Positions 1-64,000 of a DNA stretch of 64,000 nt are shown piece after piece (position 1 is the stretch's first letter; every line of letters starts with the position of its first letter). A program made the position numbers and the translations under genes. The notes beneath the pieces were generated by a model. It was not told the origin of the DNA. It was given only the letters and a program-made list of their open reading frames with translations, and did not search any database. This DNA is from Tetragenococcus osmophilus (lineage in GTDB: Bacteria > Bacillota > Bacilli > Lactobacillales > Enterococcaceae), in assembly GCF_003795125.1 (NCBI RefSeq), contig NZ_CP027783.1:558001-622000 (forward strand), given 5' to 3'.

Positions 1-94
1 CACCTTTTTTTTCTGCCGCTTTTTGCATATTTGCCACTAATAAACTTGTACTCATACCTGCTGCACAACACAACATAATTGTTGTTTCCTTCAT
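1..94 (-). CDS. PTS lactose/cellobiose-type EIIB component (partial, N-terminus only)
   Basis: Only the first 31 codons lie in the window; the gene runs off the left edge. The visible protein begins MKETTIMLCCAAGMSTSLLV, the phosphocysteine loop typical of PTS EIIB of the lactose/cellobiose family. One of the two Cys at residues 9-10 (by family pattern Cys10) would accept phosphate from EIIA and pass it to the sugar entering through EIIC. An AGGAG-type ribosome binding site sits about 7 bases before the ATG. It lies just downstream of a GH3 beta-glucosidase remnant on the same strand, so both probably belonged to a beta-glucoside use operon. The sugar cannot be told from this piece. Confidence 0.8.
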   Translation of the reverse strand, partial: MKETTIMLCCAAGMSTSLLVANMQKAAEKKG

Positions 95-132
95 GTAAAT
101 TCCTCCAAATAAATAAACTTATTATTCTCTTT

Positions 133-993
133 TTATTCCAAATAAAAATTTTCAGTTAACACATCACGACTATTAGGTCCAACAAAAACAGTAAAGTCTC
201 CTTTTTCTGAACCATAGCTCATATCTTTTCGATAAAATCTTAAGTCTTTTTCCGTAAGAACAAACTCAACATCGACTTTTTCGTGTGCAGGAATTTCTAC
301 TTTTTGATATTTTTTTAATTCTTTCATTGGACGCACGACAGAACCTACTTGGTCACAGACATACAGCTGCACAGTTTCGGTACAAGTTTTAGCTGAGTTA
401 TTGATAGCAGTGATAACAATCTTTAATTGATTTGTTAGTTTTAATTTGTTACTGCTTAAACGGAGATTTTCATAGTGTACATCACTATAATTTAACCCAT
501 AACCAAAAGGATATAACGGATCATTCGGTGCATCTTGGTATTTTGAAATAAATCGTCCAGAATGTGTGGAGCTATCCAATGGGCGGCCCGTTCGAAAATT
601 ATTGTAGTACATCGGCATTTGTCCTACTGTATAAGGAAAACTCATACTCAAACGCCCTGAAGGGTTCTTTTCACCAAATATAATATTTGCCAAGGCCCGT
701 CCACCCTCTGTACCAGGAAACCAGGCTTGTAAAATCGCATCAAATTGTTGCTGCTCTTTGGTTAATACTAGAGGGCGACCACTTATGGTTATCAAAATAT
801 TTTTCTTGTCCAGTTTTAGCATTTCATCTACAAAATCTTGTTGAGTTTTTGGCAAGGTTATATCGCTTCTACTCCCTGCTTCTCCACTTTGCATAGTATG
901 TTCCCCTAAAGCATAGATAATCACGTCTGCTTGCTTACCAAGTTCAACCGCTTGTTCTAAGTGTTGTTGTTTTTCTTCATCTGTAAAACTAGC
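133..993 (-). pseudogene. GH3 beta-glucosidase, C-terminal fragment truncated by an IS element
   Basis: About 286 codons of the C-terminal half of a family 3 glycoside hydrolase remain. Visible landmarks are the (A)DVIIYALGE segment, ITISGRPLVL, the AWFPGTEGG motif, NPSGRLSMSFP, and a fibronectin-III-like tail. Full GH3 beta-glucosidases are about 700-800 residues. Here the reading frame is cut where the left inverted repeat of the IS1380-like element begins (994), and the N-terminal catalytic barrel is not found beyond the element. The surviving ORF can start only from an internal GTG (about 924), so it is very unlikely to make an active enzyme. Together with the EIIB next to it, this suggests a decayed beta-glucoside operon. 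Confidence 0.8.
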
Positions 994-1191
994 CCTGAAT
1001 GATTTATAAAAATTTGTGGATAACGCATTCGACTGTTCAACGAGGTGACTTTGATGTTATTTTCCCTTTTTATCGCCGCTTTTGAATAAAGAATAGAAAG
1101 GGATGATCGAACGACGCTAAAAAAAGATAAAATTCTTCCTAGAGAATGAAAGCCAAGCCTTTTTTATCAAGAGGAAAAGGGGAAAAGTAAA

Positions 1192-2514
1192 CTAGAGATT
1201 CAATCGCTGAATTCGTGTAAGGACTTCCCAAAAAAGCGTGTTGTAAACATTCGTACTTGATAAGTGAATTTGCACTTGACGCGCGTGTTCTGTGACTTTT
1301 CCAGCAATATGAAATAGTTGAAAACGGATCGTGTCAATCACCGTCGTCTTTTTCTCTTGCGGAAAAGTCAGCTGTTTCATCAAGTGGATGATATTATAGG
1401 CGATAAAACTTAGGGCTAAGCGAACCTTATTCGCTAAAAAGGAAGGACTGTCCGTTTTATCAGCGAAAAATCCGGTCTTCATTTCTTTAATGAAGTTTTC
1501 CATATTCCCTCGTTTTTGATAGAGCTGAAAAATGGTTTGGGGCGAAAGATGAGCGAAATCGGTCACCACAAATTGAAATTCGGAAAAAAGTAAAGTTTCG
1601 GCTTTTCGAGTAGCCTTGATGGCTACTGTTCGAGATCGGTCCCAAGAATCTGCTTGATAAGCCATCTTAAAATATTGATGTTCGGACTTTGTGTAGTCCG
1701 TACCGTTGGTATATTGGACAAGATGTTGCGCATAATGAATCAACCGTACGTTATTTTTCAATTTAATCACATAATGGGCGCCTCGACACTCACATTGTTT
1801 ATAAATTTCCGGTTTGGCAAAGCCACTATCCCCGCGTACAAGCATTGTGGGATCACTCGAACGTTGTTGGTAATGCGCCAACATTTCTACGAGATAATCT
1901 TCGGCGTGGGTGGAGGTATAAGATTTGCCATGACGATGGCGAACATCTAATGCCAATCCGGTTAAACCTTCAAATGCCACAAATGGATGATACCCATTGA
2001 GGCCATAGTGGTAAATATATTCCCCTGCTTCTTGCTTTCCGTAAGTGGGACAACAGGTGGAATCCAGATCAAGCACGAGTTGTTGGCTGTTTTGCTGGTC
2101 CATGCCTAAATCGCCAAGTTTTTTCGCCACTTGTAATAGTTGATTAACATTTTCTTCTGTCAAGGTATGAAGCAAAGTAGACATCATAAATTGCGAACTA
2201 AGGCGTTCTTGTTTCAATGCTTCCTTAAAAAGGCGATCATATTGTAAGGTATTGGCGTCTCGGTCTCGAGAATAACCAGCGATCAATTGATATAGCCATT
2301 GTTTTACGACATCCAGCCATTCATGTTGGGCGAAGGCACGATACTCTGGAATATGAACGTATCGCGCTAACAGGGAATCAAAACGAATTTGATTTAGAAA
2401 CTCCGAAAGTAAGACGAGCCCCGCGTCATTGGTTAAGGTGCCACCGTCATTGGCGATCAAGATGGCTTTTTGCTTATTGAATGTAAGAGAATTTTGTTGT
2501 AAAGTGAAAGACAT
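1192..2514 (-). CDS. IS1380-family transposase
   Basis: A 440-residue DDE transposase. Visible landmarks are the N-terminal AILIANDGGTLTNDAGLVLL stretch, the first acidic region VLDLDSTCCPTYGKQE, the second LVRGDSGFAKPEIY, and a C-terminal YQKRGNMENFIKEMK with the final catalytic Glu, all typical of IS1380-type enzymes. I place the start at the ATG at 2514 (MSFTLQQ) rather than the upstream in-frame codon, because AAGGAG lies 8 bases before it. The start region lies inside a long hairpin that could hide the ribosome binding site. The gene looks intact, so the element may still be able to move. Confidence 0.88.
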   Translation of the reverse strand: MSFTLQQNSLTFNKQKAILIANDGGTLTNDAGLVLLSEFLNQIRFDSLLARYVHIPEYRAFAQHEWLDVVKQWLYQLIAGYSRDRDANTLQYDRLFKEALKQERLSSQFMMSTLLHTLTEENVNQLLQVAKKLGDLGMDQQNSQQLVLDLDSTCCPTYGKQEAGEYIYHYGLNGYHPFVAFEGLTGLALDVRHRHGKSYTSTHAEDYLVEMLAHYQQRSSDPTMLVRGDSGFAKPEIYKQCECRGAHYVIKLKNNVRLIHYAQHLVQYTNGTDYTKSEHQYFKMAYQADSWDRSRTVAIKATRKAETLLFSEFQFVVTDFAHLSPQTIFQLYQKRGNMENFIKEMKTGFFADKTDSPSFLANKVRLALSFIAYNIIHLMKQLTFPQEKKTTVIDTIRFQLFHIAGKVTEHARQVQIHLSSTNVYNTLFWEVLTRIQRLNL

Positions 2515-2574
2515 AAGAACGCACTCCTTATTGTTATGTTTCGTTGACTTTACAATAACACGAAGTGCGTTCTT
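2515..2574 (-). promoter_or_regulatory. Hairpin over the transposase ribosome binding site
   Basis: AAGAACGCACT (2515-2525) pairs perfectly with AGTGCGTTCTT (2564-2574), and the inner arms TTATTGT (2528-2534) and ACAATAA (2552-2558) extend the stem. The AAGGAG site of the transposase falls in this structure. A transcript entering from outside the element would fold and mask the start. One starting inside the loop would not. This is a known logic in other IS families; here it is inferred from the sequence only. Confidence 0.6.
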
Positions 2575-2679
2575 TTTGTACACCCAGAAGGTGAAGCAAC
2601 TAAACTTTTAGAAAAATGAGCATACCAATGATTGAATCATTCTTGGAAAAATTTATAAATCATTCAGGTAAACTTATAT

Positions 2680-2708
2680 AAAAAAGTAAAACCAACCCAT
2701 GGTTTTAC
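2680..2708 (-). terminator. Rho-independent terminator after the polysaccharide polymerase gene
   Basis: On the minus strand GTAAAACC and GGTTTTAC form an 8-bp stem with a 7-base loop, followed by TTTTTT. It lies directly after the stop codon at 2710 and before the IS end at 2668, and so closes the polysaccharide operon. Confidence 0.8.
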
Positions 2709-2709
2709 G

Positions 2710-3894
2710 TCAATATTTTCTAAACTTAATGTTCTGAACTACTAAACCTAGTAAAACCCAAAAATTAAGTTCAATAAGATAAGAACTACTTACAAATAAC
2801 GGTACAAGACCTAAACAAAGCCAAATAATTATTAAATCCCTTCTTGTTAGATCCTGTGTTTTCAAAGCAAATATTATCATAAATAACAATGTGAAAAGCA
2901 ATAAACAACCTATCAACACTCCAAAATGAGCAATGATTTCTAACAAAATATTATGAACATACACTGCCCCAGCATAGTTCCTATCTCCAGCAACCCCAAG
3001 TCCTATGATGGGATGTTTAGCAATCTCATGTAGGACATTTTTATATATAACATCACGTTGACTTAAGTGTAGACTTTCTTCCTGAAATAACCGTAAAGTT
3101 CTACTCTTTATTCCAAAATTATTCGAAAGAAATTCGTAACTAAGTTGTAAAATATCATCTATAAAAAAGACACTGAAAATAATTATGATTGCTAAAACTG
3201 AGTATATAAAAAACTTTGTGTAAGTTAGTTTTTTTAATTGAAACAAAAGTTTTAATATTATAAATATAAGGACACACAATATAGCACCCCTAGAGCCGAG
3301 TGCTAATATTACTACTGTGGAAACAACTACAAAAAAAAGTTTTACTATATTAAATTTATTAAATAGATCATTTAAAAAAAATATCAATGGCAATAGTGTA
3401 TAATACGAAAGACTCATGCTATACTCGCCTACAGTATTATTTTCTAAAAAAATTAAAATAGCTACAAAAAGACAAATAAAAAAAACAACCACACTAGTTT
3501 TTCTCATTATATTCATAAGTATGTTCTTATCTTCTAAACTATAAATATATATAAAAGTTGGTAAGCTAGTGAAAAAGAAAGGAAAAAGAGTATCGTTTAA
3601 ATGAATCCAATTTTCTGTAAAAACAAAATAGTTAGTAGCGTATATAACAATTCCAATAAAGTAAGTTATAAAAAAGAACATCTTATTCCTTTTCAAAACA
3701 GTAGGTAGAGCTACTACATAAAAAAAGCCTACTATTAGCTTGGAAAATAATTGAATCATACTACCAGCAGTTGTTTCCATTAAATTAAAATATATTAATA
3801 CTAAATATTGAGAAGTAAGCACAACAAAAGAAGACATTATCGCGATACTTATTTTTTTATCTCCAAGTGTAGCTTTCCCGTTCATAATTTCCAT
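2710..3894 (-). CDS. Wzy-like O-antigen/capsule polymerase family membrane protein
   Basis: A 394-residue integral membrane protein with roughly ten or more hydrophobic segments and a large loop near residues 255-310. The loop contains RDVIYKNVLHEIAKHPIIGL followed by a conserved HNILLEI-type motif. This pattern is typical of the O-antigen polymerase/ligase (Wzy, WaaL) superfamily, which joins lipid-linked repeat units outside the membrane. GGGAGG lies 5 bases before the chosen ATG. It follows the Wzx flippase gene after about 90 bases and is the last gene of the locus, so polymerase is the most likely role. Such proteins are very divergent, and ligase activity cannot be excluded. Confidence 0.72.
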   Translation of the reverse strand: MEIMNGKATLGDKKISIAIMSSFVVLTSQYLVLIYFNLMETTAGSMIQLFSKLIVGFFYVVALPTVLKRNKMFFFITYFIGIVIYATNYFVFTENWIHLNDTLFPFFFTSLPTFIYIYSLEDKNILMNIMRKTSVVVFFICLFVAILIFLENNTVGEYSMSLSYYTLLPLIFFLNDLFNKFNIVKLFFVVVSTVVILALGSRGAILCVLIFIILKLLFQLKKLTYTKFFIYSVLAIIIIFSVFFIDDILQLSYEFLSNNFGIKSRTLRLFQEESLHLSQRDVIYKNVLHEIAKHPIIGLGVAGDRNYAGAVYVHNILLEIIAHFGVLIGCLLLFTLLFMIIFALKTQDLTRRDLIIIWLCLGLVPLFVSSSYLIELNFWVLLGLVVQNIKFRKY

Positions 3895-3985
3895 ATTTTC
3901 CTCCCCAAGTATCCTTCGACACCTTAAATGTCGTCAGTTCGCTACTCTAAACGAGAACGCGAATAACATAAAGTACAAACAAGAT

Positions 3986-5404
3986 TCACTTACTTTTATT
4001 CTTTATGTAAAAAAACAACGGATTAACTTTTAAAAGTATTGTAAGTCCAAAATAAATCGTCATAGCAATTAATACTTGCACAATATTTGTCAAAGCTGAA
4101 GCCGACATATTTGTTGTCAGAAAACGAGTAACAACGCACATAATTAACCCTGACACAAAGTAACTACCTATTTTTCGTAAATCAAAATTAAATTCAGTCG
4201 CTTTAACAAACGATCTTGTTCGAACAAAGGTAACAAAAAATTCCGCGATGATCGTTGAAATAACAACTCCCCAGAAGCCAATTGTAGGTAATAAAATCAA
4301 GTTAGCAATAATATTAATAATCGCACCAATTATTACTGATTTATTATATTCGCCTATTTTACCTATTGGCATTAAGTATTGTCGCGATACAGACATGCCT
4401 AATGGCTTAATAACGATCAATACGGCTAGCCAAGGGATAACACTAATAATGAATAAAAACTGATCACCGAAAAACCAGGGTACTAACTTATCAAAAACTG
4501 TTAACATACCAAACATAATTGGGATTGAAAAAAACAATTGCAGGTGAATTGTTGTGTCCATCATTTGAATGATACGACGAGTATTATCTTTTGCGAAGAG
4601 ACCACTCATATAAGGCAACAACACAACATCTAATGTAGTAATAATAGTAGTAAACACATCATTTAACTGTAATGAATTTGTATAATAACCTACAGCAGCA
4701 CTACCTACAATTGCTCCTACTAATGTTTTATTTAAGTTGGTATACAACATAATGGCAACTTGAGGAATAAAGTACATAACTGATCCCTTAAACCGTAAAA
4801 GACTCCTTTTCAAAGAAACTCTCTCAAATATTATATATTTTTTTAAAAATGGCCATACAAAAGCTTGAGATAATAACATGCCAGAAGCTTGTACTAGTGT
4901 ATATAATAACGTGTCATTTTTATCATTTATAAAAGTAACAATAAGGAAAAAAGTTATAACTTGTACCGTTAAGTTACTCATACTTGTTTTTTTAAAATCT
5001 TCGATTCCCATAAAAAACCAAGAAACATCAAAAAGTACAGCAAAAATAGTTAACGATTGAACTGCATAAAAAATTTTATTATCCAGAAATAAAAAAACAA
5101 TTGAAAAATAAATAAATAGAAATAATATTGTAGCAAACGCCTTAAAAATGAAAATTTCCCAAAATGTTCGTGATACGTTTCCTTTTTTTGCCCAAACTAA
5201 AGCAATTGCTCGATTACCATAAAGAGTAATACCCAGCCCAGAAAATAAAACAAAGTATTGTGCAATGGAATGAGTATAGTTATATAAGCCGACGCCATCT
5301 GGCCCTAGAGCATTGGAAACAATTGGGATTGTAACAATCGGCATAATTATTTTTGCAAGTTGGAAAATTGTTTGATAAAAAAAATTCTTAGCTATATTCT
5401 TCAT
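3986..5404 (-). CDS. Wzx-type polysaccharide flippase
   Basis: A 472-residue protein with about 12-14 membrane segments, beginning with FFYQTIFQLAKIIMPIVTIP and VSNALGPDGVGLYNY, the N-terminal signature of the oligosaccharide flippase (MATE-like/PST) family. It should move undecaprenyl-linked repeat units from the inner to the outer face of the membrane. It starts 3 bases after the stop of the UDP-sugar dehydrogenase gene, so the two are translationally close. Polymerase and flippase side by side mark this as a Wzx/Wzy-dependent locus. Confidence 0.85.
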   Translation of the reverse strand: MKNIAKNFFYQTIFQLAKIIMPIVTIPIVSNALGPDGVGLYNYTHSIAQYFVLFSGLGITLYGNRAIALVWAKKGNVSRTFWEIFIFKAFATILFLFIYFSIVFLFLDNKIFYAVQSLTIFAVLFDVSWFFMGIEDFKKTSMSNLTVQVITFFLIVTFINDKNDTLLYTLVQASGMLLSQAFVWPFLKKYIIFERVSLKRSLLRFKGSVMYFIPQVAIMLYTNLNKTLVGAIVGSAAVGYYTNSLQLNDVFTTIITTLDVVLLPYMSGLFAKDNTRRIIQMMDTTIHLQLFFSIPIMFGMLTVFDKLVPWFFGDQFLFIISVIPWLAVLIVIKPLGMSVSRQYLMPIGKIGEYNKSVIIGAIINIIANLILLPTIGFWGVVISTIIAEFFVTFVRTRSFVKATEFNFDLRKIGSYFVSGLIMCVVTRFLTTNMSASALTNIVQVLIAMTIYFGLTILLKVNPLFFYIKNKSK

Positions 5405-5406
5405 TT

Positions 5407-6579
5407 TTAATTCTTCCCAAAAATATCTCTCGTATACACTTTATCTTTTACATCCAACAATTCTTCTTCCATCCGATTAGACACAATCACATCTGACACC
5501 ATCTTAAATTCCTCAAAGTCTTTAATAACTCTGGAGTTAAAGAAATCATCCGCATCTAATGAAGGCTCAAAAACAACGACTTCAATTCCTTTAGCTTTAA
5601 TACGTTTCATAATCCCTTGAATCGCTGATTGACGGAAATTATCCGAATTAGCTTTCATCGTTAACCGATAAATCCCCACAATTTCAGGTTCTTTAGCAAT
5701 AATTTGATCGGCAACAAAATCTTTTCTTGTACGATTCGCATCTACAATTGCGGTCATAATATTTTGTGGCACTTCTGTATAATTTGCTAACAATTGCTTC
5801 GTATCTTTTGGTAAGCAATATCCCCCGTAACCGAAAGAAGGATTATTATAATGGTTCCCTATACGAGGGTCTAAACTAACTCCTTCAATAATTTCTTTCG
5901 TGTCCAACCCTCTCGACTCCGCATAAGTATCTAATTCATTAAAATAAGCTACACGCATAGCAAGATAAGTATTGGAAAATAGCTTGATCGCCTCTGCTTC
6001 AGTAGGATGCGTAAGTAAAACATCTACATCTTCTTTCAGTACGTTTTCTTTAAACATTTGCGCTATTTCTCGGCCGCGGTCAGAATCTTCTCCTACAATG
6101 ATACGTGAAGGATACAAATTATCGTATAATGCCTTACCCTCCCGTAAAAACTCTGGGGAAAAGATTATATTATCTGTCCCAAATTTTGCTTTCGCATCTA
6201 AAGTATAGCGAACAGGGACGGTTGACTTAATGATGAATGTTGCATCTGGCCGAATCGCTAATGCTTTTGTAATCACATCTTCGACCGTTGATGTATTAAA
6301 ATAATTTTTCTTTTCGTCATAATCCGTTGGCGTAGCAATAATTAAATAATCAGCAGATTTTACCGCATCCTCAAAATCGGCCGTAAATTCAATGTTTAAA
6401 TCATCGCGCTGTAAAAACTCATGTACTTCTTGATCTTCTAAAGGCGAATTTTGCTGTTGAAGCATTCGAATCTTTTCTTCAACAATATCATATGCTTTTA
6501 CCTTTTCGTTTTGACTTAACAATAACGCATTAGCTAACCCCACATAGCCTAAACCAAAAATTGAGACTTTATTATCCAT
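5407..6579 (-). CDS. ugd: UDP-glucose (or related UDP-sugar) 6-dehydrogenase
   Basis: A 390-residue NAD-dependent dehydrogenase. The N-terminal Rossmann motif is [15 protein letters not shown]. The central region has [20 protein letters not shown], and the catalytic cysteine lies in [12 protein letters not shown] (about residues 250-261). It oxidises the C6 alcohol of a UDP-hexose to a uronic acid, giving UDP-glucuronate if the substrate is UDP-glucose. Length and motifs match the short streptococcal HasB-like form. AGGAGAG precedes the ATG. Its place in the locus implies that the polysaccharide contains a uronic acid; UDP-GlcNAc or UDP-GalNAc dehydrogenase is a less likely alternative. Confidence 0.88.
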
Positions 6580-6725
6580 TTAAATCTCTCCTATCCTTAT
6601 TACATGTTCTCATTGTTTTTTTAAAAAGCTTTTTTAAATAACAAAATTTACATTCAAATAACAATTGAAGTGTTTAATTACACAGTTACTATTTATAAAA
6701 GCTGATAAACCTCACCCTCTGTCGA

Positions 6726-7841
6726 TCAAGTATTCTCTAAAATCGATGTATAGATAGAATAATATTCGTTAATAATAGTTCCCCATTTAAAATACTTAGC
6801 TTTATCATAAGCGTTTCTTTCAAAAAAATTATAATTATTGAATATTTTAATTATGCTGTTAGCTATATCACTTATACTTTCGGGATCTACCGAATATCCT
6901 ACCGTCCCATTATTAAAGTATCCATCAAGTCCTTGTTTTCTAGCATAAATCACAGGTAACCCTTGGGTCATAGCTTCGATATAAGTGAGACCAAAAGTCT
7001 CAGTTATTGAAGGCATTACAAAAATTTGTGACTGTCTATATTTTTTTATGAGCTCTTCTTTATTTAAATAATTGATTCTCTCAACAAAACTGTATTTTTT
7101 CAATTCTTGTTCAATAGTACTTTCCAATGTTTTACCAATTACTACATATTTAAATTTATAACCATTATCATTTAACATTTTCACTGCTTTCGCTACGTTC
7201 AATTGGTTTTTTCTTTTAGAAACAAATCCCACAGTGGTTATCGTCAAAGTGTCATTTAGTGATAATTTTTTATCTTGTAACAAAGAATTTTCATGATAAA
7301 AGCTGTTAATTCCATTAGGAATGATTGCTGACTTCCTTCTAAGTTCCTCATGATACTTTTTCGGAATATATTTTTCTAATAGCTCCTCCAAGTAATTCTT
7401 AGACATAAAAACAATTTGAGAAGCATTCCTCAATATACGTATCCCTATCGTTCTCAAATATATTCTCTTTTTAAAAAATATATTCAAATCAGTATCTCTT
7501 ACAGCAACTATATACGGTTTATTCGTTAACTGGTTCATTTTGTATGCTAAATAGCCATTAGTAAATAAAGTATGAGCATGATATAGATCAAATTCATTAT
7601 GATCATATAAGTCTATAAAGTCTTTTAGAACCAATCTTTCTTTTAAAAGAAACACATAGCGTTGCCAATTGCGGAAGTTAAATCTTACATCAAGATTAGG
7701 AGCATCCATTTTAGTAAATGGTTTATCTTTTGCCCTAAAACAAAAAACTCTAAAGTTAATATTTTTAAGTTGTTGTTCTTTCATAAAATCTATGAAAAAA
7801 TTGTCAAAGTTAGAACATATATGGCAGATATTCATTTTCAT
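6726..7841 (-). CDS. Glycosyltransferase, GT-B fold (family 4 type)
   Basis: A 371-residue GT-B glycosyltransferase. The C-terminal half has GFVSKRKNQLNVAKAVKML, then FVMPSITETFGLTYIEAMTQ with the conserved E-x7-E nucleotide-sugar motif, and GLPVIYARKQGLDGYF. The N-terminal half contains YDHNEFDLYHAHTLFTNGYL, common to capsular GT4 enzymes. Its ATG overlaps the stop of the upstream glycosyltransferase by 4 bases, with AAAGGAG before it, so the two are probably translationally coupled. It would add one sugar to the lipid-linked repeat unit on the cytoplasmic face. Donor and linkage cannot be read from sequence. Confidence 0.82.
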   Translation of the reverse strand: MKMNICHICSNFDNFFIDFMKEQQLKNINFRVFCFRAKDKPFTKMDAPNLDVRFNFRNWQRYVFLLKERLVLKDFIDLYDHNEFDLYHAHTLFTNGYLAYKMNQLTNKPYIVAVRDTDLNIFFKKRIYLRTIGIRILRNASQIVFMSKNYLEELLEKYIPKKYHEELRRKSAIIPNGINSFYHENSLLQDKKLSLNDTLTITTVGFVSKRKNQLNVAKAVKMLNDNGYKFKYVVIGKTLESTIEQELKKYSFVERINYLNKEELIKKYRQSQIFVMPSITETFGLTYIEAMTQGLPVIYARKQGLDGYFNNGTVGYSVDPESISDIANSIIKIFNNYNFFERNAYDKAKYFKWGTIINEYYSIYTSILENT

Positions 7842-8995
7842 TTGTTCTCCTTTAAGAACACATTATTCCATTGTCGAATAATCCATTCTTCTGAAAATTC
7901 TCCAACAGTTGCCTTTTTATAAGAATTTAATGACATTTGCATTAAAAGGCCTCGATTTGAATCTAGTTTCGCTATCTTTTCATTCATAAAATTTATAATG
8001 TTATTATCAATATTTTTTTCTGAATAAATCGTCTCTTCTCTATTGTTCCAAACTTTTTTATTCGGCAAATTGTCCTCATCAAAAAAATAATACTTAGGCG
8101 TTGTTAAGTAACCATTATAACCATCAACTACCATCTCTGGTATCGCATATAAATTCGTCGAAATAACGGGCAAACCAGCTTTCATTGCTTCTAATATTGT
8201 TAAACCAAAGCTATCATCACTAGTGGGATGTAACAAAATATGATGATCAAAATAAACTCGCTCCAATTTATCATAGGTTAAATTAAATTCAATAAAATTT
8301 ATGTTAGAGGATTTTTCGATTGTTTCCCAAATTTCTTTATTTATGGAACGTTTATTAGAAATAATTGTTAAACTTACATATCTATTATTTATTTTTTCCA
8401 TTAGTTTAATTACTTCTAATCCACCCTTAGAAATAAATCTTTTCCCTTGTGCTATGTATATAAGCTTCAGTTTTTTTTGTTCTATTTTTTCTCGTAACAA
8501 TTCTTCTTTAAAAAAAGAATTTTTCAATACTAGAGGATAAATCGTTTCTAGTTTGAAGTTTGGTGCATCACCTACATTACAAAGTTTAGTAAATGTAGTC
8601 TCGCATGCCTTAGACATACAGCAGATTTCTAATAATCTTTTATTTTCCAAATGTTTTTTCAAAAATCGTCTACCTAAAAAAGACTCTCCTCTACCAATAG
8701 AGTAATGATAAAGAGCTGTTGGGTTCTCAAGATACAGAGCATAGGGTAATTTCGAGTCAACAAAACGGTTAAAACTAAATAAATAATCATAGTTAGTTTC
8801 TTTATTTTTGATTACTTGTGAAATGCCTAAAATATCAAATAATTTACTACGAATAAGTTTCGACAAAAGTTCTTTTTTTCTATTATTTATTTCATAAACC
8901 TTACTTTTTTGTATAAAATTGACAAAAAGTCTGTCATCGTTAAAAAGTGTGGTAAGAAATCCTCTTACATTACTAACTACACGTACTTTTTCCAT
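7838..8995 (-). CDS. Glycosyltransferase family 4 protein
   Basis: A 385-residue GT-B type glycosyltransferase. LKLIYIAQGKRFISKGGLEV marks the start of the C-terminal domain, and HPTSDDSFGLTILEAMKAGL with PVISTNLYAIPEMV is the nucleotide-sugar binding region. It overlaps the next glycosyltransferase by 4 bases. The region is very AT-rich even for this genome, as is common for the specificity part of capsule loci. The sugar donor is unknown. Confidence 0.82.
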   Translation of the reverse strand: MEKVRVVSNVRGFLTTLFNDDRLFVNFIQKSKVYEINNRKKELLSKLIRSKLFDILGISQVIKNKETNYDYLFSFNRFVDSKLPYALYLENPTALYHYSIGRGESFLGRRFLKKHLENKRLLEICCMSKACETTFTKLCNVGDAPNFKLETIYPLVLKNSFFKEELLREKIEQKKLKLIYIAQGKRFISKGGLEVIKLMEKINNRYVSLTIISNKRSINKEIWETIEKSSNINFIEFNLTYDKLERVYFDHHILLHPTSDDSFGLTILEAMKAGLPVISTNLYAIPEMVVDGYNGYLTTPKYYFFDEDNLPNKKVWNNREETIYSEKNIDNNIINFMNEKIAKLDSNRGLLMQMSLNSYKKATVGEFSEEWIIRQWNNVFLKENK

Positions 8996-9090
8996 AATTA
9001 TTCAATTCCCTTTAACAATTAATTTTATCAACAAAGTTTCTCGTAAACTTTGTTGTCTTTTCTCATTTACATAGGTATAAGTTCTCCTTT

Positions 9091-10242
9091 TTATCTAGTC
9101 GTATCTGCTTTTTCCCAAAATGCTTTAGACTTCCCTGTAATTTCTTTAAAAGCAGCTACTGCTTGCGCAACTATAGTCATTGTGTAATAAAATATTAATT
9201 TAATGTACTTATTTACACTATTCTTCCCAACTATAGCAATTACGAAAAAAAGGATTTGTACTACTAAAAAAAATGCATATATTAAATAATTACTTTGTAT
9301 AACCATAAAAATGTTGAATAATAAAAGTAAAATATGGAACAGATACAAGTTATTTCTAAAAGTTCTATGCGAAATATAAAACAATGAAAAAAGTTTATTT
9401 CTCTGTATATTATATTTTTGTATATCAATAAAATTGATAGCAATATTTTTTCTCGCCATTCTTACTTTTCTGATAAATTCGTCGCCATCAGTTTCGCCAG
9501 CTTTTTCAAATGCAATCGCATCCTTATTAAACACAGCTCTTTTGCCTAAGTTAACGAGCTTAGGCGGAAAAATACTATCATGACTAAATATAGGATCAAT
9601 TTTAATATAATCATCTTTTCTTACCGCATATATGCTCCCGTTCCCAGCAGTAATTGAAGACAAATCTGATTCCATCAACCTTAAACTAAGGTCAATGTTC
9701 CAATAAGAAGCTTCCGACTCGCTGGTTTTGTTTTCTGCCGAATTTAGATAAGATAACTTACCAGCCACATAACCAACACTTCTGTCTGATAAAGTTTTAA
9801 TTAATTCGGTTAACGCTTGTTTATCAAAAATAGAATTAGCATCTGTAAAAACTAGAATTTCTCCTTTAGCAATGTCTACAGCCTCATCTTGAGCATTAGT
9901 TTTTCCCTTTCTAGACTCTACGTTGTAAAGCTTGATACTATCTTTATGCTGTACTTGATAACTTTTAACTATATTGTTTGTCTTATCAGTACTATTATCA
10001 GAAGATATTATAATTTCATATTTATCTTTAGGATAGGATATATTTAAAAGGTTTACGATTTTTTTTTCAATTACGTTTTCTTCGTTATGGGCTGGAACAA
10101 TAATTGAAACCATAGGTTGATAACTATGATCTATTTTGATTTTTTTGTGACTAAGTAATTTATGTAAAATTTTTAATAACAATGGGTACCCTATCATGGT
10201 GTAAAACACTAAAAAAGCACATATATAAAACCCTATTTTCAA
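9091..10242 (-). CDS. Membrane-bound glycosyltransferase family 2 protein
   Basis: A 383-residue protein with one N-terminal membrane segment, a GT-A domain (VSIIVPAHNEENVIEKKIVN, then YEIIISSDNSTD and EILVFTDANSIFD) and three to four C-terminal membrane segments from about residue 295. This architecture matches processive or integral GT2 enzymes. The start is TTG: GAGAGGTAG, which includes the stop codon of the upstream sugar transferase, lies 5 bases before it. This suggests re-initiation by the same ribosomes. It probably adds an early sugar or acts processively; which one is open. Confidence 0.78.
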   Translation of the reverse strand: MKIGFYICAFLVFYTMIGYPLLLKILHKLLSHKKIKIDHSYQPMVSIIVPAHNEENVIEKKIVNLLNISYPKDKYEIIISSDNSTDKTNNIVKSYQVQHKDSIKLYNVESRKGKTNAQDEAVDIAKGEILVFTDANSIFDKQALTELIKTLSDRSVGYVAGKLSYLNSAENKTSESEASYWNIDLSLRLMESDLSSITAGNGSIYAVRKDDYIKIDPIFSHDSIFPPKLVNLGKRAVFNKDAIAFEKAGETDGDEFIRKVRMARKNIAINFIDIQKYNIQRNKLFSLFYISHRTFRNNLYLFHILLLLFNIFMVIQSNYLIYAFFLVVQILFFVIAIVGKNSVNKYIKLIFYYTMTIVAQAVAAFKEITGKSKAFWEKADTTR

Positions 10243-10247
10243 TTAAA

Positions 10248-10877
10248 CTACCTCTCTTGCTTATCATTTCCTTTAAATTTTTCTACAGTGGAACTAGTTT
10301 GTGAAGAAACCCCTTCTTTGACAAAAACTTTTTTTATAGTTAAAAAAAATATCAATAAGTCTTGCTTAAAACTAATATTCCTTACATATTTAACATCTAA
10401 CTCAAATTTTTCTTGCCAACTTATTAAATTACGTCCACTTACCTGAGCCAATCCAGTAAGCCCTGGCCTCACATTATGTCGTTGCTTTTGTTGTTCATTA
10501 TATAAGGGTAAATATTCAACTAAGAGTGGTCTAGGACCAATTATTGACATATCACCTTTTAAAATATTCCAAAGTTCAGGTAATTCATCTAAACTTGTAG
10601 ATCTTAAGAATTTCCCAAATCTAGTTAACCTTTTTTCGTCAGGTAAAGGGGCCCCATTTTCTTGTACCTCATTAGTCATCGTTCTAAATTTATACATTGA
10701 AAATATTTCCCCATTCAGCCCAGGGCGTTCCTGTTTAAAAAAAATTGTTTTACCTAAGTTCACTCTAACTAGTATGACTATTATAAGAAACACTGGAGAA
10801 AACAGTGTAAGTGACAAAAATGATAATAAAATATCTAAGCCACGCTTTATAAAACGTTCGTACATAGTTTTATTCAC
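10248..10877 (-). CDS. Priming sugar-phosphate transferase (PglC/EpsL-like bacterial sugar transferase)
   Basis: A 209-residue monotopic phosphoglycosyl transferase with one N-terminal hydrophobic segment. It has the family motifs [40 protein letters not shown] (with the catalytic Asp-Glu pair) and [14 protein letters not shown]. It transfers a sugar-1-phosphate from a UDP-sugar to undecaprenyl phosphate, the first membrane step of repeat-unit assembly. It is short, like PglC, and lacks the large N-terminal membrane domain of WbaP. The start is GTG, overlapping the end of the aminotransferase gene by 8 bases. Next to PglE-, PglD- and PglF-like genes, a 2,4-diacetamido-trideoxyhexose is the likely substrate. 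Confidence 0.85.
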
Positions 10878-11991
10878 TTTGCAACACTCTCTTTATAACA
10901 GACGTGACTCTATATAAATCCTCATCTTCCATTTTAGTATCAGATGGTAAGCAGATACCTTTTTTAAATAATTCTTCTGAAACTTCCCCGCCTATATAAT
11001 CATAATTTGCAAACACAGGTTGTAAATGCATTGGTTTCCATACAGGTCTTGACTCAATATTAGCTTCATCTAAAGCATCGATTAATTCATTTGTATCTTT
11101 ATTTTTCAGAATGACAACGGATAGCCAAAAATTAGACTCACTCCACCCATTTTCTGGCATAAAAGATATATTGGAAAATTCTTTTAGTTCTTGTTTATAA
11201 AAGTCATGTATATATCTTTTTTTCTGAATTCGATTATTTAAAACTTTTAATTGACCACGACCAACGCCCGCTACAATATTGCTCATACGATAATTATAAC
11301 CAATCTCACTATGCTGATAATGACGTGCCTTATCTCTTGCTTGAGTAGACCAAAATCGTACTTTTTCAATTTTTTCCTTATCATTTGAAACAAGCATTCC
11401 ACCACCAGAAGTAGTAATAATTTTATTACCGTTAAAAGAATAAATGCCATATTTACCAAATGTTCCAGTTGCTTGTCCTTTATATGTTGTCCCAAGCGAT
11501 TCAGCTGCATCTTCAATCAAAGTTACATTATACTCATTACATATAGCAACAATTTCATCTAATTGCGCAGCTAGGCCATAAAGGTTAACTACAATTACTG
11601 CTTTAGCATTCGGATATTTTTCTAGAGCTGCTCTTAAAAATTCAGGGTCCATATTCCAAGTTTCTTCTTCGCTATCTACAAAAACAGGAATAGCTCCCTG
11701 ATAAATAATTGGATTTGCTGTTGCTGAAAATGTTAAAGACTGACAAATAACAATATCATCTTCTTTTACATCCGCTGCCTTAAGGGCCATATGTATAGCA
11801 GCTGTGCCTGATATTAAGGCTGCACCGTTTTGGCTTCTTACATAATTTACTAATTCATGTTCAAATTCATCCACATTTTTTCCTAAAGGAGCTATCCAAT
11901 TCTTATCAAAAGCTTCTTGAACATATTCTTGTTCAAATCCTTCATTACTCATATGGGGAGAAGACAGTACCAATCGTTCTTTATTCATCAT
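10870..11991 (-). CDS. PLP-dependent UDP-4-keto-sugar aminotransferase (DegT/DnrJ/EryC1, PglE-like)
   Basis: A 373-residue fold-type I aminotransferase of the sugar nucleotide class. [36 protein letters not shown] and [15 protein letters not shown] are visible; the Lys in the last motif forms the Schiff base with PLP. It would turn the 4-keto sugar made by the dehydratase into a 4-amino sugar. It overlaps the acetyltransferase gene by 11 bases and the priming transferase gene by 8, so the three form a tightly packed module. N-terminal residues [13 protein letters not shown] resemble PglE and EpsN. The exact substrate is inferred from context. Confidence 0.86.
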
Positions 11992-12622
11992 TATCCCAAC
12001 TTTCTATTTCTTTCGACGGAACACCTACAACCTTTGAACAGTTATAGACATCCCTTATTACAACACTACCGGCTCCGAGGATATTACTATCGCCTATCGT
12101 TAACCCCTGTATAACTTTTAGCCCAACCCCAAATTGATTTGCATTTCCAATCTTTACATTTCCTGAAATATTAACCGCAGGAAAGAACGAATTGAAATCA
12201 CCAAGTATTGAATCATGACCAATTGTAGAAGCTATATTAAACATATTGAAGCTTCCAATTTTAATATCACTTGTATAAGTCGTATTTGCCATTAAAACAT
12301 TACCAATCCCTAGCTGAATATTATGACCTAATATAACTGTGGGGTCGATAATATTAGGAAATGTAATAAGCTTGTTACTCTTTAATTTCTCATATACAAC
12401 TTCTCGAGTAACTGAATCTGCTATAGCTATGACAACGCTAATTTCCTTTGTACAATCTTGTAAGAATTTTAGCGTTCCTATAACAGGTTTTCCATATATT
12501 TTTTCATCTATATTTTGATAGTTATCATCAACAAAACCTATAACGTTATGCTCTTGCAATCTATCTATTGAAAAGGCAACTTCTTTTCCAAATCCTCCAG
12601 CACCAACTATTATAATCTGCAT
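11981..12622 (-). CDS. NeuD/PglD-family sugar O/N-acetyltransferase
   Basis: A 213-residue protein. The N-terminal NAD-like alpha/beta domain begins MQIIIVGAGGFGKEVAFSID, and a left-handed beta-helix of hexapeptide repeats follows from about residue 95. The likely catalytic base is the His in STIGHDSILGDF. PglD-like enzymes use acetyl-CoA to acetylate the 4-amino group of a UDP-4-amino-sugar. The gene sits between dehydratase and aminotransferase genes, matching a bacillosamine-type pathway. AGGTGA lies before the ATG. Confidence 0.85.
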   Translation of the reverse strand: MQIIIVGAGGFGKEVAFSIDRLQEHNVIGFVDDNYQNIDEKIYGKPVIGTLKFLQDCTKEISVVIAIADSVTREVVYEKLKSNKLITFPNIIDPTVILGHNIQLGIGNVLMANTTYTSDIKIGSFNMFNIASTIGHDSILGDFNSFFPAVNISGNVKIGNANQFGVGLKVIQGLTIGDSNILGAGSVVIRDVYNCSKVVGVPSKEIESWDNDE

Positions 12623-13891
12623 ACTATCACCTACTTATTCGAACTATTAGCGAAATTAACAACTTCATTTGCTAGCTGCTCATCATTATCTGGCAAATAA
12701 TCAACAAACTCTAAGACCTCGTCTAAGGAATATCCGTTCACATTCCCCACAAAAATCTGGTCATGCACTTGTTCTTCACTACGCTCTTTGTCTAATAACA
12801 ATTCTTCATAAAGTTTCTCACCAGGACGTATGCCTGTTTCTACAATTTCTATTTCGTCTTCGGAATAGCCACTAAGTCGCACCATATTTTTGGCTAGATC
12901 CAAAATTTTCACCGGCTCGTGCATATCAAGGACGAATACTTCGCCACCTTTGGCTAAGGCACCCGATTGAATGACTAATCGACTTGCCTCTGGGATCGTC
13001 ATAAAATAACGTGTCATACGAAAATCTGTCACAGTCAAAGGTCCACCATTCGCGAGCTGTTCCCGGAATAAGGGAATAACGCTCCCACGTGAACCTAAGA
13101 CATTGCCAAAACGTACAGCTGAGAATTTTGTTGTTCCTTTTTCATTCATTCCGGTGACAATCATTTCTGCGATTCGTTTGGTTGCGCCCATTACATTGGG
13201 TGGATTGTTGGCTTTATCCGTAGAGACCATAACAAACTGTTCTACTGCATGAGCTTTCGCTGCTTCAGCGACGTTTTTCGTACCATAAACATTATTTTTC
13301 ACTGCTTCTTTTGGATTAAATTCCATCAAGGGAACATGTTTATGTGCAGCCGCATGATAGACAATGTCTGGTTGGTATTTACTCATGACTTCAAAGATTT
13401 TCTCGCGATTTTGTACGTCGGCAATGATCGGTACAAGCTCTGTTGTCCTTTCTTTGCAGCGGGTGCTTAGTTCTTTATGAATTAAGTAAATCGAATTTTC
13501 TCCATGTCCTAGTAAAATAAGCTGACGTGGATTAAATTTGATTACCTGTCGCGTAATCTCAGAACCAATCGAACCGCCTGCTCCAGTGACTAAGATTGTT
13601 TTATCAGTAATTTGACCTTTGATCGAATCAACATCTAAATTCGCTTCATCTCGGCCCAATAAATCTACCACATCAATTTCTTTCAATTTAGAAATATTAA
13701 TTTTGCCTGAAGCCACTTCTTCCATTGAAGGCATCGTGTTAACGGTTATTTGTTCATTTTCCAATGAGTCGAAAATTTCTTTTAATTTTTTTCTTGGTAA
13801 AGAAGGAATCGCAATGGTTACCATATCAACGTTGTACTTTTGTACTAATTGGGGAATGTCTTTAATTTTCCCTAAGACTTTTACATTAGAT

Positions 13892-15278
13892 CACTAGTGG
13901 TGCATGAAACATTTTAAATTCACTTATTATGTTTCACGCTATTTCCATCCATAAAAAAATCCTTTATACTGAGCTTGGATGACTTATCCAAGACCAATAC
14001 AAAGGAACTTAATATGGATAAGTATAAAACAATTTCAGCTTTTAATAAATGGTTTTCGAACATAAATTTCAAAAAATTACCTTTTTCTATTCGTGAGAAA
14101 ATTTCTCAAGCCGACAAGTATCATAAAAAATTTGCTTTTGAACACTTTTTGAAGGTGTTTCTCTATGGCATCGATCATGAGTGTGAAAGTTTACGTGAAA
14201 TGGATACGGCATTTGTTTCCCCTGATCTACAACAGACCATGGCGTTAGATGCCATCAGCCATTCGCAGCTTTCCCGTGAGCTCGCCCAGATGGATGACGA
14301 AATTTTGTGGGCGATTTTCGTACAGTTACTGGAAAAAGCACGGTCAAAAACACCGGTGACTAAACGAAATGCGCTCTATCTCGTGGATTCTTCTACCTTT
14401 CCGTTAAATACCACTCGATATCCTTGGGCGGACTTTCGCTCAACCAAAGCGGGGATCAAGCTTCACTTAAAACTTTGTTTTATGGATAAAGAACACTTGT
14501 ATCCGGATCAGTTTGAAGTCACGAATGCGGTTGAACATGATGACAATCACTTAGAAGTTTTTGTCAATCAACCGGAAGCGACCTATATCTTTGACCGTGG
14601 TTATATTGATTACGAGCGACTGGATGAAATGGAAGCCGATGGCTATTTTTTCGTCACAAGAGTGAAGAAAAACACCAAAATCCATGTCAGAGAAACTTAT
14701 GATACTTCTCAGAGTAAAAACATTTTGCGTGACCAAATGGTAGTGTTAGGCACTCAGGTTTATTTAACTTCCCCATTTCGCTTGGTCACGATTCAGGATG
14801 AAAAAGGAAAACAATTACGCTTTGTCACCAACCGTTTTGATGTGACCGCCCAAGAAGTGGCCGACATGTACAAAGCGAGATGGCAAATTGAACTATTTTT
14901 TAAGCACATCAAGCAACATATGACGATTAAAAAGCTATTTTCACACAGTGAAAAAGGGGTAAGCAATCAAATCATTCTTGCCATGATTGCCAGTCTATTG
15001 ACGTATTTAATCAAAGTAGAGATAGGAAGTAGGAAATCCCTGTTCCAAATCAAGCGCCTATTAAAACATCTGCTTTTTCAACCTTTTGAAGAATTGTGGG
15101 TGTTACTCGTTCCTACGTGACGAAATAGCATTTGTCGTCGTTGCAATAGTATTCAGATAAATAATGAAAAAATTTTTTCTGGAAAAGTCATCCCTTGCGT
15201 AAGCATTTGATTTTTTTGTCATTTTTTAGAAAAAAGTTAAAATCTGAATATTCTGATCATATTAATGCACCACTAGTG
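13892..15278 (+). mobile_element. IS4-family insertion sequence inside the dehydratase gene
   Basis: A 1387-bp element with inverted repeats beginning CACTAGTGGTGCAT (left) and ending ATGCACCACTAGTG (right). It is flanked by identical 9-bp copies of acattagat at 13883-13891 and 15279-15287. The exact duplication and the intact transposase point to a fairly recent insertion. The transposase is on the plus strand, opposite to the operon it interrupts. Confidence 0.93.
14014..15120 (+). CDS. IS4-family transposase
   Basis: A 368-residue DDE transposase with an N-terminal DUF4372-like region (FAFEHFLKVFLYGI, then LSRELAQMDDEI). Further landmarks are YLVDSSTFPLN (first Asp), ATYIFDRGYIDYERL (second Asp) and ADMYKARWQIELFFKHIKQH with the final Glu and the Y-x2-R-x3-E-x6-K pattern of IS4. 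I start it at ATG 14014, with AAGGAA 6 bases before; a TTG 13 codons upstream is less likely. A short hairpin (CTTGGAT...ATCCAAG, 13974-13992) precedes the start. The gene appears complete. Confidence 0.88.
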   Translation: MDKYKTISAFNKWFSNINFKKLPFSIREKISQADKYHKKFAFEHFLKVFLYGIDHECESLREMDTAFVSPDLQQTMALDAISHSQLSRELAQMDDEILWAIFVQLLEKARSKTPVTKRNALYLVDSSTFPLNTTRYPWADFRSTKAGIKLHLKLCFMDKEHLYPDQFEVTNAVEHDDNHLEVFVNQPEATYIFDRGYIDYERLDEMEADGYFFVTRVKKNTKIHVRETYDTSQSKNILRDQMVVLGTQVYLTSPFRLVTIQDEKGKQLRFVTNRFDVTAQEVADMYKARWQIELFFKHIKQHMTIKKLFSHSEKGVSNQIILAMIASLLTYLIKVEIGSRKSLFQIKRLLKHLLFQPFEELWVLLVPT

Positions 15279-15859
15279 ACATTAGATAAATAAACTTTTT
15301 GCTTATTCGGATCATCATCGACAAATCCTATAACATGGATATCACTTGATGTTTTAGAACCAAGCAAAGAGTTATATAAAATTCGTCCACCTTCGCCTGC
15401 CCCAACAATCAACGTTGTTTTGACCGGCTGATCTTTATTTGTGGCACGCATATTCCTACGCTCAACAAATAAACGCCAAGCCAAGCGACTTAAAATAATG
15501 AAAAAGGCAGATAAAATATAAGTAAATAAAATCAGTCGCTTACTAAAAGCATCACTAAAACTTAACAGATAAATCGCGTTCCCTAGTGCAGTTCCTGTAG
15601 TGGCTAGAAGAATCGCTATAATTTCTCTCAAATTGGTATAACGATTAATTCGAGTAAACACTCGGAATATATAACCGAAGACCAGATAAAAAACCATGCT
15701 TGAAAGTCCCAAACGCCAAATAAATGAAAATGGAATTAGAATAAAAGGACTTAAAAATATGTAACCAGCTATTGTAGCTAATAAAATTAAAGCCAAATCC
15801 ACTACAATTAAAATTGCAATTTTTCTTTTTCGTGTTAAAGCAAACACGCCAACATCTCC

Positions 15860-16612
15860 TTAAAACAAACCAAACCTTTTCTTTTTCACTTCTTTATACT
15901 TTGGAAAAGATACTTGGTCCCCGTTTACCAAATCTTTTGCCACTTGTTTCATTAATTGTGCTTTATTGCTATCTAACAACTCATAAGCTTCCTTTAAACG
16001 AAAAGCTCGCTTATTCACTCCATGAGCATCAGACGCCATCATTTGTACAAGATTATGTTCGACCATCTCTTTTGCCGTCTTTTGAATAGACTTGCCAAAA
16101 CTACCTGCTAAACTAGGGGCAGTTAACTGCCCCAAGCATCCCATTTCCAAGTAAGGAAGCAATCGATTCGGATCTTCTCTAAACTTGGCATTTCGCTCTG
16201 GGTGTACAATCACTGGGACTTTTCCTTGCGTTCTTAGCGAAAAGCAAAGCTCTTCAGTATAAGCAGGAATATCCATTGTAGGCAATTCCAGTAATAAATA
16301 TGTATCTGTTAGATCGGTAAAAAGGATCCGATCTTGCCTTACTTCTTCTAATAAGTCACCTGTTAAATGAACTTCCTGCCCTTCTAGTAAAGTTAGTTCA
16401 ATTTGCTGCTTATCTAACTCTGCTTGCAAGGAAGCGACGGTTGCAATCACCGTCGCTTTTGAATTTTGGTAACGACCATTATTATGATGAGGTGTACATA
16501 AAATATGTGTCATTCCTTGCCGCACTGCCTCTCTAGCCATGGCAAGACTTGTTTCGATACTATCAGCGCCGTCGTCTATATTCGGTAAAATATGACAATG
16601 CAAATCAATCAT
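15860..16612 (-). CDS. CpsB/CapC-family manganese-dependent protein-tyrosine phosphatase
   Basis: A 250-residue PHP-fold phosphatase. Metal ligands are visible in IDLHCHILPNIDDGA, LCTPHHNNG, VIVHPERN and MASDAHG. In capsule loci these enzymes remove phosphate from the tyrosine cluster of the CpsD-like kinase and so tune chain length and export. I choose ATG 16612 because AAAAGGAG lies 8 bases before it; the longer form starts at a GTG inside that site. It follows the kinase gene closely and precedes the broken dehydratase gene. Confidence 0.88.
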   Translation of the reverse strand: MIDLHCHILPNIDDGADSIETSLAMAREAVRQGMTHILCTPHHNNGRYQNSKATVIATVASLQAELDKQQIELTLLEGQEVHLTGDLLEEVRQDRILFTDLTDTYLLLELPTMDIPAYTEELCFSLRTQGKVPVIVHPERNAKFREDPNRLLPYLEMGCLGQLTAPSLAGSFGKSIQKTAKEMVEHNLVQMMASDAHGVNKRAFRLKEAYELLDSNKAQLMKQVAKDLVNGDQVSFPKYKEVKKKRFGLF

Positions 16613-16626
16613 TGGATGCACTCCTT

Positions 16627-17328
16627 TTAATCAGAGTAATAATAGTAGGCTTTATCTTTGTCTTGTTTTGCGCCATTATAAATGACACCTAAAATACGAG
16701 CTTGGACTAAATCTAAAGATTCTTTGGCTTGGTTCAAAGCGTCTTTTCTCGTCCAATTTTCCCGAGCGACAAGTAAAGTACCATCTGCTTTAGAGGACAT
16801 AATTTGCGCATCGGTCACCGTCACAACAGGTGACATATCGAAGATTACCATATCAAATAAATGACGAGCTTCTTCCATAATTTGATTCATCTTTTCTGAA
16901 CCTAATAGTTCAGACGGATTCGGCGATTTTGGACCACTAGTTAATATGGATAAATTTTCTATCGTTGTTTTCTGTGCAGTTTCTTCTAGACTTACACCTG
17001 TACTTAGGACCGTACTTAAGCCTGCTTCATTATTTAATTGGAATGTTTTATGGATGGTAGGCTTACGCATATCCGCATCTACTAGTAAAACATTCTGTCC
17101 CGTTTGGGCAAACACTATAGCTAAATTTGCCGAAGTTAACGACTTTCCTTCACTTGGTCCTGAAGAAGTGACCACTAAACTTTGTACTTGCTGATCAGCT
17201 GAAGAAGCGAATTGTAAGTTCGTACGTATCGTACGATATTGCTCAGCTACAGGCGAGGAAGGATCCACTAATGAAACTAAGCTAACTGGCTGAGTTTTTG
17301 TCCCTGTTCTTTCTTTTTTTAATTTCAT
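16627..17328 (-). CDS. CpsD/CapB-family bacterial tyrosine kinase
   Basis: A 233-residue BY-kinase cytoplasmic subunit. It has the Walker A motif SSGPSEGKSLTSANL, the A' motif VLLVDADMRKPT, the Walker B-like VIFDMSP, and a C-terminal tyrosine cluster (YYYY, residues about 228-231) that is autophosphorylated. It needs the CpsC-like membrane protein encoded just upstream for activity. GGAGGG precedes the ATG. The pair, with the CpsB-like phosphatase, controls polysaccharide polymerisation. Confidence 0.9.
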   Translation of the reverse strand: MKLKKERTGTKTQPVSLVSLVDPSSPVAEQYRTIRTNLQFASSADQQVQSLVVTSSGPSEGKSLTSANLAIVFAQTGQNVLLVDADMRKPTIHKTFQLNNEAGLSTVLSTGVSLEETAQKTTIENLSILTSGPKSPNPSELLGSEKMNQIMEEARHLFDMVIFDMSPVVTVTDAQIMSSKADGTLLVARENWTRKDALNQAKESLDLVQARILGVIYNGAKQDKDKAYYYYSD

Positions 17329-17340
17329 ACGTTTTCCCTC

Positions 17341-18147
17341 CTACACCCGTGTGCGGCTGCGACGTCCGCCACTTGTTGAGTTATTGTTGCTATTGTCGTC
17401 ATCTTGATCATTGCTTTGTGTTCCATTACGTAGTTTTTGTGTCGTCGCATCAATTTCTTTTTGACTCAATTTCGGAACATTGCCCAAAACTGTTAACCCT
17501 AAGTCATCCGTGATATAATGCGTATCCTTAATGGTACGGTCAAAAACTTCCCTTAAGAAGGCTATCGCAATCCCTACTAACAGACCCAAGATAAGACCGA
17601 TCGCTAAATTCAAAGGACTATTCGGCGAAACAGGTCGAGGACTAGCCGTCGCTCTTGAAACGATGGTCGTTCGATCCACGTTCGTTAAGACGTCTTGGAC
17701 TGTTTCTTGAAAAACTTCCGCTGCCGTATTGGCAATGTGTTCGGCATCCGCTGAACTTTCGCCGGTTGCTACAATAGAAAACATCTGTGACTCTTCTGAT
17801 TGCTCGACTTCCATGCTCTCTTTAATTTCTTGAATCGTCATATCTAAGTCATACTCCGAAGTTAGCCGATCTTGCACATTGGCTGCTAGGGCATCGCCTT
17901 CTTCAATGATATCCTTATAAGTATTTAGCATTTGTAAATTGTAATTGACCGCGTTCAAGCTTTCATCAGAACTCTCATCTTGAGGGGAGGCCACAATCAA
18001 TTGGGCTCGCGACTCGTACTGAGGGGTCATAATGAAAAAAGTGATTACTGCGGCCAGGGCTAATCCAGCAAATAAACTGGTTAGAATGGTCGTCCAATGT
18101 TTTCTTAATACGTCGAAAATTTCTTTTAAACTAATCGTCTCTTCCAT
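17341..18147 (-). CDS. CpsC/CapA-family Wzz-like chain-length and kinase-activator protein
   Basis: A 268-residue membrane protein with two membrane segments (about residues 20-42 and 180-200) around an extracellular Wzz domain. The second segment is preceded by the proline-rich PRPVSPNSPL motif typical of polysaccharide co-polymerases. The C-terminal cytoplasmic tail activates the CpsD-like kinase in known systems. The tail here is rich in Asn, Asp and Ser and ends with Arg-rich residues. It lies 12 bases upstream of the kinase gene. Confidence 0.88.
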   Translation of the reverse strand: MEETISLKEIFDVLRKHWTTILTSLFAGLALAAVITFFIMTPQYESRAQLIVASPQDESSDESLNAVNYNLQMLNTYKDIIEEGDALAANVQDRLTSEYDLDMTIQEIKESMEVEQSEESQMFSIVATGESSADAEHIANTAAEVFQETVQDVLTNVDRTTIVSRATASPRPVSPNSPLNLAIGLILGLLVGIAIAFLREVFDRTIKDTHYITDDLGLTVLGNVPKLSQKEIDATTQKLRNGTQSNDQDDDNSNNNSTSGGRRSRTRV

Positions 18148-18172
18148 TTGTTCTCCACTTTCTATTTTTTGG

Positions 18173-19102
18173 TTATTGCAATTGCTCTTGTAAAGTTTCT
18201 TGTACTTCTGCCAAGTTGTCTTCGTCTATTTGTTGGTAAGAAACCCCACCTTGCATGAAGCCTTCCCCTTCTAGTTGTAGTTGATCTACATTTGAAAAAG
18301 CTTCTCGATAGTCAAGAGCAATCTCACGCATATTGGCAAAGCTTAGGTCTGTTCTCATATTGTCTTCTACAGCGTCTAGAATCCCTCGGTATTGAGTCAC
18401 TCCTGAAAGAGATGTCGCTTGGTCAATAACTCCTTCGACCACAGCTCGTTGTCTCGCTTGACGACCGTAATCTCCTTCAGGATCTTCATGACGCATACGT
18501 AAGTAACCTAATGCTTCTTCACCATTCAAATGTATTCTTCCAAAATTATAGGTGTGACCATCTTGTTCAAATTCCAAATCATTATTAACGTCGACACCGC
18601 CAACAGCGTCCACCAACTCCTGGATCCCTTGCATATTAATCGATACGTAATGGTCTAAAGGAATATCTAAAAATTCGCTCACCGTATCCATGGCCATGGA
18701 AGCTCCCCCAAAGGCATAGGCGTGATTTATCTTGTCTTGTGTCCCTTCATCTGCGATATCCACATAAGTATCCCGTGGTATACTTACTAAAGTCGACGTA
18801 TTTTCTTGCGGATTGACCGTAGCTACCATCATGGTATCTGAACGTCCTTGCTCATTTCGCCCTAAGTCACCTGTATCAATACCTAGCAACAAAACACTAA
18901 AAGGCTCTTCTTCATCAAAATTGACCTCACGAGAGTCTGGACGATCTACGCTTTCATAGGTATTCCCCACAGAACCAGAGACATCTAAATACACCTTCAC
19001 AGCTGCTCCAACAATTGCTAAAACTAAAATAAGTAATATAATTAAGACAATGCGTAAGATTTTCTTCCCACGCGAAGTTTTCCTGTGGCTTCTTTTTGCC
19101 AT
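18173..19102 (-). CDS. LytR-CpsA-Psr family cell-wall glycopolymer ligase
   Basis: A 309-residue protein with a basic N-terminus, one membrane segment (about residues 14-36) and an extracellular LCP domain. Conserved pieces are FSVLLLGIDTGD, GRSDTMMVATVNP, LVSIPRDTYVDI and LGYLRMRHEDPEGDYGR, with Arg and Asp residues that bind the lipid pyrophosphate. LCP enzymes attach capsule or teichoic-type polymers from the lipid carrier to peptidoglycan. As an early gene of the operon it should anchor the polysaccharide made by this locus. GGAGG precedes the ATG. Confidence 0.9.
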   Translation of the reverse strand: MAKRSHRKTSRGKKILRIVLIILLILVLAIVGAAVKVYLDVSGSVGNTYESVDRPDSREVNFDEEEPFSVLLLGIDTGDLGRNEQGRSDTMMVATVNPQENTSTLVSIPRDTYVDIADEGTQDKINHAYAFGGASMAMDTVSEFLDIPLDHYVSINMQGIQELVDAVGGVDVNNDLEFEQDGHTYNFGRIHLNGEEALGYLRMRHEDPEGDYGRQARQRAVVEGVIDQATSLSGVTQYRGILDAVEDNMRTDLSFANMREIALDYREAFSNVDQLQLEGEGFMQGGVSYQQIDEDNLAEVQETLQEQLQ

Positions 19103-19132
19103 ATCCTTTTCCTCCGTTTAATGAAGCAATGG

Positions 19133-20005
19133 TTAATACGCTTCTGTATTTTCCTGTTCTACTTGTGCGCCTTGTTCTTCACCTTGTCCATCAACAATTG
19201 TTTCATCCTCGACAGCTGCAGAAGTTGTTGGAGCCTCTGCCGCCGCTGCCTGTGTAGAAACGCCAAAACGATCGCCTAGTTCTTCCGCTGTTTCTTCAAA
19301 TCTTTCTTGTTGCTCTGGGTTACGAACCTCTTCGATTTGAGCAGCTAAAGCAGCATATTGCTCGTAGGTGATCTCTTCGTCTTCATACTGTGTTAACTTT
19401 TCTTGAATATCTTCCGTACTTTGGAATTGTTCATTCGCTTCTTGCGTATAAGATTGTGCGAGTTCTAACCATTGATCGTCTTCAAAAAATCCTAGGTTAT
19501 CATTCACATCAGCCATGTCTTCTTCCTGCAAGTCTTCATCAGTTATAACGTCATCCTTATATTCTTGCCAGTCAGGCGTTTCTTCAGTGAAAAGACCGTC
19601 AATTTGATCTTGCATATGTAACTTATCCTCTGCGTCTGTTAAACGATCAGACACTGACTCTTTTTGCTGAGCTAGCTCTTGAATGCCTTGAGGTAGTGCG
19701 TTTTCTTCGATTTGAAAATCTTCGGCGCTTACATCGATACGATGGACTTCATTTTTCAAGTCAGTTACATCAGATAGAGTTGTTTCTTCTTTTAAAAGAT
19801 CTTGTTCATCTTCCAAGTAAAGTTCTTCTACCTGTTGTGCTAAATCATTAAGCTCATTTTCTTCTCTTGGCTGTGCTGCATTCGCATAAGCCACTCGTTG
19901 CTGGTATTGCCTTTGATTAGACACATAAAAACCTGCCACACAGATTCCCAAGGCGAGAATACCTGTTACATATACACTGGCACGCTTTAAAAATGGCTTT
20001 TCCAT
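19133..20005 (-). CDS. Acidic membrane-anchored coiled-coil protein of unknown function
   Basis: A 290-residue protein I do not recognise. It has a short basic N-terminus, one membrane segment (about residues 10-28), and then a long extracellular part dominated by Glu, Asp and Gln with heptad-like stretches that suggest coiled coil. The tail (from about residue 250) is low in complexity, with Ala, Thr, Glu and Gln. It is the first gene of the polysaccharide operon, 30 bases before the LCP gene. A structural or regulatory role at the outer membrane face is possible, but no motif supports an enzyme activity. Confidence 0.65.
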   Translation of the reverse strand: MEKPFLKRASVYVTGILALGICVAGFYVSNQRQYQQRVAYANAAQPREENELNDLAQQVEELYLEDEQDLLKEETTLSDVTDLKNEVHRIDVSAEDFQIEENALPQGIQELAQQKESVSDRLTDAEDKLHMQDQIDGLFTEETPDWQEYKDDVITDEDLQEEDMADVNDNLGFFEDDQWLELAQSYTQEANEQFQSTEDIQEKLTQYEDEEITYEQYAALAAQIEEVRNPEQQERFEETAEELGDRFGVSTQAAAAEAPTTSAAVEDETIVDGQGEEQGAQVEQENTEAY

Positions 20006-20063
20006 TAACCAATGAACACCCCTTTTTCACAGAAAATTCAATTTTTTATTACAAACATTTCCT

Positions 20064-20069
20064 AGTATA
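20064..20069 (-). promoter_or_regulatory. Possible -10 box of the polysaccharide operon promoter
   Basis: TATACT stands about 60 bases upstream of the first gene of the operon on the minus strand, in an AT-rich region. No good -35 box at 17 bases could be found, so this is tentative. The rest of 20006-20230 is AT-rich and shows no other gene. Confidence 0.3.
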
Positions 20070-20234
20070 CTTCATATAAACAAAAATAAAAAGAGTTGTA
20101 TAAAAGAAACTTCTTTTTTATTAGTTTTGTGAATTATAAAAAAACGAATGTCTTACTAAAAATTAGTGCTATTAAGCATCCTATTTATTTATAAATAACA
20201 TGAAATTTTATAATGCTTGTTAAATTTTTTATTG

Positions 20235-20262
20235 AAAAAAGCAACCATTATAAGTTGCTTTT
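20235..20262 (-). terminator. Terminator after the GH73/M23 hydrolase gene
   Basis: On the minus strand AAAAGCAAC and GTTGCTTTT form a stem with a short loop, followed by a T run. It lies 13 bases past the stop codon at 20276. Confidence 0.8.
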
Positions 20263-20275
20263 CCTAACCATTCAG

Positions 20276-21301
20276 TTATTCCCCCAACACCTCTATCGGA
20301 TCAAGCAACTGCTCTTGTACTAAGCTTTGCGAACGATTAACCTCAAAATGTAGATGGGGGCCTGTACTATTGCCGGTACTACCTACTAGTGCGATTTGCT
20401 CGCCTTGCTGTACTTCTTGACCTACTTGCACTAGATTTTTCTTACAATGAGCGTATAAAGTAGTCAGTCCATCTGGATGAAGGATCGTGACATAATTTCC
20501 CCAAGAGGGGTGATAAGTCGCACGTGTCACTCGACCTTCTCCAGCGGCTTGGATTTTTGTTCCTTCATCCATCGCTAGATCGATGCCTCGATGAAAAGAT
20601 TGCCCGCGTTTGCCGTAAGTGGAAGTAACGATTGGATCATCTAAGGGAAGGATATAGTCTGTTGTTTCTTTTGTATTTTTTGGTACGTTATCGTAGTCTG
20701 TTAGTTCGTAGTTTATAATAAGTTTATCTAGTTTTTCATGGTAATGAGGATCCGTCGCATAACGCCCGGTCAAAAAGTGTGTAGCAGCTGTATAATCTGA
20801 TGCTACACTTTTCCAAGTTCCTTGATAAAAACTCGGATCATGGGACAATCCATTTTTAATCAACTTCGCATAAGCGTTTAACGAAGCTTCGTAATTGTCA
20901 TACTGGCAAAATGTCGCTTTTGTGGTATACATTCGTCCTTGGCTATCGCTTTCTTGTGTTGGTAGCAAAACACCTTTGCCTTCATACTGCCCTTTGACGC
21001 CAAAGATATTAAAGTAAGGCGCTTGGCTCAATTCACTTTGTCCACTACCAGATTCCAAAATCGCTTGAGCGATCATCACAGAAGCATAGAGATCTTCTTT
21101 TTGTCCAATATCTCGAGCCGTTTCCCCGATTTGTTCAATAAAATTTGCAGTGACATCTTCGCTTTTTTTGTGCGTCGTTTTCCTTTCAATTGTACTTAGG
21201 GGCGTAACTTCCAGCGTATCTGCTACTGCGCTACTTTCTATACTAAATCCTAAGAAGATCCCCACACATAACCCTACACACCATTTCTTTTTTTGTTTCA
21301 A
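20276..21301 (-). CDS. Secreted two-domain peptidoglycan hydrolase: glucosaminidase (GH73) plus M23 endopeptidase
   Basis: A 341-residue exported protein. A signal peptide (KQKKKWCVGLCVGIFLGF, cleavage near Ala-Asp-Thr) is followed by a GH73-type domain with AQAILESGSGQSELS containing the catalytic Glu. The C-terminal LytM/M23 domain has the zinc ligands in FHRGIDLAMDEG and GPHLHFEV. It should cut both glycan strands and peptide cross-links. I choose a TTG start at 21301 because AAGGAGG lies 8 bases before it and the signal peptide then begins at residue 1; the ATG 26 codons upstream gives an odd N-terminus. It forms its own transcription unit. Confidence 0.85.
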   Translation of the reverse strand: MKQKKKWCVGLCVGIFLGFSIESSAVADTLEVTPLSTIERKTTHKKSEDVTANFIEQIGETARDIGQKEDLYASVMIAQAILESGSGQSELSQAPYFNIFGVKGQYEGKGVLLPTQESDSQGRMYTTKATFCQYDNYEASLNAYAKLIKNGLSHDPSFYQGTWKSVASDYTAATHFLTGRYATDPHYHEKLDKLIINYELTDYDNVPKNTKETTDYILPLDDPIVTSTYGKRGQSFHRGIDLAMDEGTKIQAAGEGRVTRATYHPSWGNYVTILHPDGLTTLYAHCKKNLVQVGQEVQQGEQIALVGSTGNSTGPHLHFEVNRSQSLVQEQLLDPIEVLGE

Positions 21302-21481
21302 ATCCAAATCCTCCTTCGATATTTTTGCTTGTACATAATAAAGTACGCAAAAAAAGCGTTCTTTTATTTTTTCTAGCAAAATTTCTTCGAAAAAATATTT
21401 TTCAATGGATATTGTTTGTGTGTTATCAGCTTTTCCCCTATAATTATCGATGATTCTATTTCCAATCTAAGGAGGACAATT

Positions 21482-22636
21482 ATGGAACAGAAGCCGACGA
21501 ATCGGTTTATTCAATTTTTGGGAGGAAAAACTTCCTATTATGTTTTAGGTCTAATTATTTTAAGCGCTATTGCAATCTTTCTGGTAGACAAAGTATCTTT
21601 TGTATTTACCCCATTACTGACAGTCTTATTCTCCATTTTACCGCCTTTTATTTTTGCGGTAGTCATCTTTTATATTTTTAACCCTTTTGTGGGATGGGTT
21701 GAAAAAAAGATGTCACGAACGTGGGCGGTCACTTTGATTTATGTCATAGCGATTATACTCTTCGGAGTGGCCGGCTTTTTCGTGGTTCGTTCTTTAATAA
21801 ATGAAGGACAGGAATTAGCGCAGCAGTTCCCTACAATTTTAGACAATGTACAAGAAGATTTTCGCTCCATTCTGGCGCAATTGCCTTTACAAAATCAACT
21901 TGATACATTAGTTTCATCCGCGAACGACTTAATGAAGACCACCCTTTCTTCACTAGGAAATAACTGGCAAGCGGGTGTTTCAGGCTTAGGTAGCGTCTTT
22001 TCTGCTGTATCGACAACAGCCATTACCTTATTTGTAGGTCCAGTCGTGGCCTTTTTCTTATTAAAAGATCAACAAAGATTTTCTGAAAAAGTCATCAGTC
22101 TTGTTCCCCCTAAGTTCCGCAGTGACTTTAAAATGCTGGCTAGTAAAGCTGATCAACAATTAAGTGCCTTTTTAAAAGGACAACTTCTTTCCAGTGCGAT
22201 ATTAGGGATTATGTACTGGCCTACTTTCTTACTCATTGGACTCAATTATGCGACAATCATGGCCTTTTTAGTCGGACTTTTTAGTCTTGTCCCTTATTTA
22301 GGTTCCGTGGTTACATTTATTCCTGGGCTCATTATTGCCTTGCAACAATCTTTCTTTGAGGCTGTTATGTTTGTCATTGCTTGGTTTGTTATTCAGGCTG
22401 TGCATGGGAACTTGGTTATGCCTCGTGTCATGGGCGATAAGTTACAGTTACACTTTTTAACTATCTTACTTGTTGTATTGATCATGGGGGATTTGTTAGG
22501 GTTTATTGGTGTGCTATTTGGTATTCCGATTTACGCTTTGCTCAAGATTCTCGTACAATACTTGTTCAGTCGCTTTAAGAAAAGGTATAATCACTTTTTC
22601 GGAGATGATGGAAACTATCAGAATCCGGAGATGTAA
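21482..22636 (+). CDS. AI-2E family transporter (PerM/YdbI-like membrane protein)
   Basis: A 384-residue protein with about eight membrane segments and a soluble loop near residues 110-170. The C-terminal half has FLVGLFSLVPYLGSVVTFIP and AVHGNLVMPRVMGDKLQLH, conserved in this family. The family is named after TqsA but members have varied or unproven roles, including Na+ or H+ antiport in halotolerant bacteria. AAGGAGG lies 7 bases before ATG 21482. It stands alone between terminators. Confidence 0.83.
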   Translation: MEQKPTNRFIQFLGGKTSYYVLGLIILSAIAIFLVDKVSFVFTPLLTVLFSILPPFIFAVVIFYIFNPFVGWVEKKMSRTWAVTLIYVIAIILFGVAGFFVVRSLINEGQELAQQFPTILDNVQEDFRSILAQLPLQNQLDTLVSSANDLMKTTLSSLGNNWQAGVSGLGSVFSAVSTTAITLFVGPVVAFFLLKDQQRFSEKVISLVPPKFRSDFKMLASKADQQLSAFLKGQLLSSAILGIMYWPTFLLIGLNYATIMAFLVGLFSLVPYLGSVVTFIPGLIIALQQSFFEAVMFVIAWFVIQAVHGNLVMPRVMGDKLQLHFLTILLVVLIMGDLLGFIGVLFGIPIYALLKILVQYLFSRFKKRYNHFFGDDGNYQNPEM

Positions 22637-22641
22637 ATTCG

Positions 22642-22683
22642 TAAAAAAACCGCTCCCATCTTAGGTTGGAAGTGGTTTTTTTA
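22642..22683 (+). terminator. Terminator after the AI-2E family gene
   Basis: AACCGCT and AGTGGTT form a stem, helped by flanking A and T runs, followed by TTTTTTT. It lies directly after the stop at 22636. Confidence 0.75.
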
Positions 22684-22688
22684 TTAGA

Positions 22689-22725
22689 TATAAAAAACAC
22701 CTCTACTAGAAAGAGGCGTTTTTCT
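22689..22725 (-). terminator. Terminator after the small-protein/quinone-reductase operon
   Basis: A stem of AACACCTCT against AGAGGCGTT with an A run on one side and a T run on the other serves the minus-strand operon ending at 22743 and may work in both directions. Confidence 0.7.
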
Positions 22726-22742
22726 TAACTTCAAAAGTCTTT

Positions 22743-22934
22743 TTAATTTCCCCAGTCATTGGGTGACCAGAGTGTACTGTCCAACTGTCCTTGGATCTGC
22801 TCGGTACGTTTTTGTTGTTCTAAAAGTAAGTCCTTGATTCCCAGCAGTAAAGCTTTTTGTTTGTAATCGCGACTGTCAGCTTCTAATTGGTCGAGTTGAG
22901 CGACGGCCCACTGAATATTTTCTTGCTCTTCCAC
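22743..22934 (-). CDS. Small protein of unknown function (63 aa)
   Basis: A 63-residue acidic, probably helical protein. Its start codon overlaps the stop of the upstream quinone reductase gene by one base, which argues for translation. It is rich in Gln, Leu and Glu, with a WAVAQLDQLE segment, and has no Cys and no membrane segment. I do not recognise a family. Coupling to the oxidoreductase suggests a shared role, but nothing more can be said. Confidence 0.55.
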   Translation of the reverse strand: MEEQENIQWAVAQLDQLEADSRDYKQKALLLGIKDLLLEQQKRTEQIQGQLDSTLWSPNDWGN

Positions 22935-23635
22935 TATAGCGACCCTCCTGCTTGTTCCAAGTACATTTGAATTTCGTCTAATTCCATACGATTATCTTCA
23001 ATGATTTCTTTTACTTGGTCTAAGATAAACGAACTTCCTGCAGGTAACATTTCCTCATCTATAGCTTCCATCTGTTCTAAGGTCCATGCTTCTTTTGCTC
23101 GTAACGTATCAAATTTTTCAATCATCAAATACTGTTGGTAAGCAATTAAAATACGTTTTTTTTCATTTTCTGTCATGTAGTGGAATTGAAAAATGAGAAA
23201 CGGTTTTAAAAATTGCATCTGTGTTTTTTTCGCCATCGCTTGATAAGGCGTAGTTAAAGCGCTAAGGGAAAAACCTTCATTGCCACCGACTTGGTATTCT
23301 TTTTCTGGCATGCCGATAACCAAAACTAAGCCTAATTCTTTGCCTTTTAACTTATTTCCGCCATAACCGTACGCAAAATTTTCAGTTAAAACTTCATCTA
23401 ACCAATGCTTTAACATCGGCGGTGAGGAGTACCAATACAAAGGAAACTGGAAAATAATACGATCATGCTTTTGCAAGAGAGCTTGCTCTTGTTCAATGTC
23501 AATTTTACCATCAGGATAAGTCGTTTCTAAGTGATGATAAGTGATATCAGAAGAATCCGGCAACGCTTCTTTTAAGTACTGCTGGCTCCCAGATTCATCG
23601 ATATCTGGATGTGATACGATAATAAGCGTCTTCAT
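22934..23635 (-). CDS. NAD(P)H-dependent quinone reductase/flavodoxin-fold oxidoreductase
   Basis: A 233-residue flavoprotein of the NQO1/MdaB/KefF group. TLIIVSHPDIDESGSQQYLK binds the FMN/FAD phosphate, and IIFQFPLYWYSSPPMLKHWL is the family signature at the active site. It would reduce quinones or other electrophiles with two electrons. I prefer ATG 23635; AAGGAGG is 12 bases before it, and a nearer TTG in the same frame three codons upstream is possible. It is co-transcribed with the 63-residue protein downstream. Confidence 0.82.
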   Translation of the reverse strand: MKTLIIVSHPDIDESGSQQYLKEALPDSSDITYHHLETTYPDGKIDIEQEQALLQKHDRIIFQFPLYWYSSPPMLKHWLDEVLTENFAYGYGGNKLKGKELGLVLVIGMPEKEYQVGGNEGFSLSALTTPYQAMAKKTQMQFLKPFLIFQFHYMTENEKKRILIAYQQYLMIEKFDTLRAKEAWTLEQMEAIDEEMLPAGSSFILDQVKEIIEDNRMELDEIQMYLEQAGGSL

Positions 23636-23713
23636 AACGTCCAAACGCCTCCTTGTCGTAAACATTATAACAGTTCACTTAAAACTCGTCATGTTCACTG
23701 ATTTATCGTTAGG

Positions 23714-23875
23714 TTATTTCTTGAAAGCTGATCGAATAGCGCCTGCAAGTGTTCCTCTTCGTCTTGCGTTTTGTTGTTTACTTAATTTCTTTTGTTTAGG
23801 TGTAGCTTTTTGGCCTGTGCGAAGCTTTTTTGAAGCTTGCGCCCAGTGGTTCGTTGCACATCTTCTTCCTATCAT
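23714..23875 (-). CDS. Small very basic protein (53 aa), unknown function
   Basis: A 53-codon ORF from ATG 23875 to TAA 23714 with a good ribosome site (GAGGTGA, 7 bases before the ATG). The protein is rich in Lys and Arg. It includes QKATPKQKKLSKQQNARRRG and ends GAIRSAFKK, resembling nucleic-acid or ribosome-binding peptides. It is too short for most ORF callers. The opposite strand has a longer open frame, but that one has no ribosome site. I could not assign a family. Confidence 0.55.
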   Translation of the reverse strand: MIGRRCATNHWAQASKKLRTGQKATPKQKKLSKQQNARRRGTLAGAIRSAFKK

Positions 23876-23959
23876 ACTCTGTCACCTCTTTTCTTGTAAG
23901 CTAACAAGCGCAAACCAATCTGTCAATTTTCTTGCTGAAATATAAACTAAGCAACTGAT

Positions 23960-24233
23960 TTTTTGAATAATAAAATTCGTTATCCAATTTTTTTGTTATT
24001 GATTAAAAGATCTTGTTTCCTTTAGTCATTTTTTCATTATTGATTAACGAATTCTCGTTTCTTTATTCAATATCATCGATTTTCCAAATTATCTTCCTAA
24101 TTTTGTTCCCTTTAGCTTATTATTGATCAACGAATTCCAGATTCTTTATCCAATTTCTCATTATTGATTAAAAGTTTTCGTTTTCTTTAGTCATTTTTTC
24201 GTTATTGATTAACGAATTCTCGTTTATCTCTGG
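23960..24233. repeat. AT-rich degenerate tandem repeats
   Basis: Units of roughly 40-45 bases built round TTATTGATTAA(C/A)G recur about five times. Two copies of CTTTAGTCATTTTTTC plus ATTATTGATTAACGAATTCT (near 24022 and 24193) are almost identical over about 40 bases. The block fills the 358-bp gap between the small basic ORF and the NERD gene. No ORF or clear promoter was seen in it. Confidence 0.6.
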
Positions 24234-25214
24234 CTACTTCCACGTTTTCCTGTGTTCTAATCGCTTAAAGTATTCCATGTCATCTTCAAACCAATAATCA
24301 AATATTAGCCCTTTATTTTCGTGCCCAAAACGTTTTTTCGTTGTAGACTGGATAGCAATAAAGTATTTATGAAGTATATACTTCAAATACGCTTCTTGTA
24401 AGTCTTTTCCAAAAAAGTTTTTTAATCCTTTTAATCTAAGTTCTCGATCGTGAAAGAGGACGCCATATTCAGTGATGGTCCGCGCATAAGCTATTGCTTT
24501 TACTTCTTCATGTCCACAACTACAGATCACTTTATGTTTATTTTGCCGAGTTTTAAACTGATGACAACGTGGGCAGCAAATCCCTTTTTGCAAGTGCTTT
24601 TCTTCATCTAGCGTTAATTGGCGTTTCGTGCGAAATGCCTCTATTTGATACTGCAACAATACAGATTGCAAGTGCGGATAACGCTCTTCCAGTGCTTGTT
24701 TGTTTAATTCCAATAACCACGACGGAATTTCATTGAACGTTAATACCCTTTCGGAAATGTTATCTTTTATTTCGATATTTGAGTCTGGATTTAAAAAGGC
24801 CAAGACGCCTCTTACTTGTACATCCATTTGGTGTTCTTTGAATATATTTTCAAGCACTCGAACGGCTCTGCGTAGCTGATCTAAAATATTTGTTGGTAGT
24901 TTTTTCCCACCACGTTGCCAACTGTTATTTTGTAAAATATAGTTTCCTTGATAGAACTTCATATCGATAATATAGACGATGTTTCCTACGATTAGGATTT
25001 TATCGATTTGAACGATAACGGATTGGTACTGCAAAGTAATGTCATCGATAATCGTTACCTTTCCAAGTAAAAAACTTTCAACCAGTTTATCCATTTGCTG
25101 CTCTCCGAGAAACCCTCTTTGCAATCTTAATAGCGCCCTTTGTTCTTCTTCATCCAATTGTTTGCGTTTGCCTGCTATTTCTAGCCATTGTAATTCATGC
25201 GACTTTTTCCTCAT
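24234..25214 (-). CDS. NERD-domain protein with zinc ribbon
   Basis: A 326-residue protein. The N-terminal half carries a nuclease-related (NERD) domain: RGFLGEQQMDKLVESFL, IVQIDKILIVGNIVYIIDMK and RAVRVLENIF, with the Asp and the ...D-x-K pattern of the PD-(D/E)XK-like fold. A small zinc ribbon follows (CCPRCHQF ... CSCGHEE, about residues 215-240), then a C-terminal region without a known motif. NERD proteins are suspected DNA-processing enzymes of unproven role. I start at ATG 25214 with AGGAGG before it. A group II intron sits 67 bases upstream, possibly between gene and promoter. Confidence 0.8.
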   Translation of the reverse strand: MRKKSHELQWLEIAGKRKQLDEEEQRALLRLQRGFLGEQQMDKLVESFLLGKVTIIDDITLQYQSVIVQIDKILIVGNIVYIIDMKFYQGNYILQNNSWQRGGKKLPTNILDQLRRAVRVLENIFKEHQMDVQVRGVLAFLNPDSNIEIKDNISERVLTFNEIPSWLLELNKQALEERYPHLQSVLLQYQIEAFRTKRQLTLDEEKHLQKGICCPRCHQFKTRQNKHKVICSCGHEEVKAIAYARTITEYGVLFHDRELRLKGLKNFFGKDLQEAYLKYILHKYFIAIQSTTKKRFGHENKGLIFDYWFEDDMEYFKRLEHRKTWK

Positions 25215-25281
25215 TTCATGCCTCCTAATAAAATTATCTTTCACTATTAAGTACGCAAAAAATGAGCAAATCTTTTTTTCA

Positions 25282-27102
25282 ATCGAGTAGGGCGAAATCA
25301 ATCGCCCTCTCACGTCACCTGGACATACGGTTCCGTATCCGGCGACTCCATTATGAATATATGTTATGTCTATATTGGTAGTAATCTAAACAACTGACTA
25401 GGCCTGCTTGGCCTAGTTTTTGTTTAGTTATTGCCCTTCTTACACAGGTTTTGGTAGCTACCCACTGGTAGTGGTTTCCTGCGTACGATGTTAGTTTAGC
25501 TAAGCTCTTATTTACACCTAACTTTTGTAATCCCCATTGTCTCTTGGAGGGAACCTTCCACATCTTCCAGACGATGGTTCGCAATCGCGTTCTTAAATGG
25601 GCGTCGATCCGTTCCATCTTGGCTTTCATGGACGAGCTGGAAAAGTAATTTATCCATCCGCGGATGACTTCATTTAACTTTTCCAGCCTCTTTCTAAAGT
25701 TTATTGACCATTTTCTTTGAGTTAACATTTTGAGTTTTTTCTCGAATTTTCGGACAGAGTCCTCATGAGGTCGGCTCATCCAGCTTTTGGCTTTAGTGTC
25801 GTAATAGAAACTAAATCCTAAATATTTTAGCTGGCTGGGCCGCGTAACCTTTGATTTGGTTCCATTAACTTTTAGCCCTAACTTATTTTCAATCCAACGA
25901 ATGACTGAATGCATCACTCGATTGGCACTTGTTCGGCTTTTAACCATGATGAGACAATCATCGGCGTATCTCACAAAGGCGAGCCCTCGGCTCTCAAGCT
26001 CTTTGTCCAGTTCATTTAGCATGATATTACTAAGAATGGGCGATAAATTCCCTCCTTGTGGGGCTCCTCGATCCGTTGGGTGGTATTCATCGGCGACCAT
26101 GACACCTGCTTTGAGATATTTTCGAATAAGCGATTCTGTGTCTCCGTCTTGGATCATACGATGTACAAGACTCATCAGCCGGTCTTGAGGAACGTTATCA
26201 AAGAATTTTTCTAGATCTATATCAACGATCCATTGATAACCTTCATTGATCGTCTTCAATAATTGATTGACGGCCATTTCACAATTTCTGTTCGGACGAA
26301 ATCCATAGCTAAATTCCGAAAAGTGGGATTCGCATATGGGTGTTATAACCTGAACAATGGCCTGCTGAATCACGCGGTCTATTGTTGTAGGTATACCGAG
26401 TTTTCGTTTCCCACCATCTGACTTTGGGATCCCAACTCTCTTTACAGGTTGGGGCTTGTAGTGTCGCTCTCTTATTTGTTGACAGATCGTTGCCCAGTTG
26501 TCTTGAATATAGGCATGAAGCTCGTCGAGCGTGACTTCGTCAACGCCGCTGGCTCCTTTATTTGCCCGGACTTTTTTATAAGCCTCATTCATATTTTGCC
26601 GGTCAAGGATACGTTCTAACATCTTCGACATAATGTGCGCGACTCCTTTCCGCTTTTAAGTATTCGTCTTAGATTGGCGTAGCTACCGACTCATTTACGT
26701 TTTGTCTACCACTACTATCAGACAGTACTTAAAACATACATTTTGTGTTGCACTATTCCATGGTTCAGTCCTTCGGAAACATGGTTTCCTACTATGACAT
26801 CTGCTGACTTCTCACTATTCGTTGTTACTACTAAATCGTTAGTGAGACCTCACGGGATAAGTGTTATCTCTTTCCTCGTTTACCCATAAGGTTTACGCCA
26901 CAAGATTACGGTTACCTTTTGGACTTTATCGCCTTTAGCCGACTTATCCGCTCGTAGCGCCTTCCTACCTTATTCCTGTTCGTTGGGCCACGATTTCGCT
27001 ATTGCTTCCTCTCTCCCGTGCCTCACAGCACGAAACTTGCAAGTCGCTTTGGGATTCGTTGGTAACGACGCTCCACAGAGACTTTCACTCTAGACATAAC
27101 AC
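25282..27102 (-). mobile_element. Group II intron with encoded reverse transcriptase
   Basis: The RNA-encoding parts surround the RT gene. Domain V is visible at about 25310-25345 as a stem GTCGCCGGATACG with a GAAC loop and CGTATGTCCAGGTGAC. Domain VI follows as GAGAGGGCG...CGCCCTACTC ending CGAT at 25282. The 5' end is placed at GTGTTATG (27102), which only partly fits the GUGYG consensus, so this edge may be off by some bases. About 470 bases of the 5' RNA (domains I-III) precede the RT gene. The intron lies 15 bases past the T run of the glsB-like terminator on the same strand. Confidence 0.85.
25351..26631 (-). CDS. ltrA: Group II intron reverse transcriptase/maturase
   Basis: A 426-residue intron-encoded protein. 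RT blocks are clear: RANKGASGVDEVTLDELHAY, GIPKSDGGKRKLGIPTTIDR, SYGFRPNRNCEMAV, IVDIDLEKFFDNV, APQGGNLSPILSNIMLNELD and the catalytic FVRYADDCLIMV. A maturase (X) domain follows with GWINYFSS. The protein ends YQYRHNIYS with no HNH endonuclease, which is usual for several bacterial classes that target single-stranded or terminator DNA. It is intact and probably supports splicing. Confidence 0.92.
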   Translation of the reverse strand: MSKMLERILDRQNMNEAYKKVRANKGASGVDEVTLDELHAYIQDNWATICQQIRERHYKPQPVKRVGIPKSDGGKRKLGIPTTIDRVIQQAIVQVITPICESHFSEFSYGFRPNRNCEMAVNQLLKTINEGYQWIVDIDLEKFFDNVPQDRLMSLVHRMIQDGDTESLIRKYLKAGVMVADEYHPTDRGAPQGGNLSPILSNIMLNELDKELESRGLAFVRYADDCLIMVKSRTSANRVMHSVIRWIENKLGLKVNGTKSKVTRPSQLKYLGFSFYYDTKAKSWMSRPHEDSVRKFEKKLKMLTQRKWSINFRKRLEKLNEVIRGWINYFSSSSMKAKMERIDAHLRTRLRTIVWKMWKVPSKRQWGLQKLGVNKSLAKLTSYAGNHYQWVATKTCVRRAITKQKLGQAGLVSCLDYYQYRHNIYS

Positions 27103-27116
27103 ATGCCCGTCATACT

Positions 27117-27150
27117 AAAAAAAAGACCTACTGAAAAATTCAGTAGGCCA
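27117..27150 (-). terminator. Terminator after the GlsB-like gene
   Basis: CCTACTGAA and TTCAGTAGG form a 9-bp stem with a 3-base loop, followed by TTTTTTTT on the minus strand. It ends the glsB-like gene and lies just before the group II intron. Confidence 0.85.
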
Positions 27151-27155
27151 CGCTT

Positions 27156-27395
27156 TTATCTTCTACCTAGGAAAAAGGAAACAACGGCTACAACGATAAC
27201 CGCTCCGATAATCGATGGGATTAACGCCATTCCACCAAGGGAAGGGCCCCAACTTCCTAGAATTGCTTGTCCAATAGATGAACCCACAAGTCCTGCAATC
27301 ACGTTAAAAATGATGCCTGATCCACCTCTATTTGTAATAGCGCCAGCGATTGCACCAATGATGCCGCCGACAATGATTGTCCAAAGCCAACCCAT
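27156..27395 (-). CDS. GlsB/YeaQ/YmgE family stress-response membrane protein
   Basis: A 79-residue protein with three hydrophobic segments and the family pattern GWLWTIIVGGIIGAIAGAI ... NVIAGLVGSSIG ... IIGAVIVVAVVSFFLGR. Members are small general-stress membrane proteins (transglycosylase-associated family); in enterococci GlsB-type proteins are linked to envelope and bile stress. ATG 27395 is preferred, with AAAGGAG 9 bases before; a TTG three codons upstream is closer to the site. It follows a pyruvyl-transferase-like gene after about 20 bases. Confidence 0.85.
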   Translation of the reverse strand: MGWLWTIIVGGIIGAIAGAITNRGGSGIIFNVIAGLVGSSIGQAILGSWGPSLGGMALIPSIIGAVIVVAVVSFFLGRR

Positions 27396-27416
27396 AGTTA
27401 ACAACTCCTTTTATTT

Positions 27417-28509
27417 TTAATTTTTGATCAAATCGATCAACGTATTATAACTATGCGAAAAATCAAGTGCATAGGAATGATCATATTTTTTTAAATCCTC
27501 GACCATTTCTGTTATTTTTTTGGGATCTGTCTCCGTTGTGTGTTGGATATAATCCAAGTCTTCAAGCCAATTATAGTAAAACGCGCTTGCTTTACCATAG
27601 TTGTTATCAAATACAAGACACGGCGTTTGCGTAATGACAGAAAAAATCATGCCATGCAAACGATCTGTGACCACGACTTTATTTGCTTTGATTTGGTCTA
27701 ATTTAAGATTTAGTAACCAGTTACGTTCTGATATCCTTACAATATCAAGTAGCGTATCTGCTTGCGTTTTTACATCATAAGCTTTATAAGGAAGCACTGT
27801 ATCGGTTAATTCGACCTTTTCACCAGCACTTTCTATACTTTCGGTTAATTGTCGGGTAAATTCATCGGATATAACTTTTTCGGCATCTTCACGCATGATA
27901 AACAACACACCGTCTCGGTCAAATTCTGGACGTTGAGGTTGCAACGCTAAAACCATGTCCGTTGTGTAAATCGATGGTGCCTTAAAGTCTTTTTGCAAAT
28001 AATCCAGCGATTGCGTATCTCTTGCAACTAGTGTCAAATTGGGATTTTTGTTATACGCCTCTTGGCTTTTTCTTAACTCTTCTCGTCCCTTATCTGAGTC
28101 TTCAAAGTAAACCGATTGTGGAAAAGAAATCGTCTTATTGTTAACAAAAGTCGCAAACACTTTGCGGCGTGGGACTTCGTGCGCCAAGTGCACACTACCA
28201 ATATTTCCACCACCGACATAGCCAATCATATCGTCAGGGCGCAACAATGGCAGTAACTCTTCAATTGCTTGCTCCGTTTGCGGTTCAGTAATTTCAATAT
28301 ATACCATTTCCGGAAAGTTTTCTGCGAAAAATTCTTTTTGTGCTTGGCTAATCGATAAGTCTCCTAAGTTATTATAAACAGGCACGCCAAACATATAAAA
28401 TCGTTGACGGCTCTTCAGGTAACTGCTCGATTAGCTCTGTTAAAGAAAGTTGGTCTAAGGTGTAAGCAAAATTTAAATTCGTAATACCTGCTAACGTGTT
28501 TACTACCAT
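27417..28509 (-). pseudogene. Polysaccharide pyruvyl transferase family protein, frameshifted copy
   Basis: The main ORF (27417-28394) starts in the middle of the family domain. The missing N-terminus (MVVNTLAGITNLNFAYTLDQ, start ATG 28509) is found upstream in another frame. Comparison with the intact paralogue next to it shows that one extra base near 28407 breaks the frame (PEEP then a shift, where the paralogue has PEEPQRFYMFG). Without that base the protein has 363 residues, exactly the length of the paralogue. Conserved pieces include GDDM-like PDDMIGYVGGGNIGS, NKTISFPQSV and VVTDRLHGMIFSV. The family adds pyruvate or other groups to envelope sugars. Sequencing error is an alternative to true inactivation. 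Confidence 0.8.
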
Positions 28510-28566
28510 TCAAATCTCTCCCTTTTTAGACGACATCTGTCATAGAAACGGCGCGGCTTTTCGTTA

Positions 28567-29658
28567 TTATTCTTTTATTAAATCGATCAATTCGTCAAAG
28601 CTATGAGTAAATTCATGTAACTGTGAGTGTTCATAACCTTTTAATCCTTCAATGCGAGGAGCCAATTTGTCTGGGTCTTTTTCTGTTGTGTGTTGGATAT
28701 AATCCAAATCTTCAAACCAGTTATAGTAAGAAGCACTTGCTTTACCGTAACTATTATCAAATACTAGGCAAGGCGTTTTGGTCAGCACACAAAAGATCAT
28801 GCCATGCAAACGGTCCGTTACTACGGCTTCACTGGCTTTGATTTCATCTAGTTTACGCTCAATCAACCAGCCACGTTCGGAGATGCGCACTTCATCTAAA
28901 CCAGCTGCAGTATCTGCATTACTATCGGATGCTTTGAATGGTAAAACGGTATCCGTTTGGGCCACTTCATCTCCAACGTTATTCAGTTTATAACTTAATT
29001 TTTCTAACAATTCTGGACTTATAATTTTTTCAGAGTCTTGCCGCATAATAAATAACACACCATCTCGCTCAAAATCAGAAGGTTCTGGTTTAAGTGATGC
29101 TACAATATCTGAAGTATAAATAACATTTGCATCAAAGTTCTTTTTAAAATAGTCTAAGGATTGCGTTTCTCTTGCAACAATCGTTAAATTTGGATTTTTA
29201 TTATAAGCTTCTTGACTTTTTCCTAGTTCTTTTTGCCCTTGTTCTGTATCTTCAAAATTAACGGATTGTGGAAAAGAAATTGTTTTATTATTGACGAAGG
29301 TAGAAAATACTTTACGTCGTGGCTCTTCATGATCTAAATAGACATTACCGATGTTTCCACCGCCAGTATAACCAATCATATCGCTATCACGTAACATTGG
29401 CACAAGTTCTTTAATCGCTTCATCTGTTTGTGGTTCTAGAATTTCAATATAGTTGATTGCAGGAAAAACTCTTTTAAAAAAAGCTTTTTCAGCATACGCT
29501 ACTGCTTGGTCTCCCAAGTTGTTATAATTCGGTATTCCAAACATATAAAAACGTTGCGGCTCTTCCGGTAATTGCTTGATCAACTCCGTTAGGGAAATTT
29601 GTCCTAATGTGTAAGCAAAGTTTAGATTATCAATATTTATCGCTCTTTTAATCGCCAT
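28567..29658 (-). CDS. Polysaccharide pyruvyl transferase family protein
   Basis: A 363-residue protein of the pyruvyl transferase family (CsaB/EpsO/WcaK type, GT-B-like fold). Key segments are YMFGIPNYNNLGDQAVAYAE, DMIGYTGGGNIGNVYLDHE, NNKTISFPQSVNFED and VVTDRLHGMIFCVLTKTPCL with the conserved R-L-H-G. It likely modifies a cell-wall or exopolysaccharide sugar with a pyruvate ketal. The start at 29658 has AGGAAGTGA before it. A highly similar but frameshifted copy follows downstream, a tandem duplication. Confidence 0.8.
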   Translation of the reverse strand: MAIKRAINIDNLNFAYTLGQISLTELIKQLPEEPQRFYMFGIPNYNNLGDQAVAYAEKAFFKRVFPAINYIEILEPQTDEAIKELVPMLRDSDMIGYTGGGNIGNVYLDHEEPRRKVFSTFVNNKTISFPQSVNFEDTEQGQKELGKSQEAYNKNPNLTIVARETQSLDYFKKNFDANVIYTSDIVASLKPEPSDFERDGVLFIMRQDSEKIISPELLEKLSYKLNNVGDEVAQTDTVLPFKASDSNADTAAGLDEVRISERGWLIERKLDEIKASEAVVTDRLHGMIFCVLTKTPCLVFDNSYGKASASYYNWFEDLDYIQHTTEKDPDKLAPRIEGLKGYEHSQLHEFTHSFDELIDLIKE

Positions 29659-29751
29659 CAGATCACTTCCTTTCCTCATCTAACGTAATTAAACTATAAC
29701 CTTTAACAAAAAATCTGTCCAACAAAAACCACTATGACAAAGAAATGCAAA

Positions 29752-29780
29752 AAAATAGAGCAGGTTTCCTGCTCTATTAA
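29752..29780 (-). terminator. Terminator after the betaine transporter gene cluster
   Basis: AATAGAGCAGG and CCTGCTCTATT form an 11-bp stem with a 3-base loop, followed by a T run on the minus strand, 10 bases after the stop at 29790. Confidence 0.9.
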
Positions 29781-29789
29781 AAAGTTATT

Positions 29790-31514
29790 TTATTCGACCC
29801 AACTATCCACTTTATCGCGATTCTCATCGATCCAATCACTAGCAGCATCTTCTGGGTCCGCTCCATCTTCAATATCTAACATGATTCCTTCCATATCATC
29901 GACATCCCATTTGAAGTTATCTAAAATTCGATAAGCTCCTGGCATATCGTCTTCAAAGCCGAGTCGGGTCATCGTATGGATACTTTCAGCTTCTCCCATA
30001 GTGCCTTTAGGATCATCTAAATATTTCAAATCATATCGTTGGAAGATCCAATAAGGATTCCAACCTTCAACGACAATCTCATCGTTATCATTAATGGCAC
30101 GCTCCAATTGAGCATTCATCGCACCCGTGGATGAAATGATTTGTTCCCAATCAGATAAATTCGGATAAGCTTCCAGTGTTTCGTCGGTCGCTTGGACGAT
30201 TCCGGCGCCCGGCTCGATTCCGGTAATTTCTCGATTCGCTTGATCATCTAAATCTTCAATGGAATCGACATCCATATATGATGGGACAACCAGTCCTAGC
30301 TTCGCTTGCTTATCAATGTGAGGTCCTAGATCGTCAACGTCATTTTTAAATTCCTCATATTGGGCTTGATGAGTAATCGGCAACCAAGCTCCCGTCATCG
30401 CGTCAGCTTGTCCATTTGCGACAGCTTCCCAAACAACCGGGATATCAAGGGAGGTCATGTTAACATTATAGCCTTGTTCTTCTAAGACTTGGGAAATCAC
30501 ATTAGTGGAAACCACTTGGTCGTCTTGTTGTGCATAAGCCAATGTAATTGTGCCTTGGTTCGATTGATTAATGGAAGAATAAACGCCGATTGTAGCAAAA
30601 AATACGACCACTACTGCAATAGCTCCTCCAACAATGGTTTTTTTCTTCTTGGATATTCTTGCTTGCGTTTGTTCAACGGGCCGATTCATGGCTTGGGTGA
30701 AGCGGTCCATGATAATAGCAAGAATAACAATACCTACGCCATAAACAAAACCATTACCAACATCTGAACGTTGCACCGCTGCTAGAACACCTTGTCCTAA
30801 ACCAGGTGTACCGATCATTGAAGCAATCACGACCATGGATAAAGTCAACATAATCGTTTGGTTAATCCCAGCAAAGATATTTCCTTTAGCTAGAGGTAAA
30901 TCTAGTTTGAATAATCTTTGCCAAGGCGTTCCACCAAAGGATTCGGAAGCTTCGACTAATTCAGTTGAAATTTGACGAATCCCGAAGTTGGTCATCCTGA
31001 CAGTCGGCGGCAGTGAAAAGATGACTGAAGCAAATACTCCGGGAACCATCCCAACACCAAAGAAAGCCACAGCAGGTATCAAATAAACAAAACCTGGCAT
31101 CGTCTGCATCACATCTAAAATGGGAGTAACAATACTTTGTGCTGTTTCACTTTTAGACATCAAAATCCCTAACGGAACACCAATCACAACAGCGATCAAG
31201 CTGGAGATAACTACCAGCGTAATTGTGTTCATCAAGTCTGCCCACATCTCTTGATTATAGATAAGTAGTAGACCTAACAAAGTAATAATTGGAATCCACC
31301 ATTTTCGATGGAAAATAAAATACGCAGCAATAGTGATTAATACCATCAATAATAACGGTGGTACTGCTGATAAGGTATTCGTCATGAAATCCATGACCGC
31401 TTGACCTACTGTTTGTAGAAATGAAAAGAATCCTGACCAATGTTCAGTCAGCCAATCAACGCCAGTATCGATCCAATCAGCCAGCGGGATCGATTGTTGT
31501 AGAAAATCAAACAT
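29790..31514 (-). CDS. Glycine betaine/proline-betaine ABC transporter, permease fused to binding protein (copy 1)
   Basis: A 574-residue OpuABC-type fusion. The N-terminal half has about 7-8 membrane segments and the permease motif GGTPWQRLFKLDLPLAKGNI, which touches the ATPase. One more membrane segment near residue 300 leads to the external binding domain beginning ITLAYAQQDD. Likely ligand-site pieces are VVWEAVANGQADAM, GAWLPITH and GWNPYWIF. It imports compatible solutes under osmotic stress, driven by the ATPase encoded two genes upstream. ATG 31514 gives an N-terminus (MFDFLQQSIPLADWID) like the paralogues. This is the last gene of the array, 34 bases after copy 2. Confidence 0.9.
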   Translation of the reverse strand: MFDFLQQSIPLADWIDTGVDWLTEHWSGFFSFLQTVGQAVMDFMTNTLSAVPPLLLMVLITIAAYFIFHRKWWIPIITLLGLLLIYNQEMWADLMNTITLVVISSLIAVVIGVPLGILMSKSETAQSIVTPILDVMQTMPGFVYLIPAVAFFGVGMVPGVFASVIFSLPPTVRMTNFGIRQISTELVEASESFGGTPWQRLFKLDLPLAKGNIFAGINQTIMLTLSMVVIASMIGTPGLGQGVLAAVQRSDVGNGFVYGVGIVILAIIMDRFTQAMNRPVEQTQARISKKKKTIVGGAIAVVVVFFATIGVYSSINQSNQGTITLAYAQQDDQVVSTNVISQVLEEQGYNVNMTSLDIPVVWEAVANGQADAMTGAWLPITHQAQYEEFKNDVDDLGPHIDKQAKLGLVVPSYMDVDSIEDLDDQANREITGIEPGAGIVQATDETLEAYPNLSDWEQIISSTGAMNAQLERAINDNDEIVVEGWNPYWIFQRYDLKYLDDPKGTMGEAESIHTMTRLGFEDDMPGAYRILDNFKWDVDDMEGIMLDIEDGADPEDAASDWIDENRDKVDSWVE

Positions 31515-31548
31515 TAGCACTCACTTCTTTCTTATATTCCTTTATGGA

Positions 31549-33279
31549 CTATTCGACCCAGCTATCTGCTTTGTCTTGATTATCCTTAATCCAATCTCTG
31601 GCTGCATCTTCTGGATCTCTACCGTCTTCCATATCTAGCATTACGCCTTCCACGTCTTTGACATCCCATTCGAAATTATCCAAAATTTGATAAGCTTCTG
31701 GCATGTCGTCTGCTAAGCCCTCACGTGCGAAAGTGTAGATACTTTCAGCATCCCCCATTGCACTTTTTGGATCATCCAATGTTTTTATATCAAAGCGTGA
31801 GAACATCCAGTGCGGGGTCCAACCAGTGATCACAATTTCGTCTTCTTGTGCAATCGCCCGTTCTAACTGAGTCGTCATCGCACCTGTAGATGATAATTCT
31901 TGCTGCCAGCCTTCTAAGTTAGGATATTCTTCTAAGGTATTTTCTGCAGCTTGCACGATCCCTGCACCTGGTTCAATCCCTGTAACAACTTGACCGGCTT
32001 GGTCATCCAAATCTTCAATCGAATCAACATCCATATACGATGGAACTACAAAGCTGTTTTGCGCTTGTTTATCCACATTTGGACCTAAATTATCCAAGTC
32101 ATCTTTAAATTCTTCGTACTGCGCTTGGTGAGTAACTGGCAGCCAAGCGCCGACCATCGCATCGGCTTCGCCATTGGCTACGGATTCCCACATCACCGCA
32201 TTATCCAGTGAAGATGTGGTCACATTGAAGCCTTGATCTTCTAGTACTTGTGCAATCACGTTCGTCGAAGCGATTTGGTCATCTTGTTCAGTGTAAGCCA
32301 GTGTGATATTTCCAGTATTTGAACTACCAGAAGAAAAAGCGCTGATCGCTCCCCAAACAATTACTACAGCTGCAACTGCTGTAGCTATCCAAATCTTGCC
32401 TTTTTTAGACTTTTTCTTTTCTGCCACTTGTTTCGGTTGACTCGTTTTATTTAACCGTTGGGTAAAACGGTCCATAACAATTGCTAGAACTACAATACTT
32501 ACACCAAAAGTAAAACCATTCCCTACTTGTGAACGTTGTACCGCAGATAATACACCTTGGCCTAAGCCAGGAGCACCGATCATGGAAGCAATCACAACCA
32601 TGGAAAGAGCTAACATGATCGTTTGGTTGATCCCGGCAAAAATGTTTCCTTTTGCCAGTGGCATTTCTAATTTAAATAATTTTTGCCAGCCGGTTCCACC
32701 AAAAGAATCGGAAGCTTCGACTAGTTCAGTAGGGACTTGCCTAATTCCAAGGTTTGTCATGCGAACAGTGGGTGGCAAGGAGAAAATGACGGAAGCAAAT
32801 ACACCGGGAACCATCCCGATACCAAAGAAAGCTACCGCTGGAATCAAATAAACAAAACCTGGCATCGTCTGCATAATGTCTAAAATCGGTTTAATAATAC
32901 TTTGAGCAGTTTCACTTTTTGACATCAAAATGCCTAAAGGAACACCGATCACAACAGAAATCAAACTCGACATGATGACAAGAGTAATCGTATTTAATAA
33001 ATCTCCCCACATGTCTTGGTTATAAATAAATAATAATCCCAAAAAGGTGAAAATAGGCATTCCCCATTTTCGATTAAAGGCAAAATACGCAGCAACAGCT
33101 AATAATACAATTAAAATCAATGGTGAAATCATCGATAACAGATTGGTCATACCATCCATTATCGTTTGTCCTACCGTTTGTAAAAATGAAAAGAATCCTG
33201 ACAAGTTTTCAGTTAGCCAATCAACCGCCGCATCAGCCCAATCTGCCACAGGAATTTCTTGTTGTAGCAAATCAAGCAT
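31549..33279 (-). CDS. Glycine betaine ABC transporter, permease fused to binding protein (copy 2)
   Basis: A 576-residue OpuABC-type fusion with the same layout as copy 1: [16 protein letters not shown], permease with [20 protein letters not shown], a linker membrane segment near residue 300, and a binding domain from [11 protein letters not shown]. Its binding-domain landmarks are [22 protein letters not shown] and GWTPHWMF. Its start overlaps the end of the ATPase gene, and GGGGTGA lies 6-7 bases before ATG 33279, so ATPase and this copy are translationally coupled. This pair looks like the ancestral two-gene OpuA/BusA system. Confidence 0.92.
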
Positions 33280-34549
33280 CCACATTCACCCCATTTTCGT
33301 CAGCTTCTTCTTGAGAGGAAGCCGTTTTTTCATTATTATTTGTCTCTTCGTTTTCTTCTTCCTTATCACTAGCCGTCATAGCACCAATCACGCTACCACG
33401 AACGACAACGCCTGCTACCCGATCATTTTCATCCACAACTGCAAGTGGTGCAGGTGAATTATAGATTAAATCAAAGATATCAGTGACTAAGGTATCTTTT
33501 TGAATTTTTCGCACGTTTTTATCTATTACTTCCTTGAGCGGCTTATCATTCTTGCGAGCATCTAAAGCTTCTTCAGCCGTCAAACTACCATCTAAGTGAC
33601 GTTTACGATCCACGGCTAACAGCATGCTGACTTCTTCTTTACGCATCCGTTGCAATGCCACATTAGGACCGTCTTCTTCGGCATTAATGACAAGGGCAGG
33701 TTCCATAATATTTTCGGCCGTCAAAACTTTTGAACGGTCGATATCTTCCGTAAATTCACGGACGAAATCATTGGCTGGATTGGTCAAAATTTCTTCTCCA
33801 GTACCGATTTGCATAATTTTACCATCCCGCATTAAAGCGATTCGATCGCCAATACGCAAGGCTTCATCCAAATCATGGGTAATAAAGATAATTGTTTTTT
33901 GGACTCTTTCTTGTAAATCCATTAAATCATCTTGCATGTCCCGGCGAATCAAAGGGTCCAAAGCTGAGAACGCTTCGTCCATTAGTAAAATTTCTGGGTC
34001 GTTAGCTAGCGCACGCGCTAAACCGACACGTTGTTGCATACCACCGGATAGTTGGCTAGGAAATTGGTCTTTCACTGATAGCAAGCCGGAGTTATCTAAT
34101 GCTTCTTCGGCTTTTTTCTGTCGTTCTTCTTTTGCTACCCCACGGACTTCCAAGCCGTATTCGGTATTTTCTAAAACTGTCCGTTGTGGTAAAAGGCCGA
34201 AGTTTTGGAAAACCATGTTGACTTTCGTACGACGAACTTCACGTAAATCTTCTTTGGACATTTTTGCTACATCTTCATCATCAATATACACTTCACCTGA
34301 AGTTGGTTCGATTAAACGGTTGATCAATCGTACCAAAGTGGATTTCCCACTACCGGATAACCCCATGATAACAAAGACTTCTCCTTCTTCTACATCAAAA
34401 CTAACATCATGAACCCCTACCGTTGCACCTGTTTCTTTTAGGATTTCTTGTTTGGATTTTCCTTCTTTGACCAAATCAAGTGCTTGTTGGGTTCTTCTAC
34501 CAAATACTTTGGTCAAATGTTCTACTCGAACTTTACTCAAATTCATCAT
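33272..34549 (-). CDS. Glycine betaine ABC transporter ATP-binding protein with CBS domains
   Basis: A 425-residue ATPase of the OpuAA/BusAA/ProV type. Walker A is [15 protein letters not shown], the signature [15 protein letters not shown], Walker [13 protein letters not shown], and the switch His is in [10 protein letters not shown]. Two CBS domains (about residues 275-395) follow, which sense ionic strength in the lactococcal homologue. The C-terminus is a strongly acidic tail (Glu/Asn/Asp rich, about 30 residues), also known from OpuA as part of salt gating. It is the only ATPase gene for four permease fusions here. AAGGGAG precedes the start; a second ATG one codon later is possible. Confidence 0.92.
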
Positions 34550-34607
34550 ACTCCCTTTCTATTTTTAAAGAATTTTATTTCTATCATCATCGCATAATCT
34601 CAAGTTC

Positions 34608-34635
34608 ATAATACCATACTTAAAAATCGAACCAA
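34608..34635 (-). promoter_or_regulatory. Candidate promoter for the ATPase-copy 2-copy 1 betaine operon
   Basis: On the minus strand TTGGTT (34630-34635) and TATTAT (34608-34613) are 16 bases apart, about 60 bases before the ATPase start. Just upstream is a GATCATCGATT-type imperfect palindrome that could be an operator or part of a weak terminator for copy 3. Assigned by pattern only. Confidence 0.45.
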
Positions 34636-34660
34636 AAGATAACGATCATCGATTAAGGTT

Positions 34661-36391
34661 CTATTTGACCCATTCTTCGACCTTGTCGGGGTTTTCTTCA
34701 ATCCAATTTTGGGCCGCTACTTCTGGGTCTGTCCCTTCTTCTATTTCAAGCATGACTGATTCGATATCTTCGACCTCCCACTGGAAGTTATCCAAAATTT
34801 GATAAGCTTCTGGCATGTCCTCTTCTAGGCCTAATCTTGCCATGGTCACAATGCTTTCAGCACCGCCCATGCCACCTTCTGGGTCTTCTAAAAATTTCAC
34901 ATCAAAACGTGAAAAAATCCAATGTGGACTCCAAGCTGATACCACAACTTCCTCTTCTTGACTAATGGCACGCTCCAATTGTGTCGTCATCGCTCCAGCA
35001 GAAGAAGTAGCTAGTTCCCAATCTTCTAAATTAGGATAAGCTTCTAAAGTCGCTTGAGCAGCTGCTGTATTTCCTGCACCAGGCTCAACACCAGTAATGG
35101 TCTGATCGGCTTCATCTGTTAAATCTTCAATCGAATCAACATCCATATAAGATGGTACGACAATGCCATTTTGGGCTTGTTCATCTAAGCTGGGGCCCAA
35201 ATTGTCTAACTGGTCTCCTAGTTGAGCATAATTTGCTTCATGGGTTGTCGGTAACCATGCACCTAACATCGCATCGGCTTGACCGTTTGCCACCGCTTCA
35301 AAAGTGACCGGAATATCCAAAGCCGTCATGGTAACATTATACCCTTGTTCTTCTAGCACTTGTGCGATCACAGTTGTTGTTGCTACTTGGTCATCTTGTT
35401 CGGCATAAGCGAGTGTAAGGGCTCCTTTGTTAGCATCACTTTGTGACACCCCACCTATGATTGCAAGTACGATTACTGCTGCAGCAGTAAGGCCGCCAAC
35501 CAATATTTTTCTTTTCTTAGGTATAGGTTCAATTTCACTTTGATCTTTCCCACGATTTTTATTTAAGCTTTGGGTAAAGCGATCCATCATAATCGCTAAA
35601 ATAACTACGCCAACGCCATAAACAAAACCTGAGCCAATTTGCGAACGTTGCACAGCAGCTAATACGCCTTGGCCTAAACCAGGTGTTCCGATCATTGAAG
35701 CAATAACCACCATAGATAAAACCATCATGGTCGTTTGGTTAATACCAGCAAAAATATTTCCTTTGGCTAGCGGAAGTTCGACTTTAATCAATTTTTGGAT
35801 CCCTGTACCCCCTAAGGAGTCTGAAGCTTCTTTGATTTCGGTATCCACTTGGCGAATACCCAAGTTAGTTAGTCGAACAGTCGGTGGTACCGCAAAAATA
35901 ACGGAGGCAAAAGTCCCTGGTACCATCCCAATACCAAAGAAAGCAACGGCTGGAATCAAATACACAAAGCTAGGCATTGTCTGCATCACATCTAAAATGG
36001 GCTTAATCACCACTTGTGCTTTATCGCTTTTAGCCATTACTATCCCTACAGGAACACCTATGACAATCGCAATAAAGCTGGAAACAATGACTAACGTGAG
36101 TGTATACATTAAATCGTCCCACATATTTTGATTATAAATAAAGACGAAGCCAATCAAAATGAATACTGGCATTTGCCATTTCTTATTAAAGACAAAGTAA
36201 GCTGCAATAATAAGTAATAAGATCAATAGTATAGGAGGGATTGCCGCTAATGTGTTGGACATTACGTCCATCACGCTTTGGCCAATGACCTGCAACAAAC
36301 TAAAAAGTCCGGATAAATTCTCAGTTAACCAGTCGACAATCGCATCAATTACCTGGGCAATTGGAATCTTTTGTTGTAAAAAATCAGCCAT
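34661..36391 (-). CDS. Glycine betaine-type ABC transporter, permease fused to binding protein (copy 3)
   Basis: A 576-residue OpuABC-type fusion. N-terminus MADFLQQKIPIAQVIDAIVD, permease motif GGTGIQKLIKVELPLAKGNI, and binding domain from LTLAYAEQDDQ. It differs from the other copies at the likely ligand site: VTFEAVANGQADAM has Phe where the others have Trp, and the second site reads AWSPHWIF. No ATPase gene of its own is near except the shared one downstream, about 110 bases beyond its stop. A different affinity or solute is possible. It may be transcribed with the ATPase by read-through or from its own promoter. Confidence 0.9.
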   Translation of the reverse strand: MADFLQQKIPIAQVIDAIVDWLTENLSGLFSLLQVIGQSVMDVMSNTLAAIPPILLILLLIIAAYFVFNKKWQMPVFILIGFVFIYNQNMWDDLMYTLTLVIVSSFIAIVIGVPVGIVMAKSDKAQVVIKPILDVMQTMPSFVYLIPAVAFFGIGMVPGTFASVIFAVPPTVRLTNLGIRQVDTEIKEASDSLGGTGIQKLIKVELPLAKGNIFAGINQTTMMVLSMVVIASMIGTPGLGQGVLAAVQRSQIGSGFVYGVGVVILAIMMDRFTQSLNKNRGKDQSEIEPIPKKRKILVGGLTAAAVIVLAIIGGVSQSDANKGALTLAYAEQDDQVATTTVIAQVLEEQGYNVTMTALDIPVTFEAVANGQADAMLGAWLPTTHEANYAQLGDQLDNLGPSLDEQAQNGIVVPSYMDVDSIEDLTDEADQTITGVEPGAGNTAAAQATLEAYPNLEDWELATSSAGAMTTQLERAISQEEEVVVSAWSPHWIFSRFDVKFLEDPEGGMGGAESIVTMARLGLEEDMPEAYQILDNFQWEVEDIESVMLEIEEGTDPEVAAQNWIEENPDKVEEWVK

Positions 36392-36454
36392 TTGCGATCA
36401 CTTCTTTTATTCTGTTTTTATTCACCTTAAACACTCCTCATTTTTGTAAGACAA

Positions 36455-36485
36455 AAACTGCCAGAATTTTCATTCCAGCAGTTTC
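36455..36485 (-). terminator. Terminator between permease fusion copies 4 and 3
   Basis: AAACTGC and GCAGTTT, extended by GGAAT/ATTC pairing, form a hairpin followed by TTTTT on the minus strand, directly after the stop of copy 4. It would reduce transcription from copy 4 into copy 3. Confidence 0.75.
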
Positions 36486-36491
36486 CACGAC

Positions 36492-38215
36492 TTATTCAGT
36501 CCAGCTTTCAACTTTTTCTGGATTCTCTTCAATCCAGTTTTGAGCTGCCTCTTCAGGCTCGGCTCCATTTTCTATTTCAAACATTACAGACTGAATATCG
36601 TCAATTTCCCACTGAAAATTATCTAGTATTTGATAAGCTTCTGGTTCGTCTTCTTCTAAACCTTCTCGTGCCATGGTTTCAATATTTTCAGGTACTCCCA
36701 TCGTCTCTTTAGGATCTTCTAGCATCGTTAGATCATAACGTGAAAAAATCCAATGCGGTGCAAAGATCGAAACCACGATTGGTTCTTCTTGTTTGATCGC
36801 CTGATCTAGTTCAGCAATCATGGCAGCTGTTGACGAATTGACTTGTTCCCAACCAGATAAATTCGGATAAGCATCAATGGTTTCATCCGTCGCATCTGAC
36901 GTCCCTGTCCCCGGCTCAACGCCGACAATTTCTTGATCTGCTTGATCCGTTAGGTCTTCAATGCTTTCAACATCTTCCATATAAGCAGGAACAACTAACC
37001 CCGTTTGTGCGCTATTTTCTAAGTTTGCGCCTAATTTATCCATTTGATCGCCAAACATATCATATTGGGTTTTATTGGTTGCCGGCCACGCGCCAACCAT
37101 TGCATCGGCTTCGCCATTTGCCACAGCTTCCCACATCACTGGAATATCCAAAGCGATGGTGTTCACTTCATAGCCTTCGTCTCTTAAAACTTGAGCGATG
37201 ACGTTCGTCGAAGCCAGTTCGGTATCTAAATTAATATAAGATAGCGTGATCGAACCTCTTGCCGACCGATTTGAAGTCATTAACCCAAGAGTAGTAATCA
37301 CTACCACAGCTGCAGCAATCGATAGTCTCATTACTTGTTTTTGGCGCTTCGGTGTTTTAACGTGTTCGTTTACTTTTTCTGCACTCGATTGGTTCATCCG
37401 TTGTGCCAGACGATCCATAATAATCGCTAGGATCACAATCCCCACGCCATATACAAATCCACTGCCGACCTCAGAGCGTTGCACCGCTGCTAAAACTCCC
37501 TGGCCAAGTCCTGGCGCACCGATCATTGAACTAATAACCACCATTGATAAACTCAACATAATGGTTTGATTGATACCGGCAAAAATACTGCCTTTAGCAA
37601 GTGGGATTTCCAATTTATAAAGTTTTTGCCAATTGGTTCCGCCAAATGAATCCGAGGCTTCTTTCAATTCGTTATCTACTTGTCGAATCCCTAGATTAGT
37701 TAAACGAACAGTAGGTGGTACTGCAAAAATAACGGAAGCAAAAACGCCGGGTACCATGCCAATACCAAAGAAAGCAACGGCGGGTATCAGATACACAAAG
37801 CCTGGCATAGTTTGCATCACATCTAAGATGGGTTTAATAATGGCTTCTGTTTTATTGCTTTTAGACATCAAGATTCCAATAGGAACCCCGACAGCTACAG
37901 AAATTAAGCTAGATAAAATCACTAACGTGAGTGTATACATCAAGTCTGACCACATATCTTGGTTGTAAATAAACAATAAGCCAACCAAGATAAACACTGG
38001 CATTTGCCATCGTTTTTTAAAAATAAAATAAGCTGCTACTGTTAACACTACCATCATTACGATGGGTGGCACTGCAGATAAGCCATTTGACATGATATCC
38101 ATTAAAAATTGACCAATGGACTGAATGATTGAAAAGAAAACTGCAAGATTTTCAGTCAACCATTCAACAATATTATCTACCCAAGCAGCTATCGGAATCG
38201 GATTTTCTAAAAAAT
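36492..38215 (-). CDS. Glycine betaine-type ABC transporter, permease fused to binding protein (copy 4, unusual start)
   Basis: An OpuABC-type fusion. The track-like TTG start (38159) gives 555 residues but drops the conserved leader; in-frame homology to the other copies (IIDFLENPIPIAAWVD) extends to about 38215. No ATG, GTG or TTG lies in that extra part, but an ATT near 38221 follows GAGGTG by 7 bases. A strong AAGGAG-ATG signal at 38265 opens a different frame (see the leader ORF). The permease motif is GGTNWQKLYKLEIPLAKGSI. The binding domain is divergent: GAWPATN replaces GAWLPxTH, and IFAPHWIF lacks the Trp found in the other three. It may be a frameshifted or specialised copy. Confidence 0.75.
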
Positions 38216-38265
38216 CAATAATGGCTGGACACCTCAGCGTGTGGTTCAGATTTCTTTGCTCTCAT
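38215..38265 (-). CDS. Short leader ORF (16 codons) overlapping the start of copy 4
   Basis: ATG 38265 has AAGGAG 8 bases before it and encodes MRAKKSEPHAEVSSHY, ending TGA at 38215-38217 inside the first codons of the transporter frame. Either it is a leader peptide coupled to the transporter, or a one-base insertion in the CC near 38222 has split one ORF. Deleting one C would join MRAKKSEPHAEVSS to IIDFLENPIP. The second view is simpler because the paralogues also start close to DFL. Confidence 0.5.
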   Translation of the reverse strand: MRAKKSEPHAEVSSHY

Positions 38266-38464
38266 AATAAACTCTCCTTATTTTTTTGGATTTGGAATTA
38301 ATACATGTTATTTAGAGTAACAAACATCCCGGTAACATGCAAATTCAGCCCTAAGATACAGTGATTTTTTCATAGCTTCAAGTGGTGTCATTAAAAGCCT
38401 CACAGTGATTTTAGATAAATATAAATTTGTATCATTTTTAACGGAATTGATAGTTAAACGACAC

Positions 38465-38549
38465 TAAGCACAGTAAAATGACAAAACAATGTGGTTAATT
38501 CTAATTAAGCACGCTAGTTCATCAATCTAGTGGGGTTGTTCGCAAATAA
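38465..38549. repeat. 85-bp direct repeat, copy 1
   Basis: Starts TAAGCACAGTAAAAT and ends GCAAATAA; it matches the second copy at 38620 with 8 mismatches by eye, about 90 percent identity. It contains TTAATTCTAATTAAGCAC and ATCTAGTGGGGTTGTT. No coding potential is apparent. It lies in the 550-bp gap between betaine copy 4 and the aldo/keto reductase gene. Confidence 0.7.
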
Positions 38550-38619
38550 TCCCGGTAAAATACTAATGCTCTGTGCTTAATTTAAGAAAAAAGAAGAAAA
38601 AAGGAACTATTAGCCACTT

Positions 38620-38704
38620 TAAGCACAGTAAAATAGCAAAACAGTGAGGTTAATTCTAATTAAGCACATTAGTTTATCAATCTAGTGGGGTTGTTCACAA
38701 ATAA
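38620..38704. repeat. 85-bp direct repeat, copy 2
   Basis: Second copy of the repeat at 38465. Seventy bases separate the copies, and a short inverted piece (CTCTGTGCTTAATTTAAG, about 38569) between them resembles part of the unit in the other direction. The rest of the gap 38266-38764 shows no gene. Confidence 0.7.
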
Positions 38705-38765
38705 GCTCATTAGAATCAAAAAGCTGTGGGGTTAAACACGCATAATAAGTATTCGCTGGCCAAAT

Positions 38766-38803
38766 AAAAACACCTGCTCATCAACTAAGACAGGCAGGCG
38801 TTT
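38766..38803 (-). terminator. Terminator after aldo/keto reductase 1
   Basis: On the minus strand CGCCTGC and GCAGGTG form a stem round a longer loop, followed by TTTTT, about 15 bases after the stop at 38817. Confidence 0.7.
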
Positions 38804-38816
38804 GTGTTATTTTTTA

Positions 38817-39665
38817 TTATATAAATTCTTCATATTCATTAGGATTTTGACCTTCGACGCGGCCTTTTTCACCTTGGTCTAATGCATCGATTTTTTCTAA
38901 GTCTTCTTGAGCTAATTCAAAATCTAGATAATGAAAATTATCATATTGATGTTTTTTCCCAGCTGATCTTACTACTGGAAAAACGTGATCCTGATTGTTC
39001 CAGTTAAGAATAATTTGCGCAGGACTACGATCGTATTTTTCAGCAATTTCTTTAATCGTATTATTGGTTAACGTATCATTGATTTCACGACCAAAAGGAC
39101 TCCAGGCTTCAGATATGATACCACGTTTGTCATTTTCTGCTATTAATTCTTTATTATTAAAATAAGGGTGGCGTTCAATTTGGTTAGTTGCTGGAGTCAC
39201 GCCTGTTGCTTCAATAATGTTATCCAAATGTTCAGGTAAAAAGTTAGAAACGCCGATCGTCTTAATTAAGCCATATTTTTGCGCATCCACCAATGCTTGC
39301 CAAGCTTCGACATACAAACCTTCTTTAGGATTGGGCCAATGGATCAAGTATTTATCAAAATAATCTAAACCTGTGCGATAAAGCGTTTCTTGAATAAGAT
39401 CGATCGCTTTATCATATTGATGTGCTAAGCCAGGGAGCTTGTCGCTTACATAAAGTTGTTCTCTAGGAATAGAAGAACGTCGAACAGCTTCGCCGACCAT
39501 GCCTTCATTATTATAGCCTGTGGCGGTATCAAGAACGCGATAACCCACATCAAGGGCGGAATGGACTTGGTGGATACCTTTGCCACCTTGAATATGGACC
39601 GTTCCTAATCCAACATGGGGTAAAGTTGTACCGTCGTTTAAATAAAATTTATCATACAATGTCAT
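38817..39665 (-). CDS. Aldo/keto reductase (AKR5-like), copy 1
   Basis: A 282-residue NADPH-dependent reductase with the AKR barrel. The catalytic tetrad is visible: Asp in VLDTATGYNNEG, the Tyr in the same motif, Lys in VSDKLPG and His in LIHWPNPKEG. IGVSNFLPEHL and VFPVVRSAGKKH (cofactor site) follow. It reduces aldehydes or ketones; 2,5-diketo-gluconate reductase-like naming is common but the substrate is unknown. GAGGAGG lies before ATG 39665. The next gene upstream is a close paralogue of equal length, a tandem duplication. Confidence 0.88.
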   Translation of the reverse strand: MTLYDKFYLNDGTTLPHVGLGTVHIQGGKGIHQVHSALDVGYRVLDTATGYNNEGMVGEAVRRSSIPREQLYVSDKLPGLAHQYDKAIDLIQETLYRTGLDYFDKYLIHWPNPKEGLYVEAWQALVDAQKYGLIKTIGVSNFLPEHLDNIIEATGVTPATNQIERHPYFNNKELIAENDKRGIISEAWSPFGREINDTLTNNTIKEIAEKYDRSPAQIILNWNNQDHVFPVVRSAGKKHQYDNFHYLDFELAQEDLEKIDALDQGEKGRVEGQNPNEYEEFI

Positions 39666-39691
39666 GATTATCCTCCTCATAAATCCAATGA

Positions 39692-39724
39692 AAAAAGCAT
39701 GCCTATCAAACAGACATGCTTTTC
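39692..39724 (-). terminator. Terminator between the two aldo/keto reductase genes
   Basis: AAAAGCATG and CATGCTTTT form a stem with a T run on the minus strand, placed right after the stop at 39730. Confidence 0.8.
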
Positions 39725-39729
39725 ATTTA

Positions 39730-40578
39730 TTATACAAATTCTTCGTATTCGTTTGGATCTTGTCCTTCGACGCGGCCTTGTTCGCCTTTATCTAAGGAAT
39801 CAATTTTATCCAAATCTTCTTGAGCTAGTTCAAAGTCCATATAATGGAAATTGTCCGATTGATGTTTAGGATTAGCTGAGCGAACCACTGGAAATACATG
39901 ATTTTGATTATCCCAGTTAATAATCACTTGTGCAGGACTACGACCGTATTTTTTAGCAATTTCTTTGATAGTGTCATTAGTCAACACATCGTTGATTTCG
40001 CGACCAAATGGACTCCAGGCTTCAGAAACAATGCCACGTTTATCGTTTTCTGCGACTAAATCTTTGTTATTAAAGTAAGGATGACGTTCAATTTGGTTGG
40101 TTGCTGGCGTTACGCCTGTTGCTTCAATAATGTTATCTAAATGTTCAGGTAAGAAATTGGAAACTCCGATTGTCTTGATCAATCCATATTTTTGTGCATC
40201 TACGAGGGCTTGCCAAGCTTCAACGTACAAGCCTTCTTTAGGGTTAGGCCAGTGAATTAGGAATTTATCAAAATATTCTAGACCTGTGCGATATAGCGAT
40301 TCTTGAATAAGAGCGATCGCTTTATCATATTTGTGTGCTAACCCAGGGAGTTTTGCACTCACATAGAGTTGCTCTCTAGGAATTGATGAACGACGAACAA
40401 CTTCGCCTATCATGCCTTCGTTATTGTAATTGGTTGCTGTATCAAGAACACGATAACCAATATCAAGTGCAGCGAGGGTTTGATGAACGCCTTTTCCACC
40501 TTGAAGATCGATGGTTCCCAATCCGATATGTGGTAAAGGTGTTCCATCATTCAAAAGAAATTCGTTATATAATGTCAT
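39730..40578 (-). CDS. Aldo/keto reductase (AKR5-like), copy 2
   Basis: A 282-residue paralogue of the preceding enzyme, more than 80 percent identical by eye. Tetrad motifs are VLDTATNYNNEG, VSAKLPG and LIHWPNPKEG; the C-terminus is YEEFV instead of YEEFI. Each copy has its own ribosome site and a terminator lies between them, so they can be expressed separately. Such enzymes often detoxify reactive carbonyls. The substrate is not known. Confidence 0.88.
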   Translation of the reverse strand: MTLYNEFLLNDGTPLPHIGLGTIDLQGGKGVHQTLAALDIGYRVLDTATNYNNEGMIGEVVRRSSIPREQLYVSAKLPGLAHKYDKAIALIQESLYRTGLEYFDKFLIHWPNPKEGLYVEAWQALVDAQKYGLIKTIGVSNFLPEHLDNIIEATGVTPATNQIERHPYFNNKDLVAENDKRGIVSEAWSPFGREINDVLTNDTIKEIAKKYGRSPAQVIINWDNQNHVFPVVRSANPKHQSDNFHYMDFELAQEDLDKIDSLDKGEQGRVEGQDPNEYEEFV

Positions 40579-40627
40579 CTTATATCCTTCCCTTCTTCAT
40601 TCTGTTTCCAGAATAGAAGAAAAGTAC

Positions 40628-41803
40628 TTATTTTTCAAACAAAATGCCTAATTCCTCTTTCCAATGAAGCACACGTTCGACAGAATCATCTAGGTCTTCT
40701 TCGGAAAAATCGCCATCTTCGACAGCTTGTACGACATAAGGAATTTGTGTTTGGTAACTCGAAGACATCACTAAGTCATTTCCTGCTTGTAAAGCCGCCA
40801 AACCAGCTTCATCTTGGGAAATAAAATCTGCCAAACCGGCCATGTCCATATCATCTGTCATAACAACACCGTCAAAATCTAGTTCATCGCGCAATATCTC
40901 ATGTACAGCTGGTGAAATGGAAGCAGGCGCATCCGGGTCGATACTATTCACAATATTATGAGAAACTAACACGCTGTCAGCACCTGCTTTAATCCCAGCT
41001 TCAAAAGGCAAAAAGTCATTTTCGCGTAATTCATCTAATGAACGATCGTCTGTTACAATCTCTACGTGGGAATCGCGGTTATTGCCATACCCAGGAAAGT
41101 GTTTTAACGTTGAGCCACTTTGTGATTGATTCAATGTCTCAACAACGGTTTCCACATACTCGCTCGTACCTTCAGCGTCCATTCCAATCGTACGATCATA
41201 AATAAAAGACTCTTCATCTGTTGAAACATCTGCATCAGGAAATAGCCCGGTGTTAATTCCTAATTCATGCAATGTCTCTGCTTTTTGCTCGGTATCATCA
41301 ATGATCGCCTGCCAACCATTTTCTTCATAAAGTTCTTGTGGTCCTTTAAATGGTTCATCCACTAACTCAGGATTATTGCTCACCCTTGTTACTGTGCCGC
41401 CTTCTTCATCCGAACCAATTAACAAAGGAATATCACTGGCCTCTTGAAAAGATTGAATTTTTTCTTGTAAACTTGCCCTTGTTTCATTTTCCATGTCTTC
41501 ACCAAATAGCACGTAACCGCCTAAATGATAATCTTGAATGTCAGAAATTTGGTTTTCTTGAGGCGTACGTACAAAAAATAATTGCCCTGCTTTTTCTTCT
41601 ATCGACATATCATCCATCATCGCTGTCACTTGATCATTTCCTGAATCTGTGGAGTTACTTGTCCCTTCTTCAGAAGAAGCGGTCGTTGTGGTACTGTTTG
41701 TCGGCGTACTGGAATTTTGTTGTCGTGTTATTAACCAAAAACTTCCTATGCCAATGATAACTAAAATTACAACTAAACTAACGATGATCCCTTTTTTCTT
41801 CAT
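40628..41803 (-). CDS. Membrane-anchored GH3 beta-N-acetylglucosaminidase (NagZ-like)
   Basis: A 391-residue protein with an N-terminal membrane segment (residues 5-25), a Ser/Thr/Asn-rich linker, then a single GH3 barrel. STLKHFPGYGNNRDSH holds the NagZ loop His-Asp dyad pattern, and FDGVVMTDDMDMAG holds the nucleophile Asp. There is no lipobox Cys, so it looks like a membrane-anchored rather than lipoprotein form. It probably trims GlcNAc from wall fragments outside the cell. The domain is strongly acidic, in line with a salty environment. Confidence 0.87.
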   Translation of the reverse strand: MKKKGIIVSLVVILVIIGIGSFWLITRQQNSSTPTNSTTTTASSEEGTSNSTDSGNDQVTAMMDDMSIEEKAGQLFFVRTPQENQISDIQDYHLGGYVLFGEDMENETRASLQEKIQSFQEASDIPLLIGSDEEGGTVTRVSNNPELVDEPFKGPQELYEENGWQAIIDDTEQKAETLHELGINTGLFPDADVSTDEESFIYDRTIGMDAEGTSEYVETVVETLNQSQSGSTLKHFPGYGNNRDSHVEIVTDDRSLDELRENDFLPFEAGIKAGADSVLVSHNIVNSIDPDAPASISPAVHEILRDELDFDGVVMTDDMDMAGLADFISQDEAGLAALQAGNDLVMSSSYQTQIPYVVQAVEDGDFSEEDLDDSVERVLHWKEELGILFEK

Positions 41804-41852
41804 AATTAAACTCCTAAGACTTTTTTGTTTATTTTAACGTATTCTCGCATAA

Positions 41853-41881
41853 AAAAACATCCTCACTAAGTGAAGATGTTT
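41853..41881 (-). terminator. Terminator after folT
   Basis: AACATCTTCAC and GTGAGGATGTT form a stem with a short loop, then TTTTTTT on the minus strand, 20 bases after the stop at 41901. Confidence 0.85.
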
Positions 41882-41900
41882 ACTGGATGTTTTCCTGCTA

Positions 41901-42431
41901 TTAACGAACCGTAGCTAAATAATTTTTCAATCGTTTCAATGGTAACGCCCGACCAACGACATAGTTTAAAATGGATTGGATTGGAAACATGATGAGCGCT
42001 TTTATTAGTCGCGGACCCCAAATGACTACACTTGTGAGAGGTTGATTATACATAATCGCTAACCATATCGGTGTCAAAATCAAGCTGATAATTATTGTCA
42101 GTGATAAAGAACAAAGAATGGCATTTTTCCAGCTGACTTCTTTTTTATAAAAGAAATATCCATAAATTAAGCCCCCGATAAAAGCATTTAGCGTAAATCC
42201 GGGAAAAAAAGCTGATCTGGCAAAAAGCATCATACCGATTGCATCTGCAGCTACAGCACCAACTCCAGTCCAGACAGGACCAAATAGTGCTCCCATAATA
42301 ATCTTTGGAACAAAATCAAAAGAAATTTTGATAAATTGTGTTTCAAAGCCAAAAATACGCGACAATACCACGGTAAGTGCAATTAATAACCCCAACATGG
42401 TAATCATGTGTGCGTTGATTTTTTTATTCAT
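41901..42431 (-). CDS. folT: Folate-specific ECF transporter S component
   Basis: A 176-residue membrane protein with about six hydrophobic segments. The N-terminus NAHMITMLGLLIALTVVLSR and the FGFETQFIKISFDFVPKIIM segment are typical of FolT-like S components, which bind folate and pair with the shared EcfT/EcfA module encoded elsewhere. The tetrahydrofolate riboswitch upstream strongly supports folate as the ligand. ATG 42431 follows AAAGGAG by 9 bases. It is a single-gene unit with its own terminator. Confidence 0.9.
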   Translation of the reverse strand: MNKKINAHMITMLGLLIALTVVLSRIFGFETQFIKISFDFVPKIIMGALFGPVWTGVGAVAADAIGMMLFARSAFFPGFTLNAFIGGLIYGYFFYKKEVSWKNAILCSLSLTIIISLILTPIWLAIMYNQPLTSVVIWGPRLIKALIMFPIQSILNYVVGRALPLKRLKNYLATVR

Positions 42432-42487
42432 GACTAGCATCTCCTTTTTGCGACACGAAACTGCCGCCTAGAGCTGCTACATTTAAA

Positions 42488-42588
42488 ATGCAGCGAATGC
42501 GAAAACAAAACCACGGACAACTGTCCTTCGTCCAAAAGGCAACATCCCATCCTTTCGGCACTTGACGCTTTGTTTTCTACTCTGATTT
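42488..42588 (-). ncRNA. Tetrahydrofolate (THF-I) riboswitch upstream of folT
   Basis: The minus strand reads GAGTAGAAAAC, then GCGTCAAGTGCC, GGATGGGATGTTGCC, GGACGAAGG and a closing TTTTCGCATTCGCT. These match, in order, the conserved blocks of the THF-I aptamer (GAGUAG, GCGUUAAGUG, GGAUGGGAUG, ACGAA, GCAUUCGCU). It lies about 60 bases before the folT start. A downstream hairpin GCTGC...GCAGC overlaps the 3' edge of the aptamer and precedes the ribosome site, so translational or mixed control is likely. High folate should switch folT off. Confidence 0.85.
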
Positions 42589-42689
42589 ATTAATGGAATA
42601 TATCCACCACAAGCACTATAGCACAAGAGGTACAGAACTACAATGGATTTGTTTTTCCGATTTAAAGTTATTCTAGGTATTCATTTTGC

Positions 42690-43065
42690 TTTTCAGAACA
42701 TAGGTCCGCCTGAGTTATGTCCTGAATTCAGTTTCAGGACATAGATCCGCCTGAGTTATGTCCTGAATTCAGTTTCAGGACATAGATCCGCCTGAGTTAT
42801 GTCCTGAGTTCAGTTTCAGGACATAGATCCACTTGAGTTATGTCCTGAGTTCAGTTTCAGGACATAGATTCGCCTGAGTTATGTCCTGAGTTCAGTTTCA
42901 GGACATAGATCCGCCTGAGTTATGTCCTGAGTTCAGTTTCAGGACATAGATTCGCCTGAGTTATGTCCTGAGTTCAGTTTCAGGACATAGATCCACTTGA
43001 GTTATGTCCTGAGTTCAGTTTCAGGACATAGGTCTGCTTGAGTTATGTCCTGAATTGTAATTCAG
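42690..43065. repeat. 41-bp tandem repeat array, each unit a perfect hairpin
   Basis: Eight complete 41-base units start at 42715, 42756, 42797, 42838, 42879, 42920, 42961 and 43002, with partial units at both ends. Each carries TATGTCCTGA...TCAGGACATA, an inverted repeat of 10-11 bp with a 6-8 base centre (gaattcagtt or gagttcagtt). A 13-base spacer like GATCCGCCTGAGT follows. Spacers vary only by a few bases (ATCCGCC, ATCCACT, ATTCGCC, GTCTGCT). It begins right after the isoaspartyl dipeptidase stop codon. Unit length is not a multiple of three, so it is not coding. Confidence 0.92.
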
Positions 43066-43072
43066 TAAAATC

Positions 43073-44254
43073 TTAACTTTTTTCAAATGTTCCCCATTTG
43101 ACTGCTTGGCTATTTTCAACCATGGTTTCTCCTTTGGCAATGACACGGTTAATCGATAAGTCATTTTCGTCAAGTAGAACTAAGTCGGCGTCAAATCCTG
43201 GCTTCAAATGTCCTTTATGCGGAAACTTCAACGCCTTGGCGGGCGCGCTGGTAATCGCACGCAAAGCGATCTCTAAAGGAATCTCTTCTTTTTGCACACT
43301 TTCTTTTACACCGACTAAAAGCGATTGTGAGCTTCCGACACCCATTTGGACAAAATGATTATTTTCATCAAAAACCGGCAAACTCCCTTGTCCATCAGAG
43401 CTCATCGTGAGGCAATCTGGGTCTAAATCTTCAGCAATCACTTGTTTTAAACATTGACGAAAAGGGATCGAACCGTCCAGTTCGTAGGTTTGGTCTGGCT
43501 TCTCACTTCCTGTCACATCAAAAACACCGCCCATTTTGGCAAAAGCCAGCGCTTCGTCCAATAATTCTTGGTTTCTTTCACAATGAGTAGGATAAAAATG
43601 ACTAATCGGAATATCGGTCTCTTCTAAAGCTTGTCGAATAAAGGAAAGACGTGCTTTACCTGAGCCTACATGAATATTGGTCACACCGGCTTTACCTGCC
43701 AACAGCCCGCCTACGCGAGCATCTGCTACTGCATGGGTAAATTCGGCAAGAGTTGGCGCGCCATTGCGATGATCGGCGATGGCGATTTCTCCAATGCCAA
43801 TCACTTTATCAATCGCCATTATGTCTTTCATGACAGAATCTGTAATAGTTTGGACAGGCAAGCGATAACTCCCTACATACATATACGTACTTATTCCTTC
43901 TGTTTCCAAACCGCGCGCTTTACTTAACAACGCCATATCATCTCGTCCAATACTATCTGTTCCTAATACACCAACAACTGTCGTAACACCAGCTGTTGTT
44001 AGCTGGCTTAATTGCACTTCGGGCGTGCGATTGTGAAAGCCATTTTCCCCACCACCACCTAATAGATGAAAGTGGCTATCAATAAAGCCGGGTACCGCGA
44101 TTTTCCCATGTCCATCCATTTCTTCCATATCAACACCCGTGATTGAAACGTCCAAGTGATCTTCAATAGCAATAATTTTATCATTAATAAGTAAAATATC
44201 TTTAATCCCTTGATATTCCGGAGCATAAGTTGGAATTTGTCTAATAACTTTCAT
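43073..44254 (-). CDS. iadA: Isoaspartyl dipeptidase (beta-aspartyl peptidase)
   Basis: A 393-residue amidohydrolase. Metal and active-site motifs are GFIDSHFHLLGGGGENGF (H-x-H), the loop GTDSIGR, GIGEIAIADHRNGAPT, NIHVGSGKARLS, SHFYPTHCERN and LTMSSDGQGSLP (final Asp). It cleaves isoAsp dipeptides that arise from damaged proteins. The gene follows a YfcC-type carrier by 12 bases, a common pairing that suggests uptake of a peptide or amino acid linked to its breakdown. The ATG has GGAG before it. Confidence 0.9.
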   Translation of the reverse strand: MKVIRQIPTYAPEYQGIKDILLINDKIIAIEDHLDVSITGVDMEEMDGHGKIAVPGFIDSHFHLLGGGGENGFHNRTPEVQLSQLTTAGVTTVVGVLGTDSIGRDDMALLSKARGLETEGISTYMYVGSYRLPVQTITDSVMKDIMAIDKVIGIGEIAIADHRNGAPTLAEFTHAVADARVGGLLAGKAGVTNIHVGSGKARLSFIRQALEETDIPISHFYPTHCERNQELLDEALAFAKMGGVFDVTGSEKPDQTYELDGSIPFRQCLKQVIAEDLDPDCLTMSSDGQGSLPVFDENNHFVQMGVGSSQSLLVGVKESVQKEEIPLEIALRAITSAPAKALKFPHKGHLKPGFDADLVLLDENDLSINRVIAKGETMVENSQAVKWGTFEKS

Positions 44255-44266
44255 TTTCCATCTCCT

Positions 44267-45949
44267 TTACTGATAACCAATAATAACAGCGCCAATCACA
44301 AAGGCACTTCCAATGAGGAATAAAAAGCCTTGCATTTTAATTTGGAATTTTGCCCATTGGCTCCAATCCATTCGCGCAACCCCCAAGACACCAATCAAAC
44401 TAGCAGAAACTGGGGTAAAGGCATCAACAAAACCAGCGCCTAATTGGAAACATAAAACGGCAACTTGGCGAGTAACTCCAGCTAAATCAGCAAGTGGGGC
44501 CATAATCGGCATTGTTAAAGCCGCTTGTCCCGAGTTAGACGTTACTACTAGATTAAATAAGCTTTGGAAAATGTACATAAACCAAGCAGCGATCATAGAA
44601 GGTACGCCAGATAACAATTCCCCTACACTGTGTAAAATTGTATTTAATGCTGAATAACTGTCCGCATCAGAGCCGCCTAAAACTAACAAAATCCCTTGAG
44701 CCATACCTACAACAGCAGCAGTTGGCGCTAAATCAGCAACACCGTCTTGAAACGCGTTAGCAACGTCATTGATACGCATATTATTTACCCGCAAAATCAC
44801 TGCGATAGCACCTGCACCTAACCCGATCACAAAAAATTGCGAAGCCATTTCCGGAATGGTAAATCCTTGAGCCATGACCCCATACACGATCCAACCCAAT
44901 CCGATAAGTAGTTCTAACAAAATCACTTTGTGGCCTAAAGTAAAGGGACGTTCTTCTTCTGTTTGATTCGCTAAATTCTCCCGGAAGAAACCATCTGACT
45001 TATAGGTGATTGATTTTGTCGGATTTGCTTTAATTTTTCGCGCATAGCGTACAGTGTAACCACAAGAAAGCAATGTAATAACGACCCACATAATTATACG
45101 AAATCCAGCGCCTGATAAAGCTGGCAAACCAGCAATTCCTTGGGCAATCGCAATACTAAAAGGACTCATCCAAGACGTGGCGTTTCCGATCTCAGCCGCA
45201 GCAATCGTAATAGTAACTGCGGTAATCGAATCATACCCCAAGGCGATGGTAAAGGGAACAATGATAATCGAAAAAGCGATCACTTCCTCAGAGGCTCCAA
45301 ATGTTGCTCCCATAAAGGAAAAAGCTACAAAGATCAAAGGAATCGCTAAATCCTGCATACCTCGAGCATTACGCAAAAAAGCATAGATGCCAGCGTCGAT
45401 CGCTCCGGTTTTCATAATAATACCAAAAGCCCCACCGACAACCAAAAGCATCGCCACAATACCGATGGCAGCACTAAAGCGATCGCCTTCGACTAAGCCT
45501 TCAAATAAATAATTGAAGACACCAAAGCCATAATGGTCTTCTGTCCCCCATACGTTTGCTGTTTTACTCAAATTTTCTGAAGTATCGTAAATACTTTCAC
45601 CATAAAGGTCATACAGATTTTCTTCAGATAATCCGATTTCAGCTAATTGATTTAGTGAAAGTGTCTGATTTTCATCTAAAACTTGTGTTAGATCCTCTTC
45701 GTCCACCTGAAGATTGGCTAATGTTTCTTCATCTTGTGATAAATCCTCTAGCTCACTACGCAGAGTATCTTGTTCTAAAGGATGCATATAACGAAAGGAA
45801 TCTTGTTGTAAAACTTCTTGGGTTTCCGTGCCTCCGTCGCCTGTCTCGTACTCTACTTCTTCTGTACTAAATTTCCCTGCTGGTATCACCAAGGTCAAAA
45901 GCCAAGCAATCAGTACAATCCCAAAAATGATGACATAAGTATGCGGCAT
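44267..45949 (-). CDS. YfcC-family (DcuC-like) carboxylate/basic amino acid carrier
   Basis: A 560-residue membrane protein with about 12 segments and the family start MPHTYVIIFGIVLIAWLLTL followed by VIPAGKF. An acidic insert of about 110 residues follows (Glu/Asp/Leu rich). The core motif GGAFGIIMKTGAIDAGIYAF and the C-terminal SNSGQAALTMPIMAPLADLA are typical. Members move dicarboxylates, arginine/ornithine or peptides; the substrate is not fixed. The ATG has only a weak AAAGG site. Homology-like sequence (ETQEKKGIQ) continues 11 codons upstream to a TAG with no start codon, so the N-terminus may have suffered a mutation. Confidence 0.82.
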   Translation of the reverse strand: MPHTYVIIFGIVLIAWLLTLVIPAGKFSTEEVEYETGDGGTETQEVLQQDSFRYMHPLEQDTLRSELEDLSQDEETLANLQVDEEDLTQVLDENQTLSLNQLAEIGLSEENLYDLYGESIYDTSENLSKTANVWGTEDHYGFGVFNYLFEGLVEGDRFSAAIGIVAMLLVVGGAFGIIMKTGAIDAGIYAFLRNARGMQDLAIPLIFVAFSFMGATFGASEEVIAFSIIIVPFTIALGYDSITAVTITIAAAEIGNATSWMSPFSIAIAQGIAGLPALSGAGFRIIMWVVITLLSCGYTVRYARKIKANPTKSITYKSDGFFRENLANQTEEERPFTLGHKVILLELLIGLGWIVYGVMAQGFTIPEMASQFFVIGLGAGAIAVILRVNNMRINDVANAFQDGVADLAPTAAVVGMAQGILLVLGGSDADSYSALNTILHSVGELLSGVPSMIAAWFMYIFQSLFNLVVTSNSGQAALTMPIMAPLADLAGVTRQVAVLCFQLGAGFVDAFTPVSASLIGVLGVARMDWSQWAKFQIKMQGFLFLIGSAFVIGAVIIGYQ

Positions 45950-46135
45950 CTGGATACCTTTTTTCTCTTGAGTTTCTAACTCCTATTGCATAATTATTTA
46001 CTCCATTCTTTTTTTATTCAATCATATGATACGTTTCTTCCTCCTAATTTTCAATCATTTTTTAATTAAATTTCATGAAAACAATGTATAATCATGTGTT
46101 TATATGTATAAATATAATAACAGTCGACATAAAAC

Positions 46136-46174
46136 CTCCGCAGAAATTCATTTTAGCTCGTAATTTCTGCGGAG
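46136..46174 (-). terminator. Terminator after the interrupted membrane transporter gene
   Basis: CTCCGCAGAAATT and AATTTCTGCGGAG form a perfect 13-bp stem, followed on the minus strand by GGTTTT. It lies 34 bases past the stop at 46208. The remaining part of the gap to 45950 holds AT-rich sequence that probably includes the promoter of the YfcC gene. Confidence 0.7.
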
Positions 46175-46207
46175 AAGATTTTTTCTATTTTTAAATAAAG
46201 CTCTTTA

Positions 46208-47380
46208 TTAAAGAACTCTAAGAAGAATCGAAGCGATCAAGATTGAAGCGATAGATACTGTAGCAAAACCTCCTACCAACATTTTGGGCATCATATATTC
46301 TAATAAATAATTGCGTTGTTTCTCATCGCTTGTCAAATGTTGGATTACTTCTAAGGTTAAAATATAATCTGACGGAAAACCGCATAATGCCGTTAAAGAA
46401 GTCGCAAAAGCCATAGGCGTACTCATTTTCATCGTTTTTGCTAAAAGTGTTGAAGCACCAAACATTCCTAAAACACCCAAAAGAAGTAAAAGTAGGGTTT
46501 GGATAATGATGCCTTGCAAGATCTCAGGTGTTACGGTGTTTAATTGTGAAAAGATATAGGCCATTAAACCATACATTAACCAATTGAAAACTCTGGCTTG
46601 ATTTAACACATTTTTTTCTAAAAATCCGATTTGATGCGCTATAACACCCAACACTAGCGCACAAATACTCGAGTCGATCGCTTCATTGGTCAACTGTGAC
46701 AGTCCCATTGCCAGCAAAGCAACAAAAGCAACTTTGGCTAAAACAAAGGCACTTGTTTTGTATTGACTTGAAACTTTGATAAATTTTGGAGACTACTTCG
46801 TTTCTTGTTGACCTTTTTCCTCTACACCCACTTGAACGCTTGGGTCATATGTTTTTAACAAACGTTGTCCTTCTTTTTTTAGCATAAGCGAAGTCAGTGG
46901 GTAGCCAACAAAACTTTGCAGGATATACATGGCAACTGGTAAAGCCAAATACATCGTTAACCCTTCTGTTTGCAAGCCTTCTGTCATCAAAGCAGTGGAA
47001 ACCACGCCCCCGATTAAAGGAGGAATGGTCGCTGCAACTGTATGCCAATCAAATAAAATTGTCCCAATAATCATGGTTAAAATAGAAGCTCCCAACGCTC
47101 CTGTTAGAGCAATAGCAACAGCTCTCCATTGATCTACAAGTTGTCTGATATCCATCATTGTTCCCAAATGAACTAATAGTACGGGAACGATAATGGCAAT
47201 AAACTCATCTCCAAAAGATGCTTGCACTGCAATATCTTCAGGTAAAAATGTCCAAAATCCTATAATAAATAAAATTGCCGAGATAAAAATGGATGGAATG
47301 TAGGCTTTTGAAAACGTTGAAACCCATTCTCCAATAAAAATAAATACCATAACAATCAAAAAAGCTATTAGATACTCCAT
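46208..47380 (-). pseudogene. Integral membrane transporter-like protein interrupted by an in-frame amber codon
   Basis: Two ORFs (to 46793, and from 46717) lie in the same frame, separated only by a single TAG at 46793-46795. Reading through gives a protein of 390 residues plus stop. AGGAGGG precedes ATG 47380. About ten membrane segments form two similar halves, with IPPLIGGVVSTALMTEGL in the first and TSLTALCGFPSDYILTLEVI in the second, a layout like GltS-type sodium symporters. The stop falls in the cytoplasmic loop between the halves (GQQETK then SPKFIKV). I cannot name the substrate. The neighbours are an amidohydrolase and a YfcC carrier. Confidence 0.75.
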
Positions 47381-47501
47381 AACATCCCTCCTGTATTTAA
47401 AAAATATTAAATCAAATAAACTAGAAAGTAAACCTTTTTTGGAAATTTTCTTAAAATTATGCATATTCTTTTTATTCTGATTTTTAATCAGAAGGATGTT
47501 A

Positions 47502-47546
47502 TAAAAAAACCATGCAAGTATTAGCGCTAAAACTAATACTTGCATG
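47502..47546 (-). terminator. Terminator after the amidohydrolase gene
   Basis: CATGCAAGTATTAG and CTAATACTTGCATG form a perfect 14-bp stem, followed by TTTTTTT on the minus strand, 15 bases after the stop at 47561. An apparent N-terminal extension of the next gene runs into this hairpin and is therefore unlikely. Confidence 0.9.
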
Positions 47547-47560
47547 ATTATAATTCCTAT

Positions 47561-48727
47561 TTATTTTACTTTCTTTCCTTTTTTATACACCGATTTTTTA
47601 GCTTGTAAGGCTTTAATATTTTCTAATGGATTATCATCTAAAATAATGAAATCGGCTAGTTTATCGGCCTCGATTGTACCGGTTTGCTTTTCAATTTGTA
47701 ATAGATTTGCTGCATTGATCGTTGCTGCTTGTAATGCCTGTAAATTCGTCACACCAGCATTGACCATTAATTCCATCTCAATGGAAGAGTTTTGATCAAA
47801 ATTATTAAACGCAGTGCCCGAATCTGTCCCCATAGCTAACGGAACGCCTGCTTGAGCGGCATTTCCTATGCTTTGGCTATGTGCTTCTGATAATTCTAGC
47901 GATTTTCTCACCATAAATTCAGGTAGTTGGTTAGCTTCTTGAATCATAGCCCAAGGCGCCGCTAACGTCGGCACGATATACGTTCCTCTTTGTAAAAACA
48001 TCGCAATTGTTTCTTCATCTAAATAAACAGCATGTTCAATGGAATCTACACCTGCACGAAGCGCATTCTGTATGCCTTCGGTCCCTTGAGCGTGCGCATT
48101 TGCGGTCCGTCCTTTGTGATGAGCTTCTTCTACTGCCGCCTGTAATTCAGACTCTGTTAGTTGCATATCATGAGGAGTCTCTCCATCAAAAGAAACGCCG
48201 CCAGTAGCCATTAGTTTGATGTTGCCCACGCCTTTTTTCAATAAAAGCCGAGCGTATTTTCTAACTTCGTCGACGCCATCAACTTCATAACTTCCTTCAC
48301 TAAAATGACCGCCTGTCATCGCTAATGGGTTCCCCGAAGCCATAATTCCTGGTGCAAGGAACTCCCCCTTGCGTTCAAGCGCTGATAATTCAATATCTAC
48401 ATCGGCTACTGAACCAACATCACGAATATAAGTTACACCATCAGATAATAATTTCTGTAAATTTGTCAATGCTAGAAAAGTCGAGGTAGGTGCTGTCGAA
48501 TCTGGCGAACCTAACTGCGCGATTTTGGCATAAGGGTCAGCCACGATATGGGTGTGTGCGTTAATCATCCCAGGCATCACATACTTCCCTGTAAGATCAA
48601 CAGTTTGATCTACCGCTTCTTCTTGAGAAAATGTTCCTGTTTTATCGTCTACTACAAAATCGAAAGCCTCGAAACTTTCATTTTTCCCCGTAAATACTTT
48701 TGCATTTTTAAATAGTGTCTTTGTCAT
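47561..48727 (-). CDS. Metal-dependent amidohydrolase (imidazolonepropionase/prolidase-like)
   Basis: A 388-residue amidohydrolase with MPGMINAHTHIVADPY (first His pair), NIKLMATGGVSFDGETP (the Lys that may be carboxylated), RTANAHAQGTEG, DSIEHAVYLDEET and LAMGTDSGTAFNN (final Asp). The group includes Xaa-Pro dipeptidases and related enzymes with two metals. It lies upstream of the interrupted transporter gene and could act on its substrate, for instance a dipeptide or N-acyl amino acid. This functional link is inference. Confidence 0.82.
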   Translation of the reverse strand: MTKTLFKNAKVFTGKNESFEAFDFVVDDKTGTFSQEEAVDQTVDLTGKYVMPGMINAHTHIVADPYAKIAQLGSPDSTAPTSTFLALTNLQKLLSDGVTYIRDVGSVADVDIELSALERKGEFLAPGIMASGNPLAMTGGHFSEGSYEVDGVDEVRKYARLLLKKGVGNIKLMATGGVSFDGETPHDMQLTESELQAAVEEAHHKGRTANAHAQGTEGIQNALRAGVDSIEHAVYLDEETIAMFLQRGTYIVPTLAAPWAMIQEANQLPEFMVRKSLELSEAHSQSIGNAAQAGVPLAMGTDSGTAFNNFDQNSSIEMELMVNAGVTNLQALQAATINAANLLQIEKQTGTIEADKLADFIILDDNPLENIKALQAKKSVYKKGKKVK

Positions 48728-48829
48728 ACCTTTATCAATCTTCTTTCTTTACATTTAAAGAAATGGTAAACCTAATTTTTCTAAATGTAAAGTTTATTTC
48801 GAAATTTTCGAAAAATTACATTTATTTGT

Positions 48830-49405
48830 TCAACGACCTATTATTCTTCTTTTAGCTTTTTTAAACACAGGAATTTCATACACTTTACTCAAAGGATTTA
48901 CGACAAAAAAAGCAATATTATAATCAATTAAACTATGAAGGAATCCACCTATGCCGATAAAGCCAAATAAAAGCATCAACATCGAGCCATCGTAACTTAC
49001 TTGCGTGTTTCCTCCTAAAAGGAAAAAGGCGGCTACTACCAACATTTCAATTGTTGCATGGATAAAGGCGATAACAATATTATACAATTGAAATTTTGAG
49101 GGCTGTTTTACAATGTTTGGCCATTTTTGTAAATACCAAGCCCCTAAGACGGCAAAGACTAAGTGGGACAAAGCTCGTAATGCAATAATAAAAGGCGCCG
49201 TCAACAAAAAACCAAAGGCCGTTCCTAAAGCCACAACGGTTGCCACTCGTGGAGAAAAAAACATCGCAACAAATAAAGGCACATGACTAGCTAAGGTAAA
49301 AGACGCCGGACCAATGATAATACTTGGCATGACAACAGGAATTAATACGCCTACAGCAATCAACAAAGCAGAAAGCGTTAGTTGTTGTACAGAATTTCTT
49401 TTCAT
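48830..49405 (-). CDS. Putative ECF transporter S component (NiaX-like)
   Basis: A 191-residue membrane protein with about six hydrophobic segments. The N-terminal SALLIAVGVLIPVVMPSIII and the region FVAMFFSPRVATVVALGTAF resemble ECF S components, and the extended basic C-terminus (KKAKRRIIGR) fits NiaX-like niacin transporters, but vitamin specificity is not certain. GGAG lies 7 bases before the ATG. The gene follows ksgA on the same strand after a terminator, so it is probably a separate unit. Confidence 0.65.
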   Translation of the reverse strand: MKRNSVQQLTLSALLIAVGVLIPVVMPSIIIGPASFTLASHVPLFVAMFFSPRVATVVALGTAFGFLLTAPFIIALRALSHLVFAVLGAWYLQKWPNIVKQPSKFQLYNIVIAFIHATIEMLVVAAFFLLGGNTQVSYDGSMLMLLFGFIGIGGFLHSLIDYNIAFFVVNPLSKVYEIPVFKKAKRRIIGR

Positions 49406-49458
49406 TTACAATCTCCTTTTTGGGGCAAAGTAACTTAGATTGAGCTTAGTTTAGCGAT

Positions 49459-49490
49459 AAAAGCACGAGCTGTCAAGACAACTCGTGCTC
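49459..49490 (-). terminator. Terminator overlapping the ksgA stop codon
   Basis: GAGCACGAGTTGT and ACAGCTCGTGC form a strong stem with a 4-base loop, then TTTT on the minus strand. The stem starts within the stop codon of ksgA. Confidence 0.85.
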
Positions 49491-50370
49491 ATTTATTTTC
49501 TTCCATTGTATTACTTAATTGAGCAAATTCTTCTAGCGATAATGTTTCCCCACGACGAGAGGGATCGATTCCTGCTTGGGTTAAACTCGTTTGCAACCAA
49601 GATTTCATCGCTGGATCTTTGCCATAATGATGTTGTAAGTTATTCCAAAGCGTTTTTCTTCGTAATTGAAAAGCACTCTTGACCAGCTCAAAAAAAGCTT
49701 GCTCATTTGATACCCGGACTTTAGGGTAAGAGCGGCGCGTTAATTTTAAGATAGCAGAATCCACATTTGGCTGCGGAACAAAAACGGTTTTAGGTACAAT
49801 AAAAGAAATCTCTGTTTCCATATAATATTGGACCGCAATAGACAACGAACCGTAAGCTTTTGTCCCCGGCTCAGCATTAATGCGCTCGGCAACTTCTTTT
49901 TGGACCATCACAATCATTTCAGCTACGGGCAGTGCTGATTCTAAAAAATGCATCATAATCGGCGTAGTAATATAGTAAGGGAGATTAGCTACCACTTTAA
50001 TAGGTAGTTGTTGGGTAAAATTCTCTTGGCTTATTTGTACTAAATCCGTCTGCAAAACATCCTGATTGCGTATCATTACATTCGTATATTCCTGTAAGGT
50101 ATCGGCTAAAATAGGCAATAAACGTCCATCGATTTCAAAAGCTAACACTTGAGCCGCATTTTGTGCCAAATGTTCAGTTAAAGCACCAATTCCTGGACCT
50201 ACTTCAATCACGTTACTTGCTGGGGTGATATCTGCCACTTCAACAATTTTGTGCAAAATATTAGGTTCTGTTAGAAAGTTTTGCCCTAAACTTTTTTTTA
50301 AAGTGAAACCATGACGAGCTAAAATCTCTTTTGTTTTTGCCGGTACAGCAATTTCTCTTTTATCTTTCAC
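49489..50370 (-). CDS. ksgA: 16S rRNA dimethyladenosine transferase
   Basis: A 293-residue SAM-dependent methyltransferase. [36 protein letters not shown] (SAM motif I), [14 protein letters not shown] (catalytic NLPY) and [17 protein letters not shown] are all present. It dimethylates two adjacent adenines in helix 45 of 16S rRNA during 30S assembly. It begins with GTG, overlaps rnmV by 4 bases and has GGAGG before it. It is the third gene of the conserved tatD-rnmV-ksgA operon. Confidence 0.96.
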
Positions 50371-50930
50371 AAATTTTCCTCCACATGACCCATAGCTTTT
50401 TCCAGCGCTTCTGGTGTGATACGAAACATCGCTAAGCGTTTTTCCAGTTGTTTGCCATTGGTATATCCGATTCGCAGTTCATCCCCTAATAATTCGCGGC
50501 GTCTTTTGGCTTGCTTGCCGTAGATTAACCCGTAATTAAGTAGGGTTTGTCGTGGAATCTCTGGTACATCATTTTCTATTGTTGGGGTAACTACGTGCTC
50601 TAAAGCTGTTAAGATCGCATCATCACTAGCATGCTCGACGCCCAAACTGGCATATTTTTTCTTTCCGCGAGCTTGATGACGTGGCAAGAAGGCATGCTTA
50701 GCATCCGGAACTTCTTCCATAATGATCTTGCGAATTTTTTCTCCTGAATAATCCGGGTCGGTAAAAACGATCACACCGCGCCTTTCTTGGGCATGAATAA
50801 TACGTTCGATGATTTCTTCATTAATGGCCGATCCGATAGTTTCGATAGTATCAACGGACAATACTTCTTGCAGCCGTCGGGTATCTTCTTTGCCTTCCAC
50901 GACGATAATTTCTTCTACTTTTTCTTTCAT
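50367..50930 (-). CDS. rnmV: Ribonuclease M5
   Basis: A 187-residue TOPRIM endonuclease. [16 protein letters not shown] holds the catalytic Glu, [17 protein letters not shown] the D-x-D pair, and [20 protein letters not shown] is the family signature. It matures 5S rRNA precursors. It overlaps tatD by 4 bases and ksgA by 4 bases, so translation is coupled along the operon. Confidence 0.95.
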
Positions 50931-51697
50931 TGTTCAATACCAAATAAGCGATGCGCATTGGCTGTCGTTTGTCTAGCCACTTCTTCTACGCTAAGTCCTT
51001 TTAATTCTGCAATTTTTTCTACAACATAGCGCGTATATCCCGGTTCGTTTTGCTTTCCACGGTAAGGAACTGGGGCTAGATAAGGTGCATCCGTCTCTAC
51101 TAACATCCGATCAAACGGCATTTTTTGCGCAGCTTCTTGCACATCCGTTGTTTTTTTGAAAGTTACAACGCCACTATAAGATAGGTGCATCCCTAGATCC
51201 AAAAAGCGTTGTGCCCATTCATAATCCCCGTTAAAACTATGCATGATTCCACCGATATCGTGAATTTTTTCATCCTTTAAAATACGATAGGTATCTTCCA
51301 TAGCTTCTCGGTTGTGGATGCTAAAAGGTAAATTCATTTCACGGGCGATAGCAATTTGGCGACGAAAGATTTTTTCTTGTGTCTCTTTGGGATCTTCCAT
51401 CCAATGATAATCTAGCCCAATTTCGCCTAAAGCAACCACTTTTTCTTTTGTTAATTCATTTTGTAAATAATTTTCGACTTCTGCATTGTAGCTGCCTGCT
51501 TCTGTAGGATGCCAGCCTACAATACTATAAACATTGTCATATTCTTGACTTAATTGTTGTGTTTTTTCTATTGTAGGATAATCAAATCCCACGACAGCCA
51601 TTTCACTTACGCCTAATTCTTGCGCATGTTCAACGATGGCTGCTTCATTATTAGCAAATTCTTCCGCATTTAAATGTGTATGTGTATCAAAAATCAC
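50927..51697 (-). CDS. tatD: TatD-family metal-dependent DNase
   Basis: A 256-residue TIM-barrel hydrolase with [12 protein letters not shown] (first His pair), [39 protein letters not shown] and [20 protein letters not shown] (final Asp). TatD proteins have 3'-5' exonuclease activity on DNA and can process other substrates. The start is GTG with AAAGGAGG before it. First gene of the tatD-rnmV-ksgA operon; the 255 bases upstream up to the divergent phosphoesterase hold the promoters. Confidence 0.94.
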
Positions 51698-51953
51698 AAA
51701 GATTTCCTCCTTTTTCGGATAAAAGTTTTCTGTTTCTTTCTTCGTAATGTCATTTTCGGATAATACTTGAGCTTTTTCTTATCCGTTCGAGGGTAAAACT
51801 CCTTATACATCCTAGCATATTTTTCCTATTTTTAGAACTCAGAGTTTTTCAATGAGGAAAAGTTTTCTCTTTTGTTCGATTGCAATTTTTTCCCAATTCC
51901 ACTATCATTCTATATAGTATACTTACGTAAAAAAAGTAAAGGTGACCTATTCA

Positions 51954-52826
51954 ATGTACATTATTTTGGGGGTTATAGCCCTCCTTCTTTTTACTCTCAT
52001 TTTTTACATGGCTTTTATTGAACCGCGTCGCTTAAAAGAAAGGCACTATCTTATTAAAAAAGATAAAAGAAAAGTGCTAGACATCTCCAAAGCCTTTGAT
52101 CTTTATAAAGAGGAAGCTAACCTCGTTATTTGTCACTTAAGTGATTTTCATTTCTCACGTAGTTTTAAACCACGACGTATCAATCGGATTATTCGTTCTA
52201 TTATGAATGTTTCACCGGACTTAATTGTTTTTACTGGTGATTTAATTGACGATTATAGAAAATGGCCTGCAAAAGAAACACAACGACTTATAGAAAAACT
52301 CAAAAAAATGACAGCGCCAATGGGCAAAATCGCTATTTTGGGAAATCATGACTATCGAAGTGAAGGGGATAATTTTGTCAAAGCCATTTTAACAGAGAGC
52401 GATTTTACCGTTTTAGAAAACGAGGAAATCTTTGGTTCCAATGATGACGTTTCTATCAATATTGCCGGAATGGACGATACCCTAATGGGAAATCCTCAAT
52501 TTCAATTTGAGCGAACCTTAGCTCAGTGGCATTTACTTTTAGTTCATGAACCAGATAGCGTGTTAAATATGGAAGACGTGCAACATTTTGACTTAGTTTT
52601 AGCAGGACATAGCCATGGCGGTCAGGTACGTTTTCCTTTTATTTTTTATAAAATTCGCGGCTCTCTCACGTATACGCATGGTTTATATCTCTTAGCTAAA
52701 AAAACATTGCTTTCGATTAGTAATGGCGTTGGTATGTCGATGCTGCCTCTACGTTTCGGTGTGCCACCTGAAGTTATTTATTATCATTTAAATAAACAAC
52801 CTACAGCAACAAAAGCAAAAAAATAA
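51954..52826 (+). CDS. Membrane-anchored metallophosphoesterase (YkuE-like)
   Basis: A 290-residue protein with one N-terminal membrane segment and a calcineurin-like domain. The five metal motifs are CHLSDFHFSR, VFTGDLIDD, AILGNHDYR, LLVHEPDS and VLAGHSHGGQ. Related proteins hydrolyse phosphodiesters of cell-wall lipids or nucleotides. I start at ATG 51954 with AAAGGTG 8-9 bases before. It is divergent from tatD and convergent with the metal transporter operon. Confidence 0.85.
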   Translation: MYIILGVIALLLFTLIFYMAFIEPRRLKERHYLIKKDKRKVLDISKAFDLYKEEANLVICHLSDFHFSRSFKPRRINRIIRSIMNVSPDLIVFTGDLIDDYRKWPAKETQRLIEKLKKMTAPMGKIAILGNHDYRSEGDNFVKAILTESDFTVLENEEIFGSNDDVSINIAGMDDTLMGNPQFQFERTLAQWHLLLVHEPDSVLNMEDVQHFDLVLAGHSHGGQVRFPFIFYKIRGSLTYTHGLYLLAKKTLLSISNGVGMSMLPLRFGVPPEVIYYHLNKQPTATKAKK

Positions 52827-52868
52827 ATTCCATGAGACCCGTACTTCTGATCTCATGGAATTCTTTTT
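52826..52868. terminator. Bidirectional terminator between converging genes
   Basis: AATTCCATGAGA and TCTCATGGAATT form a 12-bp stem with a 13-base loop. A T run follows on the plus strand and A/T-rich sequence on the other side, so it can serve both the phosphoesterase and the metal transporter genes. Confidence 0.85.
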
Positions 52869-54627
52869 ATTCTTGCGTTAATCCTTCATGAATTCTGTCA
52901 ATATTCCATTTCATCATTGCATAGTAGCTATCTCCTTCTTCACCGGATTCAGCGACCGAATCGGTAAAGATCTCTGAATAGATAGGGATACCAGAATCTT
53001 GCGATACACTTTGCATTGAGCTAGGATTGACACTCGTTTCAACAAATAAGGATTGCACATTTGTATCATTGAGTTGATCAACCACTCTTGTTGTTTGTTC
53101 TGGCGTTCCTTCTTCTTCGGTATTAATTTCCCAAATGTAAGTGGCAGGAACATCGTAAGCTTGCGAGAAGTATTTAAATGCCCCTTCGCTAGTGACCAGT
53201 AGCTTTTCATCTTCAGGAATATCGTTAAATTTGTCTTTAGCTTCTTGGTCCAAATCTTCTAACTCATCTAGATAATTATTTAAGTTTTCTTCATAATAAT
53301 CCGCGTTTTCTGGATCTTTTTCACTAAGTTGTTCTTCAATATTTTCTGCATACGTCATGCCATTTTCCAGACTCATCCAAGCATGTGGGTCTTGTTGCCC
53401 TTCGTCTTCGCCTTCTTCTAGATAAAGCGGATCAACTCCTTGACTTACAGCAAAGTAATCTTCGCCTTCTTCTTTATCTGCATTATCCATCAAGTTATTA
53501 AACCAAGCATTCCCGCCTGTTTCTAAATTCAAACCATTATAAAAGACCAGGTCCGCTTCTGTCGATGTTTCAACATCTTCAGGCAAGGGTTCATAATCGT
53601 GAGGGTCTCTACCTACAGGAACAATACTGTGTAAGTTAATCCGATCCCCAGCAATTTCTTCTGTCATATCATTGAGAATGGAATTGGTTACCACCACATC
53701 TAATTGGTCCTCTTCTTCTCCACTTGATTGCTGTTGCGCGTATAACCCGATACCTCCAGCAAATAAAGCCGCGATTGCAGCAGCGATAAAGTAGCCCTTT
53801 TTCCCGTGCTTAAGACGTTGCCTTGGTGATAAGAAGAAACCAATAACAAACATAAAGGTGGCTGTTAATACAATACTCGACCCCGCTGCAATATTAAAGC
53901 TATAACCGATAAATAGCCCTATGACTGAGGAAAGACCTCCGAGAATGGCAGAGATCACAATCATTCGTTTCAAGTGCTTCGTGTAAAGATAGGCTGTGGC
54001 TGCTGGTGTAACTAAAAGAGCGACAATCAAAATGGTCCCAACACTTTGCATAGCTGTTACAGAAACTAAGGTTAATAGAATCATTAACAAATAATGATAG
54101 ACTTGCACGCGCATGCCAAAAGCTTTGGCCATATTCACATCAAAGGACGTAATCAGCAATGGACGATAAAAGAGAATAATAAGTGCAATCACTAAAATGG
54201 CAATACCAATCGTCAACCATTTATCGACGTCTTGTACAGCCAATACGTTCCCAAATAAAATATGGAATAAATCCGTTGAACTATTGGCAATACCAATTAA
54301 AATAACACCCAGTGCCAAAAAGGAACTAAAAGTAATCCCAATAGCAGTATCACTTTTAATGGTACTATTTTGCGAAATATATGTGATTAATATGGAAGCT
54401 AAAACCCCAAATACGACTGCCCCAGCAAAATAATGAACCCCCAGAATAAAAGAAAGAGCAACTCCGGGTAATACCGCGTGGGAAATCGCATCTCCCATCA
54501 AAGACATGCCTCTTAGAATAATAAAACAACCAATGGCTCCGGCTACAACACCAATAGCAATTGATGTAATCAGCGCATTTTGTAAAAAGTGGTAGTCCGC
54601 TAATCCATTAATAAATTCACTAATCAT
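52867..54627 (-). CDS. Mn/Zn ABC transporter, permease fused to substrate-binding protein
   Basis: A 586-residue fusion. Residues 1-280 form an ABC-3 family permease of about 8-9 membrane segments ([39 protein letters not shown]). One more membrane segment (about 280-300) leads to an external cluster 9 binding domain. That domain has metal ligands in [26 protein letters not shown], a Glu near [12 protein letters not shown] and an Asp near EIFTDSV. The usual genes are separate (permease and lipoprotein). The start overlaps the ATPase gene by 8 bases. The mix of ligands suggests Mn, supported by the MntR-like box upstream; Zn cannot be excluded. Confidence 0.87.
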
Positions 54628-55351
54628 TTAAACGACCCCCTTCAACAAAAATAGCGTCGCCAAAAGCTTTTTGTAAATTCGCTTTGGTAAAAACTTCATC
54701 TATAGGGCCTTGAGCTATCAATTGTTTATTTAAAATGACGAGTTCATCAAAGTATCTTTCTACTTTGCTTAAGTCATGATGGACAATGAATATTTCTTTT
54801 CCTCTATCTTTAAAGTCATTCAATAATTCCATAATAATTTGTTCGCTCGTTGCGTCAATCCCAACAAAAGGTTCATCTAAGAAGATAAGCGAAGCATCTT
54901 GTACAAAGGTACGTGCAATCAAAATACGTTGAAATTGCCCGCCAGATAGTTCGCCAATTTGATGATCTCTATAGTCTTCCATTTTTACAAGCGACAATGC
55001 ATTATCTACTTTTTGCCAGTCCTCTTTGGTAATTCGTTGGTAAAAACGCTTTTCTGGATACAAGCCCAACGAAACACATTCGCCTACTGTAATTGGAAAA
55101 GAGTAATCAATATCATTTTTTTGCTCAACATAAGCAACTTCTTTTTTTCTTTTTTCCAGCGGTTGTCCATCTACTGTCGTAGAGCCACTGCCTTCCATTA
55201 AATGCAGAGCGGCTTTGATAAATGTCGACTTTCCAGCGCCATTAGGGCCAATAATGCCAATAATCGCTGGCTCTTCAACAGTAAAACTTACGTCTTCTAC
55301 CGCTTGAGTCACGCCATCGTAGCTGGCAGATATTTTATCAAATGATATCAT
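54620..55351 (-). CDS. Mn/Zn ABC transporter ATP-binding protein
   Basis: A 243-residue ATPase. Walker A is [17 protein letters not shown], signature [16 protein letters not shown], Walker [13 protein letters not shown], and the switch His lies in [12 protein letters not shown]. It belongs to the metal-chelate group (MntB, TroB, PsaB/EfaB). GGGGG lies before the ATG. It is the first gene of a two-gene operon with the permease-binding fusion, and is controlled by the palindrome at 55377. Confidence 0.9.
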
Positions 55352-55376
55352 TGTATTCCCCCTATGCTTCTATTTT

Positions 55377-55390
55377 TTAGGTGCACCTAA
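55377..55390. promoter_or_regulatory. MntR/EfaR-type operator palindrome
   Basis: TTAGGTGCACCTAA is a perfect 14-bp palindrome flanked by A and T runs. It fits the TTAGG...CCTAA type of operator bound by Mn-responsive DtxR-family repressors (MntR, ScaR, EfaR). It lies 26-39 bases before the ATPase start and just downstream of the predicted promoter, where binding of repressor with Mn would block transcription. Confidence 0.8.
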
Positions 55391-55406
55391 TTTTATTTTC
55401 AAATCC

Positions 55407-55435
55407 ATTATATTATGTTCTTTTATTTTATGCAA
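55407..55435 (-). promoter_or_regulatory. Promoter of the Mn/Zn transporter operon
   Basis: On the minus strand TTGCAT (55430-55435) and TATAAT (55407-55412) are 17 bases apart. Transcription should start near 55400, placing the MntR-like palindrome at about +10 to +23. The rest of 55440-55610 shows a few short repeats of the kind ATAGGGAATG but no gene. Confidence 0.65.
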
Positions 55436-55610
55436 CAGAAAAACTTACTTTTCTCAATCACACCTTGTCAGGGAGTGAATCAGAGTAACATTCCCTATCT
55501 TTATGTTTTGAGGCAGTAAATTAAAAAAGTACTCCCCCACTTTAGATTCATAGGGAATGAATTTACAAAACGCTTCCTATCCTTTTGCTTAACTAGCATT
55601 TTTTAAACAA

Positions 55611-55648
55611 AAAATACGCATGAAATTTCAATAAAAAATTCATACGTA
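55611..55648 (-). terminator. Terminator after the DUF438 gene
   Basis: On the minus strand TACGTATGAA and TTCATGCGTA pair over 10 positions with one G-T pair, followed by TTTTTT, about 12 bases after the stop at 55660. Confidence 0.7.
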
Positions 55649-55659
55649 CTCTTTTAAAT

Positions 55660-56991
55660 TTAATCTTTAGTAAAGCCTTCTAACAAGCGTTTTTGACCAC
55701 TAATTTTTTGAATATCTGTGATGTCTTGCGTCACTTCTAAACATCCAAGATATTGATTTTCTGAGTTTTTTAGAGCAAAATAACGAATATAAATTTTACG
55801 TTCGTTAATATCAAGCCAAAAATCAGCGGTATCATTGGTGCCTGCATGAAAGTCTTCTAATATTTTTTCGACCATATGCATACTTTTGGGTGGATGACAA
55901 TTGACTACTTCACGGCCAATAATTGATTTAGTCCGAGGAAATACACGATGTTTTCCTTCTGAGAAAAAACGAACGCGATCATTGTGATCGACAAATGTTA
56001 GATCTACGGGTAAGACTTCAAAAATAGCTAATAGTTGATCGAGTTGTAAAATTCCGGTAGATAGCACTACAGAATCTTTTGATTCAACATTTTGCCAATC
56101 GTAGCTTTCCTCCGTCTCGTACGTCTTTTCGTTAGCTAACCCTTCAGCGATCCCTTCTGTCGTTTCTTTTGCTTGTTGGATAGCCTCTTGTCTTTGAGGC
56201 TCCCGTTCTTTTTCTTTCGCATAATCGTTTGGCCCAGCTTTCCAAAGCGGTGGTGCTGAAATATACGCAAAACCGATATCGTAGCTGTCTTCGGCGATAT
56301 TTTCCCAATCCTTTAGACTAAAAATGTCTAAAGTCATAGGAATCATGATCTCTTCTTCTTTAAATATCATTTCTTCAATTTCATTTTTAGTTGCTTCCCA
56401 TTTTTCAAAAAGCGGATTAAATGCGGCGCGCGGATTTTTAATATAAATAAGTAAATCCTTTATCAGTTCTCGAATCTCATCATCAACGCCCCACATCACT
56501 TGTGGCGGAGCCGTTATTCCATATTTTTCCATATAAGAAAAAATCAATGTTTCTTTACGTTTATAATGCGTATCAATTTGTTTAAGGTCTTCAATAGCAG
56601 CAATTAATCGTGGCTTTTTCTGCCAGTCCCCTTTTTGAAGTTTTTCCATCAAATCATCGATTTCATCCGTAACAAGAGACTGTAATACTTGGTTTTCTAA
56701 CTTCAGCGTATGGACTGGGTGGCCAGGCTGCCCGTAAGCTTCTTCTGAGTTGTGGATCTCATTAATCGAACCTTTAAAAACAGAAACATGGATATTGCAT
56801 AATTTTTGGATTTCTTCTGCTTTTAACCCGCCCTGAATCAAAGACTTCTCCGCAGCAGTAATCTCTGTCACATCAACTCCTTCAAATTCTTCATTAAATA
56901 ATCGTTTAGCCTCTTCAAATGAGCCTTCTTCGTGTAGCATAGATAAAATTTCTACAATACGCTGCTTCCGCTCTTCCTTTGTTCGCGCCAT
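55660..56991 (-). CDS. DUF438 protein with hemerythrin-like and PAS domains
   Basis: A 443-residue protein in three parts. An N-terminal DUF438 region (about 10-85) includes LIQGGLKAEEIQKLCNIHVS. A hemerythrin-like helical region (about 90-240) includes QPGHPVHTLKLENQVL, with His and Glu ligands suited to a di-iron site. A C-terminal PAS-like domain (about 315-430) includes VDLTFVDHNDRVRFFSEGKH and RKIYIRYFALKN. Such proteins are thought to sense oxygen, NO or redox state. It lies 2 bases after the DUF1858 gene and is probably co-translated. Confidence 0.83.
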   Translation of the reverse strand: MARTKEERKQRIVEILSMLHEEGSFEEAKRLFNEEFEGVDVTEITAAEKSLIQGGLKAEEIQKLCNIHVSVFKGSINEIHNSEEAYGQPGHPVHTLKLENQVLQSLVTDEIDDLMEKLQKGDWQKKPRLIAAIEDLKQIDTHYKRKETLIFSYMEKYGITAPPQVMWGVDDEIRELIKDLLIYIKNPRAAFNPLFEKWEATKNEIEEMIFKEEEIMIPMTLDIFSLKDWENIAEDSYDIGFAYISAPPLWKAGPNDYAKEKEREPQRQEAIQQAKETTEGIAEGLANEKTYETEESYDWQNVESKDSVVLSTGILQLDQLLAIFEVLPVDLTFVDHNDRVRFFSEGKHRVFPRTKSIIGREVVNCHPPKSMHMVEKILEDFHAGTNDTADFWLDINERKIYIRYFALKNSENQYLGCLEVTQDITDIQKISGQKRLLEGFTKD

Positions 56992-56993
56992 AT

Positions 56994-57230
56994 TTAATCT
57001 ACTCCTTTAACCTCAAAACTGTGCGCCTCAAACGCTGCAATGACCTTTTCTAACGGGAGCTTTTTCATTTTTGCTCCTTTAGGAATTGTCATGTAACGCC
57101 CTGCAGTTTGCAACATTCCGGATTTATTAATATCTGAAAAGCCTAGTTCTGTCATAATTTCTTTTGTCACAGGATATTCTTTCACTAAACTAGCTACGCT
57201 TTTGGTAAAATCAATTTCCATTTCACTCAC
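56994..57230 (-). CDS. DUF1858 small protein (ScdA N-terminal-like)
   Basis: A 78-residue protein matching the DUF1858 pattern, with SVASLVKEYPVTKEIMTELG and a C-terminal part like the ScdA_N domain of iron-sulfur repair proteins. It usually accompanies hemerythrin or DUF438 proteins, as here. AGGAG lies 7 bases before the ATG. A partner role in NO or oxidative stress response is likely but unproven. Confidence 0.78.
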   Translation of the reverse strand: MSEMEIDFTKSVASLVKEYPVTKEIMTELGFSDINKSGMLQTAGRYMTIPKGAKMKKLPLEKVIAAFEAHSFEVKGVD

Positions 57231-57237
57231 TCCTAAT

Positions 57238-57267
57238 TAAGAATGATTCTCAGTTACTAATATTATA
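57238..57267 (-). promoter_or_regulatory. Promoter -10 box with Fur/PerR-like inverted repeat
   Basis: TATAAT stands at 57262-57267 on the minus strand. Ten bases downstream is TGAGAATCATTCTTA (57238-57252), a 7-1-7 inverted repeat close to the Fur-family consensus TGATAATNATTATCA. It would sit at the transcription start of the DUF1858-DUF438 operon. The -35 region is weak. Family member (Fur, PerR or Zur) cannot be told. Confidence 0.5.
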
Positions 57268-57390
57268 CCTTAATTTGTATGATTATTCACTACTTCGGTT
57301 AATCATTTTTATTTCAAATTTTTTCGTCTCCTAAAAAACAGAAAAAATACAAATTTATATATATTTTTGTCTTGTGATATTCTATACTTT

Positions 57391-57626
57391 TTGCCATAAA
57401 AATTGCCCCAGGAATCCACCATACAATGGGTGGTGTCAAAATTAATACGGATACAGAAGTCCTTGATAAAGATGAACAAGCAATTTCAGGGCTTTATGCT
57501 GCCGGTGAATTGACAGGCGGTCTACACGGAAATAATCGTATTGGGGGTAATGCAGTGGCAGATATCATCATCTTTGGTCGACAAGCTGGTACACAAGCAA
57601 CAAAATTTGCTCAAGAAAATAACTAA
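57391..57626 (+). pseudogene. Fumarate reductase flavoprotein remnant (C-terminal end)
   Basis: About 77 codons survive: FAIKIAPGIHHTMGGVKINT and ISGLYAAGELTGGLHGNNRI, then GGNAVADIIIFGRQAG, the C-terminal FAD-binding end of fumarate reductase/flavocytochrome c-type proteins (about 450-500 residues when complete). The catalytic part and start are missing, and no start codon with a ribosome site is seen. The upstream sequence at the break shows no IS end. Gene decay by deletion is likely. Confidence 0.8.
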
Positions 57627-57654
57627 AATAAAAAGTCTTTTTTACTGTTGCTAA

Positions 57655-57870
57655 TCAATAGTAACTTTTATTGAGGAAAGGTCTTTTATTTCGTTATTCA
57701 ATATTTAAATATTGAGGAATGGATTGCCAATCTTTTCCTCAATACTTTAGAAAATATAACTTATTCTGCTGTTAAATGAACATAAAGCAAGGTTTCGTTC
57801 ATTTATCCCATACTATTGAGTAAAGATTCCTTATTTTGTTATTCATTATTTGAATATTGAGGAAAGGTAA
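57655..57870. repeat. AT-rich short repeats
   Basis: ATTCAATATTTAAATATTGAGGAA (as two overlapping halves of a palindrome, near 57694) and a related TTATTCATTATTTGAATATTGA (near 57839) recur with TTGAGGAAAGGT-type pieces. They resemble in style the repeats at 23960. No gene was seen between the fumarate reductase remnant and the terminator at 57903. Confidence 0.45.
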
Positions 57871-57902
57871 AGAGAAACCTTATTCAATATAGGCGAACAA
57901 AA

Positions 57903-57974
57903 AAATAGCAAGTACAAACTAACATTTTTCCAGAAGAGCTGCCCCTTGGAATATGTTCTTTGTACTTGCTATTT
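57903..57974 (-). terminator. Long-stem terminator after the sugar isomerase-like gene
   Basis: AAATAGCAAGTACAAA pairs perfectly with TTTGTACTTGCTATTT (16 bp). The 40-base loop can fold further (AACAT/ATGTT, TTCC/GGAA). TTTTTT follows on the minus strand. It begins just after the stop at 57975. The unusual size suggests that it could also yield a stable small RNA. Confidence 0.75.
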
Positions 57975-58808
57975 TTATATTATATCTATCCAATGATTTT
58001 CTAATACTTTTGCCGTTTGCTCATAAGTATAATTAGCTGTTTTTTCAATGCCTTCATTCAATAACTCATCGTTTACGACTTCAATGCCAATAAGTGCTGG
58101 TTGTACGCCTGCTTTTCTCACCATCGTGATAAAAGCTGCTAAATCAATCGCACCATCGCCAGGTGCTAATCGGTCATGCATAGCTTCATCGCGTAAAATG
58201 GCAGAAGCGTAGGGACGTTGGTAAGCGTCGTTTAATTGTATTGAAACGATATATCGCGCGTCTTCTGCTGTTAGCTCAGAAAAAGTTTGGCTTGCTCTAA
58301 ACCAATGCCAAGCATCTAATAAAATCCCTACATTTGATGCTTGCGATTGTTGGATCAATTCTTTGGCTGTAGCAAAATCAGGAATCCCACTGTAAGGCAT
58401 AGGTTCAATTGCGACTATCAAATCTTGAGCTCTAGCACACAACTGCGCAAGTTTTTCGGCGATTACAGTCTTCGAATACTCCTCCATCAGCGCCACATTT
58501 ACATGATCTACACCGAATAAATGACACATATGAAAGCAAATTTGCTCTTTAAATTTTTCTTCATAAGAGCGCTCCTTTGCTGCCCAAGCTTGAATACACT
58601 CGACTTCTGTAACTTTTATTTGATATTTTTCTAATAATTGTAAAAGATCTTTATCTGTTAGGTCGGTAGCTAAGGCGTCAGCGTAGGCTTCTGCTGTAAG
58701 GCCTACTCCTTCATAGCCCGCATTAGCTGCCGCGCTTATCCTTTCTTCAAATGAACAATTAGCACCTAATGTTAAAGAACTAATCGTTAATGGGATTTCT
58801 GTTGACAT
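57975..58808 (-). CDS. Sugar phosphate isomerase/epimerase family (TIM barrel) protein
   Basis: A 277-residue xylose-isomerase-like barrel (AP endonuclease 2 family). Pieces are LTISSLTLGANCSFEERISA, VTEVECIQAWAAKE, LIVAIEPMPYSGI with a metal-binding Glu, GILLDAWHWFRASQ (Asp, His), IVSIQLNDAY and LIGIEVVNDELL (Glu). The enzyme could isomerise or dehydrate a sugar or polyol; the substrate is unknown. It lies 30 bases after the APC permease gene on the same strand, so they probably form an operon. Confidence 0.8.
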   Translation of the reverse strand: MSTEIPLTISSLTLGANCSFEERISAAANAGYEGVGLTAEAYADALATDLTDKDLLQLLEKYQIKVTEVECIQAWAAKERSYEEKFKEQICFHMCHLFGVDHVNVALMEEYSKTVIAEKLAQLCARAQDLIVAIEPMPYSGIPDFATAKELIQQSQASNVGILLDAWHWFRASQTFSELTAEDARYIVSIQLNDAYQRPYASAILRDEAMHDRLAPGDGAIDLAAFITMVRKAGVQPALIGIEVVNDELLNEGIEKTANYTYEQTAKVLENHWIDII

Positions 58809-58838
58809 GAAATCGCTCCTTTTGTTTAACCAAACTGT

Positions 58839-60155
58839 CTACTTCTTCTTTTTCATGTAAAAATAAATTGGAATTCCTATCGCTGTGACTCCAATACCTG
58901 TAAAGGCTAGTCCTGGAGTCGTAACTAAAGTCATGATTAAAATAAAACCGCCACCTAGCATCGCAATTAATGGAACGATGGGATACAAAGGGACTTTATA
59001 AGGCCGTGGCATATCTGGCGCTCGTTTTCGTAAAATAAAAACAGCTAAGAAAAGTAACATGCTAAAGGACCACATCACAAAAATTAACATGTCTGTTAGT
59101 ACATCAAAGGTTCCTAAAGTCATCATGATACAAGCAATGACTAATTGGACAATGACAGAAATATATGGAATTTTAGTTTTATTAGAGATTTTCTTAAAGT
59201 ATTTACTAAAAGGAAATTCATCATTTAATGCTAAAGCAAATGGCACCCGGCTTCCGGTCATGGTATAACCATTTAAAGCACCATACACAGAAATCAAAAT
59301 GCCCAGCGTTACAATTTTACCGCCCATATTTCCAAATAAGTTATAAGCTACATCCGAAGAAGCATTTAAGTTTCCGGCAATTTGTTCAGCAGGTAAAGTT
59401 TTTAAATAAACAAAATTAATTACCCAGTAAACCACTGTGACCGAACCTAAGCCTAAGATAATTGCTTTAGGTAAATCTTTTTCAGGACGTTTCATTTCCC
59501 CAGCAATATTGCCGACATTTAACCAACCATCATAAGCAAACAAAGTGGCTAATAGCGCTGCGCTAAAACCTTGCGCCCAAGAATTATCTCCGCCGATACT
59601 TAAATCAGTAATCCCTACTTCTACTTGTCCTGGTTGAATGAGACCTGCAACCACGATGACTAATATAGGTAAAAGTTTGATAAATAGCGTAAGAGATTGC
59701 ACATTTGAGGCAATCTTAGTTCCCAATAAATTAATCCCTGTCACACTGACCGCAGTAATCATAGCTAGTGGCACTAATATCCGATCATTTAGTTGAAAAA
59801 GGTGGGTAAACTGCGTCGCAAAGATAATACTTAATGCTGCAATATTGGCTGGAAAATAAATGATCGTTTGCGCCCAACCTAGCAAAAAAGAAGGCAATTT
59901 CCCATAAGTTTCTTCGATGTAACGGATAGGACCGCCCGTTTTAGGAATAGCTGTCGCAAGTTCAGCGACAGTTAAGCCCCCACAAATAGTTAAAAAACCG
60001 GCGAATAACCACGCAAATAAAGTCAGCCCTGCTGATTGCGTATGAGAAACCACTGCAGCAGCCTTAAAAAAGACACCTGCGCCAATGACAGTCCCCATGA
60101 CTGTGGATAAAGCTCCGGAAAAGGATATTTCTTTTTTTAATGAATTATCAGCCAA
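58839..60155 (-). CDS. APC-family amino acid permease
   Basis: A 438-residue transporter with 12 membrane segments. The N-terminal FSGALSTVMGTVIGAGVFFK is the unwound helix 1 of the APC fold, GGPIRYIEETYGKLPSFLLG and FAYDGWLNVGNIAGEMKRPE are typical of the L-type/APC group. It is a proton- or exchange-driven amino acid importer; the substrate is unresolved. A TGAGAA...TTCTCA inverted repeat (about 60180-60199) precedes the start and could be regulatory. Confidence 0.87.
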   Translation of the reverse strand: MADNSLKKEISFSGALSTVMGTVIGAGVFFKAAAVVSHTQSAGLTLFAWLFAGFLTICGGLTVAELATAIPKTGGPIRYIEETYGKLPSFLLGWAQTIIYFPANIAALSIIFATQFTHLFQLNDRILVPLAMITAVSVTGINLLGTKIASNVQSLTLFIKLLPILVIVVAGLIQPGQVEVGITDLSIGGDNSWAQGFSAALLATLFAYDGWLNVGNIAGEMKRPEKDLPKAIILGLGSVTVVYWVINFVYLKTLPAEQIAGNLNASSDVAYNLFGNMGGKIVTLGILISVYGALNGYTMTGSRVPFALALNDEFPFSKYFKKISNKTKIPYISVIVQLVIACIMMTLGTFDVLTDMLIFVMWSFSMLLFLAVFILRKRAPDMPRPYKVPLYPIVPLIAMLGGGFILIMTLVTTPGLAFTGIGVTAIGIPIYFYMKKKK

Positions 60156-60210
60156 ATAAACGCTCCTTTATTATGTATTTTGAGAATCGTCGCTTCTCAT
60201 TATAATTATT

Positions 60211-60250
60211 CACAGCAAAAAAGAAAGAGAGGAAACTCTTTCTTTTGCTT
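60211..60250 (-). terminator. Terminator after aldo/keto reductase 3
   Basis: AAAAGAAAGAG and CTCTTTCTTTT form a stem with a 5-base loop and a T run on the minus strand, right after the stop at 60253. Confidence 0.8.
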
Positions 60251-60252
60251 AC

Positions 60253-61089
60253 TTAAAATTCTTCATATACAGCTGGGTCTTGGTCGTTTGTGCGACCATT
60301 TTCTTTGGTTAAACCATTGATTATTTCCATATCTTCTTTATTTAACTCAAAATCAAATATAGCAAAATTATCGAGTTGTCGCAAGTAATGTGAAGCTTTT
60401 GGAATTGGTAATACGCCTAGTTGTACTTGCCAACGTAAGATCACTTGTGCAATGCTTCTACGATGTTTATCGGCGATTTTTTGGATCGTTTCATTCTGTA
60501 AAATTTTCGAAGCACGTCCTAATGGGCTCCATGCTTGTGTAAGAATGCCTTTCGAACGATCAAATTCTCGTTGTTTTTGTTGATTAAATTCTGGATGTAA
60601 TTCCACTTGATTGATCACAGGTAAAACGCCCGTTTCCTTTTCCAACTGATCAATATGTTCAGGTAAAAAGTTACTAACACCAATCGAGCGAACTAAGCCT
60701 GTTTTTTGCGCATCAACAAGTGCTTGCCAAGCTTCAACGTATTGTCCTTGTTTAGGGTTAGGCCAATGAATTAAATATAAATCAATATAGTCTAAATTTA
60801 AGCGAGCGACCGATTCTTCAATGGTCCTAAGGGCTGATTGGTAAGAATGATAGCGACCTGGAAGCTTAGAAGCCACTGTAATTTGGTCGCGCGGCACACT
60901 ACTATTTTTAATTGCTCGTCCTACAGCTCCTTCATTTTCATAATTAAAAGCTGTATCAAGCAAACGATAACCAACTTGTAAAGCTTGTTCCATCAAGCGA
61001 GTGCCTTGAGCCCCGTTTAATTTATAAGTACCAAAACCGATTTTTGGAATACTAAATCCATCGGATAATTCGTAAATTTCGTTCATCAT
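60253..61089 (-). CDS. Aldo/keto reductase (AKR5-like), copy 3
   Basis: A 278-residue enzyme of the same subfamily as the tandem pair at 38817-40578 but more divergent. Tetrad motifs are LLDTAFNYENEGAVG, VASKLPGRYHS and LIHWPNPKQG. It ends DPAVYEEF. GGAGGG precedes two neighbouring ATG codons, either of which may be used. It is a single-gene unit divergent from the fructosamine kinase gene. Substrate unknown; carbonyl detoxification is plausible. Confidence 0.87.
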   Translation of the reverse strand: MMNEIYELSDGFSIPKIGFGTYKLNGAQGTRLMEQALQVGYRLLDTAFNYENEGAVGRAIKNSSVPRDQITVASKLPGRYHSYQSALRTIEESVARLNLDYIDLYLIHWPNPKQGQYVEAWQALVDAQKTGLVRSIGVSNFLPEHIDQLEKETGVLPVINQVELHPEFNQQKQREFDRSKGILTQAWSPLGRASKILQNETIQKIADKHRRSIAQVILRWQVQLGVLPIPKASHYLRQLDNFAIFDFELNKEDMEIINGLTKENGRTNDQDPAVYEEF

Positions 61090-61192
61090 CTATCCCTCCT
61101 CAATAAAAGGATACCATATTTATTCAAGTAGGTGGTTTTTATTCGCATTCTTTTCCAACTCCTTGTTATAATAAAAAGTGGAGGTGGACAAA

Positions 61193-62059
61193 ATGTTAAA
61201 TAAACAATGGGCAGAAGAGTTGCCAGTCGATGATATTCAAAAAATTCGTCCCGTAGCCGGTGGCGATGTCAATCAAGCTTATCAAGTGGAAACCTCAGAC
61301 GGTCCGTATTTTTTGTTAACACAACCAAACCGTTCCGCTGATTTTTATGAAGGTGAAATCGCTGGTTTAGAAGCTTTGGAAAACGCTGGTGTGACTGCGC
61401 CACGTGTTATTGGCAGTGGACAAATTGATGGCGATGCGTATCTTTTAATTACCTTTTTACATCAAGCCAGAGGTGAAGGCAGCCAAAGAGATTTAGGAAA
61501 ATTAGTGGCGAACATGCATCAACATTACAGTCCGAATGGCAAATTTGGCTTTGATAAACCTTCAACTAGCTCTGATATCACCTATAGTAATGAGTGGCGT
61601 GATACTTGGCGTGAACTATTTGTCGATCAAAGGATGGATGAATTAGCTGATAAGTTGATACAAAATGGTTCATGGAACAAAAATGACGAAGAACAATATC
61701 AAAATGTACGAGAAATAATGAATGAAGAACTAAAGAACCATCAAAGCAAGCCTTCCTTACTTCATGGAGACTTATGGGGAGGAAATCATATGTTTTTAAC
61801 CGATGGAACTCCAGCTTTATTTGACCCGAACGCACTTTATGGAGATCGTGAGTTTGACTTAGGCTGCAGTTTGGTATTTCACGCATTTAGTGATGAATTC
61901 TATCGAGCTTATCAAGAGGCTTATCCGCTTGATCCAGGGTATGAAAAAAGGTTAAACTTCTACAGTTTATATCTTCTAATGATTCATCAATATAAGTTTG
62001 GTCCTATCTACGCAGGTGGCGTCAACCGTACAATGAATGAAATCATAGCAAATGCATAA
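61193..62059 (+). CDS. Fructosamine kinase family protein
   Basis: A 288-residue kinase of the fructosamine/ketosamine-3-kinase family. PVAGGDVNQAYQVETSDGPY forms the nucleotide loop, SLLHGDLWGGNHMF the catalytic Asp, and ALFDPNALYGDREFDLG the metal-binding Asp. It phosphorylates sugars attached to amino groups and so helps to remove glycation damage. GGAGGTG lies 6 bases before ATG 61193. It is followed by an SDR enzyme and a PHP phosphatase on the same strand with gaps of about 20 bases, so the three form an operon. Confidence 0.88.
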   Translation: MLNKQWAEELPVDDIQKIRPVAGGDVNQAYQVETSDGPYFLLTQPNRSADFYEGEIAGLEALENAGVTAPRVIGSGQIDGDAYLLITFLHQARGEGSQRDLGKLVANMHQHYSPNGKFGFDKPSTSSDITYSNEWRDTWRELFVDQRMDELADKLIQNGSWNKNDEEQYQNVREIMNEELKNHQSKPSLLHGDLWGGNHMFLTDGTPALFDPNALYGDREFDLGCSLVFHAFSDEFYRAYQEAYPLDPGYEKRLNFYSLYLLMIHQYKFGPIYAGGVNRTMNEIIANA

Positions 62060-62079
62060 TCAAGAAAGGATGATAAAAC

Positions 62080-62871
62080 ATGGATCTAAATTTAGCAAAT
62101 AAAACCGTTCTCATCACAGGTGGCGGTTCTGGCATCGGTTTAGCTACTGCTAAAGCATTAAATGAAGAAGAAGCAACCACTGTATTATTTGATAAAAAAT
62201 TCGATCAATTTCATGAAGCAGAATTTACTAACCCACAACTCGTAAAAACAGTGACAGGCGATGTGCGTCAACCAGATGAGCTTGCCCAATTACATCAAGA
62301 ACTAAAAGAGCAACAACTAACTTTTGATATCTTGATTAATTGTGCTGGTATCACTGGAGCACAAGGCTCGTTTTCGGATATCTCCCTAGAAGATTGGCAT
62401 GAAGTCTTTGATATCAACCTTTTTGGAGCAGTTAATACAACCAAAGAATTCCTTAGTGATTTACGTGAAAATCATTGGGGTCGCGTTCTCTTTTTATCTT
62501 CTGAAGATGCATTACAACCTTACGATGACGAAATTCCTTATTGTGCTACGAAAGCAGGTTTGTTAGCCTTATCTAAAGGACTAGCTAAAACACTGGGGCC
62601 AGAAGGAATTACTGCAAATGCGGTTTCTCCTGCTTTTATCAATACACCAATGACCGATAAAATGATGCAAAATCGAGCAGATGAGTTAAATGTTTCTTTT
62701 GACGAAGCTATTCAATCTTTCTTAAAAGAAAGAAGACCTTTTATGACTAGTTCTCGTCGCGGCTATCCAGAAGAAGTGGCTAATGTTATTACCTTTTTAT
62801 GCTCAGAAAAAGCTGATTTTGTAAATGGCGCTAATTACCGGGTAGACCACAATTCAGTAGGCACAATTTAA
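62080..62871 (+). CDS. Short-chain dehydrogenase/reductase
   Basis: A 263-residue SDR. TVLITGGGSGIGLATAKALN binds NAD(P), VTGDVRQPDEL, INCAGITGAQ, the catalytic Ser in LFLSSEDALQ, and Y-x3-K in IPYCATKAGLLALS are present. FDKKFD after strand 2 has an acidic residue, which favours NAD over NADP. The substrate is unknown. It is the middle gene of the fructosamine kinase operon, and its ATG follows AAAGGATG. Confidence 0.87.
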   Translation: MDLNLANKTVLITGGGSGIGLATAKALNEEEATTVLFDKKFDQFHEAEFTNPQLVKTVTGDVRQPDELAQLHQELKEQQLTFDILINCAGITGAQGSFSDISLEDWHEVFDINLFGAVNTTKEFLSDLRENHWGRVLFLSSEDALQPYDDEIPYCATKAGLLALSKGLAKTLGPEGITANAVSPAFINTPMTDKMMQNRADELNVSFDEAIQSFLKERRPFMTSSRRGYPEEVANVITFLCSEKADFVNGANYRVDHNSVGTI

Positions 62872-62893
62872 TTGTAACTAGGAGGAACTTACG

Positions 62894-63676
62894 ATGAAGT
62901 ATTATGACCAGCACTTACACACTTTTTTATCTTTTGATTCACAGGAAATTTTCGAAAATTATTTATTAAACAATCCGGCTTATTTTGTAGCGACCGACCA
63001 TTTCGACTTGCATAACCCAGGCGACAATTTTCAAGATGACATCCCTGACTATGAAAAATTAACACAAAAAATTAACGAACTAAAAGCCAATTACCCTACA
63101 ACATTTTTAAAGGGCGTGGAAATTGGCGTTGTTCCTGGTCAAGAAAAACAAATCAATGATTATCTCGCCCAAAACCCCTATGACTTAAAATTGTTAAGTA
63201 TCCATCAAAATGGAAAATTTGATTATATAGATGATGTGGTTCTAAAAAAAGATAAATATGATGTGGCAAAAATGTATTTTGATCAAATGTCAAAAGTTCT
63301 AGGTACTTTTGACAACGCGCAAATCTTAACTCATTTTGAATATGGCTTACGCCGTCTTGATTTTACTCCCCAAGAGCTAGAAGAACATTTTGAAAAAGAG
63401 CTTACTCAGATTCTTAAAAAAGTCATTCAAAAAGAAATGGCACTAGAATTGAATGCTAAAAGTTTCGGTTATTATCAAAATGCCAATCTTTATCGTTATG
63501 TTATTCCTTTGTATAAAAGTCTTGGCGGGAAATTTTTCACTCTTGGTTCTGACGCTCACCAATCAGAAGACTATCAGGCCCTCTTTCCTGAAATGGCAGG
63601 TCTTTTAAAAGAGTTCGGCGTGAATTTTTTGGTTACCTTCCAAAAAAACGACCGCTTTCTTACCGAATTACCTTAA
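62894..63676 (+). CDS. PHP-domain phosphatase (histidinol-phosphatase HisJ-like)
   Basis: A 260-residue PHP enzyme. Metal motifs are YYDQHLHTFLSFDS, FVATDHFDLHN, LKGVEIGVVPG, LLSIHQNG, ILTHFEYG and TLGSDAHQSEDY. The layout matches the HisK/HisJ class of histidinol phosphatases, but no other his genes are near, so another sugar phosphate may be the true substrate. GGAGG lies 8 bases before the ATG. Last gene of the operon with fructosamine kinase and SDR. Confidence 0.82.
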   Translation: MKYYDQHLHTFLSFDSQEIFENYLLNNPAYFVATDHFDLHNPGDNFQDDIPDYEKLTQKINELKANYPTTFLKGVEIGVVPGQEKQINDYLAQNPYDLKLLSIHQNGKFDYIDDVVLKKDKYDVAKMYFDQMSKVLGTFDNAQILTHFEYGLRRLDFTPQELEEHFEKELTQILKKVIQKEMALELNAKSFGYYQNANLYRYVIPLYKSLGGKFFTLGSDAHQSEDYQALFPEMAGLLKEFGVNFLVTFQKNDRFLTELP

Positions 63677-63687
63677 AGTTAAATCAT

Positions 63688-63712
63688 AACCACCCTTCAA
63701 AAGGGTGGTTTG
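63688..63712 (+). terminator. Hairpin after the PHP phosphatase gene
   Basis: AACCACCCTT and AAGGGTGGTT form a perfect 10-bp stem with a tiny AA/CA centre. The T run is short (TTTG). It may serve as the operon terminator; alternatively it could belong to the structured end of the neighbouring IS200/IS605 element. Confidence 0.5.
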
Positions 63713-64000
63713 CTCTGGGGCTATAAGCCCCCAATACTAGCCAGCGTCTCAAGGCGCTGGCTTTCACTTTGTTCAAGCCACACTGGTTTTGTCTCTTTTG
63801 CTACCTCTCAAGAGGTGTTTTTATCACTCTCTAACCCTTAAAAGGGTCTGCATATTCTCGAACACTTAGTTTATCTAAGGCCATATCATGTTTTTCTTGC
63901 TCTTGAATATATTTCTTGATGGTTGCCTCATTAAGACCCACTGTGCTCACATAATAACCTTCTGCCCAAAAATGACGATTCCCAAATTTGTACTTCAAAT
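63710..64000 (-). mobile_element. IS200/IS605-family element, one end (partial)
   Basis: A tnpA gene runs off the right edge on the minus strand. Between its stop and the PHP operon lie several small hairpins: GGGGCT...AGCCCC (about 63716), CCAGCG...CGCTGG (about 63741), ACCTCT...AGAGGT (about 63803) and ACCCTT...AAGGGT (about 63834). Such hairpins are recognised by Y1 transposases at IS ends. The exact end could not be placed. Confidence 0.65.
63831..64000 (-). CDS. tnpA: IS200/IS605 Y1-type transposase TnpA (C-terminal part)
   Basis: The last 55 or so codons are visible: KYKFGNRHFWAEGYYVSTVG, then LNEATIKKYIQEQEKHD. GYYVSTVG holds the nucleophile Tyr of the HUH/Y1 transposase, and the preceding region matches IS200/IS605 TnpA. 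The visible part has no defect. The HUH motif lies beyond the window edge. Confidence 0.88.
   Translation of the reverse strand, partial: LKYKFGNRHFWAEGYYVSTVGLNEATIKKYIQEQEKHDMALDKLSVREYADPFKG

Follow-up and report, generated by a model that had tools for sequence, protein, structure and literature searches.

A chromosomal array of palindromic 41-bp units in Tetragenococcus, possibly belonging to a genus-wide set of protein-binding half-sites

Introduction

The described systems that come closest to the repeat analyzed here are BOX elements and sopC-type arrays; neither of these, nor loxP, is established as its family. BOX elements of Streptococcus pneumoniae, with the layout boxA-boxB(n)-boxC, are characterized in the excerpted account of PMC3049150 as small, interspersed and intergenic, present in many copies and now dormant. 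Going by that account, the Tetragenococcus arrays resemble them in being dispersed, intergenic and composite, with a middle module that varies in tandem number, as it does between orthologous loci here. They differ in that no common end module akin to boxA or boxC was seen by eye in 28 loci, in that their module is pseudo-palindromic, has a fixed 41-bp period and has arms that do not covary, and in that no array of 28 lies between divergent genes and different sequences share one period within the genus. As to the stable RNA structure typical of BOX, the array studied here folds strongly, yet it has no covariation and avoids additional pairing.

According to the part of PMC9178275 that describes it, the sopC (parS) centromere of plasmid F is built of 43-bp repeats, twelve in all, and in each of them a ParB dimer binds a 16-bp inverted repeat. 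Both systems have, as far as that description goes, tandem units that span about four helical turns and contain an inverted repeat; the Tetragenococcus arrays differ in being chromosomal, in occupying at least 28 loci, and in having an inverted repeat of 28 rather than 16 bp. Moreover, no linked parAB was noticed, the neighbors of the 28 loci being ordinary genes by eye. A further comparison is loxP, for which the excerpted text of PMC6486577 gives an asymmetric 8-bp core flanked by two 13-bp half-sites. The likeness to this partial description, inverted half-sites of 13–14 bp and an asymmetric 8-bp core, is one of geometry and asymmetry only, and the Tetragenococcus units differ in forming tandem arrays, in having their own core in most units outside homogenized arrays, and in extending the asymmetry across a 5-bp spacer. 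REP sequences and BIMEs, with RAYT, are intergenic palindromic units that occur in clusters. The Tetragenococcus arrays are likewise clustered, intergenic and palindromic; they differ in that the half-site consensus lacks strand asymmetry and in that the Y1 transposase match does not track the distribution of the motif. Among the titles and abstract openings listed from the open-licence literature on Tetragenococcus, or on tandem palindromes, none describes such arrays.

Results

The window, that is, the whole 64,000-nucleotide stretch of Tetragenococcus osmophilus DNA analyzed here, is part of a 2.33-Mb contig in a 2.38-Mb genome. Between positions 42716 and 43030, all eight units were exact matches to TATGTCCTGA-N8-TCAGGACATA, with both 10-bp arms intact, an 8-bp loop, a 13-bp spacer, and a step of 41 bp in every case. 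Tandem Repeats Finder (TRF) delimited the array at 42691–43053 (period 41, 8.9 copies, 95% matches). The spacers ran in the order GATCCGCC, GATCCGCC, GATCCACT, GATTCGCC, GATCCGCC, GATTCGCC, GATCCACT, GGTCTGCT. On the minus strand the amidohydrolase gene is followed by the array, the tetrahydrofolate (THF) riboswitch and the ECF S component, with the array edge at most 8 bp from the amidohydrolase stop. An Rfam search of the window returned no family on the array itself.

Table 1. Positions of the arrays and other features discussed, in window coordinates
Feature	Position	Strand	Basis or remark
Third period-41 array, more decayed, yet another sequence	23976..24225	.	Dyad p=0.003
Group II intron domains D1-D4	26768-27032	-	
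Second period-41 array, other palindrome (~TTAAGCAC / GTGGGGTT halves, by eye), A-rich centre	38465..38735	.	Dyad p<=0.001
Adjacent, very similar ORFs	38817-39680 and 39730-40578		Apparent tandem duplication; first is an aldo/keto reductase
ECF transporter S component, FolT-like as judged by the riboswitch	41901..42440	-	PF12822
THF riboswitch	42489..42586	-	Rfam RF01831, 87.9 bits; downstream of the array in transcription direction
Window array, eight full 41-bp units and partial units at both ends	42690..43065	.	Pattern match, TRF
Lone right half-site TCAGAACATA at left edge of the window array	42693..42702	.	
Eight exact TATGTCCTGA-N8-TCAGGACATA units	Starts 42716, 42757, 42798, 42839, 42880, 42921, 42962, 43003	.	
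Ninth unit, degenerate: 4 changes in its right half, none in its left	43044..43071	.	
Amidohydrolase gene (iadA in the earlier note; profile search gives the family only)	43073..44254	-	Array begins right past the stop
Part of a Y1 transposase gene (IS200-sized)	63897-64000		Runs outside the window; only Y1 match in the genome

These results bear out the observation in an earlier note on this DNA, which had described eight palindromic units in strict 41-base register, interleaved spacer variants, and a position between the iadA stop and a folT riboswitch. Its view that the array is not CRISPR also held, in that the 8-bp loops and 5-bp spacers are common to units in homogenized arrays and the phage and plasmid collections gave no match to the window array; we likewise rejected a CRISPR array as a candidate. 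Further, we agree that the array is noncoding. None of the 28 loci mapped in the genome overlaps an ORF of at least 70 aa.

An array of the same units stands at the same place in a separate assembly of Tetragenococcus muriaticus, and thus an assembly artefact is an unlikely source, although that array contains Ns. The block-wise expansion of copies proposed in the earlier note is borne out. The unit variants and their order differ between the two genomes; copy number is not comparable at this locus owing to the gap of Ns. Given the near-identical units, the block duplications, and the different order in T. muriaticus (whose assembled array is interrupted by Ns), the window array is a young, recently expanded and homogenized array.

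Genome-wide, the pair TATGTCCTGA/TCAGGACATA with a loop of 0–30 bases occurred exactly 33 times, and allowing up to 3 mismatches with an 8-base loop yielded 123 units; the reversed pattern had no match anywhere in the genome, so that chance is excluded. Among the matches listed we mapped at least 28 loci, each with between one and nine units, and a 29th was found later at C1:2298790; the stretches around arrays that were covered amount to about a tenth of the genome. Steps between neighboring units (up to 4 mismatches, n=93) were 41 bp in 74 cases, 83 bp in 17, and 114 and 124 bp once each. A common layout consisted of two to three units, then a unit with a 42-bp step, one side of which is degenerate and T-rich in some cases, then two to three more units, in either orientation. 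Such a centre was absent from the window array, L051 and L060, in which the units are nearly identical. Outside arrays, half-sites were at the level of chance (7 of the 25 matches, vs. 6 for the reversed pattern). The half-site consensus in this lineage is about RABYTATGTNCTGA, with most of its information in TATGT-CTGA and an A at -3.

In the scans beyond this genome, matches fell within the genus. A scan of 84,980 species with one genome each, from which the window's own genome was perhaps left out, recovered an exact unit plus the start of the next one only in T. muriaticus DSM 15685. Within a sample of 41 genomes (our own, eight others of the genus, and 32 others), three had the motif with at most one mismatch, all Tetragenococcus. 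A covariance model matched 138 times on both strands of G002 (about 69 units) and 28 to 36 times in G008 (about 14 to 18 units, more diverged), with a few matches in G003, G006 and G007; G001, G004 and G005 had none at E 0.01.

Regarding gene context, divergent genes flank 0 of the 28 loci, compared to 29 of 140 array-free gaps of at least 40 bp in the same stretches (p=0.005; the control gaps rest on mechanical gene calls). Before correction the count was 1/28 (p=0.03), the neighbor at L091 being, by eye, a minus-strand gene of CoA-binding-like type. Between convergent genes there were 8/28 loci and 21/140 gaps (p=0.10). Up to two neighbors on each side of the 28 loci appeared by eye to be ordinary, housekeeping-like genes. 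With dnaA at C1:934650, array positions had no clear pattern relative to it (29 loci, Rayleigh p about 0.06). Two candidate readings were rejected here: polarity of the cores with replication, because agreement with the replichore (not formally counted) vanished once dnaA was placed, and canonical parS, for which one-mismatch sites occur near dnaA at 883028, 898322 and 951012 and have no sequence relationship to the arrays.

The two arms of the unit vary independently. Among 110 distinct units, no arm position paired above the level of right-arm shuffles, and position -1 paired less (45 vs. 55.7); in 98 units, 85.1% of cells were paired vs. 85.0% after shuffling, with covariation of 0.113 vs. 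0.114. Left and right arms have the identical consensus, and hence there is no strand asymmetry. As RNA, the window array folds far better than its shuffles (z=-10.4), which is what any near-perfect palindrome gives and still counts against a protein-binding reading, while the second window array folds only slightly better (z=-2.2). No terminator-like site was present inside the window array.

Pairing beyond the arms was avoided on both sides. Across the 5-bp spacer, the facing dinucleotides were mirror-identical in 3 of 73 cases (deduplicated by array) vs. 14.9 expected, with 0 of 5000 shuffles as low. Inside the loop, the pairs 1-8, 2-7 and 3-6 were complementary in 51, 16 and 22 of 102 distinct units (62.8, 40.7 and 34.2 expected). 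At loop position 2, the 92 distinct loops divided into 15 A/A, 36 A/non, 36 non/A and 5 non/non (p=1.5e-8), such that A was on one side only in 72 of them; with one unit per array (28 arrays) the median p was 0.0015. The depletion of non/non loops goes beyond what avoidance of pairing alone explains. The outer dinucleotides within a unit were not avoided (21/92 identical vs. 18.6 expected). Arrays of T. muriaticus at non-orthologous positions followed the same loop rule (17 loops, p=0.005), and their spacers were identical in 0 of 14 cases (2.2 expected, p=0.08) and closed by G:C in none (2.5 expected, p=0.008). A third species, G008, had no significant avoidance in 26 loops (p=0.29) or in its spacers (6/27 vs. 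6.3 expected).

We then compared arrays with those of T. muriaticus at ten loci with orthologous flanks, for which the T. muriaticus pieces had been picked because they carried arrays. Rates were counted at eight of the ten, L038/L101 and L058/L102 having been dropped beforehand as the whole array was different. At these eight, substitutions numbered 12/708 in the 10-mers, 10/284 in the outer four bases, 17/280 in the loops and 14/176 in the spacers, and the 10-mers changed more slowly than loops and spacers together (12/708 vs. 31/456, p=1e-5). Including the two dropped loci raised these four counts, in the same order, to 26/891, 37/354, 55/360 and 31/221. Because L034 and L059 had no unit changes and L052 one, these three carry little weight. 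An eleventh pair outside the aligned set, C1:135569 and L141, had the same units in both genomes, and unit number differed at orthologous loci, for example five vs. three at C1:1469891. Exchange among copies could contribute to the low rate in the half-sites. Array flanks were 85% to 99% identical to those of T. muriaticus depending on the locus, a spread resembling that of genomes made mosaic by recent exchange.

The window holds two further period-41 arrays of different sequence (Table 1). In the second, each of six units joins, by eye, a TTAAGCAC-like and a GTGGGGTT-like half; for several hundred bases there is no difference from T. muriaticus, and divergence begins abruptly beyond the array, which suggests recent exchange. 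For G001 and G006, sampled at 200 kb apiece and with TRF rows kept at a score of at least 110 and a period of at least 25, a period of 41–42 bp accounted for 5/7 rows (two of them one array) and 7/12 rows, respectively, vs. a single row of seven (period 42) in other genera (36 stretches, 720 kb, 26 genomes). A 41-bp repeat was also present in 20 kb of G004 (L200), outside the set tested for dyad symmetry. That test, a permutation of symmetry that keeps the columns, with p<0.05 as a pass, was passed by 6/6 TCCTGA arrays, by 9/14 arrays of other sequence (2/2 extras of the window, 2/4 in G001, 5/7 in G006, 0/1 in G008), and by 0/7 arrays from other genera. Failures were the first array of L145, L149, L154 (p=0.065), the first of L161, and that of G008, for which the limits were badly set. 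The homogenized 41-bp array at L145 4582-4858 (G001), with CCACCAATA / TATTGGAGG halves, had a dyad p of 0.21, perhaps on account of its unlike halves.

Three of the 20 stretches from G001 and G006 (L146, L158, L162) had been picked for known positions. The remaining 17, totaling 340 kb, contained eight arrays of period 41–42 outside long ORFs, of which five were dyad-symmetric at p<0.05; in two of the eight there is overlap with an ORF, 89 or 95 aa long, and one further array lies inside a 226-aa ORF. Eight such arrays vs. none in other genera has a probability of 1.1e-4 under equal density; counting the one period-42 repeat found in those genera, which is not symmetric, would weaken this somewhat. 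By eye, dialect-like sequences were ACTTATGTCCTGA, ACTTATGTGCTTA in L155, CTTATGTTGTAT in L162 and TTATGTTCTAT at locus A of G001; L154, L156 and the second window array had no such likeness, and unlike halves were seen in the second window array, L155 and L145.

The comparison across the genus covered two loci. At locus A (C1:2090715 in our genome), the array is full in our genome, eroded in T. muriaticus, and present in their own dialects in G001 and G008; by eye there is none in G003, G004, G005 and G006, that is, in four of the seven other genus genomes compared, so the sites are not essential at this locus. At locus B (C1:2100768), TCCTGA units in our genome correspond to quite different palindromic arrays in G001 and G008 and to almost nothing in T. 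muriaticus. The slot at locus B, at L137 ~430-640 (G008) and L128 ~330-470 (G001), holds, by eye, CCCTAG/CTAGGG at about 40 bp and ATGTCCCACCA/TGGTGGGACAT at about 41 bp, respectively.

Discussion

We put the probability at roughly one half that the window array is one locus of a genus-wide intergenic set of double-stranded half-sites for a putative protein. A search for the unit throughout the genome and genus, already suggested in the earlier note, returned at least 28 loci in this genome along with genus-wide 41–42 bp arrays of other sequence. Recognition of double-stranded DNA is the simplest account of these arrays, given independent arms, slowly changing half-sites, avoidance of additional pairing, a fixed period, and a changing sequence. 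Half-site orientation alternates, with gaps of 8 and 5 bp, and the resulting 41-bp unit is about four helical turns long, which would place successive bound dimers on the same face of the DNA; a putative sequence-specific protein may bind cooperatively along each array. As a matter of arithmetic, the steps of 41, 83, 114 and 124 bp equal 4, 8, 11 and 12 turns of 10.25–10.4 bp, the last two being single cases. An architectural or insulating role would be likelier than promoter control, since array positions are behind genes rather than between divergent promoters; unit number would shift by tandem duplication and loss. The protein, its cooperativity, the helical phasing and the cellular role are what we infer from these patterns. 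The avoidance of perfect palindromes could, on the other hand, be explained by DNA instability with no protein required, and the cause of the pattern lies between the instability of long perfect palindromes and a protein complex that requires unlike halves.

The absence of covariation, the slower half-sites and the avoided complementarity argue against the stem being a selected hairpin. The unit had been called a near-perfect hairpin, and its arms are indeed exact; yet the conserved part is a 10-bp half-site with a looser RABY outside it, and the flanks avoid pairing. Similarly, among the roles listed in the earlier note, a protein-binding array and a minisatellite stay among the options considered here, while a multi-hairpin transcription block or protection of the mRNA end was not supported: the arms lack covariation, the array holds no terminator-like site, and further pairing is avoided to either side of the arms. 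We regard a device acting at the RNA level, whether a multi-hairpin terminator, an attenuator or 3′ protection of the mRNA, as very unlikely; the strong fold of the window array and its position right after a gene speak for it, and the weak fold of the second window array, the missing Rfam family, and the avoidance of pairing past the 10-bp arms speak against it. A neutral minisatellite, in which slippage driven by the palindromes alone makes the tandem copies, would fit arrays that vary, from one sister genome to the other, in the number or order of their units. It would leave the 41–42 bp period shared by unrelated sequences across the genus, the conservation of half-sites in place, and the heterotypic loop rule without explanation, and we consider it improbable.

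A somewhat better, though still low, chance goes to BOX-like or MITE-like nonautonomous repeats that were spread by a past transposase, are now decaying, and include a tandem-expanding module. Under this reading the original element would be represented by arrays whose centre is degenerate and T- or A-rich, and arrays lacking such a centre, like the one in the window, would be expansions of a fragment. The dispersed, intergenic and composite layout, the 83-bp centre step (17/93), the T. muriaticus arrays that are eroded or nearly gone at both loci compared, and the 8/28 convergent positions (vs. 21/140, p=0.10) are in its favor, BOX being over-represented between convergent genes in the excerpted text of PMC3049150. 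The same text has BOX slightly over-represented between divergent genes, where we found 0/28 loci; in addition, neither a clean empty site nor a target duplication was seen by eye at two compared loci, and half-sites that are conserved in place relative to loops are unexpected for dead elements. Isolated exact half-sites did not exceed chance, so no IS end carries the exact motif, and an IS ending in the half-site was rejected as a candidate. The lone Y1 transposase match is IS200-sized, its 3.4-kb locus contains no such unit, and it occurs also in species without, or with only stray, motif matches; a RAYT/Y1 transposase, present in 7/9 genus genomes including such species, was accordingly rejected as the driver. 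Finally, sites of a tyrosine recombinase, with inverted half-sites of 13–14 bp and an asymmetric 8-bp core, at which recombination between equal cores would precisely gain or lose whole units, seem to us a shade less probable even than the RNA-level device. The 14-8-14 geometry, the unlike position-2 ends in 72 of 92 distinct loops, and the gain and loss of whole units accord with them, but avoidance also holds over the 5-bp spacer, which is no core, and loops are unlike in most units outside homogenized arrays, leaving most unable to recombine. An integrase-like ORF, recognized by eye only, adjoins one array at C1:1545305.

Returning to double-stranded half-sites for a putative protein, we tentatively consider, as a possibility well short of an even chance, that the arrays may belong to a chromosome-organizing system specific to Tetragenococcus, with dozens of intergenic arrays in each genome, of fixed 41–42 bp period, whose sequence is replaced between species, and with fast-evolving proteins that would need two unlike half-sites per unit. 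If the heterotypic rule is true, each unit would be polar despite its palindromic look. Taken together, absent covariation, avoided outer pairing and unlike halves provide a general way, applicable to any repeat family, of telling protein-binding palindromes apart from selected hairpins. If the arrays are real as read here, Tetragenococcus, a genus of salt-loving food bacteria, keeps the geometry of a repeat and changes its sequence, which is not obviously expected of RNA hairpins or selfish repeats and would be expected of centromere-like or architectural DNA.
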